A stretch of 42,108 nucleotides of DNA from Nitrospira sp. SB0677_bin_15 (GTDB taxonomy: Bacteria; Nitrospirota; Nitrospiria; Nitrospirales; UBA8639). Shown here in pieces: positions 1-42,108 of the stretch. Where the stretch lies: contig VYFB01000084.1 in NCBI GenBank assembly GCA_009842645.1, positions 1 through 42,108 on the forward strand. The letters run 5' to 3'. The notes below the pieces were generated by a model. That model ran no database searches, was not told the origin of the DNA, and saw nothing but the letters and a program-made list of their open reading frames with translations. Made by a program: the position numbers and the translations under genes. The first letter of the stretch is position 1. The number at the start of each line of letters is the position of its first letter.

Positions 1-58
1 AGATAGGTGAGGGTTGAGCGAGGACACAACGCAGCCCTGCGCCCGATAGTGCACTGAA
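1..58. repeat. Partial copy of a dispersed MITE-like repeat at the left edge
   Basis: The first 58 bases match the reverse complement of the right edge of the window: about 54 of the first 60 bases are identical to 41985-42044. The copy ends in CACTGAAT (51-58), the inverse of the ATTCAG-type terminus of the other copy, and is cut off by the window start. The two copies are inverted relative to each other, so they are not the direct overlap of a circular molecule. Confidence 0.75.
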
Positions 59-125
59 TCAGAGGTTCCGTGGCATTATACGTCAGATTCAATGCCTGTT
101 CTATGATTCGGCGAAAGAGGTAAAA

Positions 126-395
126 ATGAGCACTCGTTCCAGAGATTATTGGAAGGCTAATCTTCGGCTGATTGCCTGGTGCGTGACGGTTTGGGGGACG
201 GTGTCTTATGGGTGCGGCATCCTCTTTGTCGAACAGCTCAACCACTTTTCTCTCGGCGGGTACAAGCTGGGCTTCTGGTTTGCGCAGCAGGGGGCCATGT
301 ATGTGTTTGTCGCCCTGATCTTCTTTTACAATTGGCGAGTCACCAAGCTGGATCAACGTTACCGGGCCGAGCGTGACACAGAGGACGGCGCATGA
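126..395 (+). CDS. DUF4212 small subunit of a solute:sodium symporter
   Basis: This 89-residue protein has two hydrophobic segments (about residues 13-35 and 50-70) and matches the small DUF4212 family encoded just upstream of VC_2705-type cation/acetate symporters. It contains the typical YWKANLRLI and FWFAQQGAMYVFV stretches. A purine-rich ribosome binding site (AAGAGGT) lies just upstream of the ATG. Its stop codon overlaps the start of the large symporter gene (ATGA at 392-395), so the two are very likely translationally coupled and form one transporter. The small subunit probably sits in the inner membrane and supports assembly or activity of its partner. Its exact role is not visible from the sequence. 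Confidence 0.88.
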   Translation: MSTRSRDYWKANLRLIAWCVTVWGTVSYGCGILFVEQLNHFSLGGYKLGFWFAQQGAMYVFVALIFFYNWRVTKLDQRYRAERDTEDGA

Positions 396-2197
396 GTTTG
401 CAGGTTTTGACGACGGTCATCGTGGGATTCACGTTTGCGGTGTATATCGGGATTGCGTTTTGGGCTCGCGCCAACAGCACCAGTGAGTTTTATATCGCCG
501 GTAAACACGTCCCGCCCCTTGCCAACGGCATGGCCACCGCGGCGGACTGGATGTCAGCCGCCTCCTTCATCAGCATGGCGGGCTTGATTGCGTTTCTTGG
601 GTATGAAGGCAGCATGTATCTCATGGGCTGGACCGGCGGGTACGTGTTGTTGGCCATGCTGCTCGCGCCGTATTTGCGCAAGTTCGGCAAATTCACCGTG
701 CCGGAATTTATCGGCGAACGGTATGACTCGGACCTGGCCCGCTTCGTGGCCGCCCTGTGTCTCATCTTCATCTCCTTTACCTACGTGGCCGGACAAATGC
801 GCGGGGTGGGCATCGTGTTTTCCCGCTTCCTCGAGGTGGATATTGACGTCGGTCTGGCCGTCGGGATGGGGATCGTGTTCATCTACGCCGTACTCGGCGG
901 GATGAAAGGCATTACCTACACCCAAGTGGCGCAGTACTGCGTGTTGATCTTCGCTTATACGGTTCCGGCCGTGTTCATTTCCATGCAATTGACCGGCAAT
1001 CCGGTTCCGCAGTTGGCCTTGGGGTCCACCATGGCGGACGGGTCCGGGTATCTCCTGGTGAAACTCGATCAGGTTCTGATGGACCTGGGGTTCAACGCCT
1101 ATACACATCCCTTCAACGATAGTTCCATGATCAACGTGCTGGCCATTACGTTTGCGTTGATGGCGGGCACCGCGGGACTGCCTCACGTCATCGTGCGGTT
1201 TTTTACCGTGCCCCACGTGGCGGATGCACGACGGTCCGCGGCTTGGGCTTTAGTTTTTATCGCGCTGCTCTATACCGTGGCCCCTGCGGTCGGCGGCTTG
1301 GCGCGGTTGAATCTCATTACGACCGTCAACGGCCCCGATGGTACTGGCACCGCCTATGAAACCATGCCGGATTGGTTCCGCACGTGGGAACACTCAGGCC
1401 TGATCGCCTGGTACGACCACAATCACGACGGCAAAGTCCAGCACGCAGCCGGCCGTACCTTCGCCGGTGGCAAACCCGTCTTTGATGGCGATGCCCGTGG
1501 TGAATCAGGGCAGCGCCTGGTCACGAATCCCGGTCCCGGCAACGTGGCCGAGGGCGCGCCTTTTGCCAATGAAATCTACGTGGACCGGGACATCATGGTG
1601 TTGGCTAATCCTGAAATTGCCGGCCTGCCTGATTGGGTGATTGCCTTGATTGCCGCAGGTGGCATTGCCGCGGCCTTGTCCACCGCGGCGGGACTGCTAT
1701 TGGTCATTTCCGTGGCCGTGTCGCACGACATCCTGAAAAGTACCTTCGCCAAAAATCTGTCGGAGCAACAGGAATTGACCGCCGGCCGCATCGCCGCGGC
1801 CGTATCCATTGGGATCGCAGGGTATCTCGGGTCCAATCCTCCGGCGTTCGTGGCTCAAGTGGTGGCGTTTGCCTTCGGACTGGCGGCCTCGTCCCTGTTC
1901 CCGATCATCCTCCTGGGCATCTTCAGTACGCGCATGAACAAATGGGGAGCCATTACCGGCATGCTGACGGGACTCATCTTTACCATGAGCTACATTCTGT
2001 ATTTCAAAGGCGTGTTTATTGCCCCCATGGCGGAGAACGTCCCGGCCAACTGGTTTCTCGGCATTTCGCCGGAAGGCATCGGCACGGTCGGCATGCTCCT
2101 GAATCTGTGCGTCGCACTGACGGTCTCGCAATGCACCACGCCCCCTCCTGCCAAAATCAGGGCATTAGTCGAACGCATCCGCCTGCCGGAGACGTGA
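392..2197 (+). CDS. Solute:sodium symporter, VC_2705/ActP-type (cation/acetate-like)
   Basis: This 601-residue polytopic inner-membrane protein belongs to the solute:sodium symporter family. It has about 13 predicted membrane segments, the conserved FYIAGKHVPPLANGMA motif near residue 35 and the GLPHVIVRFFTVP segment near residue 265. A hydrophilic insertion (about residues 315-400) breaks the membrane pattern; such an insertion is usual in the VC_2705 subgroup. The pairing with a DUF4212 gene, overlapping by four bases, is diagnostic of that subgroup. Likely substrates are small carboxylates such as acetate, co-transported with a cation, but specificity cannot be read from the sequence. No acetate-activating gene lies nearby. 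Confidence 0.87.
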   Translation: MSLQVLTTVIVGFTFAVYIGIAFWARANSTSEFYIAGKHVPPLANGMATAADWMSAASFISMAGLIAFLGYEGSMYLMGWTGGYVLLAMLLAPYLRKFGKFTVPEFIGERYDSDLARFVAALCLIFISFTYVAGQMRGVGIVFSRFLEVDIDVGLAVGMGIVFIYAVLGGMKGITYTQVAQYCVLIFAYTVPAVFISMQLTGNPVPQLALGSTMADGSGYLLVKLDQVLMDLGFNAYTHPFNDSSMINVLAITFALMAGTAGLPHVIVRFFTVPHVADARRSAAWALVFIALLYTVAPAVGGLARLNLITTVNGPDGTGTAYETMPDWFRTWEHSGLIAWYDHNHDGKVQHAAGRTFAGGKPVFDGDARGESGQRLVTNPGPGNVAEGAPFANEIYVDRDIMVLANPEIAGLPDWVIALIAAGGIAAALSTAAGLLLVISVAVSHDILKSTFAKNLSEQQELTAGRIAAAVSIGIAGYLGSNPPAFVAQVVAFAFGLAASSLFPIILLGIFSTRMNKWGAITGMLTGLIFTMSYILYFKGVFIAPMAENVPANWFLGISPEGIGTVGMLLNLCVALTVSQCTTPPPAKIRALVERIRLPET

Positions 2198-2216
2198 CCG
2201 GCGCATTGATCATTCC

Positions 2217-2276
2217 TGTCAATGCTCACTCATTCCCTTCGACTTCGCTCCGTTACGCTCAGGACAGGCATTGACA
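2217..2276. repeat. Palindromic intergenic repeat with 9-bp inverted ends
   Basis: TGTCAATGC (2217-2225) and GCATTGACA (2268-2276) form a perfect 9-bp inverted repeat around a core containing CTTCGACTTCGCTCCG. It follows the symporter gene and may also act as a hairpin in its transcript. Confidence 0.6.
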
Positions 2277-2301
2277 CATTTCCCTGTCTCCTTCTGTCAT
2301 C

Positions 2302-2400
2302 CTCGACATCTTTAATCGAGGATCCAGTGTCTTTGCTTTTTTCTTCGTTCGTGAAGACAAAAGACACTGGATTCCCGATTACTAACGTCGGGAATGACGG
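2302..2400. repeat. Long palindromic intergenic repeat
   Basis: ATCCAGTGTCTTTG (2322-2335) pairs with the region ending in AAAGACACTGGAT (about 2360-2372), and a short hairpin CTCG...CGAG occupies 2302-2320. Related wording (CCCGATTA..AACGTCG) recurs at 41961-41980, so this belongs to a dispersed family. The stem lies between convergent genes and could act as a bidirectional terminator, although there is no clean T-tract. Confidence 0.6.
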
Positions 2401-2464
2401 ATTGGGTTAGACAGATAGAGTTATTTTGACACCAATAACTGAACGCATGCGGGAATGACAAAGA

Positions 2465-4495
2465 TCAGAACTCGATTCGCAGGCTTGTCTGGGCTCCGTA
2501 GCTGAAGGCGTCGCTGGTGTCATCGCCAAGGGGCGAACCGGCCCTGCCCTGCAGGATGATCGAAACCCCATCCATGATCTTTTTTGCGGCGCCCAACCTG
2601 GCATGTCCCCAGGTATCGCTGAACCCTGAACGAAACTCGAACCCATAAGCATTGATCGAGCTGTCGTCCTGGAAATCATGCGCAACGCTCAGGTCAACGT
2701 AGAGTCTGAGGTCCTGCTTCGGAAGTACCATTGCAAATCCCAAACCTGCCGATACCTCAAGACTGTCGCTGTCTCCCTTGGCGACTGTCACGCCGTCACC
2801 GTCGGTGAAGTCGTCGAAGTCCACCCCTGTATAGACCACTTGCACTCGAGGCGTGACCCTGAAGTCGCCGGATTCGAATGCCAAGCTGGTATTGAACTCC
2901 CGGCCAATCTCGAATGAGACTCCCCATGAACGAGCGTCGATAGATTCCGAAATTCTCCGCGAGGTGAAATCAACGTCGACGTTCCAGAAGCTGAAACGGC
3001 TCTGCGCCTCCCAGTAGAAGCCGTTCGGAGCAAACCGGACCAAGGTCAACGCACCACCGTACCCGACGGCTTCGAGGTCCGACGCTGCATAGGAACGGCC
3101 TTTCCGGGCCTGCGCCGTCGTATGCATCGCATGGATCGAGATTCCTCCGACCACTGGGCCGGCCGCTGGTATCGGGAAGTCATAGCCGATCTCGACCTGG
3201 CCGCGATTCTGTCGCCACTTGCCACCGCCGAAGGAGTCGGTGGCCACGTCAACGTTCTCGATCCGGCGGTGGCCGCCCTTGGCCCGTGCCCAGATGCCCA
3301 CGGCGTCGGCACTCGGTTGCGTTCGGACCGCGCCGTATTCACCAAAGCGACGTCCCAGACGCTCCAGTGTTGCGGGAAATTCCTCGCGCATCAGTTCTGA
3401 CAACATCGAATACGCGTAGATCTGGCCGAATACTTCGGTGGCATTCCACAGCCTGGCACGCTGCATAAACGCGAGGGGATCGGCATGCCATTCCGCGTAG
3501 CCGATACGGCGCTGATCCGTCAGCCAGTTCAGTTTGTCGTCTACGCAGGCAGCCAACGCCTCGTCGTCCTTGTCAAAGGCAAAACCACCAAGTTCGACCT
3601 CGGGGTCGAGCGCCGTCACCACAAACGCACCATTGGAATCCGCACTGGCCTCGCGGTTCCCGATCTCACCTCTTGCCAAAGCATCGACGCCCCCGCTGCG
3701 GAGCGCCTTGAGTTGATCGCCGTCGAATTCGAAATATATGACCTCGGCCACCGTGCCTTGAGGACCCTGAAGGCGAGATCGACCATCGAGGTTGGGCGTG
3801 GCACCGGCAGCGGTGATACGGTAGTCGGAACTGCCGTCGGCAGTGACCTGAGTGCCATCCGACTTGTACGCGATCGTTCCCTGAGCCAAGTCTCCATCGG
3901 CGTTGACCATGCCCGTCAGCTCCAGCATCCGGTGTTCGCCAGTGGTCCCGCCAACCACGCCGACGCGCGCGCCAGTGAGATCGTCATGGCTTGCGAGGCG
4001 CTCGGCATCCTCTGCGCGCACCAGTAAGGATTGGCGAAACGTGACGTGTCCTGAGGTAAAGACAACCACGGTTTCGTTGGCGTCATTGCGGGTACGCGAA
4101 TCAAGAATCGTGATGCCGCCTCCCACCATGTCAAAGTCCGGACTCGCTGGTGCCAGCCAGATGCCGGGCCAGACGCCGATACCTCTGCGCTGGAAGGACA
4201 ATCCCGTATCCTCCATGGCTTCAAGGGCCGTCAGCAGGTCTGCTTCGTACCCCCGGTGGCGATCAAATCCGGCTGTTCCCGGGGTGGGATTCTCACTGTA
4301 GCTGACGGGCTTGAAATCCGAGAAGAACCCAAACTTGAGAACACGCTTATCCGTACAGGCCTGCCGCAGCCAGTCAACCTCCGACGCCACGGCATTCGCA
4401 GAACATGCCAACAGACTGACGATAGTGCCGAGCACAAGGAACAAAAGCTCCCGGTGAAGAGCGTTGCGTGGATTGGGCTTGATTGTTAAAGACAC
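2465..4495 (-). CDS. Solute-binding (family 3) domain fused to an autotransporter-like beta-barrel
   Basis: This 676-residue protein combines two modules rarely seen together. After an export signal (about 1-37, with a possible lipobox L-L-A-C31), residues about 50-345 read as a family-3 extracellular solute-binding domain. Visible features are LKFGFFSDFKPVSY, the GYEADLL segment, FDMVGGGIT followed by R134, and the GARVGVVGGTTGEHRM hinge-type segment. Residues about 400-676 look like an autotransporter barrel: IWARAKGG, GGKWRQNRGQVEIGYDF, alternating amphipathic strands, and a terminal aromatic residue (SLRIEF). It starts with GTG 9 bases after the egtB stop, so the two are probably co-translated. 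The family-3 domain suggests an amino acid or amine ligand. Surface display of the ligand-binding part is inference; the domain could also stay in the periplasm. Confidence 0.72.
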   Translation of the reverse strand: MSLTIKPNPRNALHRELLFLVLGTIVSLLACSANAVASEVDWLRQACTDKRVLKFGFFSDFKPVSYSENPTPGTAGFDRHRGYEADLLTALEAMEDTGLSFQRRGIGVWPGIWLAPASPDFDMVGGGITILDSRTRNDANETVVVFTSGHVTFRQSLLVRAEDAERLASHDDLTGARVGVVGGTTGEHRMLELTGMVNADGDLAQGTIAYKSDGTQVTADGSSDYRITAAGATPNLDGRSRLQGPQGTVAEVIYFEFDGDQLKALRSGGVDALARGEIGNREASADSNGAFVVTALDPEVELGGFAFDKDDEALAACVDDKLNWLTDQRRIGYAEWHADPLAFMQRARLWNATEVFGQIYAYSMLSELMREEFPATLERLGRRFGEYGAVRTQPSADAVGIWARAKGGHRRIENVDVATDSFGGGKWRQNRGQVEIGYDFPIPAAGPVVGGISIHAMHTTAQARKGRSYAASDLEAVGYGGALTLVRFAPNGFYWEAQSRFSFWNVDVDFTSRRISESIDARSWGVSFEIGREFNTSLAFESGDFRVTPRVQVVYTGVDFDDFTDGDGVTVAKGDSDSLEVSAGLGFAMVLPKQDLRLYVDLSVAHDFQDDSSINAYGFEFRSGFSDTWGHARLGAAKKIMDGVSIILQGRAGSPLGDDTSDAFSYGAQTSLRIEF

Positions 4496-4504
4496 AGCAG
4501 TCCG

Positions 4505-5713
4505 TCAGGAGTTTTGGACGCACCGGAAGCCGGCGTGGGCGTAGGGATAGTCCTGACGGAACCAGTTCCGGAATGAGCGACGCAACAGACAGGAGGCCGT
4601 GGTGGGAGCACCGCCTTTGACGATGAAATGATCATCATCGAAGAAGCGGGCGGAGTATCCGGGATAGGTGGGATAGGGCTCGAAGCCTTCGAATGGACGA
4701 AACCGCGTCGCGGTCCATTCCCAGCCGTTGCCGACCAACTGCGAAACCCCGAATGCGCTGTCACCGTGTGGATTGGCCGTGACCGGAACCGGGTCCCAAA
4801 ATCGAAAGTCAAAATTTCCATGCACGCCGTTGGCGATCCGTTCTGCCCAGGGATAGGCGCGTTCTTCGCCGCTTGGCGTCCCGTACGCCGCCCGATGAAA
4901 TTGCGCCTCGGTCGGTAGCGAGAGCCCGGCCCATTGCGCATAGGCCCGTGCGTGGCTCAGGGAGACGTAGACGGGCCAGTGCGGGGGAAGCGGAATTTCC
5001 TGAAACAGCGTCAACAGGAACCAGCGGTCTCCGCGTTTGACCCAAAAAAGGGGGACGGGACCGCCCTGTTCCACGAACTTTTCATATTGTTGATTGGTGA
5101 CCTTGTATTTGCTGATCGCAAAGGCAGGGACGTCTTCTCGACGTTCACCGAATTCATTATCCCAGCCGAACCCGTCACAACGACCGAGCGTCGCTACGCC
5201 CTGGGGAACGTCGATCATGGCGTGATTCGGTGGCGGACTTTCAGGCGGTGGGGACAAAGACGGCGATTTTTTTCTCTCACAAGCAACGTGGTGCAGCAGG
5301 TAGGCCGTGGTTTCGGCGTGCATCCATCGATGCTCGATCGCCATACGCAGGACGGTTTCCGGAGCGTCTTCCAACGCCGCATCAACCGACTCCCTGGCTT
5401 CGACGTTGTAGCGCCGGATTTCTTCGAGCGAAGGCCAGTCCGAGGGCATATCTTGCTGTTGCGAGCCTACCTCGGGATCGATGCCTGCCTCGAACAAAGA
5501 ATCAAACGTTTCATGAAAGGAAGGCTTGCCCAACGTCCAGCGACAAATCTGGTTCCAATCAAACGCCTCCACGTGGCCGACGTAAAACACGACGCGATGA
5601 CGTTCCGGGATGGGACGTTCATAGAGCGTCTCCGGTTGAAACAGGGAAAAAATGTGATCGGTGCAAGCCCTCGCCGCGGATAATTCCTTCCGTATTTCGA
5701 CTAAACGCGGCAT
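4505..5713 (-). CDS. egtB: EgtB, iron-dependent sulfoxide synthase of ergothioneine biosynthesis
   Basis: This 402-residue protein has a DinB-like four-helix N-terminal domain followed by a formylglycine-generating-enzyme (FGE/sulfatase-modifying) domain, the EgtB architecture. The three-histidine iron site is visible as H47 (GHVEAFDWN) and the HX3HXE motif H128-R-W-M-H132-A-E134. The FGE part shows LPTEAQFHRAAYG, GNGWEWTATRF and a terminal RRSFRNWF...HAGFRC. EgtB joins a thiol to hercynine with oxygen to form a sulfoxide. No egtA or egtC is present in the window, so the thiol donor may be cysteine rather than gamma-glutamylcysteine; this is inference. It is transcribed divergently from the ABC transporter and egtD/egtE, and leads into the solute-binding/autotransporter gene. 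Confidence 0.9.
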   Translation of the reverse strand: MPRLVEIRKELSAARACTDHIFSLFQPETLYERPIPERHRVVFYVGHVEAFDWNQICRWTLGKPSFHETFDSLFEAGIDPEVGSQQQDMPSDWPSLEEIRRYNVEARESVDAALEDAPETVLRMAIEHRWMHAETTAYLLHHVACERKKSPSLSPPPESPPPNHAMIDVPQGVATLGRCDGFGWDNEFGERREDVPAFAISKYKVTNQQYEKFVEQGGPVPLFWVKRGDRWFLLTLFQEIPLPPHWPVYVSLSHARAYAQWAGLSLPTEAQFHRAAYGTPSGEERAYPWAERIANGVHGNFDFRFWDPVPVTANPHGDSAFGVSQLVGNGWEWTATRFRPFEGFEPYPTYPGYSARFFDDDHFIVKGGAPTTASCLLRRSFRNWFRQDYPYAHAGFRCVQNS

Positions 5714-5859
5714 AATTCCTGGGCGATTCTACACCGACTTCGTTGCGGGGAAGCCGATAGCCTCTCTCCTACGGGCTTGTGTAATATCTACATAGTCGAA
5801 TCTTGTCAAGAAGAAATGCTGGAGGGGAGAGGGAGTTGTATTCGGGAGGTTCTATAACG
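5714..5859. promoter_or_regulatory. Shared divergent promoter region of the ergothioneine locus
   Basis: The 146-bp gap separates egtB (leftward) from the ABC transporter operon (rightward), so both promoters must lie here. It holds AT-rich stretches (TAATATCTACATAG at about 5781-5794). On the minus strand a TAGAAT box lies close to the egtB start. A strong ribosome binding site, GGGAGGT, ends about 10 bases before the ATG at 5860. No palindromic operator was recognised. Confidence 0.45.
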
Positions 5860-6612
5860 ATGAAGCTACCAGTCATGAGTGTCCGCGGCGTCAGCAAGGA
5901 ATTCGGCCCCGGTGTTCGAGTCCTCGACCACGTCGACTTCGAAGTGGTTAAAGGTGAAACCCTGGTCCTGATCGGGGAAAGCGGGTCCGGCAAAACAACC
6001 TTGCTCAGGATGTTTAACGGGTTGACTCATCCCAGTTCGGGTGACGTTCGCATCCATGACAAACCTGTACGAATCCAGGATCCCATCAATCTTCGTCGCC
6101 GCGTCGGGTACGTGCAGCAGGACGCCGGATTGTTGCCGCATTGGACCGTTGAAGAGAACGTCGGCCTCGTACCGCTGTTGCTTGGATGGGAGTCCGAACA
6201 GAGAACGAGCCGGGTGCATGCGCTCCTGAACCTCGTTCATCTTGACCCGCAACAATTTCGAGCACGGTATCCCATTGAACTATCCGGCGGGCAACGACAA
6301 CGCGTGGCTTTTGCGCGAGCCCTCGCCGCCGATCCCGGGATCGTCCTGCTCGACGAACCATTCGGCGCGCTCGACGCAATTACCCGCCACGAACTCCAAC
6401 GCCAATTCCTGAGTCTAAAACAGCGTCTCAACAAAACCATGGTCATGGTCACCCACGACGTCGATGAGGCACTGCAACTCGGCGACCGCATCGCGGTGTT
6501 GAAAGAAGGACGCCTCCTCCAGATCGGAACTCCGGTCGACCTGCTCAACGCTCCGGTCCACGACTACGTGGTGCAATTGCTCCGCCATCGATCCCATGGG
6601 GTTTTCTCATGA
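5860..6612 (+). CDS. ABC transporter ATPase, glycine betaine/ergothioneine type (EgtV/OpuCA-like)
   Basis: This 250-residue ATPase has a complete ABC cassette: Walker A GESGSGKTT (39-47), signature LSGGQ (141-145), Walker B IVLLDEP (161-167) and the H-loop histidine in VTHD (about 199). It resembles the OpuA/OpuCA/ProV class that drives betaine importers; EgtV of the ergothioneine importer EgtUV belongs to that class. The ATG at 5860 is chosen over an upstream in-frame TTG because a strong GGGAGGT ribosome binding site precedes it. It lacks the C-terminal CBS domains found in many osmoregulated OpuA ATPases. Its stop overlaps the permease start by four bases. Placement between egtB and egtD suggests that ergothioneine or a precursor betaine such as hercynine is the substrate. 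Confidence 0.85.
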   Translation: MKLPVMSVRGVSKEFGPGVRVLDHVDFEVVKGETLVLIGESGSGKTTLLRMFNGLTHPSSGDVRIHDKPVRIQDPINLRRRVGYVQQDAGLLPHWTVEENVGLVPLLLGWESEQRTSRVHALLNLVHLDPQQFRARYPIELSGGQRQRVAFARALAADPGIVLLDEPFGALDAITRHELQRQFLSLKQRLNKTMVMVTHDVDEALQLGDRIAVLKEGRLLQIGTPVDLLNAPVHDYVVQLLRHRSHGVFS

Positions 6613-8168
6613 CCAAGTCTCTTCATTCGGTGTATTTGAGGACGCTGATGATCCTCATGCTGTTGCTTCCTTTGCCGGCCTTTTCGCAGGAAGACCGCAT
6701 CGTCGTCGGCTCAAAGAATTTCATGGAGAACAAACTTCTGGCTGAGATCTTCGCTCAACTCATCGAAGCCCGCACGAACCTGTCCGTGGAACGGCGATTG
6801 GGCCTGGCGGGCACGCAGGTCTGCTTTGAAGCACTTCGGACCGGCGCCATCGACCTTTACCCCGAATACACGGGCACCGGGCTCGTCAGCATTCTCAAGC
6901 AACCGCCGACCGGAGACCCACGAACGGCGCTCAACGTCGTTCGTGCAGAATTTTTACAACGTTGGGATTTGTGGTGGCTGAATCCATTAGGATTTGAGAA
7001 CGCCTATGCCCTTGCGGTTCCTCGTTCTCGAACGGCCGGCATTCCCCTGCGAACCATTTCGGACCTCGTCAAGATCGCGCCTTCCTTGACGGGAGGATTC
7101 GGGTATGAATTCATCAATCGGCCCGATGGATTACCAGGACTGGAAATACGATACGGCCTCGCCTTTCAACGCGTGCAGGCCATGCAACAATCCCTGAAAT
7201 ACCAGGCTGCCGCTGCAGGCGAGATCGACGTGCTCGACGTGTATACCACTGACGGGCGGCTTGCCGTGTATGACTTCGTGGTGCTCGAAGACGATCTCCA
7301 CTTTTTCCCACCCTATGAAGCGTCGGGATTGATTCGAGGTTCCACGCTTGCGGAACACCCCGAGTTGGGAGCAGTCCTGGGATTGCTGACTCATGCGTTC
7401 GACGACAAAACCATGCGGCACTTGAATTATCGTTTGCAGGAAGGCGGGGAACCGCCGGACGTGGTGGCACGTGATGCCTTGTCGGCCCTGCACCTTTTTA
7501 CAAGCGATGCTGCCGGCACCCGACCGGTTTCGCATCAGGAAGGACTCTTTGCGTATATGTGGTCGAAGCGAACGGATCTTGGGGGGCGAATAATCGAACA
7601 TCTGACCCTGGCCGGGCTGGCTTTGGGCTTGGGGATTCTGTTGGCTGTTCCCTTGGGCTTGCTACTCGAACGTCAACAAGCCATTGCCGAACCCGTCATC
7701 AGAGGCATCGGCCTCACGCAAACGATCCCCTCCATCGCGTTGCTCGCCTTCATGATCCCAGTGTTCGGAATCGGCATGCTGCCGGCCGTGATCGCCTTAT
7801 GGATGTATTCCCTGTTTCCCATCGTGAGGAACACCTATTCGGGCCTGCGCGATGCCGCACCCCAAGCCGTGGAAGCGGCTCGCGCGCTCGGTATGACGGA
7901 ATGGCAAATCCTCCATTGGGTACGACTACCGTTAGCCGCGCCCGTCATCATGGCCGGCATACGCACCGCGGGGGTCATCACCGTAGGCACGACCACGCTG
8001 GCCGCGTTCATCGGCGCGGGTGGCTTGGGCGTGCCGATTGTCGCGGGCCTGCAAATGGCCAACACGACCGTGATCCTTTCAGGGGCGTTACCCGCAGCCG
8101 CCCTGGCATTGGTAATCGACGGGGTTCTCGGCCAGGTGGAAACGTGGCTCAGGCCGCGTGGCGTCTGA
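6609..8168 (+). CDS. Solute-binding protein/permease fusion of a betaine- or ergothioneine-type ABC importer
   Basis: This 519-residue protein starts with a signal sequence ending near PAFSQ (about residue 26). An OpuAC-like substrate-binding domain follows (about 30-310), with IVVGSKNFMENKLLAEI, ALRTGAIDLYPEYTGTG and DVLDVYTTDGRL. The C-terminal part (about 325-510) is a binding-protein-dependent permease domain with the EAARALGMTEWQILHWVRLPLA coupling loop and GAGGLGVPI. Well-known EgtU proteins carry the same two modules, but with the permease first and the binding domain last; here the order is reversed. It would act in the inner membrane with its binding domain in the periplasm, driven by the ATPase encoded immediately upstream (ATGA overlap). 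The substrate, ergothioneine, hercynine or another betaine, is inferred from the gene neighbourhood only. Confidence 0.83.
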   Translation: MTKSLHSVYLRTLMILMLLLPLPAFSQEDRIVVGSKNFMENKLLAEIFAQLIEARTNLSVERRLGLAGTQVCFEALRTGAIDLYPEYTGTGLVSILKQPPTGDPRTALNVVRAEFLQRWDLWWLNPLGFENAYALAVPRSRTAGIPLRTISDLVKIAPSLTGGFGYEFINRPDGLPGLEIRYGLAFQRVQAMQQSLKYQAAAAGEIDVLDVYTTDGRLAVYDFVVLEDDLHFFPPYEASGLIRGSTLAEHPELGAVLGLLTHAFDDKTMRHLNYRLQEGGEPPDVVARDALSALHLFTSDAAGTRPVSHQEGLFAYMWSKRTDLGGRIIEHLTLAGLALGLGILLAVPLGLLLERQQAIAEPVIRGIGLTQTIPSIALLAFMIPVFGIGMLPAVIALWMYSLFPIVRNTYSGLRDAAPQAVEAARALGMTEWQILHWVRLPLAAPVIMAGIRTAGVITVGTTTLAAFIGAGGLGVPIVAGLQMANTTVILSGALPAAALALVIDGVLGQVETWLRPRGV

Positions 8169-8268
8169 CTCCTTGCACAAAGACGGTCAACTCGTTACAG
8201 TTTAGGCCTCTGCGATTTGACTCCCCTCAACGACATTATCCGTCATCTTTTCATCACGACACACTTTC

Positions 8269-9252
8269 ATGCTTGAGCAATCCAATATTATTATCGACGT
8301 TCATCTGAATAATCAGGATCCCGGTGCCGTCAAGGACGAAATTCGCGCGGGCCTGCTGTCGAAGCCACGGCGATTGCCGACGAAGTATTTTTATGATGAT
8401 CACGGCTCCGCGCTCTTTGAACGAATCTGCGCCGCACCCGAATATTACCCAACTCGCACGGAACACCAATTGCTCAAAACCGTGGCTGATGACGTGATCG
8501 CGCGAACCCGTGCCGAGGAATTGGTTGAATTGGGCTCCGGCGCAGCCACCAAAACCCGGGTCTTGTTGAATGCCATGGCCAGGACAAACCGGCTGCGGTT
8601 CTACGTGCCCTTTGATTGCAGCGAGGGCATCGTGCGAAGAGTGGCGCAAGAACTGGTTGAAGAATACGAAGGGCTGCACGTTCACGGGGTGGTTGGGGAT
8701 TTCCTGACCCATTTGGAACATATTCCGCAGGGCGGACGACGTCTGGTCGTGTTTTTGGGTGGAACCATCGGCAACCTGGGACCTGAAGCCGCTCCGGCCT
8801 TTCTGTCGTCGGTCGCTCATGAAATGGATCCAAATGATTTTTTTCTCCTTGGCGCTCAACTCATCACAGACGTGGAGCGCCTGGAAGCCGCATATAATGA
8901 TTCGGCCGGGCTCTCGGCCGCGTTCAACAAAAACATATTGTCGGTGTTGAAGGTCGTGATTGGAGCAGAATTTGATCCTGATAACTTCGACCACGTGGCC
9001 CGGTTTAATCATGATGAACAACAAATTGAGATGCACCTTCGGTCGGTTTGCCGGCAAGTGATTCCCATTCCTGAATTGGAGTTGACCCTTCACCTTGAAG
9101 AAGGAGAAGAAATCCTCACGGAGATCAGCAGGAAATACATGCGTCACCACGTGGAATCCCTGTTGGCCGGCGCGGGCTTCACCCCCACGGCCTGGTATAG
9201 CGATCCGGCCGAACTTCACGGTCTTGCCCTGGCCCAAAAGCCGTCAGGCTGA
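8269..9252 (+). CDS. egtD: EgtD, histidine N-alpha trimethyltransferase
   Basis: This 327-residue SAM-dependent methyltransferase converts histidine to hercynine, the first step of ergothioneine synthesis. It shows the EgtD hallmarks YFYDDHGSALFERI, EYYPTRTE (58-65), the SAM-binding ELGSGAATKT (87-96), the central FLGGTIGN (162-169) and the late EEILTEISRKY segment that forms part of the histidine pocket. The length is normal for the family. A 100-bp gap separates it from the transporter gene, with no clear terminator, so it could be read through or have its own promoter. The egtE-like gene follows 9 bp downstream. Confidence 0.93.
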   Translation: MLEQSNIIIDVHLNNQDPGAVKDEIRAGLLSKPRRLPTKYFYDDHGSALFERICAAPEYYPTRTEHQLLKTVADDVIARTRAEELVELGSGAATKTRVLLNAMARTNRLRFYVPFDCSEGIVRRVAQELVEEYEGLHVHGVVGDFLTHLEHIPQGGRRLVVFLGGTIGNLGPEAAPAFLSSVAHEMDPNDFFLLGAQLITDVERLEAAYNDSAGLSAAFNKNILSVLKVVIGAEFDPDNFDHVARFNHDEQQIEMHLRSVCRQVIPIPELELTLHLEEGEEILTEISRKYMRHHVESLLAGAGFTPTAWYSDPAELHGLALAQKPSG

Positions 9253-9261
9253 CTGGCACCC

Positions 9262-10347
9262 ATGATTTACCTGAACTACGCGGCCCTGTGCCCGACGCTC
9301 GCAGAAGCTGAAGAGGAAGTGGAACGGACGCTGGCCGAATTTAAATGCTATTTGTATTCGGAAGCGGGCATTGAGTGGTACCTCCGGAAGGTCAGTGACT
9401 GTCGGGAGAAAGTCGCCGCGTTCTTACACGTCAGCGATCCTTCGAGCATCGCGTTCACCACGAACGCATCCTCTGCGCATTATCTTTTGCTCTCTTCCTT
9501 GAAATGGGCACCGGGCGATACCATTCTCACAACGACGCACGAGAATCCCTCTATTACGAAACAGCTTCGTGCCCACGAACGCGAAGGGGTCCACGTTCAT
9601 GCCGTCAGGCCGACGTCCATTCCTTCGTTTCTGCATGCGCTGGAAGAACGGCTCGATGAACCCAGCGTCAACGCCGTCGTGATAAGCCACGTGTCGCACA
9701 TTGACGGGCGTATCTTTCCCATACAGGAAGTGGCTTCATTGGCCAGGGCGCGGAACTGTCTGGTCATCATCGACGGTGCGCAAGCCATTGGGCACGTTCC
9801 CGCCGATCTGAACGCGCTGGATTTCGACGCCTATTTTTTTACCGGACACAAGTGGTGTGAAGGCCCCCTCGGCACGGGAGCGCTGGTCGCACGTGAGAGT
9901 TTTTTTACGGATCCCCGTTACCGCGCGATCGACGGAAAACCCTTCGATGGGACGGCATCACGATTTGAAATCGGCACGCAGAACGTCGGGCTCATTGCCG
10001 GACTCGCCAAAGCCTGTGAACAACGATGTCAACGCGGCATTGACGCGGAACCACAGCAGGCGTTTCGAGAAACGGCCAAGGAACTGCTGGGTGGGCCCCG
10101 GGATTGTCGTTTCATGGAATGGCAAGGCCCCCATGCTCCCGGCATCCTGACGTTCAAAGGCGCGGCTGACCTGGATCACGAAGCATTCGTCAAACGACTT
10201 GCATCCGAAGCGGGAGTTGTCGTGAAACCTTTTGTGGATTACCCTGAAGATGACGCGCCTGCAATTCGGCTGTCCTGGTCTTCGACCATGAATCAACGGG
10301 AGCTTCAGAAGGGTGTTTCGTTGATTGCGGAACGGCTCGGTTCATAG
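9262..10347 (+). CDS. egtE: EgtE-like PLP-dependent enzyme (aminotransferase class V fold)
   Basis: This 361-residue class-V aminotransferase-fold protein has the PLP-binding aspartate in DGAQAIGH (171-178) and the Schiff-base lysine K197 in the GHKW motif. It also has a THENPS segment (92-97) and a conserved GTQNVGLIAGL near residue 240. Located 9 bp after egtD and in a locus with egtB, it is the obvious candidate for EgtE, the beta-lyase that cleaves hercynylcysteine sulfoxide to ergothioneine. Class-V enzymes from cysteine desulfurases to isopenicillin N epimerases look alike, and EgtE is poorly conserved between phyla. The assignment therefore rests mainly on context. Confidence 0.75.
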   Translation: MIYLNYAALCPTLAEAEEEVERTLAEFKCYLYSEAGIEWYLRKVSDCREKVAAFLHVSDPSSIAFTTNASSAHYLLLSSLKWAPGDTILTTTHENPSITKQLRAHEREGVHVHAVRPTSIPSFLHALEERLDEPSVNAVVISHVSHIDGRIFPIQEVASLARARNCLVIIDGAQAIGHVPADLNALDFDAYFFTGHKWCEGPLGTGALVARESFFTDPRYRAIDGKPFDGTASRFEIGTQNVGLIAGLAKACEQRCQRGIDAEPQQAFRETAKELLGGPRDCRFMEWQGPHAPGILTFKGAADLDHEAFVKRLASEAGVVVKPFVDYPEDDAPAIRLSWSSTMNQRELQKGVSLIAERLGS

Positions 10348-10362
10348 GCACGAGGCACACAG

Positions 10363-11169
10363 TCAGGATTCACGTTGGCGATCCAAACGTTCCTCCAAAC
10401 GGCGCAAGGCTTTCTGTGTTGAACGAAGATCGCGCAAAATTTCTTCCCGCGAGACGGGTTGTTCCAGTTCCCGCAGGCGCTCGGCTTTGGCCTCTTCGAG
10501 ATTGTTGAGGACCACCGCGATAAAAAGATTGATCACCACGAACGTACCGACCACCACGAAACTGACGAAATAGATCCACGCCATCGGATGCAGTTCCATG
10601 GCAATATACATGATGTCCGTCCAATCCTCCAACGTCACGACCCGGAACAACGACAACAGGGAAATACCCAGGTTTCGCCAATGGACGGGGTCATGTTCAT
10701 GAAACAATTGGTGGCCCGTAATCGCGTAGATATAAAAGATGATGCTCATCAGGAGCATGACGTGTCCCATGCTCGGGATCGAGCGCACGAGCGTCGAGAC
10801 AATCAAGCGCAGTTCCTGAATCGTGGAAATCAACCGCAGAACCCGCAATAACCTGGCGAGCCGGGCAATCATGGCATACTCGCCGGTCGCGGGCACCAGC
10901 GAGAACACGATCACCGAAAAATCGAAGACGTTCCAGCCATCTCGAAAGTACCGGTCGACCTGCGGGGCCACGGCCACCATTTTCAACAGAGCTTCGAGGA
11001 TGAACACCCCCAACACGAATTGGTTTCCCAAGTGCATCCATTCTCCGTATCGGCGAACCAAATCCTGAGACGTCTCCATGCCCAACAACGCTCCATTCCC
11101 GATAATGAGCGCGATAATCACGTATTCAAACGCGGGGGCATTGACTACTCGTTGCGCGAATTGTTTCAT
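10363..11169 (-). CDS. Voltage-gated ion channel of the bacterial NaChBac-like family
   Basis: This 268-residue protein has the six-helix plan of single-domain voltage-gated channels. The S4 voltage sensor carries regularly spaced arginines (R103, R106, R109, R112), and a pore loop follows between S5 and S6. The selectivity filter reads T-L-E-D-W-T-D (179-185), richer in acidic residues than the TLESWAS filter of NaChBac, which may favour calcium. The C-terminus (about 225-268) is charged and heptad-like, fitting the coiled-coil tetramerisation domain of this family. It converges with egtE, with only 15 bp between the genes. No functional link to the neighbours is evident. Confidence 0.88.
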   Translation of the reverse strand: MKQFAQRVVNAPAFEYVIIALIIGNGALLGMETSQDLVRRYGEWMHLGNQFVLGVFILEALLKMVAVAPQVDRYFRDGWNVFDFSVIVFSLVPATGEYAMIARLARLLRVLRLISTIQELRLIVSTLVRSIPSMGHVMLLMSIIFYIYAITGHQLFHEHDPVHWRNLGISLLSLFRVVTLEDWTDIMYIAMELHPMAWIYFVSFVVVGTFVVINLFIAVVLNNLEEAKAERLRELEQPVSREEILRDLRSTQKALRRLEERLDRQRES

Positions 11170-11257
11170 CGTCTGTGACCTTTACTTGCCTCTGCGTAAT
11201 GTAAGGAATCCCCATGCAGGCTGGCACCCGTCCCCCAAGAGATGAAAATCGTACAAG

Positions 11258-11365
11258 TTGTCATCCTGAGTTTATCCTGAGCGAAGCGAAGGACCTGCGA
11301 AGGATCTCGTAGTTGGAGTGGTGGGTTATCGAGGGAGAGATTCCTCGCTTCGCTCGGAATGACAA
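11258..11365. repeat. Long imperfect palindrome in a 309-bp gene-free stretch
   Basis: TTGTCAT (11258-11264) and ATGACAA (11359-11365) bound an imperfect palindrome. Its inner arms contain GAGCGAAGCGAAGGA and TCCTCGCTTCGCTC. The surrounding stretch without a convincing gene (11170-11478) holds this repeat and otherwise only the leader of the channel gene. Open frames crossing the repeat look like chance. Confidence 0.65.
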
Positions 11366-11478
11366 ATTGGCCGATTTGCCAAGTGAAAGCAACATACAAA
11401 TGACGGAAGGGGGTTATGTTCGTATCAATAAACCTTGTGGAGGCCATAAGGGCCGTGGCCTCTTCAACCCCGCCCTGC

Positions 11479-12396
11479 CTAGCCATACCCCAATCCATAT
11501 TGCCCGAGTCGATGCTCCAAGGTTTGCGTTTGCGTCAAGGCATCAACCTGAAGATCGTGTCCCTCCGTCTGCGCAAAAGCCTCCTGGGGGATCAGCCCCA
11601 CCAGCTCGCTTTTGACCACGGCGACGCCTTTGAGGACTGCAGCTCGTTTCACGGCTTCAAACGCCACGTGAACGGGCGTCTGATGATAGTTGACAAGATT
11701 CATCGAGACCTGCACACAGCCCTGGCTTTTCAGTTCCAGCCCGATGGCCTTGACCGCCGGCAGCCCGCCGTTCGAGGCCCGGATGCTCCTAGCGACATCC
11801 CGTGCCAGGGATACATCGTGGCTCTGTAACACCACGTTGAAAGCAATGAGCGGATAACGGGCCCCGACCGCGATCACGCCGGCCGTCGGATGCGGTTCCG
11901 CCGGACCGAAATCCGGAGCCCACGCCCGTTCGGTGGCCATTCGCTTCTTCAGGGACTCCAGCCCCCCTTTCCGGATCTGTTCCAATCTCTTGCGGAAAGA
12001 TCGTTCGCAGGCTTCCTCATACAAAAAAACCGGTATCCTCAAATCTTCACCGATTTGCGCCCCGACCCGGTGCGCAAGCCTGATGGATTGCTCCATGGTC
12101 GAGCCGGACAACGGAACGAACGGCAACACGTCGCACGCCCCGAGACGAGGATGCTGGCCCATGTGATGCTTAAGGTCGATCAATTCCGCAGCCTTGGCCA
12201 CCACTGCAAAAGCGGCCTCCTCAATGGACTCGACGGTCCCGGCCATGGTCAGGACGCATCGGTGATGGTCCTCGTCCAAGTGCCGGTCGAGCAGGACCAC
12301 TCCTTGAGTCGCGGTCAGGGCGTGTTCGAGTTGCTCGATGACTCCCGGATCACGGCCCTCGCTGAAATTGGGAATACACTCGACAGTCCCGGCCAT
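11479..12396 (-). CDS. ftcD: Glutamate formimidoyltransferase
   Basis: This 305-residue protein matches the formiminotransferase half of the bifunctional FTCD enzyme. It begins with VECIPNFSEGRD and has the active-site histidine H82 in MGQHPRLGACDVLPF, followed by the YPLIAFNVVL and VQVSMNLVNYHQTP segments. The enzyme moves a formimino (or formyl) group between glutamate and tetrahydrofolate, normally the last step of histidine breakdown. The cyclodeaminase half is missing, and no hut genes lie nearby, so it may instead serve folate one-carbon metabolism. It is divergent from the DsrE3 gene. Proximity to the histidine-consuming ergothioneine locus is noted but not explained. Confidence 0.9.
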   Translation of the reverse strand: MAGTVECIPNFSEGRDPGVIEQLEHALTATQGVVLLDRHLDEDHHRCVLTMAGTVESIEEAAFAVVAKAAELIDLKHHMGQHPRLGACDVLPFVPLSGSTMEQSIRLAHRVGAQIGEDLRIPVFLYEEACERSFRKRLEQIRKGGLESLKKRMATERAWAPDFGPAEPHPTAGVIAVGARYPLIAFNVVLQSHDVSLARDVARSIRASNGGLPAVKAIGLELKSQGCVQVSMNLVNYHQTPVHVAFEAVKRAAVLKGVAVVKSELVGLIPQEAFAQTEGHDLQVDALTQTQTLEHRLGQYGLGYG

Positions 12397-12423
12397 GCCC
12401 CTGTTTACTGAAATCGTGCTTTG

Positions 12424-12467
12424 TTGACAACCTCAAAAAGGTGATATACAACTTCTGATAGGTTGTC
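12424..12467 (+). promoter_or_regulatory. Candidate promoter with palindromic operator upstream of the DsrE3 gene
   Basis: A TTGACA box (12424-12429) and a TATACA box (12445-12450) are separated by 15 bp, somewhat short for a sigma-70 promoter. A perfect inverted repeat, GACAACCT (12426-12433) and AGGTTGTC (12460-12467), overlaps the -35 box and brackets the -10 region, as a repressor operator would. The regulator is unknown. Confidence 0.45.
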
Positions 12468-12513
12468 CTGCTTGCAAGCATCGACCCTTTAGCCGATCAA
12501 AACAGGTGATCCC

Positions 12514-13044
12514 ATGACGATGACCCAAGTCCAACCAGCCGAGACCCTTGCCGAGCTTCAGGAATCCAAACCGGAGCGGGTGACCATTGTGCTCCTGAGC
12601 GGAGACATGGATAAAGCCATGGCCGCCTTCATCATTGCCACCGGCGCCGCAGCCATGGGCATGCACGTGACCATGTTCTTCACCTTCTGGGGGCTGAACG
12701 TCATTCGCAAACCCGGGGCAACCAGTGCCGCCAAAGACCTTTTGCGGAAGGCCTTCGGCTGGCTCAACAAAGGAGGAGCCGCGAGCCTGCCCCTTTCGAA
12801 ATTCAACTACGGCGGGTTGGGCACCACGATGATGAAAAAGGTCATGCGGGAAAATCACATGCCCGGTGTCCCTGAACTGATCGAAACCGCGCAGGATCTC
12901 GGCGTCAAGATGATCGCCTGTACCACCACGTTGGGCTTGCTGGGTATTTCCAAGGAGACCCTGATCGACGGCGTAGACCAACTCGCCGGAGTCTCAACCT
13001 ACCTCGCGGAAGCCAAAGACGGATCGGTAAATTTGTTTATTTAA
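12514..13044 (+). CDS. DsrE/F-like sulfur-carrier protein, DsrE3 type
   Basis: This 176-residue cytoplasmic protein matches the DsrE3 group of DsrE/DsrF-like sulfurtransferases. It has the opening VTIVLLSGDMDKAMAAFIIATGAAAMG, the MFFTFWGLN strand, and a conserved cysteine in KMIACTTTLGLLG (about residue 131) that could carry a persulfide. An AGGTGA ribosome binding site precedes the ATG. The next gene encodes a TusA protein; DsrE3-TusA pairs are known from sulfur-trafficking clusters, where they pass sulfane sulfur between partners. No hdr or rhodanese genes are present here, so the pathway served is not clear. Sulfur supply to other enzymes is one possibility. Confidence 0.87.
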   Translation: MTMTQVQPAETLAELQESKPERVTIVLLSGDMDKAMAAFIIATGAAAMGMHVTMFFTFWGLNVIRKPGATSAAKDLLRKAFGWLNKGGAASLPLSKFNYGGLGTTMMKKVMRENHMPGVPELIETAQDLGVKMIACTTTLGLLGISKETLIDGVDQLAGVSTYLAEAKDGSVNLFI

Positions 13045-13053
13045 GCAACAACA

Positions 13054-13076
13054 CCCTCTCCCCTGGCGGGAGAGGG
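13054..13076. repeat. Hairpin-forming repeat between the DsrE3 and TusA genes
   Basis: CCCTCTCCC (13054-13062) and GGGAGAGGG (13068-13076) form a perfect 9-bp stem with a 5-base loop. Similar CCCTCTCCC-(A/G)CCAGGGG sequences recur at 19956-20000 and 40190-40230. It may reduce read-through into tusA or stabilise the upstream mRNA end. Confidence 0.6.
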
Positions 13077-13102
13077 TTGGGGTGAGGGGGAAAATCAATC
13101 AC

Positions 13103-13348
13103 ATGATCCAATCCGACATCACACTCGATACGCTGGGGTACTTCTGCCCCATGCCCATCATTCTCACCTCCAAGAAAATCAAGGAACTCACTACAGGCCA
13201 AGTCCTCGAAGTCCTCTCCGACGACGAAGGCATCAAGAAAGACATGCCCGCCTGGTGCCAAACCACCGGCCACGAATGGGTCGGCCTCGAAGAAGAAGCC
13301 ACAGATCCCAAAACGGTATACAAAGCCTACGTCAAAAAAACCAAATAG
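13103..13348 (+). CDS. TusA-family sulfur-carrier protein
   Basis: This 81-residue protein has the TusA fold signature: DTLGYFCPMPIILTSKKIKEL, with the CPxP motif whose cysteine receives and donates persulfide sulfur. The second half (VLSDDEGIKKDMPAWCQTTGHE) is also typical. An upstream in-frame GTG at 13082 lies inside a dispersed repeat, so the ATG at 13103 is preferred. It probably works with the DsrE3 protein encoded upstream as a cytoplasmic sulfur relay. The hairpin repeat between the two genes may alter their relative expression. Confidence 0.9.
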   Translation: MIQSDITLDTLGYFCPMPIILTSKKIKELTTGQVLEVLSDDEGIKKDMPAWCQTTGHEWVGLEEEATDPKTVYKAYVKKTK

Positions 13349-13354
13349 CGAATC

Positions 13355-13375
13355 ACTCCCCCCTTGAGGGGGAGT
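13355..13375. terminator. Possible terminator hairpin after the TusA gene
   Basis: ACTCCCCC (13355-13362) pairs perfectly with GGGGGAGT (13368-13375), forming a very stable stem just after the tusA stop. There is no T-tract, so it may be a repeat rather than a true intrinsic terminator. Confidence 0.4.
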
Positions 13376-13495
13376 CGGTGAAACCAAGCCGTCAGGCGAA
13401 GGCTGAACCGGTGGGGGGAAGGACTATCAGACTGGACCTACTGTTGAACCGACCTTGATGACTCCGCCAAAGCATGACCAGTTAAAAAAAGAAAC

Positions 13496-13747
13496 ATGCG
13501 CAAAGTCCAAGCCACTGAAGCCAAGACCCATCTCGCACACCTCCTGAGCGCCGTTGAACGCGGAGAAACGATTGCAATCACCCGTCACGGCAAACTGGTT
13601 GCTCACCTGGTTCCGACTGAGAAGCAGGACCGTGCCACTCGCAGGGTGACCGTCGATCGTTTCAAGGCGTGGCGCGCAACGTGGAAAGGCATTGACATGT
13701 CCATCAAGGACATTCTCGCCGCCCGTCACGAAAAGTATCGCCATTGA
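13496..13747 (+). CDS. Phd/YefM-type antitoxin
   Basis: This 83-residue protein matches the Phd/YefM antitoxin family. The N-terminal DNA-binding part reads KVQATEAKTHLAHLLSAVERGETIAITRHGKLVAHLVP, and the C-terminal tail (about 50-83) would wrap a toxin. Antitoxins with this tail usually precede a PIN-domain VapC toxin. No intact toxin follows: after the stop codon only a stub resembling the start of VapC remains, and the convergent MBL-fold gene begins 42 bp later. It is therefore probably an orphan antitoxin, which could still bind its own promoter or neutralise a related toxin elsewhere. Confidence 0.85.
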   Translation: MRKVQATEAKTHLAHLLSAVERGETIAITRHGKLVAHLVPTEKQDRATRRVTVDRFKAWRATWKGIDMSIKDILAARHEKYRH

Positions 13748-13773
13748 ATGCCTTGGCCCTTGTTGATACGTCG
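13744..13773 (+). pseudogene. N-terminal stub of a VapC-like PIN-domain toxin
   Basis: A TTG codon overlapping the antitoxin stop opens a frame beginning MNALALVDTS, which resembles the start of PIN-domain toxins, where this aspartate is a metal ligand. After these roughly ten codons the similarity ends. The frame runs on to a stop at 13852-13854, inside the opposite-strand MBL gene. The match is short, so the call is tentative, but the overlap with the antitoxin stop is what a toxin gene would show. Confidence 0.42.
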
Positions 13774-13789
13774 GGTAACATGTTTGAGA

Positions 13790-14428
13790 TCAGGCCTCTT
13801 TACCCAATCGGTGAATCGTGTCGTCAATGGCTTGCGCCCATTCGTCGCCGGTGACTTTCACGACCGACACATCGCCGACGAAAGCACTGCACATGACCAT
13901 GTCGGGATTGAGGTTTCTCAGTCGTAACAGGCTGTCGGCAAGCGCCGCTTCGCTGCCACCTGCCTGGGGGAAGAACAAGGTCGCCCACTTCCCATCCGAC
14001 TGAAAGATCGTATCGCCGGTAAAAAGATAGGATTTCCCGTACGGCGACTTGTAGAAGAAGCAAACGCTGCCGGCGGTATGACCGGGTGTATGGATGATGT
14101 CAACGTCGCCCAGACGATGGTCGCTTGACTGAAAAGCTATATCAACCTGGGCATCTTTGCCGATAACCGGGGCTTCCAAGGCACTGCAGCACAACCTGGA
14201 ACCGAACAGGTCTTTGATGCGTTTCAAGGATAGCCCCGATTCATCCCTGTGGCTGAGAAGTTGGAACCGGATGCCTCCCAACTCAGCTATTTGATCGAGA
14301 TCAGCATCATGACCGGTATTGTAAAAAAGCACGTTTCCATCCGGTCTCCGGAGGAAGTACGCATGAGTATTCAACGCGCCCATGCTATAGATCGTGCTTT
14401 GCCATAGATCTTCCTGTAATTGTTTCAT
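13790..14428 (-). CDS. MBL-fold protein with an altered metal-binding motif
   Basis: This 212-residue protein has the metallo-beta-lactamase fold. HTPGHTAGS (113-121) and the GDTIF aspartate (D139) are intact. The normal HxHxDH ligand motif is replaced by H60-R-D-E-S-G, which keeps only the first histidine, and a typical late histidine is not obvious (CSAFVGDVSVV near the end). It may bind one metal or use different ligands. Possible relatives include glyoxalase II-like hydrolases and persulfide dioxygenases, but no substrate can be assigned. It is convergent with the antitoxin gene. Confidence 0.75.
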   Translation of the reverse strand: MKQLQEDLWQSTIYSMGALNTHAYFLRRPDGNVLFYNTGHDADLDQIAELGGIRFQLLSHRDESGLSLKRIKDLFGSRLCCSALEAPVIGKDAQVDIAFQSSDHRLGDVDIIHTPGHTAGSVCFFYKSPYGKSYLFTGDTIFQSDGKWATLFFPQAGGSEAALADSLLRLRNLNPDMVMCSAFVGDVSVVKVTGDEWAQAIDDTIHRLGKEA

Positions 14429-14468
14429 AGCCGCTATTCTTGTTGCCGAGGCTCATCCTCTCATCACA

Positions 14469-15344
14469 TTATGCTGTTTTGCCAAATTGTTGCTTCCGAA
14501 GGAGATCACAAATCCAGCCAATGGCCTCCGGATACTCATCACAGTCCAAGATGAATTCCTGTCCTCTTGATACCGTCTTCAATTCGGTTCGCTCACCTTG
14601 GCGACGCCATCGTTGCGCATTTCTATGGTACGTGAGCGGCATCCGGTTCCCGGTTGGATGAAACCAGGCGGGGAGGTTCCAAGTCGTCGTTTTCTCCGCA
14701 AACGGAGCGGTTAACTGCTGTTCGGTGGAGAAAAAAGAAAAAACTCCTGCTCCAGGCAGGCTGTCCGTATCCACGTTATCTATTTCCAAGTGGCGGCTCG
14801 CCAAGTACACCACATTGTTCGACTCACCTTCTTGACGAAAATGAGGATGGTATTCCGCCCATTCATAACCGGATGGTGGCTTCGAGCTCTCGATTGGCAA
14901 AACTTCCGCAATCTGCAACCACCCCCAAATGACGTGGCATGGTCGAACGTTTGTAACCCATGTGTAGATCCCGTCCCGGTTTTCGACGCGCCGAAAGAGT
15001 CCGAAGAACAAAAATAGATCACCTGGCCCAACTCCATTATTCCTGAGGTGGCCTTGAGCAGGACCAGTCTGCCCGAAAATGGGGCGCCAGCCGGCCAAAC
15101 GCTGGAGACTATCTTGTGCGAGGTCAGGGTCAATATGGACACGGGAGTGTGCCGGAATCCGCTCACGTGTGAGTTGGGCAACCAGAGAGCCAAGCGAAGC
15201 GCCATTATATGAGATGTCCGCATAGGTGACTTTCGACCTCTCATCTGGAATGGGTAAAGAAATCATGCGGCCATCCGGGAATATCGGGCTCGGTACGCCT
15301 CCAGCAGAAGAGTCGAACCCCTTTCTGCTGAAAATCAGTTTCAT
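14469..15344 (-). CDS. Nmad3-family protein (nucleotide modification associated domain 3)
   Basis: This 291-residue protein opens with MKLIFSRKGFDSSAGGVPSP followed by a PDGR..SLPIPDERS segment, the hallmark of the Nmad3 family. That family was predicted from gene context to act with systems that make or handle modified nucleotides. The ATG at 15344 is chosen because it forms an ATGA overlap with the upstream gene; an in-frame start six codons earlier is less likely. The biochemical activity of the family is not known to me. The neighbouring Nmad2 gene and the nearby restriction-modification operon support a role in DNA or nucleotide modification or defence. Confidence 0.75.
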   Translation of the reverse strand: MKLIFSRKGFDSSAGGVPSPIFPDGRMISLPIPDERSKVTYADISYNGASLGSLVAQLTRERIPAHSRVHIDPDLAQDSLQRLAGWRPIFGQTGPAQGHLRNNGVGPGDLFLFFGLFRRVENRDGIYTWVTNVRPCHVIWGWLQIAEVLPIESSKPPSGYEWAEYHPHFRQEGESNNVVYLASRHLEIDNVDTDSLPGAGVFSFFSTEQQLTAPFAEKTTTWNLPAWFHPTGNRMPLTYHRNAQRWRRQGERTELKTVSRGQEFILDCDEYPEAIGWICDLLRKQQFGKTA

Positions 15345-15949
15345 CCGTTCCGTTCCCTCCACGAATCATCCTCACTTGGCCAATCGGATGGTGGAGCGTT
15401 CAAGCCCAGCGGGTACTCTTCGATAAATTCCAAAAAGCCGGCTATCGTCGCAGGCTGGAAGCGGCACTTATGTCCCCGACCAGTCTTCAGCATGTCCAAA
15501 TGCTCGGGCAATTCAGGACCACACCCGCCAAAATAGCGGAATGTTCTTGCAATAAGGACGTTGATGCCACTCAAGTCAACCGCCTTGGCCTTTGGATTCT
15601 CATGGCATTCCCTGGAGTGTGCTGACCGCAATTGCCGGAACACACCATTGGGCAAGGGCTTGTAGATGTTGTCTCCACGTTTGTAGATCAATTTACGCTT
15701 GGAGTATTTTGGAATTTTTTCGGCAAATCGTTTGTCACGATAGTACTGTCCGTAGTTGAGAATCTCTTCCACCTGCATTGCGTAGATGACCCGGTTTCCC
15801 TTCGCCTTACGACTCAAGCCAACGATCCAATCCCCAACTTTGGCCGTTCGCCTGATCTTCGGCTTGCAGTTAGCAAGAGTGCAGTATCCCCAAAAAGGAT
15901 TTGGCGCAAACCCACCGTCATGCGCAACAATGTACGAATAGAGTTTCAT
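15341..15949 (-). CDS. Nmad2-family protein (nucleotide modification associated domain 2)
   Basis: This 202-residue protein begins MKLYSYIVAHDGGFAPNPFW, followed by GYCTLANCKPKIRRTAKVGDWIVGL. This matches the Nmad2 family, predicted to be linked to nucleotide modification. The middle part has a tyrosine- and lysine-rich stretch (about 75-115) and conserved cysteines (C24, C29). Its stop overlaps the Nmad3 start (ATGA at 15341-15344), so the two proteins are probably made together and may act together. No base-modifying enzyme (TET/JBP, glycosyltransferase, thymidylate synthase-like) is adjacent, so what it senses or processes is open. Confidence 0.75.
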   Translation of the reverse strand: MKLYSYIVAHDGGFAPNPFWGYCTLANCKPKIRRTAKVGDWIVGLSRKAKGNRVIYAMQVEEILNYGQYYRDKRFAEKIPKYSKRKLIYKRGDNIYKPLPNGVFRQLRSAHSRECHENPKAKAVDLSGINVLIARTFRYFGGCGPELPEHLDMLKTGRGHKCRFQPATIAGFLEFIEEYPLGLNAPPSDWPSEDDSWRERNG

Positions 15950-15991
15950 GAGAGCAGAAACATCAATTTGCGGTGTTATGCAGCCTCGTAG

Positions 15992-16072
15992 GTCAGGTTA
16001 GCGAAGCGTAACCTGACATCTTCCAGGGCCGCCGAAGAAAGAAAATGTCGGATTACGCTACGCTAATCCGAC
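15992..16072. repeat. Pair of related hairpins (REP-like)
   Basis: Two hairpins of the same design lie side by side: GTCAGGTTA/TAACCTGAC (15992-16000, 16009-16017) and GTCGGATTA/TAATCCGAC (16047-16055, 16064-16072). Both loops contain GCG-AGCG or GCTACGC sequence. The arrangement resembles paired REP/BIME units between the ATPase and Nmad2 genes. Confidence 0.7.
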
Positions 16073-16125
16073 CTACTCTTCTGCGGTCGCACCATGCGAG
16101 CAACGGCCGTGATTCACGGCGCGGC

Positions 16126-17316
16126 CTATCCTTGGAGCAGAATTTCTATGCCCTTCTGCCAGGGTAAAACCTGTATTGAACCAAGAGTATATTTCCGTGG
16201 GGTTTGACAGAGACAAAACAGATTCGCTGTGTGATTTTCTGACGCAAAGGCCTTAAGTCCTTTCAAGTCTGATTCTTTGGGCAAGGCTTGTGATTTGATT
16301 TCAACGGCCCTGGGTGAATCGTTCGGACCGCGCGTCAACACCAGATCGACTTCCATGCCGGTATTGGTACGCCAGTAATGGAAACGATGGCCCGACTCGT
16401 TGTAATCGTTGGCTCTGATCAGTTCGTTGACGATGAACGTTTCAAACAGCTTGCCATAGCGATAGCTGCTCGACTTCAACTCAGTCTGTAGTTCCCCTCT
16501 CACCGCGTTCAAGACGCCACAATCAAAGAAATAATACTTGGGGCTTTGGCGTAATTGTTTGCGCACCGAATAACTCCAACCGTCTATACGAAAGGCAAGT
16601 AACGTATCTACTAATATATCGAAATATTCCTGAACCGTTCTCACGCTGACGCCGGTGTCCCTGGCAACGGCCGTAAAGTTGACGGGTTCACCGTTCACCT
16701 GCCCGGCAACGTCAAGTAACCGAATAAAATGATCGACTTTCCTGACCAATGATTCCTGCATCACCTCTTCCCTGAGATAGGTTTCCACGTAGGCCTTCAA
16801 TGATCGCTTTGCCGAGGACGAGGTTTCCTGATAAATGCCGGGTAACGTACCAATGGTCAGCGCCTTACGCAGATCAGGCACAAGCTCCTGTGAGCTTAGC
16901 GGATGTAACCTGAGCGTCCACGCCCGGCCGGCCAGGAGATTGGCGCCCGAACGCTTGAGTTTTCTGGCACTGGAGCCGGTCAGCAGAAATTGGACCTGAC
17001 CCTTGTGCCGTTCAATCAGGTAATGCACTTCATCAAGCAGGCCGGGAAATTTTTGCACCTCATCAATGAGAACGGTGAGTGTCTCTTTTGCAAGGACATC
17101 CCGCAATCGTTCTTCTATTTCCAGACGAAACAGCCCGGGTTCGGCAACGTAGCGCCGATAGACGTCCAAACTCAACAAGTCGATGCTCTCCGCGTGTTGA
17201 ACGCGGCTCAGATAATCCTGAGCCAACACGGTCTTACCCACACCCCTTGGGCCGAACAGAAAAGCGGATTTCCCTTGCTTCAACAGGCCTGGCAGCTTGA
17301 GCTTTCTCTTATACAT
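16126..17316 (-). CDS. AAA-family ATPase with DUF4143 domain
   Basis: This 396-residue protein belongs to the large AAA_14/DUF4143 family. The ATPase part has Walker A FGPRGVGKT (about 23-31), Walker B VLIDEVQ (about 84-90) and the sensor segment FLLTGSSARKLKR. The second half contains a winged-helix-like region (VNFTAVARDTGVSVRTVQEYFDIL) and a C-terminal nuclease-like region (EVDLVLTRG...VEIKS). Members are common mobile genes of unknown function; the ExK-like end hints at DNA interaction. The ATG at 17316 is preferred over an upstream TTG. The AT-rich upstream region differs from the GC-rich core genome, suggesting acquisition. Confidence 0.85.
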   Translation of the reverse strand: MYKRKLKLPGLLKQGKSAFLFGPRGVGKTVLAQDYLSRVQHAESIDLLSLDVYRRYVAEPGLFRLEIEERLRDVLAKETLTVLIDEVQKFPGLLDEVHYLIERHKGQVQFLLTGSSARKLKRSGANLLAGRAWTLRLHPLSSQELVPDLRKALTIGTLPGIYQETSSSAKRSLKAYVETYLREEVMQESLVRKVDHFIRLLDVAGQVNGEPVNFTAVARDTGVSVRTVQEYFDILVDTLLAFRIDGWSYSVRKQLRQSPKYYFFDCGVLNAVRGELQTELKSSSYRYGKLFETFIVNELIRANDYNESGHRFHYWRTNTGMEVDLVLTRGPNDSPRAVEIKSQALPKESDLKGLKAFASENHTANLFCLCQTPRKYTLGSIQVLPWQKGIEILLQG

Positions 17317-17417
17317 ACTCAATATATGTATTATAAATATGTAGTATAGTCAATATACTTATTGCAAGCCAACGCTACCCATAGGTGCCTGAGTACAGTT
17401 TGCCTTCCTGGAATTTG

Positions 17418-17474
17418 TTGACGTCATAAAAACTATGTTATATTACTTGTGTTATATTACATATATGATATAAC
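17418..17474 (+). promoter_or_regulatory. Promoter with repeated GTTATATTAC boxes ahead of the restriction-modification operon
   Basis: TTGACG (17418-17423) and TATTAC (17441-17446) are 17 bp apart. GTTATATTAC occurs twice in direct orientation (17437-17446 and 17451-17460), 14 bp apart, and an inverted half-site GATATAAC follows at 17467-17474. Repeats overlapping the -10 box are a likely operator, perhaps for the ribbon-helix-helix protein encoded immediately downstream. Confidence 0.5.
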
Positions 17475-17503
17475 GTTAAAGTCGATTGTAAGGTAAGCAA
17501 TAA

Positions 17504-17701
17504 ATGGCGCGTGGAAAATCAGGCAGAGTGGTATTAGAGATAGACCCGGAGTTGAAACGTCAACTCTATGCCACACTAGAAACCAATCAGCAAACGATGA
17601 AAGAGTGGTTCATCAGAGAGGCTGAAGAACTTGTTTATGGAGAGAAACAGCCGTCTCTTTTCGATAATCCCGAAAACAATAGGGCCGATCAGGATAAATG
17701 A
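17504..17701 (+). CDS. Small ribbon-helix-helix-like protein, possible control protein
   Basis: This 65-residue protein has a short beta-strand-like segment (RVVLEIDPELKRQL, residues 7-20) followed by two helices, a pattern typical of ribbon-helix-helix DNA-binding proteins. It is the first gene of the SacI-type restriction-modification operon. Its stop overlaps the start of the methyltransferase remnant (ATGA at 17698-17701). The direct repeats in its promoter are plausible binding sites, making it a candidate autoregulator of the operon. The assignment rests on pattern and context, as such short proteins give weak family signals. Confidence 0.6.
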   Translation: MARGKSGRVVLEIDPELKRQLYATLETNQQTMKEWFIREAEELVYGEKQPSLFDNPENNRADQDK

Positions 17702-17945
17702 ACTTCAAGGAAAATGAATCTGCTCAAAAATTACGGGGTGGCTATTACACTTCCCTTGCTTTAGCCAACTATCTTTCCAAATGGGTGGCTGAAACAGATC
17801 CCAAAAGTATCTCTGTGCCAAGTTGTGGAGATGGTATTTTTCTTGAATGGTATATCCGGCAACAGGACACTCACAATCACATGGCCGTTATAGTTCGCGC
17901 TTCAATGAGAAACGGCTGCAGTATCTGGAGTTAGTGGCAGAATGA
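17698..17945 (+). pseudogene. N6-adenine DNA methyltransferase gene reduced by an internal deletion
   Basis: The frame opens with KLRGGYYTSLALANYLSKWV and SVPSCGDGIFLEW, the N-terminal and SAM-binding motifs of large N-6 DNA methylases, but the catalytic NPPY region is missing. From about 17859 a different frame reads a sensible C-terminus ending RFNEKRLQYLELVAE, whose TGA (17943-17945) overlaps the ATG of the next gene. This looks like the two ends of one gene joined by a large, frame-shifting deletion around 17850-17880. As read, the original frame stops at 17934 after 78 residues. The product would be inactive. Confidence 0.75.
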
Positions 17946-18817
17946 AGCCTGCTCCGTCAGTCAATTCCAATGGGACGGGACGCCGTATTGCCTCCCCTTC
18001 GTCAAGCACGCGATCTAAGAGACTAATCGCGTTTGGATGGTATGGTGGAAAATTCAGCCACCTTGATTTTATTCTCCCCCATATACCAAAAGATGCTATA
18101 CATTTTTGTGACGTGTACGGAGGCTCAGCGTCTGTTTTGTTGAATCTCCCTCCGTATCCAGCCGAAACCTACAATGATCTTGATTCAGAATTAGTCAATT
18201 TTTTTCTCGTTTTACGCAATCAAGAAGCCGCTTTGATCAAAGCGATTGGGTTAACGCCTTTCTCGCGTGAAGAATTGATGCAAGCGTGCCAACCCGCCCA
18301 AGGATTATCGAATTTAGAGCGTGCTCGTCGGTTTTTCGTACGCGCTCGCCAAACACGAACAGGCCTTGCTCAAACAAGTAGTGAGGGTCGGTGGGCGCAT
18401 TGCGTCTTGACTTCTCGTGCTGGCATGGCAGGGGCTGTTTCTCGTTGGCTTGGGTCTATTGAAGGCTTGCCGGAGATCGTGCAGCGGTTACAGCGGGTGC
18501 AGTTTGAGAACGCTCCGGCTCTCGACATTCTTCGCCGCTACGACACTCCACGAACAGTTTTTTATCTTGATCCTCCCTACGTTCATGATGCAAGAGGCGA
18601 TACCTCCGCGTATGAGTACGAAATGACCGATCAAGAGCACATCGCTTTAGCTGAAGTCCTGCAAACTGTACGCGGGCGTGTTGTCCTCTCCGGCTACCGC
18701 AATGCGTTGTATGATCGTCTCTTTAAACAGTGGCGTCGTGTCGATGGAGAAGTAAGAACTTGTCATTCAATACGAGCACCCAGGCAAGAGTCATTGTGGA
18801 TGAATTTTAAACCATGA
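17942..18817 (+). CDS. D12-class DNA adenine methyltransferase (Dam-like)
   Basis: This 291-residue enzyme has the D12-class order of motifs: FGWYGGKFSHLDFILPHIP (SAM binding, about 31-49), YGGSASVLLNLPP and YNDLDSELVNFF, then the catalytic YLDPPY motif (around residue 210). It methylates adenine N6 in a specific DNA sequence. The first 30 residues are serine/arginine-rich and unlike the family core. The start overlaps the stop of the methyltransferase remnant, and the stop overlaps the endonuclease start (ATGA at 18814-18817), so the operon is tightly coupled. It is the only intact enzyme in the locus and could persist as an orphan methyltransferase. Its more AT-rich codons set it apart from nearby housekeeping genes. 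Confidence 0.87.
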   Translation: MKPAPSVNSNGTGRRIASPSSSTRSKRLIAFGWYGGKFSHLDFILPHIPKDAIHFCDVYGGSASVLLNLPPYPAETYNDLDSELVNFFLVLRNQEAALIKAIGLTPFSREELMQACQPAQGLSNLERARRFFVRARQTRTGLAQTSSEGRWAHCVLTSRAGMAGAVSRWLGSIEGLPEIVQRLQRVQFENAPALDILRRYDTPRTVFYLDPPYVHDARGDTSAYEYEMTDQEHIALAEVLQTVRGRVVLSGYRNALYDRLFKQWRRVDGEVRTCHSIRAPRQESLWMNFKP

Positions 18818-19873
18818 CAAACGAGGAAGCACGTCGGTGGCTTGACAAAGAATGGCAACAAGTGCTCGCAGAAAAAAATCAACCACCTGATCCAGAGATC
18901 GATCAATTCGTGAATTCTTCCATTGTGAGCATTAGGTACGCTTGCATGACACAACTTCTTGGGAAAATAGCTGACCCCTCTCGTCATATTTTATCTATTC
19001 AAGCATCAGATACCCGTGTGGGGGTCGTGGGATGCTCGCAGTTTTGCAAAGCATGTGATTGTTCCTTGGGTCGCGGACAATCATGCTGTTTTAGGAACTA
19101 GTACAGAACCTTATGTGAGTAAACCTCTCCGACGGTCCGCTCTTGGCGATGTCTCAAATGTACGAAACAAAGCCGCGTGGGAAGCCTTTATTTTATTTTT
19201 ACAAACATTAGATCAGGAAGATCCTGGTAGGCTTCGGCAGACCTTTAAGCGATGTCTGCATAGCCTTGCTCGAAAATTGAAGAAGCAAACATTTGATTAT
19301 CAAATTCCACACAGAATAAGCCTTCGCCAAGTTACGTTATTGCTCGCAACCTTTCTTGAAGAGCCAAGCAAGGGACTACGACCACTTGCCGTATCCGCAG
19401 CCTTATTGCGTGTATTCGGAGAAGCCTTCTCCATATTTGCCGAAACTCAAGCACAGGGGCTCAATGAGGCAGATAGTGCATCAGGTCGGCCTGGGGATAT
19501 TGTCTGTTATGATGCTGATAAGAAACCAGCCCTCGTTGTGGAAGTCAAAGACCGTGATTTGACCTTACTTGATCTGCAAGATTCTGTGTCAAAAGTCATG
19601 CGGAGTGAAGGTATTTCCAGATTGCTTTTCGCTGTTCCAAGACTTCACGAACAACAACGGACTGAAATAGAGAAGAGGATTGAAAAGGAATGGGCTTCGG
19701 GATTAAATGTGTATCATATCGATATTCAAGTCCTTGCTAATACTGCCTTTACGTTGCTGGATGAAACGTGGCGCATAAAGTTTCTTCGGGAAGTGGGGAA
19801 GGAACTTGATACAAGAGGAGACCACTCTCATCGTGAAAAGTGGCGTCAGATCTTGCTTAAGGTAAAAGCATGA
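18814..19873 (+). pseudogene. SacI-family restriction endonuclease with a frameshift
   Basis: Two overlapping frames together make one protein of about 350 residues. The first (from 18814) gives NEEARRWLDKEWQQVLAEK and VSIRYACMTQLLGKIADPSRH. From about 19016 the second frame continues WGSWDARSFAKHVIVPWVADN, PYVSKPLRRSALGD and a later DIVCYDADKKPALVVEVKDR segment with a D...ExK nuclease signature. This matches the SacI restriction endonuclease family. The break falls in a short GT repeat (CGTGTGGGGG at 19015-19024); loss of one GT unit would explain it. It is either an inactivating mutation or an assembly error. The partner methyltransferase is also damaged, which favours real decay. Confidence 0.75.
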
Positions 19874-19955
19874 AACCATTTATGACCGGCAAGTCGCTGT
19901 CTTCACTAAAAAAAACCCAACGGTCCAGATTCAAGGCCATGCCATCATGACGCTT

Positions 19956-20000
19956 CCCATCCCCCTCACACTACCCTCTCCCACCAGGGGCGAGGGGTTT
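19956..20000. repeat. GC-rich hairpin repeat between convergent operons
   Basis: ACCCTCTCCCACCAGGGGCG belongs to the same repeat family seen near 13054 and 40190. It lies between the restriction-modification operon and the 3' end of the nuo operon and could act as a terminator hairpin; GAGGGG is followed by TTT on the plus strand. Confidence 0.5.
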
Positions 20001-20025
20001 CAATTGTCAACGAATTTTTGAGGCG

Positions 20026-21525
20026 TTAGCCGCCTGCCAGGGACGTCAAGACGGCAGGGTCCGAGGCCGTGGATGTAGCTATATTGGAGAACATCAGGGT
20101 GGCGGCGACGGCCCAGTCGATGAAGGGTTTGGGGTAAATGCCGAGCAGGAGGGTGCCGGCGATGCCGACGAAGATGACGGTTTTCAGAGGGGTTGATACT
20201 GAAAGCGGCGTAGGGTCGTGGGGTTCGTTGATGTACATTTTTTTGACCACGACCAGGTAGTAGTACATGGAGATGACGATATTGATCAGCCCGACGATCA
20301 ACAGCGTGTAAAGTTCCTGTTCGATGGCCGCGACAAAGATATAGAGTTTGCCGATGAAACCAGCCAATGGAGGCACGCCGGCAAGCGACAGCAGAAAAAG
20401 CAGCATGGCGGCCGCGAGGAACGGCGACCGGCGATTCAACCCGTTGTAATCTTCAATTTCATCGCTCTTGATCAAGTTGCTGACGCCGATGACCACGGCA
20501 AAGGCACCCAAGTTGGCAAACAGATACGTCAGCAAATAAAAGAGTATGGCGTCACTGCCACGTTTCGTTCCGGCCGCCAGCCCGATCATGACGTTGCCGA
20601 TCTGCGCGATGCCGGAATAGGCCAGTAACCGTTTGATGTTTTTCTGGGCGATGGCCACGATGTTGCCGTAGGTCATGGACAGGATCGACGCCACGACGAA
20701 CAGGAGCACCCACGTGGGCTTGAACGTCGCCAGCGCGACGTAGAACATGCGGATAAGAATGGCTAACGCCGCACCTTTCGGCGCGATCGACAGAAAGGCG
20801 GTGACGGGCGTGGGGGCTCCCTGATACGTATCGGGAATCCAGGAGTGAAAGGGAACGGCCCCAATCTTAAAGCCCAAAGCGGCGAAGATCATGATGAAGC
20901 CGATGGCCAGCCCAATGCTACCGGACGTCGATGCCATTTCGGAAAACACCAGCGTTCCTGTTTCGCCATAGACGAGACTGATTCCATACGCGAGTAAGCC
21001 CGCGGCGAAGACGCCCAAGATGAAGAACTTCAGCCCCGCTTCGCTGGATTTCTGGTCTTCCCGCAGATAGGCCACCAGGACGTAAAAGCCAAAGGTCGAG
21101 AACTCCAACGTGACGAAGACGGAGAGCAGGTCCTGAGCCGAAGCCATGAACATCATGCCCAGGGCCGACATCATGACCAGGAAATAATATTCGCCCTTGA
21201 AAAACTTGAATGATTTCACGTAGTCGATCGAAGCCAGCAGGACCAACGCCGTGGAGATCAACACCAGAATCTTGAAGAAAATCGCCACCCCATCCAGGAC
21301 AAACATGTCTTTGAACAAGGCACCCTGGACTCCGGTGTAATCGAACCAGATCAGGTTGATGAGCGTGGCGATGACGCCCCCCACACTCAGGTAGGCCAGA
21401 TTTTCGTGGTCGATTTGTTTAAAGGTAAAGTCGACGGCCAACACCACGCACAACCAGATGGTGAGGAAAATCTCCGGTGCCAGGAGCAGGAGGTCTGAGC
21501 TTGATAGGGTGAGGTCGAATGTCAT
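20026..21525 (-). CDS. nuoN: NADH:quinone oxidoreductase subunit N
   Basis: This 499-residue, 14-helix membrane protein is the NuoN antiporter-like subunit of complex I. It contains the conserved proton-channel segments SDLLLLAPEIFLTIWL, FVTLEFSTFGFYVLVAYLRE (the essential glutamate), GFKIGAVPFHSWIPDTYQGAPTPV and LLAYSGIAQIGN. It drives proton translocation in the inner membrane. It is the last gene of the operon and starts 6 bp after the second nuoM. In a complex with two NuoM copies it still provides the antiporter unit nearest the NuoA/H/J/K part. Confidence 0.95.
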   Translation of the reverse strand: MTFDLTLSSSDLLLLAPEIFLTIWLCVVLAVDFTFKQIDHENLAYLSVGGVIATLINLIWFDYTGVQGALFKDMFVLDGVAIFFKILVLISTALVLLASIDYVKSFKFFKGEYYFLVMMSALGMMFMASAQDLLSVFVTLEFSTFGFYVLVAYLREDQKSSEAGLKFFILGVFAAGLLAYGISLVYGETGTLVFSEMASTSGSIGLAIGFIMIFAALGFKIGAVPFHSWIPDTYQGAPTPVTAFLSIAPKGAALAILIRMFYVALATFKPTWVLLFVVASILSMTYGNIVAIAQKNIKRLLAYSGIAQIGNVMIGLAAGTKRGSDAILFYLLTYLFANLGAFAVVIGVSNLIKSDEIEDYNGLNRRSPFLAAAMLLFLLSLAGVPPLAGFIGKLYIFVAAIEQELYTLLIVGLINIVISMYYYLVVVKKMYINEPHDPTPLSVSTPLKTVIFVGIAGTLLLGIYPKPFIDWAVAATLMFSNIATSTASDPAVLTSLAGG

Positions 21526-21531
21526 GATTGG

Positions 21532-23127
21532 TTACGGTAACAATCCTGTCGTATTCTGGGTGACCAGCGGAGCCACTTGATTGATTCGATCCAACATCGG
21601 CACGACCGTGGAGCGCACAACGTTATAGAAGTGCATGGGGAAGATCCCGAAAAAGATGCTGCAGCCGATCATCAGGAGCAGCGGGAACCGGTCCACCCAC
21701 TCAGACGTGTCACGGGTATGCGCATATTCAGGTGACATGTGTCCGTAAAACAGGCCGCGCATCATTTTGAAGAGATAGGCCATCGTTAACACGATCCCCA
21801 ACACGGCCACCACCACCTGGAACGGATATTTCTCCCACGAGCCCACGATAATCATGATTTCGGCAATAAAGTTCACGGTGCCAGGCATCCCGACCGACGC
21901 CATACAGGCAATAATGAAGGCTCCGGCCAGGAACGGCATATTCTTGACCAGCCCGCCCAGAGATGGAATATCCCGGGTATGGGTTTGGTCATACACCCAG
22001 CCTGCCATGGCAAAGAGCATGCCGGTAGCCAGGGCGTGCGCGAACATGTAGATCACGGCGCCGGTCAGACTGATGTAATCCAGCGCGGCCATGCCCAGGA
22101 ACACGTAGCCCATGTGACTGGAACTGGAATAACCGATGACGTACTTCGTGTCCTTGGCGAAATATGCAACGAACCCGCCGTAGATGATGCTGAACACACA
22201 CAACACCGCGGCGATGGGCATGAGTTCACGTGTGGCGTCGGGAAGGATTTCATAGGCTACGCGAATGATGGAGAAATGCCCGAGTTTCATGAGTACACCG
22301 GCGTGCAACATGCTGGTCGCGGCCGGAGCCGCGGCGTGCCCGACGGGAGACCAGGAATGCAAGGGCCAGATGGGCGCGATGGACGCAAAGCCGAAGAAGA
22401 CGAGCACCCAGATAATCGTCGCCAGCGTACCGTCGAAATGGGCCACTTCCCGCAGCACCAGGATATCGAAGGTATGGACCGGCGAGAAATGGTAAATCAG
22501 CAGGATGCCCATCAAGGCGAACACCGCTCCCGCCGAGAGGAACAGCGTGAGTTTCATCGCGGCGTATTCCTTGCTGTTCGACCCGAAGTTCAGGATGAAC
22601 CCGACCGAATCCCGAAGCTTCCGGCCTTCCTCATCAGTCATGCTCAAATAGCCCTTGGTATGACTCCCCCACACGCCCAGCAGCACGTACATGGGCAACA
22701 CCGACATTTCATAGAAGAAGTAGAGGAAGAACAGGTCCAGCGACATGAAGACCCCTATGGTCGCCGCAGCCAGGATCAACAGAAAGATATAAAATTCCTT
22801 GGTGCGATCCTTGATGTGCCACGAAATGAAGATGCCCGCAAACAGTAGAATGGCCGAGGCAAAGACCAACGGAGCCCCGATTCCATCCACTCCGATGTGA
22901 AACCCGATGCCCAATTCCTCGGACCATGCCCACTTGGTGATGAATTGGAACCCACCCTGAATAGGGTCATAGGCCAGAAACACGTAGAGAGAAGCGAGTA
23001 GCGCCACCCCGGCGGAAGTCGCAGCCACGGCGCGCACCAGGAACGGCTCACGATTGGGAATGAACAGCAACACGACCGACCCCAGGAACGGGGCAAACAA
23101 CGTTGCCAGTAAAGCCAACTGTCCCAT
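21532..23127 (-). CDS. nuoM: Second NuoM-like subunit (divergent, with insertion)
   Basis: This 531-residue protein is a NuoM homologue clearly different from the one encoded just upstream. It keeps the channel glutamate (FFYEMSVLPMYVLLG) and the central lysine (HAGVLMKLGHF). The usual HTWLPDAH segment reads HSWSPVGHAAAPAATS instead. A hydrophilic loop of about 30 residues, from SMTDEEGRKL to GSNSKEYAA, is inserted after the fifth helix region. Two consecutive nuoM genes are the hallmark of the '2M' complex I described in Nitrospira and some others, which is proposed to pump more protons per two electrons. It begins 3 bp after the first nuoM. Confidence 0.93.
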   Translation of the reverse strand: MGQLALLATLFAPFLGSVVLLFIPNREPFLVRAVAATSAGVALLASLYVFLAYDPIQGGFQFITKWAWSEELGIGFHIGVDGIGAPLVFASAILLFAGIFISWHIKDRTKEFYIFLLILAAATIGVFMSLDLFFLYFFYEMSVLPMYVLLGVWGSHTKGYLSMTDEEGRKLRDSVGFILNFGSNSKEYAAMKLTLFLSAGAVFALMGILLIYHFSPVHTFDILVLREVAHFDGTLATIIWVLVFFGFASIAPIWPLHSWSPVGHAAAPAATSMLHAGVLMKLGHFSIIRVAYEILPDATRELMPIAAVLCVFSIIYGGFVAYFAKDTKYVIGYSSSSHMGYVFLGMAALDYISLTGAVIYMFAHALATGMLFAMAGWVYDQTHTRDIPSLGGLVKNMPFLAGAFIIACMASVGMPGTVNFIAEIMIIVGSWEKYPFQVVVAVLGIVLTMAYLFKMMRGLFYGHMSPEYAHTRDTSEWVDRFPLLLMIGCSIFFGIFPMHFYNVVRSTVVPMLDRINQVAPLVTQNTTGLLP

Positions 23128-23130
23128 GGC

Positions 23131-24708
23131 TCAGTCCTGCCCTCCGGATTCAAGCGTCACGGCATGGGACAACAGTGTCCGGTCCCGTTCAATGCTCGCG
23201 ATCGACCCGTGGTCCAACCGGTCCATCACCGCCTGCACCGAGCCGTTGACCATTCGCAAAAACGGTGAGGGATAGAGTCCGATCCAGAAAATCATCACGC
23301 ACAGGGACACGGCGATGATCGTTTCGCGCTGCGTCAGGTCCTTGAGTACCTGCGGGACATGCTCGCCGATAGGGCCGAAAATCGCCCGTTCGTAATACCA
23401 CAGGAAATAGGCCGCGGCGAAGATCACACCCGAGACGGCCACGGCTCCATACACCCAATGCGCTTGAAAGACGCCGAGCAGGATCAGAAATTCCCCGATG
23501 AATCCATTCGTTCCGGGCAATCCGATCGAGGCCATTCCGATGATCAGGAAAAAGGTGGCAAGAAGAGGCATCTTCGATGCGATACCTCCGCAATTGTTGA
23601 GGAGCGTATTGCCGAGCCGGTCATAGAGAAACCCGGCCAGGAAAAAGAGCCCGGCAGTGGTAAATCCCAAATTGATCATTTGCAGCAAACTGCCCTGCAG
23701 ACCTTGGAAATTCAGAGCAAACAGGCCCAACACGACGAACCCCAAGTGGCTGATGCTGCTGAAGACGAGCAGGCGTCTGAAATCCGGCTGCATGATGGCG
23801 ATAATGGCTCCCCAGACGATGGCGGCCAGCGCCAAACTCATGACAATCACCACCACGGTGGCATTGGTCGAGGCTTCCGGCAACAAGGGGAAACTAAATC
23901 GCAGGAATCCATACGTGCCCAACTTGACGCCCGCCAACACCACGGACATCCCGATCGGCCCCTGTACCAGCGCGTCCGGCAACCACGTGTGGAACGGAAA
24001 GACCGGAGCCTTGAAGGCCAATCCCATGAAGATGAACCAGAAGATCAAGAGTTGATCCGAGACCGGAACCGGCACCTTCAACAGGTCCAGCAAATCGAAA
24101 CTATACGTATTCGTGACGTCGTGGTAATTCAAACTCAGCAGGGCGAAACCGACCAGCATGAACACGCTGCCCAACAGGGTATACAACACGTACTTGAGCG
24201 CGGCGTAGTGCTTTTCTTCACCCACACCCCATAGTTTGATCAGGAAATAGCTGGGCACAAGCATGAGTTCCCAGAACACGAAGAAGAGGATCAGGTCGAT
24301 GGACACAAAAATCCCCATGATCGTCGTTTCCAAAGCCAGGATGCTCATGAAGTACGCTTTGGCCCTGTCCTGCACGGTATCCCATGAATAGAGAATGATC
24401 AGGACCGTGATGAAGGCCGAAAGGCCGACAAACAGGATGCTGATCCCGTCCACGGCGAGGTGATAGGAAATACCCAGATCCGGAATCCAATTCAACCGTT
24501 CGCTGAATTGCATAGCCGCGGTTTCCGGGATGAACCGGAGTAACAGGAGCACGGCGAAACCCAGTTCGATAACTGCAACGGCTAAGGCAGCCGCCTTGAT
24601 CAGATAGGGATCCCTTTGCAGCCACAGCCAGATCACCCCGAAAAGCGGGAACCAGAGCAGCATCGACAGAATGGGAAATCCGAATTCCAGTTCTTCAAGC
24701 ATCGCCAA
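23131..24708 (-). CDS. nuoM: First NuoM subunit of complex I
   Basis: This 525-residue membrane protein has the standard NuoM motifs: the channel glutamate in FFVFWELMLVPSYFLIKLWG, AFKAPVFPFHTWLPDALVQGP, the lysine in VLAGVKLGTYGFLRFSFPL, and SSISHLGFVVLGLFALN. It is one of the antiporter-like proton pumping units of the membrane arm. It follows nuoL by 10 bp and precedes the divergent second nuoM by 3 bp. The difference between the two NuoM proteins shows that this is an old paralogue pair, not a recent tandem duplication. Confidence 0.95.
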   Translation of the reverse strand: MAMLEELEFGFPILSMLLWFPLFGVIWLWLQRDPYLIKAAALAVAVIELGFAVLLLLRFIPETAAMQFSERLNWIPDLGISYHLAVDGISILFVGLSAFITVLIILYSWDTVQDRAKAYFMSILALETTIMGIFVSIDLILFFVFWELMLVPSYFLIKLWGVGEEKHYAALKYVLYTLLGSVFMLVGFALLSLNYHDVTNTYSFDLLDLLKVPVPVSDQLLIFWFIFMGLAFKAPVFPFHTWLPDALVQGPIGMSVVLAGVKLGTYGFLRFSFPLLPEASTNATVVVIVMSLALAAIVWGAIIAIMQPDFRRLLVFSSISHLGFVVLGLFALNFQGLQGSLLQMINLGFTTAGLFFLAGFLYDRLGNTLLNNCGGIASKMPLLATFFLIIGMASIGLPGTNGFIGEFLILLGVFQAHWVYGAVAVSGVIFAAAYFLWYYERAIFGPIGEHVPQVLKDLTQRETIIAVSLCVMIFWIGLYPSPFLRMVNGSVQAVMDRLDHGSIASIERDRTLLSHAVTLESGGQD

Positions 24709-24718
24709 TCACTCAAAC

Positions 24719-26701
<1,983 letters not shown>

Positions 26702-26702
26702 G

Positions 26703-27005
26703 TTACCACTTCAACAGGTTAATCTGGTCGACGTTCGTCGCAATTTTTCCACGGAACACCACGATGATGATCGCCAGGCCCACGGCAGCCTCCCCCGCGG
26801 CGATCGCAATCACGAACAATGCCGCCATCTGGCCGGCCATTGATGAAAGGTAATGGGAGAACGCGACGAGGTTGATGTTCGCCGCATTCAACATGATCTC
26901 GACCGACATCAGCACAATAATGAAGTTCCGCCGGATCAGGACGCCCAACAACCCCGTCATGAACAGGATGAAACTCAACGCCACGTATGCCGAAAGAGGA
27001 ATCAT
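26703..27005 (-). CDS. nuoK: NADH:quinone oxidoreductase subunit K
   Basis: This 100-residue protein has three membrane helices. It carries the conserved glutamates of the E-channel in [20 protein letters not shown] and in [18 protein letters not shown], which link the quinone site to the antiporter modules. The length is normal. It lies between nuoJ (6-bp gap) and nuoL (1-bp gap) in the usual order. Confidence 0.96.
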
Positions 27006-27011
27006 GGCGAG

Positions 27012-27548
27012 TTACTCGCGTTGGCCCGTCGGCTCAGGAACCGGACCTGTCGGGGTTTTGGCCAGGACGATTGCCCCGATAATGGCTCCCAAAAGAAAAA
27101 CTCCCACGATCTCGAACAACAACAAGTAGTCGCTGAACATGGTGATGCCCACGGCGTGACTCGGGCCGGTCTGCAACACGACTTCCGGGGTCGCAGTCCC
27201 CTTGGCCCCGCCGTAGGGGGTTTGAAACACCAGAATGAGTAATTCCGCGAGAATCGCGACGCCGGCGAACAGGAAAAAGGGATATTTCTTATGCAGGTAC
27301 TGTTCTTCGGTTTTCAGGCTGAGCAACATCAGGACGAAGAGGTAGAGCACGAGGATGGCCCCGGCGTAGACGATGATCTGCACGGCAAAGAGAAACTCGG
27401 CGTTGAGCAACACGAACAACCCGGCCACGTGCAAGAGCAACGACAACAGGCTCAGGCCGCAATGGACAGGGTTTTTCAGCGCGATCGTAAAAATCCCCGA
27501 CAGGATACTCACGGTCGCAAAGTACCCGAACAATACGTACATCATCAT
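27012..27548 (-). CDS. nuoJ: NADH:quinone oxidoreductase subunit J
   Basis: This 178-residue protein has five membrane helices. It contains the HCGLSLLSLLLHVAGLFVLLNAEFLFAVQIIVYAGAI region, which includes the pi-bulge helix involved in coupling, and VLYLFVLMLLSLK. The C-terminal tail (LAKTPTGPVPEPTGQRE) is hydrophilic and short. It follows nuoI by 6 bp and precedes nuoK by 6 bp. Confidence 0.95.
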   Translation of the reverse strand: MMMYVLFGYFATVSILSGIFTIALKNPVHCGLSLLSLLLHVAGLFVLLNAEFLFAVQIIVYAGAILVLYLFVLMLLSLKTEEQYLHKKYPFFLFAGVAILAELLILVFQTPYGGAKGTATPEVVLQTGPSHAVGITMFSDYLLLFEIVGVFLLGAIIGAIVLAKTPTGPVPEPTGQRE

Positions 27549-27554
27549 GAAGGA

Positions 27555-28130
27555 CTACGAGCCGGAAGCCCCGGTTTTCCCTATGGGCTGCGGGAAATGA
27601 TAGCGGTAGGCGCGACTCTCCTCGTCATCTTGTTCCTGGTTATGGGCATAGAGATATTTTTTTGCGTCTTCCAAATGTTTCTCGCCGATTTCGTAGAGTC
27701 GCTGTTTGTCGAACATGAGGGTCCGTTTGTCATGAGTCGAATACTCGTACATCTTCGTCATGGCCAAAGCATTGACAGGGCAGGCTTCCACGCAATATCC
27801 GCAAAACACGCATTTGGTAATATCGATGTAAAACTCGGTCGCGTACCGTTGCAGGGGCAGAGACTTGTCCTCTTCACTGATGACTTTGATGCACCGTGAC
27901 GGACAGGCGGCCTCGCAGAGGTCACATCCGACGCACCGTTCCTGTCCGTTGTCGTACCGCAACAAGCCCAGGGCCCCGCGATGCGCGTCGGGAATCGTTC
28001 GCTTTTCACGGGGATACTGGAAGGTCATCGGGCGGTGAAACATGTGTTTGAACGTGACCTTCATCGCTTTCCAGATTTCGCGGAACAAGACCGCGTCCAA
28101 CAATCGTGTCGTTTGCTTTTGCGTATCCAC
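27555..28130 (-). CDS. nuoI: NADH:quinone oxidoreductase subunit I (2x[4Fe-4S])
   Basis: This 191-residue ferredoxin-like subunit carries two CxxCxxCxxxCP motifs, ERCVGCDLCEAACPSRCI and TKCVFCGYCVEACPVNAL. They hold clusters N6a and N6b that pass electrons towards NuoB. The N-terminal amphipathic helix (LFREIWKAMKVTFKHMF) contacts the membrane arm. It is encoded 9 bp after nuoG, the position where nuoH normally intervenes; there is no room for nuoH here. Confidence 0.95.
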   Translation of the reverse strand: MDTQKQTTRLLDAVLFREIWKAMKVTFKHMFHRPMTFQYPREKRTIPDAHRGALGLLRYDNGQERCVGCDLCEAACPSRCIKVISEEDKSLPLQRYATEFYIDITKCVFCGYCVEACPVNALAMTKMYEYSTHDKRTLMFDKQRLYEIGEKHLEDAKKYLYAHNQEQDDEESRAYRYHFPQPIGKTGASGS

Positions 28131-28139
28131 GAGACGCTC

Positions 28140-30830
28140 CTAAATTTTTTCGATTGTCACCCGGGCAGATTTGAAATAGGGCACCCGCGTGACGGGATCC
28201 ACGGCGACCCGGACCAGATCCTTGACCGGAGGCTCATTAAAATGTTCAGGGAATGCACAGGTGCCCGGCAGCACGTTGACGTCGGCTTGCACGCCCAATT
28301 CCAGGCTGCCTTGATCCGAGGTCACGCGAACGCGGCCGCCTTCGGCGAGACCCAACCGTTCACATTCCTCCAGGGACATCCGTAACGCTCCGGTATTCGG
28401 CGAAATGTCCATCAACCCGGACGCTTTCGTGGATAATTTTCCCGAATGATAAATGAGTTGAATCAATTTCAATCCGTACGGCCGGCCGGACTCTTGTGTG
28501 CGGCCATTGGCATACCGGGCGCGAACCGAATCCGCATACCCGTTCCGAAGATACGCTCCGGCATCAGCGACAACGGGGCGAGGTTCGCCGAGATTGTAGT
28601 AGCCGGGAAGCACCTTCCGAATTTCCGCTTGAATATCCTGCGTGTCTTCATACGGAAGCGAATGCCCCATGCCGTTGGCGAGCCCCACCATGATATGCCA
28701 ATCCAACGCACTCTCGCCCAGAGGATCCAGCGCCGGTCTCAGGAATTGCACCATCCCCTCCTGATTCGTGACGGTGCCGTCCTTTTCCGCAAACGTACAC
28801 GCGGGAAATACCACGTGCGCATATTGCGCCGTCTCCGTCAGGAAAGGATCCTGACAAATCAACAGTTCCAAGTGGCTCAGGGCTTCCTCTACGCCAAATG
28901 ATTTCGGAAGCGTGCCCAATGGATTTTCTCCCACGAGGTAGAGGGCTTTAATCTTGCCGGCACGGCAGTCTGCCAAAATTTCGACAAGGGATTGACCGGA
29001 TTGTGCATCAGGCAACGTCGCACCCCATGCTTCGGAAAATTTTTGCCGCGCCTCGGCTTGCGCATAGGACACCGGGCCAGGAAGAAATTCCGGTGCGACG
29101 CCCATATCCACGGCCCCCTGCTCGTTGCCCTCCTCGGTAAACGTATTGATCCCGCACCCGGGTTTATTCAATTTTCCCGTGACCCACGCCAGGTCGACCA
29201 GAGACAATGTATGGTTATAACCGTCGGGCTGACGCACGATCCCTTCCCCGCACAGGATGACGGAACGCGGGGCTTCTGCAAATATCCTGGCTGCCTCCTG
29301 AATCGTCTCGACCGGAATTCCCGTTTCAGCGGCAACAGCATCGAGCGAAACCGCCTGGGCCGCGGCTTTCAAGGCAGACAGGGCCTCGGGGGCCTGAGCG
29401 GTCGCGTCAGGATCAATGAGATCCTGCTCCAAGGCCGATTTGACCAATCCTTTGACGAACGTGCCCTCCGACCCCGGTTTGACCATCACCGGATGCGACG
29501 CCAACCTGGCCAGGTTGGTTTGCATGGAATCCACCACGATGACTGACGCCCTGTAGGTGCCGATCGCAGCTTTCACCCGCAGACTGGCCACGGGATTCGT
29601 TTCCGTGACGTTGGCTCCGACCACCAGGACCGCCTTGGCTTTCGTGAGGTCGGCCGAGGTGTTCATGGTCCGGTTGATCCCGAGGGCATGATGGGCCGCC
29701 CGCACGAAATTCATATGACCGTATCGCGCGCTGCTGTCGAGGTTGTTCGTCCCGAGTACGGTCCGCATGAATCGCTGGAACACGTACAACTCTTCATTCG
29801 TGCACCGTGCCGTGATCAAGCCTGCAATGGCTTCGGACCCGTATCGGCTCTTGATATCCTTCAGCCGCCCCGCGGTCACGTCCAGGGCTTCGATCCACGG
29901 CGTTGGGACCAGGCCCGTTTCGTTCCGAACGAGCGGCTCCTTGAGCCGGTCTTTACTGTCAATGAACTGGAAGCCGAAGCGCCCTCGCACGCAGAGCCCT
30001 CCGTGACCATTGACCGTATCCCCCCGGTCGCCCCATTTGTTTTTCCAGGACAAGGGAGAGGTCACCCGCACGACTTCCGTATCCTTCGTTTCCACGTACA
30101 TCTGACAACCATCCCCGCAGTACGTGCAGGTGGTCGTGGTTTTTCGGAGTTGCCAGGGCTTGTACACGTATTTTGAAAATTTATTGGTAATCGCGCCCAC
30201 CGGACAGACCGCGAGGCAATCACCGCAAAATTCGCAGTCCAAGGCGTGATCCCCCTTGGCCACGACCTGCGTAAACCCGCCCTTCTTCATGAACTGCAAG
30301 GCGTCGATGCGCTGGACGTCCTTGCAGATGTTGATACATTCCCCACAGGCGATGCAGCGATTCATGTTGAAGTCGAGCACCAGGCTGCGCGTGTCTTCCG
30401 GAATATTTTTCTGTTTGGCGTTGGCGAGGTTGGTGACTTGATGCTCGAAGGCCATGTCTTGCAATTCGCAATGCCCGTCCGCGTCGCAGACCGGACAATC
30501 CAGGGGATGCACGGAGAGGTGTTTCTCAACGGCCTTTTTCCTCGCCGCAAACAGGTCTTCCCCATCCGTGCGGATCACCATCCCTTCGGCCGCCTTGGCA
30601 GTGCAGGACCGCACAGGCGACTTCTTCCCTTCCTGCAGGACCAGGCACATGCCGCAGGATCCGAAGGGATCGAACGTGTAGTGATAACACATGGCCGGGA
30701 CGATTTTCCCCATGCTGGAAATCACGTCGTACAGCGAAACCCCTTCTTTCGCGGTGACGGTTTCGCCGTCGATATTCAGGACAATCGTCGCGGCTTCAGT
30801 ATCGGGCGTCGTAACCGGCTTGAGTCCCAT
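28140..30830 (-). CDS. nuoG: NADH:quinone oxidoreductase subunit G, formate-dehydrogenase-like
   Basis: This 896-residue iron-sulfur subunit has a [2Fe-2S] site (C48, C59, C62, C76), the His/Cys cluster motif H108..C112..C115..C121, and two ferredoxin-type CxxCxxCxxxC motifs (C159-C169 and C199-C209). A further [4Fe-4S] motif CTYCGDGC...C280 opens a molybdopterin-oxidoreductase domain. That domain is strikingly like formate dehydrogenase (ITARCTNEELYVFQRF, LGTNNLDSSARYGH). The residue that would be the metal-binding Cys or Sec is absent in SARYGH, so it should not reduce formate. A repeat element of 114 bp separates its start from nuoD. NuoE and NuoF, its usual partners in NADH oxidation, are not encoded in the window. 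Confidence 0.93.
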   Translation of the reverse strand: MGLKPVTTPDTEAATIVLNIDGETVTAKEGVSLYDVISSMGKIVPAMCYHYTFDPFGSCGMCLVLQEGKKSPVRSCTAKAAEGMVIRTDGEDLFAARKKAVEKHLSVHPLDCPVCDADGHCELQDMAFEHQVTNLANAKQKNIPEDTRSLVLDFNMNRCIACGECINICKDVQRIDALQFMKKGGFTQVVAKGDHALDCEFCGDCLAVCPVGAITNKFSKYVYKPWQLRKTTTTCTYCGDGCQMYVETKDTEVVRVTSPLSWKNKWGDRGDTVNGHGGLCVRGRFGFQFIDSKDRLKEPLVRNETGLVPTPWIEALDVTAGRLKDIKSRYGSEAIAGLITARCTNEELYVFQRFMRTVLGTNNLDSSARYGHMNFVRAAHHALGINRTMNTSADLTKAKAVLVVGANVTETNPVASLRVKAAIGTYRASVIVVDSMQTNLARLASHPVMVKPGSEGTFVKGLVKSALEQDLIDPDATAQAPEALSALKAAAQAVSLDAVAAETGIPVETIQEAARIFAEAPRSVILCGEGIVRQPDGYNHTLSLVDLAWVTGKLNKPGCGINTFTEEGNEQGAVDMGVAPEFLPGPVSYAQAEARQKFSEAWGATLPDAQSGQSLVEILADCRAGKIKALYLVGENPLGTLPKSFGVEEALSHLELLICQDPFLTETAQYAHVVFPACTFAEKDGTVTNQEGMVQFLRPALDPLGESALDWHIMVGLANGMGHSLPYEDTQDIQAEIRKVLPGYYNLGEPRPVVADAGAYLRNGYADSVRARYANGRTQESGRPYGLKLIQLIYHSGKLSTKASGLMDISPNTGALRMSLEECERLGLAEGGRVRVTSDQGSLELGVQADVNVLPGTCAFPEHFNEPPVKDLVRVAVDPVTRVPYFKSARVTIEKI

Positions 30831-30898
30831 TTATCTCTCCCGCCCCTCCATTCAGGAGCTCATCAGGATTTTTATCAATTATCCAACTCCTTTGCCGA

Positions 30899-31012
30899 CT
30901 GTTCAAAAAGTCCACCGGCAAGGCCGCAGGCAGTGAGAAGGCTGAGGCGTACCGGAGAAGTACATTGAAGCCTTCGAGCAACAAGAACGCCGCTGGTGGG
31001 CTTTTTCAACAG
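30899..31012. repeat. 114-bp inverted-repeat element inside the nuo operon
   Basis: The element begins CTGTTCAAAAAGTCCACC and ends GGTGGGCTTTTTCAACAG, near-perfect inverted ends of 18 bp. Its core includes GGCTGAGGCGTACCGG and AACGCCGCTGG. It resembles a dispersed repeat I associate with Nitrospira genomes. It lies between nuoD and nuoG and could form a strong hairpin in the operon mRNA, affecting processing or polarity. Confidence 0.75.
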
Positions 31013-31016
31013 TCTA

Positions 31017-32267
31017 TTATCGATCGCATTCTCCCATCACGATATCATACGACCCAAAAATCGTGACCGCGTCGGCAATCATGTACCCCTTGGCCATATA
31101 ATCAAACGCCCCCATGTGGATAAAGGACGGGGAGCGAATCTTCAGGCGATAGGGTTTCCCGCCGCCCGTACTCACGATATAGAATCCCAGCTCACCTTTA
31201 TGCGCTTCGGTTCCACAATAAATCTCACCGGGGGGCGCATCGAAACCTTGTGAAAACAGTTTGAACTGCTGGATCATGGATTCGAGATTCGTGAACACCC
31301 GGTTCTTGGGAGGCAAGGTGACGCTGGGCACGTCGGCCAGCACCGGACCTTCCTTTGGTATCTGATCCATGCACTGGCGAATGATCTTGATGCTCTCACG
31401 CATTTCTTCGATTCGGATCCAATACCGGTCATACGTGTCGCCATTTTTGCCGACCGGCACGCTGAACTCGCACTTGGGGTAGGCGCCATACGATTCGTAT
31501 TTGCGCAAGTCGTAATCAACGCCCGAACCCCGGAGCGTGGGTCCGCTCAAACCATATCCCAGCGCGTCCTCCGCGGAGATGACCGCCACGCCCACGGTCC
31601 GCGCCAGCCAAATCCGATTTTTTTCCAGGAACACCACGTATTCATCGATCTTCGGAGGAAAATACGCCAGAAAGTCCCGAATCTTGGTCTCCAGCGAAGC
31701 GGTCAAGTCGCGTTCCACGCCGCCGATCCGGTACCAACTGGTCGTCAGCCGCGCCCCGCACAGTTCATCGAACCAGTCGAGCAGGATCTCCCGGTCACGG
31801 AACGTGTAGAAAAACACGGTCATCGCCCCGATATCGAGCGCCTGCGTCCCCAACCAGAACAGGTGCCCGATAATCCGTTGCACCTCCGCCACGATGGTAC
31901 GTAAATACTCCGCCCGCTCGGGCACGGTGACGTTCATCAATTTCTCCACGGCCCGGCAATACGCGAAGTTGTTGTACATCGCGCAAACGTAATCGAGCCG
32001 GTCCGTATGAGGAATGAATTGATGATACGTCCCGTATTCGGCGAGTTTTTCCACGCCGCGATGGAGAAAGCCCATGACCACCGTGGATTTCGTAATCCGC
32101 TCTCCTTCGAGGTCGAGGATCACTTTCAGCACGCCGTGCGTCGCGGGATGCTGCGGACCCATGTTCAACAACAATTCCTCGGTCCGCAGGATCGGCAGAT
32201 CCTTGGTTTCCGGATGGGCCGGGTCAACTTTATAAATGGTTTCGCGTTGGTCCTCTAACTGCGCCAT
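31017..32267 (-). CDS. nuoD: NADH:quinone oxidoreductase subunit D (49-kDa)
   Basis: This 416-residue subunit forms the quinone-binding site with NuoB. Typical segments are NMGPQHPATHGVLKVILDLEGE (the catalytic histidine loop), GFLHRGVEKLAE, DRLDYVCAMYNNFAY and the C-terminal GSYDIVMGECDR. It is separate from NuoC, not fused as in Escherichia coli. It lies 24 bp after nuoC and is followed by the 114-bp repeat. Confidence 0.96.
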   Translation of the reverse strand: MAQLEDQRETIYKVDPAHPETKDLPILRTEELLLNMGPQHPATHGVLKVILDLEGERITKSTVVMGFLHRGVEKLAEYGTYHQFIPHTDRLDYVCAMYNNFAYCRAVEKLMNVTVPERAEYLRTIVAEVQRIIGHLFWLGTQALDIGAMTVFFYTFRDREILLDWFDELCGARLTTSWYRIGGVERDLTASLETKIRDFLAYFPPKIDEYVVFLEKNRIWLARTVGVAVISAEDALGYGLSGPTLRGSGVDYDLRKYESYGAYPKCEFSVPVGKNGDTYDRYWIRIEEMRESIKIIRQCMDQIPKEGPVLADVPSVTLPPKNRVFTNLESMIQQFKLFSQGFDAPPGEIYCGTEAHKGELGFYIVSTGGGKPYRLKIRSPSFIHMGAFDYMAKGYMIADAVTIFGSYDIVMGECDR

Positions 32268-32291
32268 GGTGGCTTCTCGAACAGTGCCGGC

Positions 32292-32792
32292 TCAGGAGGC
32301 CGCACCCTCATTCAGAAAATCAAACGTATCGCGCCAGCCCTTCCCTTGCAGCGGAAAATCCTTTCGCAACGGATAGCCTTCGGGGAAATCGTCCGGCATC
32401 AGGATCCGTCGCATGTCCGGGTGGTTGTTGAACCGAATGCCCATCATGTCGAACACTTCCCGCTCCATGAAATCCGCGCCCGGCCATATATCCGTCAACG
32501 AATCCACGTAGCAATCGTGTTCCGGAACCCGCGTTTTCACGCGAATCCGATGGCGATGGCGGATGGAATAGATCTCGTACACCACTTCAAAGCGTTCTTC
32601 CTCATCAGGCCAATCCACCGAACTGACGTGCACGATGTAATCACAAGCCATGGACGGATCATCCTTCAGGAAACGGCCGATCTCGTGCAGGGCTTCGCGT
32701 TTCACCGTCACGGCCAAGTCACCCCGCCATTCCTGAGCATTCAGGAATCCGTCAGGAAAACGGGCTTGGATGGCTTCGGCAAGAGAATGCAT
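32292..32792 (-). CDS. nuoC: NADH:quinone oxidoreductase subunit C (30-kDa)
   Basis: This 166-residue peripheral subunit shows the family signature EREVFDMMGIRFNNHPDMRRILMPDDFPEGYPLRKDFPL near the C-terminus and a typical N-terminal half. The ATG at 32792 (MHSLAEAIQ) is chosen over an upstream in-frame start because the extension lies in repeat-derived sequence. The ATG also overlaps the stop of a 24-codon micro-ORF (TAATG). It supports assembly of the quinone-reducing module together with NuoB and NuoD. Confidence 0.93.
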   Translation of the reverse strand: MHSLAEAIQARFPDGFLNAQEWRGDLAVTVKREALHEIGRFLKDDPSMACDYIVHVSSVDWPDEEERFEVVYEIYSIRHRHRIRVKTRVPEHDCYVDSLTDIWPGADFMEREVFDMMGIRFNNHPDMRRILMPDDFPEGYPLRKDFPLQGKGWRDTFDFLNEGAAS

Positions 32793-32866
32793 TACCCGAT
32801 CGCCTCGTCCCGCGGCCTGCTCCCCCATCCGTCATTCCCGCGAAAGCGGGAATCCAGAAGATGCAT
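32792..32866 (-). CDS. 24-codon micro-ORF bridging nuoB and nuoC
   Basis: The nuoB stop overlaps an ATG (TAATG at 32868-32864). This opens a 24-codon frame beginning [12 protein letters not shown], which runs through a REP hairpin and ends at TAA (32794-32792), itself overlapping the nuoC ATG in the same TAATG arrangement. The sequence GATCGGGTAATGCAT is present at both junctions. This looks like a duplicated nuoB/nuoC junction with a REP inserted between the copies. The peptide itself is probably of no use; reading it could keep ribosomes coupled from nuoB to nuoC. Confidence 0.5.
   Translation of the reverse strand: MHLLDSRFRGNDGWGSRPRDEAIG
32834..32853. repeat. REP hairpin between nuoB and nuoC
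   Basis: ATTCCCGC-GAAA-GCGGGAAT is a perfect 8-bp stem with a 4-base loop. The same stem occurs inside the priA-like gene at 35622-35641. It is flanked by direct copies of the nuoB/nuoC junction (32787-32820 and 32861-32894, partly diverged). Confidence 0.85.
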
Positions 32867-33402
32867 TACCCGATCCCCTTCTCTTGGGGCCTGACCTGTT
32901 CGGGCTGTTTGGTAAAGACCCGCTTCTGCATGATCTGATCCTGAAGCTTCAAAATCCCATCGAACAAGGCTTCGGGGGTCGGCGGGCACCCGGGCACGTA
33001 AATATCGACCGGCACGAATCGATCCACGCCCTGGACAACACTGTAACTATCGTAAATGTTCCCGGACGTGGCGCAGGACCCCATGGAAATGACGTATTTG
33101 GGTTCGGGCATCTGATCGTAGATTTTGCGAATGACCGGAGCCATGCGCCGGCACACCGTGCCCGCCACGATCATGAGATCGGATTGTCGTGGAGAACCAC
33201 GAAACACGCCGGCCCCGTACCGGTCGACGTCATACCGGGAGGAGACCGCGGCAATCATCTCGATCGCGCAACAGGCCAACCCGAACGTCATCGGCCACAG
33301 CGATCCCTTGCGCGCCCAATTCGCAGCCTTTTCCAAGGACAACGTGATGACACCGATATCGCCGTCCTTCTCGTGCTTTTTCCCTATTTGGATCAGTCCC
33401 AC
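32866..33402 (-). CDS. nuoB: NADH:quinone oxidoreductase subunit B (cluster N2)
   Basis: This subunit of about 178 residues carries the four cysteines of terminal cluster N2: the adjacent pair in [10 protein letters not shown], and one each in AGTVCRRM and the [15 protein letters not shown] region. It reduces quinone together with NuoD. Two GTG starts are possible. The one at 33402 has a GAAAGGG ribosome binding site about 9 bp upstream and overlaps nuoA by 10 bp; the one at 33423 would add 7 residues and overlap by 31 bp. The C-terminal RPQEKGIG is partly repeated downstream as part of the duplicated junction. Confidence 0.94.
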
Positions 33403-33779
33403 TCCAGCGCGCCCTTTCTCCACGCATACACGTAGGCCACGACAAAGAGGCCGATGAAAATCATCATTTCAATGAGGCCAATCACGCCCAGTTGGTCAAA
33501 AGTCACGGCCCAGGGATAGAGAAAAATGACTTCGATATCGAAAATAACGAACAGCATCGCAATGACGTAATACCGGACGGGAAACGGCATCCGGGAATCG
33601 GAAAACGGCTCGCTGCCGCATTCATACACGCTCAATTTTTCATCTTCGGGATACTTCGGTTGGACGAGATAACTGAGGAGAAGCGTCGCGATGCCAAATC
33701 CCGCTGCCAGGACAATAAACACGACTATGGGCGAATATTTCGCGAGATAGTCCAGAAACAGATCCAGGCCACCGACCAT
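33393..33779 (-). CDS. nuoA: NADH:quinone oxidoreductase subunit A
   Basis: This 128-residue protein has three membrane helices. It shows the conserved [44 protein letters not shown] region, including the cysteine and acidic residues of the quinone-site loop. It is the first gene of the operon, so the main promoter should lie in 33780-34027. A GAGG box sits about 14 bp before the ATG. No clear regulatory palindrome was recognised upstream. Confidence 0.95.
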
Positions 33780-34027
33780 AGGGATTTAACCTCGCAAGAA
33801 CCTGCCCCCGGTATTCGGGGTCAAAAACATCAATCTTTTCGCACAATTCTGGATCGTAGCACCCCATTTTCCAACGAATCAAGAGAACAAAAGACCTACC
33901 ATCCCAATAGCAAAAGCCCCAATACCGCAATTCCCTCGGTTCAAAAAACGGGACATCCCCGTGAAACGGGAATAGAAAGAGTCGATTTTGTAGAACAACC
34001 GAAGGGAGAAAGAGAAGAACGGACTGA

Positions 34028-34303
34028 CTACGAGTTCCGCATATCCTGCGGTGGGCGCTTCAAGCCCTTGGGAGGACCGGCTTGCTCGCTTTCCCATTCA
34101 TCCGTCAGGGGAGAAACCGCTTTGGCCTTCTTTCGCCGATGGATCTGGGTTTGGATACGCGTTGGCGATGTTCCGGTTGCTTGTTTTTCTTTATCCGGTT
34201 GAACCCGATTCATAGATTGAATCACCGAGGCCAAAGCGCTACGGATCGCGGTCCGAACACTCGGTCGAATAATTGCCTTTATTCCAGCAATGGATCTTGA
34301 CAT
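34028..34303 (-). CDS. Small basic hypothetical protein (doubtful)
   Basis: A 91-codon frame with an AAGGG box about 6 bp before its ATG encodes a lysine/arginine-rich protein (RRKKAKAV near the middle) with an N-terminal amphipathic stretch (AIIRPSVRTAIRSALASVIQSM). No family was recognised. It lies between the EF-hand-like protein gene and nuoA on the same strand. It may be a genuine small protein or a chance frame, and opposite-strand frames of similar length cover the same bases. Confidence 0.35.
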   Translation of the reverse strand: MSRSIAGIKAIIRPSVRTAIRSALASVIQSMNRVQPDKEKQATGTSPTRIQTQIHRRKKAKAVSPLTDEWESEQAGPPKGLKRPPQDMRNS

Positions 34304-34391
34304 TGCCCTTGCTTCCGCCAGGACATTATCTTAAAAGAATGTCAATGCGTAAGTCTACCGATTGGACAAGTCCGACCCTTTGCCACTTGGC

Positions 34392-34934
34392 TCACGGAGA
34401 CGGCGCGGACCATTGTGGAATACGCGAAGGCTCTTGTTCCAGGTGGCTGGTATCATACGTCCGTTCATTGCCGGTGATGCCGTCCTCGTCCGGGTCCGAC
34501 CACATCTCGCCTTTGCCCGTTTCAAATTTGCCATTTCCGTTGACATCCAACCAATAGAACAACGGAGACCCGACCGTCACGACCACCGGCGTGCCGAATT
34601 CATCCAGCCACACCTTGTAGGTCCGCCGGGCAGTCATGTAATTCACCACGCCGTCCCCGTTCATATCGAATTCCCGGAAGAACAAATCATTACGCCAGTC
34701 GTAATACCCCTTGACTTCACGATCGTCGAATTCTTCAGGTTCTTCCGGTAGAGGCGAGAAATCCCGTAAATGCGTTTCCCCTGAAGACTGAGTAGCCGAA
34801 GGGCTCGGGGGCGAAATCGGTGCCTCTTCCTGCCCATACACCCATACGGCCGGCATGCCCACAATCAGGATGAGAACTCGGAGCATCACAAGAAAAGCAC
34901 CGTTCCACGTTCTCCCGGCAATGATGACCCGCAT
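34392..34934 (-). CDS. Secreted protein with EF-hand-like calcium-binding loops
   Basis: Starting at ATG 34934, the 180-residue product has a signal-like segment (about 12-33, ending near VYGQEE). A proline/serine-rich linker follows, then a domain with three acidic loops of the DxNxDG type: FDMNGDGVVN, LDVNGNGKFE and DPDEDGITGNE. Such loops bind calcium in EF-hand and dockerin-like repeats. A longer frame upstream overlaps the priA promoter region and is not preferred. It is divergent from the priA-like gene by 59 bp. It probably acts in the periplasm or outside the cell; its function is unknown. Confidence 0.68.
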   Translation of the reverse strand: MRVIIAGRTWNGAFLVMLRVLILIVGMPAVWVYGQEEAPISPPSPSATQSSGETHLRDFSPLPEEPEEFDDREVKGYYDWRNDLFFREFDMNGDGVVNYMTARRTYKVWLDEFGTPVVVTVGSPLFYWLDVNGNGKFETGKGEMWSDPDEDGITGNERTYDTSHLEQEPSRIPQWSAPSP

Positions 34935-34993
34935 TTCAAATCCCGGCTTTTCTTTCGTTGTGAGGTCACCACTCCTTTGGCACAATAGCCCGT

Positions 34994-37360
34994 ATGCCGC
35001 GATCCTATGCCGACGTTGTCTTTCCTCCCAGGACCTCTCAAGCATTTACGTACCGTATTCCTCAATCATGGAATTCCCTGCCCAAAATAGGGCAATGGGT
35101 TCTGGCACCGTTCGGACCGCGCGTCAAGCCGGGTATTATTGTCTCTCTTGCCGTAAACGCGAAGCAACCCCTGATTGATCCCGACCGTATTCGCGAACTG
35201 TATCGCATCACCTCGGTCCACTGGGAGCCGGGCCCCAAGCTGGTTGCGTTGGCGGAATGGATGACCGACTATTACCTGGCTCCGGCGGGAACCTGCCTGG
35301 CGCTTGTCCAACCACCGGACATCCCCTTTCGCAGCAGCACACGTTGGACCATCACTCAGCAAGGGCAACAACGCCTGGAAATCGCCAGGACCGGCACTTC
35401 CACGCACACGCTCCTCACCGCGCTCGCCAAGCGTTCCAAGGGCTTGGCGCAATCAACCATTGAGACGCTGCTGGACAACCCCTCCACGGTCCTACAAAGG
35501 CTCAAGCGAAATAAGTGGATTCAGCCCAGGCAGGACTGGACCGAATTGCCGGTCCCAAGCAACCCCACACCGATATCCCTTGCAAAGGATTTTCTCGAAG
35601 CCTCGGAAGGGAAAACCCTGGATTCCCGCTTTCGCGGGAATGACGAAGGGGATAGCGGGAAAAACGGAGAGAGAGGCGGCAAAAACAAGAGTAGGGCCAG
35701 AAAGGACAGCACGCCTGCACGGGGCGTTCCTGAAATCCCGGAGGAAAACCCTGGCTTATTCTCCTGGCGGGGCCGTTTTCGGCAACACCTCGCAGCCAAA
35801 CGATTCGGTGAGTTGCTGCTCAGCGATTTGGAAGACCCGCCACCGCTGTTGGGCGACGTCATACAAGAAACAATGGCCCAGGGAAGGACGGTCCTGGTCA
35901 TTGCCCCGAATATCAACCGGTCGAGACGCCTGGTCTCCTATCTTCGACAGTCGGTGGGACAACCGATAGGCGAGTTTCACAGCGGCCATTCAGACAAGCA
36001 ACGTCTTCAACTTTGGGAAGCCATCAAACAGGGGAATTATTCCGTGATCGTGGGGACCAGATCCGCACTGTTCCTCCCTCTCCCTTCCCTGGGCTGCGTA
36101 TGGATCGAACGTGAAGGAGACAGCGCGTACAAGGAAGACCCGATTCCGCACTATCACGCCCGGGAGGTCGCACGAAAAAAAGCCGAGTTGGACGACGCCG
36201 TGCTCGTGCTGCACGCGCCTTACCCGACACTCGAGACCGTGCATCGCTTTGCCGAAGACGCCAGGTCTCCTCGGGTTTTCGCCGACAAGAGCACACCAAA
36301 GCCGGTTCAGGTGATCAGCCTGCAGGACTTGGCGTTCGGCACGATGTTCTCCGGCACCCTGCAGGACGGCATGGAGCAGGCCCTGCAGCAAGGTGGCGGA
36401 ATCGTGATCTACCATAATCGCAAAGGGTTTTCATCATCCATCACCTGTCGGGATTGCGGGACCGCGCCACAATGCCCGCGCTGCCGCATCCCGTTGGGTC
36501 TCCGGCAATCACAACTGCGGTGTTCCTATTGCGGCCAAGCCGAACCCATCCCGTCCGCGTGTCCGGCCTGTTCCGGCATTCGTTTGGAACCGGTGGGATT
36601 CGGCACCGAACGTCTTGAAGAAGAATTGCGCCGTTTGTACCCCAACGCCGCCATTGCCCGCTATGACGGCAACACGATACGGACCGAAGCCGCTGCGAAC
36701 CGTATCCGCGAGCAATTTTCACAGGGCAGGGTCCACGTGGTCGTCGGGACGGAACTGCTCTTCCAGGCGTCGCCGTTCACGCCGGTGAGATGCGTCGGCA
36801 TCCCCTATGCGGATGCCGGCCTGCACGTGCCGGATTTTCGATCGTCGGAACGCGTGTTTCACCACCTCCAACAGGCCGTGGATCTCGTCACCCCCGGCCT
36901 TTCGGGGTCCACGATCATTCAAACCCGCCTCCCTTCACACCCGGTCATGCATGCCATCAGCCAACAACAACCCAACCTCTTCTATGACCATGAATTGGCG
37001 TTTCGCCGGCTGGTGGGGTATCCACCCTTCGGGCAGCTCATCCAATTACACGTCTCAGGTCAAGATGCAACGGAAACCGAGGAGGCCGCAAAGCTATGGC
37101 ACCAGCATCTCACGGAACAACTCGCACGTATGATTGCACAAGGCGAGAGGCAGCAGGGCGAACAGGACGCGGTCCTGGGTCCCCTTGCCGCGTATGGGGC
37201 CCAACCACGAGGGCTCTCCCGCTATCATCTGCTAGTCAAAGTCGCAGATGGCACCGCCGGACGAACCCTCGTTCGACGGACACTCGAATTGATGACACAG
37301 AGGAAACCCCATCGACGCCTGAAATTCGGGGTGAACGTGGACCCTGTCGACGTGACGTAG
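34994..37360 (+). CDS. priA: PriA homologue with degenerate helicase motifs
   Basis: This 788-residue protein aligns with primosomal helicase PriA along its length. It has the N-terminal DNA-binding domain (YADVVFPPRTSQAFTYRIP, WVLAPFGPRVKPGIIVS) and GTRSALFLPLP. Eight zinc cysteines (C485, C488, C494, C497, C510, C513, C523, C526) and the C-terminal GYPPFGQLIQLHVSG are present. All ATPase motifs are altered: the Walker A GVTGSGKTE position reads SDLEDPPPL, DEEHD reads EREGD, GSATPS reads LHAPYP, KGxDF reads QASPF and QVAGRAGR reads QAVDLVTPG. The frame is intact, so this is not simple decay. It probably binds forks or primosome partners without unwinding. Residues about 205-235 are a low-complexity insertion containing a translated REP. 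Confidence 0.85.
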   Translation: MPRSYADVVFPPRTSQAFTYRIPQSWNSLPKIGQWVLAPFGPRVKPGIIVSLAVNAKQPLIDPDRIRELYRITSVHWEPGPKLVALAEWMTDYYLAPAGTCLALVQPPDIPFRSSTRWTITQQGQQRLEIARTGTSTHTLLTALAKRSKGLAQSTIETLLDNPSTVLQRLKRNKWIQPRQDWTELPVPSNPTPISLAKDFLEASEGKTLDSRFRGNDEGDSGKNGERGGKNKSRARKDSTPARGVPEIPEENPGLFSWRGRFRQHLAAKRFGELLLSDLEDPPPLLGDVIQETMAQGRTVLVIAPNINRSRRLVSYLRQSVGQPIGEFHSGHSDKQRLQLWEAIKQGNYSVIVGTRSALFLPLPSLGCVWIEREGDSAYKEDPIPHYHAREVARKKAELDDAVLVLHAPYPTLETVHRFAEDARSPRVFADKSTPKPVQVISLQDLAFGTMFSGTLQDGMEQALQQGGGIVIYHNRKGFSSSITCRDCGTAPQCPRCRIPLGLRQSQLRCSYCGQAEPIPSACPACSGIRLEPVGFGTERLEEELRRLYPNAAIARYDGNTIRTEAAANRIREQFSQGRVHVVVGTELLFQASPFTPVRCVGIPYADAGLHVPDFRSSERVFHHLQQAVDLVTPGLSGSTIIQTRLPSHPVMHAISQQQPNLFYDHELAFRRLVGYPPFGQLIQLHVSGQDATETEEAAKLWHQHLTEQLARMIAQGERQQGEQDAVLGPLAAYGAQPRGLSRYHLLVKVADGTAGRTLVRRTLELMTQRKPHRRLKFGVNVDPVDVT
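35622..35641. repeat. REP hairpin inside the priA-like coding sequence
   Basis: ATTCCCGC-TTTC-GCGGGAAT is the same palindrome as at 32834-32853. It is read in frame as part of LDSRFRGND around residue 210, in a charged linker (GKNGERGGKNKSRARK) that ordinary PriA proteins lack. It is therefore an in-frame insertion between the DNA-binding and helicase-like domains. Confidence 0.85.
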
Positions 37361-37407
37361 CAGGAGAACCGTCTTGACGGCATACCGGGTGCAGGAGATG
37401 ATAAAAA

Positions 37408-37836
37408 ATGCGCCTCTGGAGCATCCATCCGCAATATCTTGATCCCCGGGGCTTGGTGGCACTGTGGCGGGAAGGGTTGCTCGCTCAGGCGGTACTCAGG
37501 GGCGAAACCACTGGCTACACGCACCATCCCCAGTTGCTCCGATTTCGTAAGCAATCATCCCCGGTCGCGTGCATCGCCGAATATCTGCGGGCCGTTCACG
37601 CAGAATCAGTCAAGCGGGGATACCGATTCGACGCCAGAAAGATCGCCCGTGGCCGCACGTCCGGTAGGATCGACGTCCCGCGTGGCCAGATCGACTTCGA
37701 ATGGCAGCATCTCATGAAGAAGCTGGAAATACGCGCACCGAAATGGCGCGAGACGCTCATGACGGTAGCTTCCCCACTACCCCACCCTCTATTTCGGGTA
37801 AAGTCCGGTGGTGTCGCGGATTGGGAAAGGCCGTAA
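37408..37836 (+). CDS. Pyr_excise-family DNA glycosylase homologue (T4 endonuclease V-like)
   Basis: This 142-residue protein matches the pyrimidine-dimer DNA glycosylase family: MRLWSIHPQYLDPRGLVALWREGLLAQAVLRG, followed by HHPQLLRF and HAESVKRGYRFD. The glutamate of the WREG motif corresponds to the catalytic Glu23 of T4 endonuclease V. The N-terminal catalytic threonine of the T4 enzyme is replaced by arginine, as in many bacterial homologues, so the activity may differ. It lies 47 bp after the priA-like gene in the same direction and may be co-transcribed with it. Confidence 0.82.
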   Translation: MRLWSIHPQYLDPRGLVALWREGLLAQAVLRGETTGYTHHPQLLRFRKQSSPVACIAEYLRAVHAESVKRGYRFDARKIARGRTSGRIDVPRGQIDFEWQHLMKKLEIRAPKWRETLMTVASPLPHPLFRVKSGGVADWERP

Positions 37837-37995
37837 TCTCTTTCAAACGCGGTTTCTTCATGACCCTCCTCTTGCCCCAAGAAGCTATCTTCTCACATAA
37901 TTGTTGCGCTCTAAAAATCCCAAAGCAGGCGCTATCCGGGGAATCCTCGCTTTTGGTTGCCAGTTATGCGAAAAATTTATTGAATTGAAAAATTC

Positions 37996-38577
37996 ATGAC
38001 TAACTCCATACTGAAACGGTGGGACATCACGGTCGAGGAACTCACCCAAGTGGTTGATCAGAACCCAAGCATCAGGGGAATGCTGCTCGGCTATCTGGCG
38101 GAGGTGAAGTTGGAAAAATTATGGCTCAGACGTACGGGGATTTCTGACGTATCAAAGCACGACGATCATGACAGGAAAAAGAAAGGCGACCGTGTAGTTG
38201 CTTACAAAGGCAGGGAGTTCATCTTCGAATCAAAATCTCTACAGACCAATACCATACGAAAAACAGACGAGGGTTGGGTTGGCAAAACCCAAGTCGATGC
38301 GAGTGACAGACGCGAAGTCGTTCTTCCCGATGGGACGAGAGTCAATACAACCTGTTTACTTCGTAACGAATTTCATATTCTGGCAGTCAACGTTTTTTCC
38401 TTCGAAGACAAATGGCGATTTGTCTTTGCAAAAAACAGCGACCTCCCGTCCTCAAAATACAAAGGCTATACCGAGTATCAACGGAGTCATTTGCTTGCCA
38501 CTCTCGTGACAGTTCATTGGCCGCCCATACCGCCGTTCTATGAGGAACCCTTTACTTTGATGAACGAGATGCTTTAG
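37996..38577 (+). CDS. Probable type II restriction endonuclease (PD-(D/E)xK)
   Basis: This 193-residue protein has a nuclease-like core: a helix with [12 protein letters not shown] (33-44), then [20 protein letters not shown], in which D65, E78 and K80 form a D...ExK site. The remainder ([26 protein letters not shown]) fits strand-rich restriction enzymes that distinguish a substrate. I recognise no specific family. It is convergent with a DNA methyltransferase and their 3' ends overlap by 26 bp, which supports a restriction-modification pair. The preceding 159 bp is AT-richer and shows no gene. Confidence 0.68.
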
Positions 38578-39334
38578 CAAATCGCATTTGCGATGCCTTC
38601 TTGCCCTTCGGTCTTTTTACAAAGACAAGAAAGTATGAATGGTTCTTTCTGGCGTGCACCTGATTGATAACCCTGCTCATTCCAGGTTTATTGGGCCGAA
38701 CGACAATAAACAAATCTTTACAGAAGAATCCGATGGTGTCGTAGGCGTTGATGATTTCCACGTGGGTAAGATTTTGCCTGTTCGCGCTCACTTCATCCTG
38801 ACACTTGACGATAAATATTCCTCCATCCTTTAGAACGCGGTGAGCCTCTTTGCCGCCTTCCTTGTAAATCTCTAAAACGGCCTCGTGCCATTTTCCGCCG
38901 TTAGGTTGAGGGACCTCGTCACCATTCGAATAATGCTCTCTAAACGTGTTGTGTGTCCCGTCACCTGCTTTCGTGGTATTCCCTTTCCTGTAAAACCCTT
39001 CCATGTAAGGCGGGTCGAAGACTATCGCGTCAAATGAACTGTTTTTGTATGGGAGTTTTCGGCAATCTATCCCATCCGCAATATCGGACGGGGAAAAATC
39101 GTATTGACTCGTATCGACATTTTTCCAAAAGACTCCTTTACCATACGTCACATCCGCAATTTTTGCTCCATTCGTAACATGAAGCTTCAATACCTTTGGG
39201 AAAATGTCTGAATTATTTCCGACATACGAAGAGAAGATAAGGTCTGAGGTCGCTACGCCATTCGGACTTCTTCGTCCTGAAGGCGTATATCGTTCGGTCA
39301 ATTCAAAAGGCATTTCAACTTGTTTCGTATTCAT
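38552..39334 (-). CDS. DNA methyltransferase (N4/N6 type)
   Basis: This 260-residue enzyme contains the SAM-binding segment [11 protein letters not shown] (in place of a usual D-P-F-x-G-x-G) and the catalytic FDPPYMEGF motif near residue 110. An [16 protein letters not shown] strand later in the sequence is typical of N4-cytosine/N6-adenine methyltransferases. The ATG at 39334 is used; a GTG directly before it overlaps the upstream stop by one base. It is convergent with the endonuclease and follows the ribbon-helix-helix gene without a gap, forming a compact restriction-modification module. Confidence 0.82.
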
Positions 39335-39336
39335 CA

Positions 39337-39576
39337 CTACTCGATATTTCCGAATTGCTCTTTCAGAAGTTCCCTTATCGCATCTGCCATTTTAATGCCT
39401 TGTCGTGCGCATCCTGCCTTGATATTGGCATGTAGAGAAGCTGGAACGTCAATCGTCAGACGTTTCATTTCCCCAGGATTTACTCCGAACACAGGAGACT
39501 CTTCACGCACCACCCATCCCCGATTACCACTATCGGAGACAGGTTTACGAGATTTGTTTTTTGAATCGTATTTCAT
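39337..39576 (-). CDS. Small ribbon-helix-helix protein, possible module regulator
   Basis: This 79-residue protein has a flexible, charged N-terminus (1-35) and a C-terminal ribbon-helix-helix pattern: [39 protein letters not shown]. This resembles ParG-like and antitoxin-like DNA-binding proteins. Its stop codon overlaps a possible start of the methyltransferase gene. Like the RHH gene ahead of the SacI-type operon at 17504, it may regulate restriction-modification expression. It could also be a solitary antitoxin-like protein. Confidence 0.7.
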
Positions 39577-39629
39577 GATTTACGATTTTACAGAAACCGA
39601 TTTTCTCCAGTCAAGATGTAAGGAAGTTT

Positions 39630-40079
39630 TTACCGCTGCTTCTTTCGCTTGGCTTTGGCTTGGTTGGGCGTTAAGGGAACAGCAGGTTCTTCGGGTGCGG
39701 GTTGGGTCCGGCGGTACAGGCCGTAGGCAAAGGTCAGCCAGAAGATTCCGGAAAACACTCCGAACAACACCGCCGTGAAGACCTTGCTCATCTCTTCGAG
39801 AGGCGGTTCGGGACCGAATTGTTGAAGCTCGCCTAACATGAGAAACGGCCACGCGAGGCTTTCAAGCCCCAGCAGCAAGGTGGACCACATCCAGACCTGA
39901 GCCACGCCGGAGCAGGTCTTCGCAAACACCACCATGAGCCCCACCACCACGACAACGGTCGCGCCCAAGGAGAGGCCTCCTTGAAGAAACCAGAGCCCTC
40001 CGGCGACGGCCATGGCACCAAGAACCGCATTGACCAGAAGGCGGACACTCAGGTTCGCCCCTACAGCATCATCCGGCAT
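39630..40079 (-). CDS. Small integral membrane protein of unknown function
   Basis: Starting at ATG 40079, which has an AAGGTGA ribosome binding site about 6 bp upstream, this 149-residue protein has about four hydrophobic segments. They lie around residues 14-32, 36-52, 58-76 and 98-118 (VFTAVLFGVFSGIFWLTFAYG). The tail is hydrophilic and lysine-rich (AKAKRKKQR). An acidic stretch (GPEPPLEEMSK) lies between the third and fourth segments. No family was recognised and no operon partner is evident; the nearest same-strand gene is the protease 279 bp upstream. Confidence 0.65.
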   Translation of the reverse strand: MPDDAVGANLSVRLLVNAVLGAMAVAGGLWFLQGGLSLGATVVVVVGLMVVFAKTCSGVAQVWMWSTLLLGLESLAWPFLMLGELQQFGPEPPLEEMSKVFTAVLFGVFSGIFWLTFAYGLYRRTQPAPEEPAVPLTPNQAKAKRKKQR

Positions 40080-40189
40080 GGCCGTCACCTTAGCACATTT
40101 ATTCTGAGGCCCGCACGGCACCATGGCCGTCATGGAGGGCAGGCAACCGTGAAGGCGTTACAAAACGCCGGATGGCCTGAAGCTTTCCA

Positions 40190-40230
40190 TTCCCTCTCAC
40201 CCTGCCCTCTCCCGCCAGGGGCGAGGGTTT
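40190..40230. repeat. GC-rich hairpin repeat near the protease gene
   Basis: CCCTCTCACCCTGCCCTCTCCCGCCAGGGGCGAGGG is another copy of the family at 13054 and 19956. It lies in the 224-bp gap between the protease and membrane protein genes, where no gene was recognised. Confidence 0.55.
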
Positions 40231-40357
40231 CCATGTAGAAGAGTCAACGGAACTACTTACAGAGAATCAAGGGGAAAAGACAGGTTGTCTTCCGTCTCGG
40301 AAGGAGAAGAAGCGGAGCGCATGATGAAAGACTATTTGACGGAAGAGAAAAACTCCG

Positions 40358-41902
40358 TCATTTCCCTCCGATCGACAGGAAGAGCGTCGAGCGTCCTCGT
40401 CTGAGGAGCACCAGAACCGCATCGTTTTCGTCGAGTTGACTGGTAACGCGATCGAAATCGTCCGCATCCGCGATGGCGACCCGGTTGATTTCCATGATGA
40501 CGTCGTCTTTTCGTATACCGGCCTGCGCGGCACGACTGTCGGGCTGGACCTTCATGACGCGCACCCCTGTGTCGCCGGCAGACTGTTCCACCGATTCGAC
40601 CGTCAAACCGGACAGGGCGTGATGCTCACCGACGGTACCCACTTCGCCGGTCCCGGCCAAATCTTTGGGCATCAGTCCGATGACGACGTCAAGGCGCCTC
40701 TTGTTGCCTTCACGAAGAAGTTCCACGGTCACCATGGTCTGGGGAGGAGTTTCAGCCACGTAGGTACGCAATTTTGTCGAATTCTCGACCAGTCGCCCGT
40801 CGTATTCACGAATGATGTCACCCCGTTGAAACCTGGCCTCTTCCGCGGGACTCCCATCGACCACGTCGGTCACCAACGCGCCTTTGGTCTCGGTGGTTTC
40901 AAATTGTTTCGCCAGGTCGGGAGTCAGGTCCTGAATGGACACACCGAGCCAGCCCCGTACCATTTTGCCGTACGCTTTCAAACTGTGGACCACACCTTTG
41001 GCCATATTGCTCGGGATGGCAAACCCGATACCCATGTACCCGCCGCTTCGGCTGAAGATGGCCGTGTTGATGCCGATAAGTTCCCCTCGGACGTTCACCA
41101 GGGCCCCGCCGGAGTTGCCCGGATTGATGGCTGCATCCGTTTGAATAAAATCCTCGTAGTCGGCTATACCCACGTTAGCCCGTCCCACGGCGCTGATAAT
41201 GCCCATGGTCACGGTCTGGTTCAGGCCGAAGGGGTTCCCCACGGCCACGACCATCTCCCCGACCTCCAACGTGCCGGAATCACCCCAGGAGAGGAACGGT
41301 AAATCCGACGCATCAATTTTCAATATGGCCAAGTCGGTCTTGGGATCGGTCCCGATCAATTCCGCATCGAATTTTCGCTGATCCCCCAGCACCACCTGGA
41401 TTTCATCGCCCTCGGCCACCACGTGATTGTTCGTGACGATGTATCCACCGGGATGGACGATAACTCCGGAGCCCATGCCCTGTTGCCGGCGTCTCGGGGC
41501 CTGGCGACGTTCCTCTCTGAATCGGTCTCCGAAAAACTTCCGAAAGAAGGGGTCATCAAAAAACGGGGAATGCGGAAACGGAGAACTTCGCGGGACGGTC
41601 GTCTTCACGATGGAAATATTGACCACCGCGGGCGTGACTTTCCTGGCAATTGCGATCAGGTGCTGATTGAACCGGAGGAGGTCTTCGCTCGTGGCGGGAG
41701 GAGAAAAGGCAGCCGGTTGAGCCACGGAGTCTTGCGCAAGTAGCTCCGGGGGCGCAACCTGTTCTCCCGAAGCTTGGGTGGGCGTGGACGGCTGAAAGAA
41801 CGTCGCGCTCGCTCCCAACGCCAGGCATACGCAGATAAAACTCCCGATCGCCAGAACGACGGGTTTTTTCAAGACGGAATTCAAGGACCATTGTTCTCGC
41901 AT
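40358..41902 (-). CDS. degP: DegP/HtrA-type periplasmic serine protease (Do family)
   Basis: This 514-residue protein has an N-terminal membrane or signal segment (about 13-35), then a trypsin-like protease domain with the triad H160 (TNNHVV), D190 (TDPKTDLAI) and S264 (GNSGGAL). Two PDZ domains follow (about 310-400 and 425-510). The long LA-loop-like region rich in Phe and Arg (FFDDPFFRKFFGDRFREERRQ) is typical of Do-family proteases. It degrades or refolds misfolded proteins in the periplasm. An AAGGAAGG ribosome binding site precedes the ATG. The upstream region runs into the repeat at the window edge. Confidence 0.94.
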   Translation of the reverse strand: MREQWSLNSVLKKPVVLAIGSFICVCLALGASATFFQPSTPTQASGEQVAPPELLAQDSVAQPAAFSPPATSEDLLRFNQHLIAIARKVTPAVVNISIVKTTVPRSSPFPHSPFFDDPFFRKFFGDRFREERRQAPRRRQQGMGSGVIVHPGGYIVTNNHVVAEGDEIQVVLGDQRKFDAELIGTDPKTDLAILKIDASDLPFLSWGDSGTLEVGEMVVAVGNPFGLNQTVTMGIISAVGRANVGIADYEDFIQTDAAINPGNSGGALVNVRGELIGINTAIFSRSGGYMGIGFAIPSNMAKGVVHSLKAYGKMVRGWLGVSIQDLTPDLAKQFETTETKGALVTDVVDGSPAEEARFQRGDIIREYDGRLVENSTKLRTYVAETPPQTMVTVELLREGNKRRLDVVIGLMPKDLAGTGEVGTVGEHHALSGLTVESVEQSAGDTGVRVMKVQPDSRAAQAGIRKDDVIMEINRVAIADADDFDRVTSQLDENDAVLVLLRRGRSTLFLSIGGK

Positions 41903-41987
41903 CTGACCTTCCTTAGCTGTATTCGGAAATTAACACAAAAATTGGTAAGGAACCTCTAATCCCCGATTAAGAACGTCGAGGACAGGT

Positions 41988-42108
41988 TTAGTGCACTATC
42001 AGGTGCGGGGCTGCGTTGTGTCCTCACTCAACCCTCACCTATCTCTCTGAGATAGCTTCGGGTTTCGCTCCGGGACGCCTTGCCCGGCATCCCGCTATCA
42101 CACTGAAT
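41988..42108. repeat. MITE-like dispersed repeat at the right edge
   Basis: This copy of about 121 bp is in inverse orientation to the partial copy at 1-58. Its terminus at the window end reads CACTGAAT, and the opposite side reads GTTTAGTG, an imperfect inverted terminal repeat. The inner part can form hairpins (GATAGC...CCCGCTATC around 42051-42101). It codes for nothing. The element ends exactly at the window end, as expected if assembly stopped at a repeat. Confidence 0.7.

Follow-up and report, generated by a model that had tools for sequence, protein, structure and literature searches.

On the minus strand of the window (the whole stretch of DNA that was analysed, 42,108 nucleotides), one gene joins a family-3 solute-binding protein (SBP) domain to a C-terminal autotransporter barrel. 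The best overall explanation for this combination, to which a probability of about 0.5 is assigned, is that the SBP domain is a surface-displayed passenger on a type Va-like autotransporter, used for the capture or the sensing and recognition of a small carboxylate of the sponge holobiont. The joining of the two domains had been claimed in a first-pass annotation, and it is borne out by a single intact open reading frame, by matches to both domain profiles and by agreeing fold models.

Architecture and predicted structure of the fusion

The whole gene (2465..4495), delimited by its open reading frame, by Pfam and NCBIfam matches and by its orthologues, encodes 676 amino acids from a GTG start to a C-terminus that reads SLRIEF; all of its parts lie on the minus strand. 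A putative signal peptide read from the alignment occupies residues 1-37 (4385..4495), with cleavage probably between AVA and SE, and inspection of the alignment by eye found both the hydrophobic core and this site to be conserved among orthologues. The SBP domain (residues 47-346; 3458..4357), defined by profile, alignment and model, has the two-lobed family-3 fold. It is followed by a linker (residues 347-398; 3302..3457) containing an alpha-helix, a candidate pore helix, which was placed using the model and the start of the TIGR01414 match at residue 373, and then by an autotransporter beta-barrel of about 12 strands (residues 399-676; 2468..3301), identified by Pfam, AlphaFold and Foldseek, which ends in Phe676. 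In the profile search the barrel scored above the cut-offs of both autotransporter models, Autotransporter PF03797 (residues 401-647 on profile positions 1-251 of 255, E 1.1e-27, 97.9 bits against a cut-off of 26) and TIGR01414 (residues 373-652, E 8e-30, 104 bits against a cut-off of 16), while SBP_bac_3 PF00497 matched residues 54-328 below its cut-off (E 1.3e-4, 22.2 bits against 26.4).

Structure prediction placed a barrel where the first-pass annotation had expected one (residues 400-676): in the AlphaFold model of the full chain, strands at 399-674 form a barrel of roughly 12 strands, preceded by a predicted helix at 341-368 and a linker of low confidence at 379-396. For the full model Foldseek ranks the transport unit of AIDA-I first (TM 0.83 by target), then EstA, EspP, AaaA and NalP, and the N-terminal half of the model matches family-3 SBPs. 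Lobe 1 of the SBP domain is weak in this model (pLDDT about 35-55), which leaves the arrangement of the domains with respect to each other tentative, and the SBP domain was therefore modelled separately, with 42 natural homologue sequences. The separate model (pLDDT 93.4) has the two-lobed PBP2 fold, and its nearest solved folds are AncCDT-1, ArtJ, GlnBP and ArgBP.

The passenger thus has an SBP fold and is not beta-helical. A beta-helical passenger is usual in type Va autotransporters but is not obligatory, since EstA does without one. With EstA (Pseudomonas aeruginosa, PDB 3kvn) and the AIDA-I transport unit (4mee) the fusion shares an N-terminal globular domain, a predicted helix, a 12-strand barrel and a C-terminal Phe; it differs from them in carrying a two-lobed solute-binding fold in place of an esterase or a beta-helix.

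The genus to which the window belongs is represented by 14 examined genomes of 1.9-3.0 Mb in the Nitrospirota, whose named relatives are Nitrospirales MAGs, several of them labelled from sponge studies. We infer that it corresponds to GTDB genus bin75, Candidatus Nitrosymbion, a sponge-associated nitrite oxidiser (PMC11812461). The whole fusion is encoded in five of the 14 genomes, the window genome included, at 85-91% identity. Among these five orthologues mean dN/dS comes to 0.17 for the SBP part, 0.14 for the linker and 0.23 for the barrel; because it is low in both the SBP and barrel parts, both halves are maintained, and the fusion is a real gene that evolves under purifying selection in these five genomes. 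Cys31 of the signal region is Y or F in two orthologues, and a lipoprotein reading of the Nitrosymbion fusion was rejected for this reason. A sixth carrier, G179, has the SBP domain (51% identity) on a different barrel (barrel B, as distinct from the barrel A of the window), in a protein of 979 amino acids that lies far from egtB. Contig C1 of G179, a 2.9 Mb sponge-type Nitrospirales genome, holds 14 autotransporter-barrel matches, some of them within open frames of more than 9000 amino acids.

The SBP subfamily, its binding site and its spread

A search of 84,980 species genomes for the SBP domain returned 26 loci, distributed over Nitrospirales, Poribacteria, Chloroflexota including Caldilineaceae, two cyanobacteria (one named Synechococcus), Gammaproteobacteria and Rhodospirillaceae. 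Matches were found in 19 of 301 Chloroflexota, 1 of 398 Pseudomonadota and 6 of 300 members of the Synechococcus family, one of these last being a fragment. Identity within the subfamily is at least 51%, full-length matches score near 1e-120 or better, and the weaker matches are fragments. As judged from sequence matches, the SBP domain is a sharply bounded subfamily nested in a much larger, fold-wide SBP family.

In amino-acid SBPs such as LAO and HisJ, an Arg and a Thr or Ser hold the alpha-carboxylate of the ligand and an Asp holds the alpha-ammonium. Within the subfamily alignment R134 (42 of 42 rows), T129 and T185 are invariant, Gly276 stands in 42 of 42 rows at the position of the ammonium-site Asp, and Phe or Tyr58 occupies the position of LAO Asp11. 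The aligned site thus appears to keep the carboxylate clamp without the ammonium-binding Asp, and since the clamp Arg and Thr are kept and the Asp is replaced, the natural guess for the ligand, put at slightly less than even odds, is a carboxylate lacking a free alpha-ammonium. Over five or more phyla, 36 columns of the domain are strictly invariant, and conservation is concentrated at the SBP-ligand-site positions R134, T129, T184/T185 and W109. Lobe 2 carries an insertion of about 50 residues (about 196-250; 3746..3910), located by alignment to AncCDT-1, in which about 69 residues stand opposite 17; it is present in all alignment rows, and classical family-3 SBPs lack it. Thirty-six rows have both Cys47 and Cys317 and two (L040 and L044) have neither, a pattern that suggests a disulfide between them, and the pair is kept in the barrel-fused copies. 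The domain therefore resembles ArtJ, ArgBP, GlnBP and AncCDT-1 in its family-3 fold and in the Arg and Thr of the carboxylate clamp, but differs from them in scoring below the Pfam cut-off, in the lobe 2 insertion, in the replacement of the ammonium-site Asp by Gly, in the conserved cysteine pair with its predicted disulfide, and in having no cognate permease in the genus.

Most copies of the SBP domain stand alone, ending 1-9 amino acids past the domain; by eye, these look like lipoproteins in Poribacteria and Chloroflexota and like signal-peptide proteins in cyanobacteria and Rhodospirillaceae. Fusions to barrel A occur in Nitrosymbion and on the gammaproteobacterial-type contigs L028 and L108, and the fusion to barrel B occurs in G179. 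At L108:876-3827 an IS1595-type transposase gene adjoins the barrel-A copy, whose N-terminal part has been replaced, and the gene is probably disrupted. The copy on L071 has a tail of 101 amino acids behind the domain. At L044:9338-12691, in a Pseudomonadales genome without an amino-acid permease, the domain is part of a protein of 1117 amino acids that also has Ig-like domains and, at its C-terminus, an S41 peptidase, and at L107:3577-5550 it lies behind Cache-type ligand-binding domains. The L107 contig was assigned to the bin of a Chloroflexota MAG (G1000) in which fusion contigs are found as well, and contamination is for that reason likely. In the tree the barrel-A copies form one clade (100/99) that unites Nitrospirota with L028, and the G179 barrel-B copy falls outside it, on a long branch of unsure place. 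A single barrel-A clade across Nitrospirota and gammaproteobacterial-type contigs implies that the finished fusion was transferred between these lineages.

Most carriers are MAGs labelled in ways that point to a sponge source, and many contig labels (RHO, COS, CAR, IRC) match sponge species of PMC8163846; one label (Plut) suggests coral. On this distribution the subfamily appears to be horizontally spread among sponge-associated bacteria. Carriage by phages or plasmids was considered and rejected: no SBP-domain match was found in phages, plasmids or viral contigs, and the plasmid matches of the full 676-residue protein cover the barrel only, or nearly so. A PADLOC scan found no defence families.

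The egtB neighbourhood

The first-pass annotation had coupled the fusion to egtB. The gap of 9 bp that it gave is correct, the egtB stop lying at 4505, but the coupling is not conserved, an outcome that the annotation itself had named as refuting this part of its reading. The gene in question (4505..5713, minus strand; FGE-sulfatase and DinB_2 domains) is not judged part of the system. Its product scores best with the OvoA N-terminal model and falls below the OvoA, EgtB and SenA equivalog cut-offs of NCBIfam; it is a divergent sulfoxide synthase beside a clear EgtD, the window egtD being above its NCBIfam cut-off, and a class-V aminotransferase stands at the egtE position. A voltage-gated-type ion channel gene (Ion_trans; 10363-11169) remains next to the egt cluster in those members of the genus that were examined. 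The gene had also been said to face an EgtUV-like importer: an ABC importer (5803-8168) is indeed nearby and runs divergently from egtB, which separates it from the fusion gene. The importer gene at 6609-8168 has its OpuAC domain at the N-terminus and its permease at the C-terminus, scores below all NCBIfam equivalog cut-offs, and may take a ligand of the choline, betaine or ergothioneine type. It belongs to the same broad class as EgtU, in which the SBP is C-terminal (residues 233-506; PMC9732360), and has the reverse domain order; neither protein is the fusion gene.

All 14 genomes of the genus have egtB, and the fusion stands beside it in five. In G173, whose EgtB is 93% identical, the symporter gene and egtB are about 20 bp apart and the gap is empty; in G081, G296 and G065 a Phd/YefM antitoxin and a PIN toxin, whole or in pieces, occupy this gap, the G081 pair being confirmed by Pfam, and the G227 gap is similar by DNA. 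Such toxin-antitoxin genes, whole or in pieces, were recorded at L112:5460-6460, L113:5320-6850 and L114:7800-8600, in genus members without the fusion. A search of the egtB-symporter gaps of the other genomes for remnants of the fusion returned nothing above noise. Carriers of the fusion are patchy on the EgtB tree (four changes). Outside the genus, no conserved egt or permease neighbour of the SBP gene was found in 20 other genomes, and stand-alone copies have no conserved gene neighbours beyond near relatives. Because the gap is elsewhere empty or filled by toxin-antitoxin genes, the carriers are patchy and the G179 copy is distant, the position behind egtB is most readily explained by insertion at a variable site; coupling to egtB was rejected, and the link to ergothioneine genes looks accidental.

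Orientation and role of the binding domain

As a rule, periplasmic binding proteins work within the envelope, in the service of permeases. The polar amino-acid ABC permease TIGR01726 is present in none of the 14 genus genomes against 11 of 14 control genomes, and other SBP_bac_3 proteins are almost absent from the genus (1 of 14), which makes a feeder role for the fusion unlikely. Of the 18 genomes with stand-alone copies, 17 have the permease above cut-off, against 1 of the 8 with fused copies, a difference (Fisher 9e-5) that is uncorrected for kinship and confounded with phylogeny. A sensing or capture role is most likely, rather than that of an importer feeder or an ergothioneine device.

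In the proposed mechanism the fusion protein would be exported by Sec and inserted with the assistance of BAM; the 12-strand barrel would anchor it in the outer membrane, and the SBP domain would come to lie outside the cell, where the helix, threaded through the barrel pore, would hold it. There it would bind a small carboxylate of the sponge holobiont, as a surface capture or sensing and recognition protein that does not feed an ABC importer. The barrel type and the helix make surface display the default reading, and the SBP domain is probably exposed on the cell surface. The main alternative, judged unlikely, is that the barrel tethers the domain to the outer membrane on the periplasmic side, where the domain would buffer or sense its ligand. 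Its best argument is the predicted Cys47-Cys317 disulfide, retained when the domain is fused to a barrel, because some systems export passengers with disulfide bonds poorly. Secretion by Hbp and certain other autotransporters is impeded when a segment is folded or stabilised by a disulfide, although certain barrels can export VHH fusions that contain disulfides (PMC5802855). The stand-alone homologues, which are periplasmic or secreted proteins or lipoproteins, are also in keeping with tethering. Against it, proteins in which a PF03797/TIGR01414 barrel follows an N-terminal domain and has a helix ahead of strand 1 are typical autotransporters, the closest folds are AIDA-I, EstA, EspP and AaaA, and the genus has no permease to receive the ligand.

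What a displayed domain would do is a separate matter. That it is an enzyme with an SBP ancestor, like cyclohexadienyl dehydratase (CDT), and displayed in the manner of the EstA esterase passenger, is improbable: its closest solved relatives are AncCDT proteins and its many invariant columns would suit a catalyst, but the essential catalytic Glu173 of CDT (PMC10520331) aligns with a Gly279 found in 42 of 42 rows, so that CDT activity itself is unlikely and was rejected as a candidate. That it captures ergothioneine, hercynine or a betaine related to them, to supply the egt cluster and its importer, is very improbable. The adjacency to egtB favours it, and a clamp without the ammonium-binding Asp in an aromatic-rich site would suit a quaternary ammonium carboxylate, but the egtB link is limited to five of 14 genomes, the G179 copy lies elsewhere, other phyla show no egt neighbour, and the importer has its own fused OpuAC domain. 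Campylobacter PEB1 is a family-3 SBP that has been discussed as an adhesin; it is soluble and works with a permease. The fusion would share with it a surface role but is covalently tied to its barrel. Binding of a host protein or glycan in the same manner would fit the sponge-associated distribution, the related fusions to Ig-like and Cache domains and the lateral transfer of attachment proteins among sponge symbionts (PMC8163846), and has equally little probability, for conservation centred on positions aligned with the SBP ligand site indicates a small molecule instead.

On the reading preferred here, the SBP domain is a horizontally spread module of sponge-associated bacteria whose anchor differs by lineage: lipid, barrel A, barrel B, Cache domains or S41 peptidase. 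It is possible, if rather doubtful, that the subfamily is a laterally shared and largely sponge-specific recognition module, in which one binding domain for one holobiont metabolite serves at least five phyla as a common sensing or capture device, displayed outside by whatever anchor is available, including lipid, two unrelated barrels and Cache and peptidase fusions. In the literature searched, no report of a natural SBP passenger on an autotransporter was found, and such a passenger, if the reading given here is true, would be a new class. A conserved domain that recurs across unrelated bacteria from sponge-labelled MAGs and is nearly absent elsewhere would single out a metabolite that matters in sponges, and that metabolite may be findable by ligand screening of a single soluble SBP domain.

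What the first reader, a model, noticed from the sequence alone, without database searches (positions are those of the whole stretch)
34994..37360. A PriA with all helicase motifs lost but zinc site and frame intact
Every NTP-binding or hydrolysis motif is replaced (Walker A to SDLEDPPPL, DEEHD to EREGD, GSATPS to LHAPYP, QVAGRAGR to QAVDLVTPG), while the eight zinc cysteines, the DNA-binding domain and the C-terminal domain are kept over 788 codons. Actinobacterial PriA proteins are known to lack these motifs; this seems to be a parallel case in another phylum. Replication restart here may rely on a structural PriA with another helicase, or this is a second paralogue with a new job.
Basis: partly seen in the sequence, partly recalled or inferred. 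Interest (0 to 1): 0.76.

Follow-up and report, generated by a model that had tools for sequence, protein, structure and literature searches.

The report
Order-wide motorless PriA in Nitrospirales
The only copy of the replication-restart protein PriA in this bacterium has lost every part needed to burn ATP yet is kept under selection, and the same is true of its whole order and, on the best trees separately, of a second lineage in the same phylum, so restart there probably uses PriA as a scaffold and not as a motor.

Summary
The 788-codon ORF at 34994-37360 (+) is a PriA (TIGR00595, 360 bits, cut-off 230) without Walker A, Walker B, motif III or motif VI, but with the 3'-DNA-binding domain, all eight zinc cysteines and the C-terminal domain. 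It is the only PriA found in a 99% complete genome and is under purifying selection (dN/dS 0.21-0.29 against ten relatives).

It is not peculiar to this genome. All 78 rows readable at motif I from Nitrospirales and three related families of its class lack Walker A, and so do 31 of 31 rows of a second group elsewhere in the phylum. Other phylum members keep it (56 of 57). Best trees place the two groups apart, but a single origin is not rejected (AU p 0.11 and 0.14). Largely the same ATP-site columns are lost in both.

Most likely this is a PriA pseudohelicase, a kind shown biochemically for Deinococcus radiodurans: a fork-binding, DnaB-loading scaffold. It is a new phylum for a known kind, with deeper motif erosion. 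The first group also lacks PcrA/UvrD (0 of 91 genomes, against 21 of 25 canonical-PriA genomes of the class). Function is inferred; structure prediction failed.

The parts
34994..37360 (+). priA, 788 codons plus stop; PriA without helicase motifs
   Evidence: only PriA over cut-off in G000
35015..35314 (+). 3' DNA-binding domain (residues 8-107), kept
   Evidence: Pfam PF17764, E 4.4e-15
35573..35707 (+). 45-residue in-frame insertion (residues 194-238) between the N-terminal domains and helicase lobe 1; in 3 of the 11 aligned genus rows
   Evidence: alignment A1; dN/dS above 1 on few sites with L035 and L044
35621..35643 (+). REP-like palindrome inside the insertion, encoding DSRFRGND
   Evidence: 52 copies with up to 2 mismatches in the own genome, 0 in the control pattern
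35822..35848 (+). former Walker A (motif I), residues 277-285 SDLEDPPPL
36107..36121 (+). former Walker B (motif II), residues 372-376 EREGD; the third acidic residue (E374) of DEEHD is kept
36212..36229 (+). former motif III, residues 407-412 HAPYPT
36446..36571 (+). zinc-binding region, residues 485-526, all eight cysteines kept
   Evidence: lowest dN/dS of the regions in 6 of 10 comparisons
36872..36898 (+). former motif VI, residues 627-635 QAVDLVTPG
37025..37345 (+). PriA C-terminal domain (residues 678-784), kept
   Evidence: Pfam PF18074, E 1.4e-10

Best explanation
This is the organism's only PriA and it is a pseudohelicase: a structural replication-restart protein whose ATP motor was lost in an ancestor of Nitrospirales and its closest class relatives. 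Shown here: the motifs for binding and hydrolysing ATP are gone, the DNA-binding, zinc and C-terminal parts are kept, the gene is single copy, and it is under purifying selection. Inferred: it still recognises abandoned forks with the 3'-binding domain and the other DNA-contacting domains, holds lagging-strand ssDNA, and helps recruit DnaB together with the DciA loader. Any unwinding of a double-stranded lagging arm must be done by another enzyme; RecG and one Rep/PcrA-like SF1 helicase with intact motifs are the candidates in this genome.
For: Motif loss and domain retention. Single copy. Purifying selection: whole-gene dN/dS 0.21-0.29, lobe 2C 0.12-0.21. Order-wide conservation of the ATP-less state: 0 of 78 readable group A rows have Walker A, 0 of 78 have GRxGR, 78 of 78 have eight cysteines. 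Loss is aimed at ATP contacts: of 91 columns that are at least 95% one residue in canonical PriA, group A lost 23 and kept 48; in the separate group B 18 of the same columns are lost. Loader context: DnaB, DciA, RecG, SF1 helicase with AGAGSGKT; the IstB/DnaC profile gave only weak, mostly partial hits. Precedent: D. radiodurans PriA has no ATPase or unwinding activity, binds forks, and shows evidence of interacting with DnaB (PMC4504706; abstract, introduction, part of results, passages). [quoted passage not shown] coli (PMC10175261, passages).
Against: No biochemistry. The structure prediction from an 11-row alignment failed (mean pLDDT 40), so a folded helicase core is inferred from sequence homology only. 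Pseudo-PriA branches are long, which could mean relaxed constraint on parts of the core. DnaB- or DciA-contacting residues were not identified. PriB, DnaT and PriC were not searched for.
Confidence: 0.8

Rival explanations
1. The protein has left replication restart and has a new job that uses its DNA-binding and zinc parts; restart runs without PriA.
For: Motor lost; divergence is high; a second 3'-5' helicase, PcrA/UvrD, is also missing from the same group, so fork repair may be rewired.
Against: Residues kept in groups A and B are ones that canonical PriA keeps: zinc cysteines, DFRxxER, PP, GP, DP. Single-copy inheritance. PriA with a dead motor still works in E. coli (PMC10175261, passage) and seems to in Deinococcus (PMC4504706).
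Confidence: 0.08
2. It still binds or hydrolyses ATP through an unrecognised pocket.
For: The third acidic residue of DEEHD (E374) is kept in 99% of group A and 100% of group B rows; 12 of 79 group A rows still have the DE pair.
Against: K230, D320/E321 and both motif VI arginines are replaced; no P-loop elsewhere in the frame; the glutamine at the Q-motif-like position is lost too.
Confidence: 0.05
3. History rival: one ancestral loss followed by gene transfer between classes, instead of two separate losses.
For: The AU test does not reject one clade of all pseudo-PriA (p 0.11; p 0.144 on 31 rows). Many rows of both groups share a HAP-like string at the former P-loop.
Against: Best trees of 79, 67 and 31 rows all put the groups apart, each next to different canonical rows. 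Long-branch pull would favour joining them, not parting them. The early branches f6 and f8 of group A have other strings at the P-loop. Canonical PriA is found in the same class as group A.
Confidence: 0.3
4. It is a decaying pseudogene.
For: All ATP motifs are gone and a REP-like element sits in the frame.
Against: Frame open in all relatives matched; dN/dS 0.21-0.29; eight cysteines in 78 of 78 group A rows.
Confidence: 0.01

Closest known systems
Deinococcus radiodurans PriA pseudohelicase (PMC4504706)
   Same: PriA family protein without a working Walker A/B; DNA-binding parts kept. A DciA profile match was found in control genomes of the same phylum, Thermus composti and Deinobacterium chartae.
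   Different: There the Walker A lysine is replaced by arginine and motifs I and II are poor matches (paper, introduction). Here motifs I, II, III and VI are erased, over a whole order and more. Different phylum. No assay here.
Canonical PriA helicase (E. coli; structure 4nl4)
   Same: Domain order, zinc region, 3' DNA-binding domain, C-terminal domain.
   Different: No ATP-binding or hydrolysis residues.
Actinobacterial-type PriA (NCBIfam PRK14873 models; the actinobacterial label is recalled)
   Same: Recalled to lack helicase motifs; not confirmed by any paper I could search.
   Different: The window protein scores 51-134 bits on the five PRK14873 models, far below their cut-offs, against 360 on TIGR00595.

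Membership tests
PriA protein family | profile match over the curated cut-off | tested here: met
   TIGR00595 360.1 bits, cut-off 230.35; the eight finer PRK05580 equivalog models listed with it stay under their own cut-offs
PriA protein family | 3' DNA-binding domain and PriA C-terminal domain | tested here: met
   PF17764 55.7 bits, PF18074 42.3 bits, both over the gathering score
PriA protein family | eight zinc-binding cysteines | tested here: met
PriA helicase (active enzyme) | Walker A, Walker B, motif III, motif VI residues | tested here: not met
PriA pseudohelicase (Deinococcus type) | PriA homologue with catalytic lysine of Walker A replaced | tested here: met
   K230 of E. coli aligns with P282
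PriA pseudohelicase (Deinococcus type) | no ATPase and no unwinding in vitro | not testable with these tools
   needs purified protein
PriA pseudohelicase (Deinococcus type) | fork and ssDNA binding, contact with DnaB | not testable with these tools
   needs purified protein
PRK14873 PriA | profile match over cut-off | tested here: not met
   50.6-133.6 bits against cut-offs of 812-1147

The most novel reading that the evidence does not exclude
Replication restart in the phylum was de-motorised twice independently, with the same ATP contacts erased and the same scaffold residues kept. In the group that holds Nitrospirales this went together with loss of PcrA/UvrD, so fork clearing moved to a different 3'-5' helicase or became unnecessary with DciA-type loading. 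PriA is then primarily a fork-reading scaffold and its helicase a dispensable add-on in these bacteria.
Probability: 0.35. Interest if true: 0.65.

Novelty: new member of a known kind. Interest (0 to 1): 0.47.

Why it matters
It shows that losing the PriA motor is not a single oddity of Deinococcus-Thermus. It is a stable state of a large, environmentally important order (the Nitrospirales) and of a second group in the same phylum. Comparing what is kept with what is lost separates the scaffold residues from the motor residues of PriA. It also offers a natural test of what PriA is for: these bacteria restart replication, if they do, without its helicase, and group A without PcrA/UvrD as well.

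Tried and rejected
A deeper alignment would have needed rows outside the stated rule and was not sent.

Second paralogue: rejected; the other TIGR00595 hits in the genome are under the cut-off. One is RecG, one lies in a 1215-aa frame (likely Mfd, not checked), one in a 676-aa frame (not identified).

Compensation by a gained helicase: not found. The SF1 helicase of Nitrospirales (L201) groups, on a 24-row tree, with one that canonical relatives also have beside PcrA. PcrA loss does not track PriA motor loss in group B: 40 of 40 group B genomes match PcrA at E under 1e-180. So a general rule 'PriA motor lost with PcrA' is rejected; it holds for group A only and counts as one event at most.

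Two losses against one: not settled. AU p 0.11 and 0.144. A third test, on 67 rows, did not finish.

Hypergeometric overlap of lost columns (18 shared, 6.3 expected, p 2e-9) is descriptive only: columns are not independent and many belong to the same motifs.

Rows dropped or not read: L069, L070 and L072 carry no group label (fragments); L035-L044 were left out of the 171-row set as repeats of genus rows already in it, and L001 and L093 as duplicates. Matched genomes that were not fetched were not read for motifs; for them only the start of the profile match is known. In the 79-row tree, rows under 570 aa were left out. PcrA absence inside the order was tested for families f1 and f3 only.

Full report
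OBSERVATION. It is a PriA: Pfam finds the 3' DNA-binding domain (residues 8-107) and the PriA C-terminal domain (678-784); NCBIfam TIGR00595 scores 360 bits over a cut-off of 230; phmmer aligns residues 265-786 with solved PriA structures, best 4nl4. An alignment with E. coli K-12 PriA puts K230 opposite P282, D320 and E321 opposite E372 and R373, and two motif VI arginines opposite L631 and P634. All eight zinc cysteines are there.

SINGLE COPY. The own genome (156 contigs, 2.55 Mb, 99.01% complete) has one TIGR00595 match over the cut-off; three weaker ones are under it, one being RecG. In the class survey 108 of 116 genomes had a match and 106 of these had exactly one. The exceptions are G071, whose gene is split over contigs, and G074, which has an intact copy plus a second, stop-broken one.

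HOW WIDE. I read 171 PriA rows, drawn from the relatives search (57 of 59 genomes matched), the class search and the phylum search (136 of 148 matched). Group A is every family read in the order (codes f1-f4; record titles of near genomes say Nitrospira or Nitrospirales) plus f6, f8 and f10 of the same class. It has 80 rows from 77 genomes: Walker A in 0 of 78 readable rows, GRxGR in 0 of 78, the DE pair of Walker B in 12 of 79. Group B is families f19, f25, f27 and f29-f35, in the phylum but not in the window's class: Walker A 0 of 31, GRxGR 0 of 31, DE 5 of 31. The remaining 57 labelled rows (f5, f7, f9, f11-f18, f20-f24, f26, f28, f36) have Walker A in 56 of 57 (the miss, L090, looks frame-shifted at that point), and DE and GRxGR in 57 of 57. 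Three fragments carry no label. Eight cysteines, in rows without gaps there: 78 of 78, 31 of 31 and 57 of 57. The DE pair lingers in some group A families, in all four f4 rows and the single f6 and f10 rows, which branch early; Walker A and motif VI are gone in all.

WHAT IS LOST AND WHAT IS KEPT. In canonical rows 91 columns are at least 95% one residue (55 canonical, 76 group A and 31 group B rows of sufficient length). Group A keeps 48 of them in at least 80% of rows and has lost 23 in at least 80%; group B keeps 44 and lost 25; 18 are lost in both and 39 kept in both. Lost in both: the TGSGKT residues, a glutamine upstream that sits where a Q motif would be (label recalled), the catalytic E of Walker B, T of GSATPS, and Q/G/R residues of motif VI. 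The first D of Walker B and the G and A of GSATPS are lost in group B and kept in about a third of group A. Kept in both: the eight cysteines, Y20, G33, Y94 and G99 of the N-terminal domain, GxR (354-356), the third acid of DEEHD, R390, G478, most of PDFRxxER, PP (677-678), GP (729-730) and DP (783-784). So the erosion is aimed at ATP contacts. I did not map the kept residues onto the fork structure.

SELECTION. Against ten relatives at 60-89% identity the whole-gene dN/dS (Nei-Gojobori, own script) is 0.21-0.29; the zinc region is 0.04-0.32 and lobe 2C 0.12-0.21. The insertion region is above 1 with the two relatives that carry it, on few sites. dS is near saturation for the most distant row (L043, 1.26).

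HISTORY. A tree of 79 rows with the motif columns removed gives groups A and B as one side of a branch each (SH-aLRT 88 and 100), apart from each other and next to different canonical rows. Smaller sets without the longest branches agree (99 and 100). The AU test does not reject one clade (p 0.11; 0.144). Canonical PriA in the same class as group A means that, under vertical descent, group A lost the motor within the class. Two losses are favoured, not shown.

MECHANISM. In D. radiodurans a PriA with a replaced Walker lysine has no measurable ATPase and negligible unwinding, binds forks with an affinity between those of two active PriAs, and shows evidence of contact with DnaB (PMC4504706; abstract, introduction, part of results and passages read). 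In E. [quoted passage not shown] The window protein keeps the domains involved. The genome has DnaB and DciA, and a DnaC-type loader was not seen beyond weak, mostly partial IstB-profile hits; DciA is present in 65 of 65 good phylum genomes, and 92 of 100 in all. I therefore read it as a fork-recognising scaffold that helps DnaB-DciA load. This last step is inference. PriB, DnaT and PriC were not searched for.

A COMPANION LOSS. The PcrA/UvrD profile TIGR01073 gives no match better than 6e-159 in 91 group A genomes (82 in the order, of which 2 had none at 1e-60; 9 in f6, f8, f10), while 18 of the 25 canonical-PriA-family genomes of the class have a full-length match under 1e-250 and 3 more a strong partial one; the 4 without are 72, 82, 82 and 94% complete. 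The one SF1 helicase of this kind in the own genome has intact motifs and belongs with a helicase that canonical relatives have beside PcrA. Group B keeps PcrA in 40 of 40. So the link is one event in one group, worth a test and no more.

LIMITS. No structure, no biochemistry, single-gene trees, and MAG-type assemblies in part. Actinobacterial PriA as a precedent is recalled and was not found in the papers searched. No paper holding PriA, Nitrospira, helicase and replication restart together, or Nitrospirota, UvrD and PriA together, was found, and the ten listed of the 109 papers have no mention of Nitrospira; the library leaves out most subscription journals.

Noticed in passing
G000:C12:2039-3931 (L201) and class survey: Nitrospirales (f1, f3) and families f6, f8, f10 lack a PcrA/UvrD match (0 of 91 genomes under 1e-160), though canonical-PriA relatives in the class have it in 21 of 25. 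What then serves mismatch and excision repair is unknown.
   Followed up: partly
window 35621-35643 (+) and 32832-32854 (-): A REP-like palindrome (GATTCCCGCTTTCGCGGGAATGA) sits in frame inside priA and again at the nuo genes; 52 copies with up to 2 mismatches in the genome, none in the control pattern. Three of the 11 genus rows carry the in-frame insertion at the same site.
   Followed up: partly
window 37996-38577 (+) and 38552-39337 (-): A 193-aa ORF without a convincing Pfam, PADLOC or PDB match faces a DNA methylase of the N6_N4_Mtase family, overlapping at the 3' ends: possibly a restriction-modification pair with an unrecognised nuclease.
   Followed up: partly
window 37408-37836 (+): A pyrimidine-dimer DNA glycosylase (PF03013) follows priA directly.
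   Followed up: no
L105 (G074:C53:7000-10000): A second, stop-broken pseudo-PriA copy in a genome of family f8 that also has an intact one.
   Followed up: no
genomes G098, G073, G155: No TIGR00595 match at the E-values used although 95-99% complete: contig breaks or true absence of PriA.
   Followed up: no
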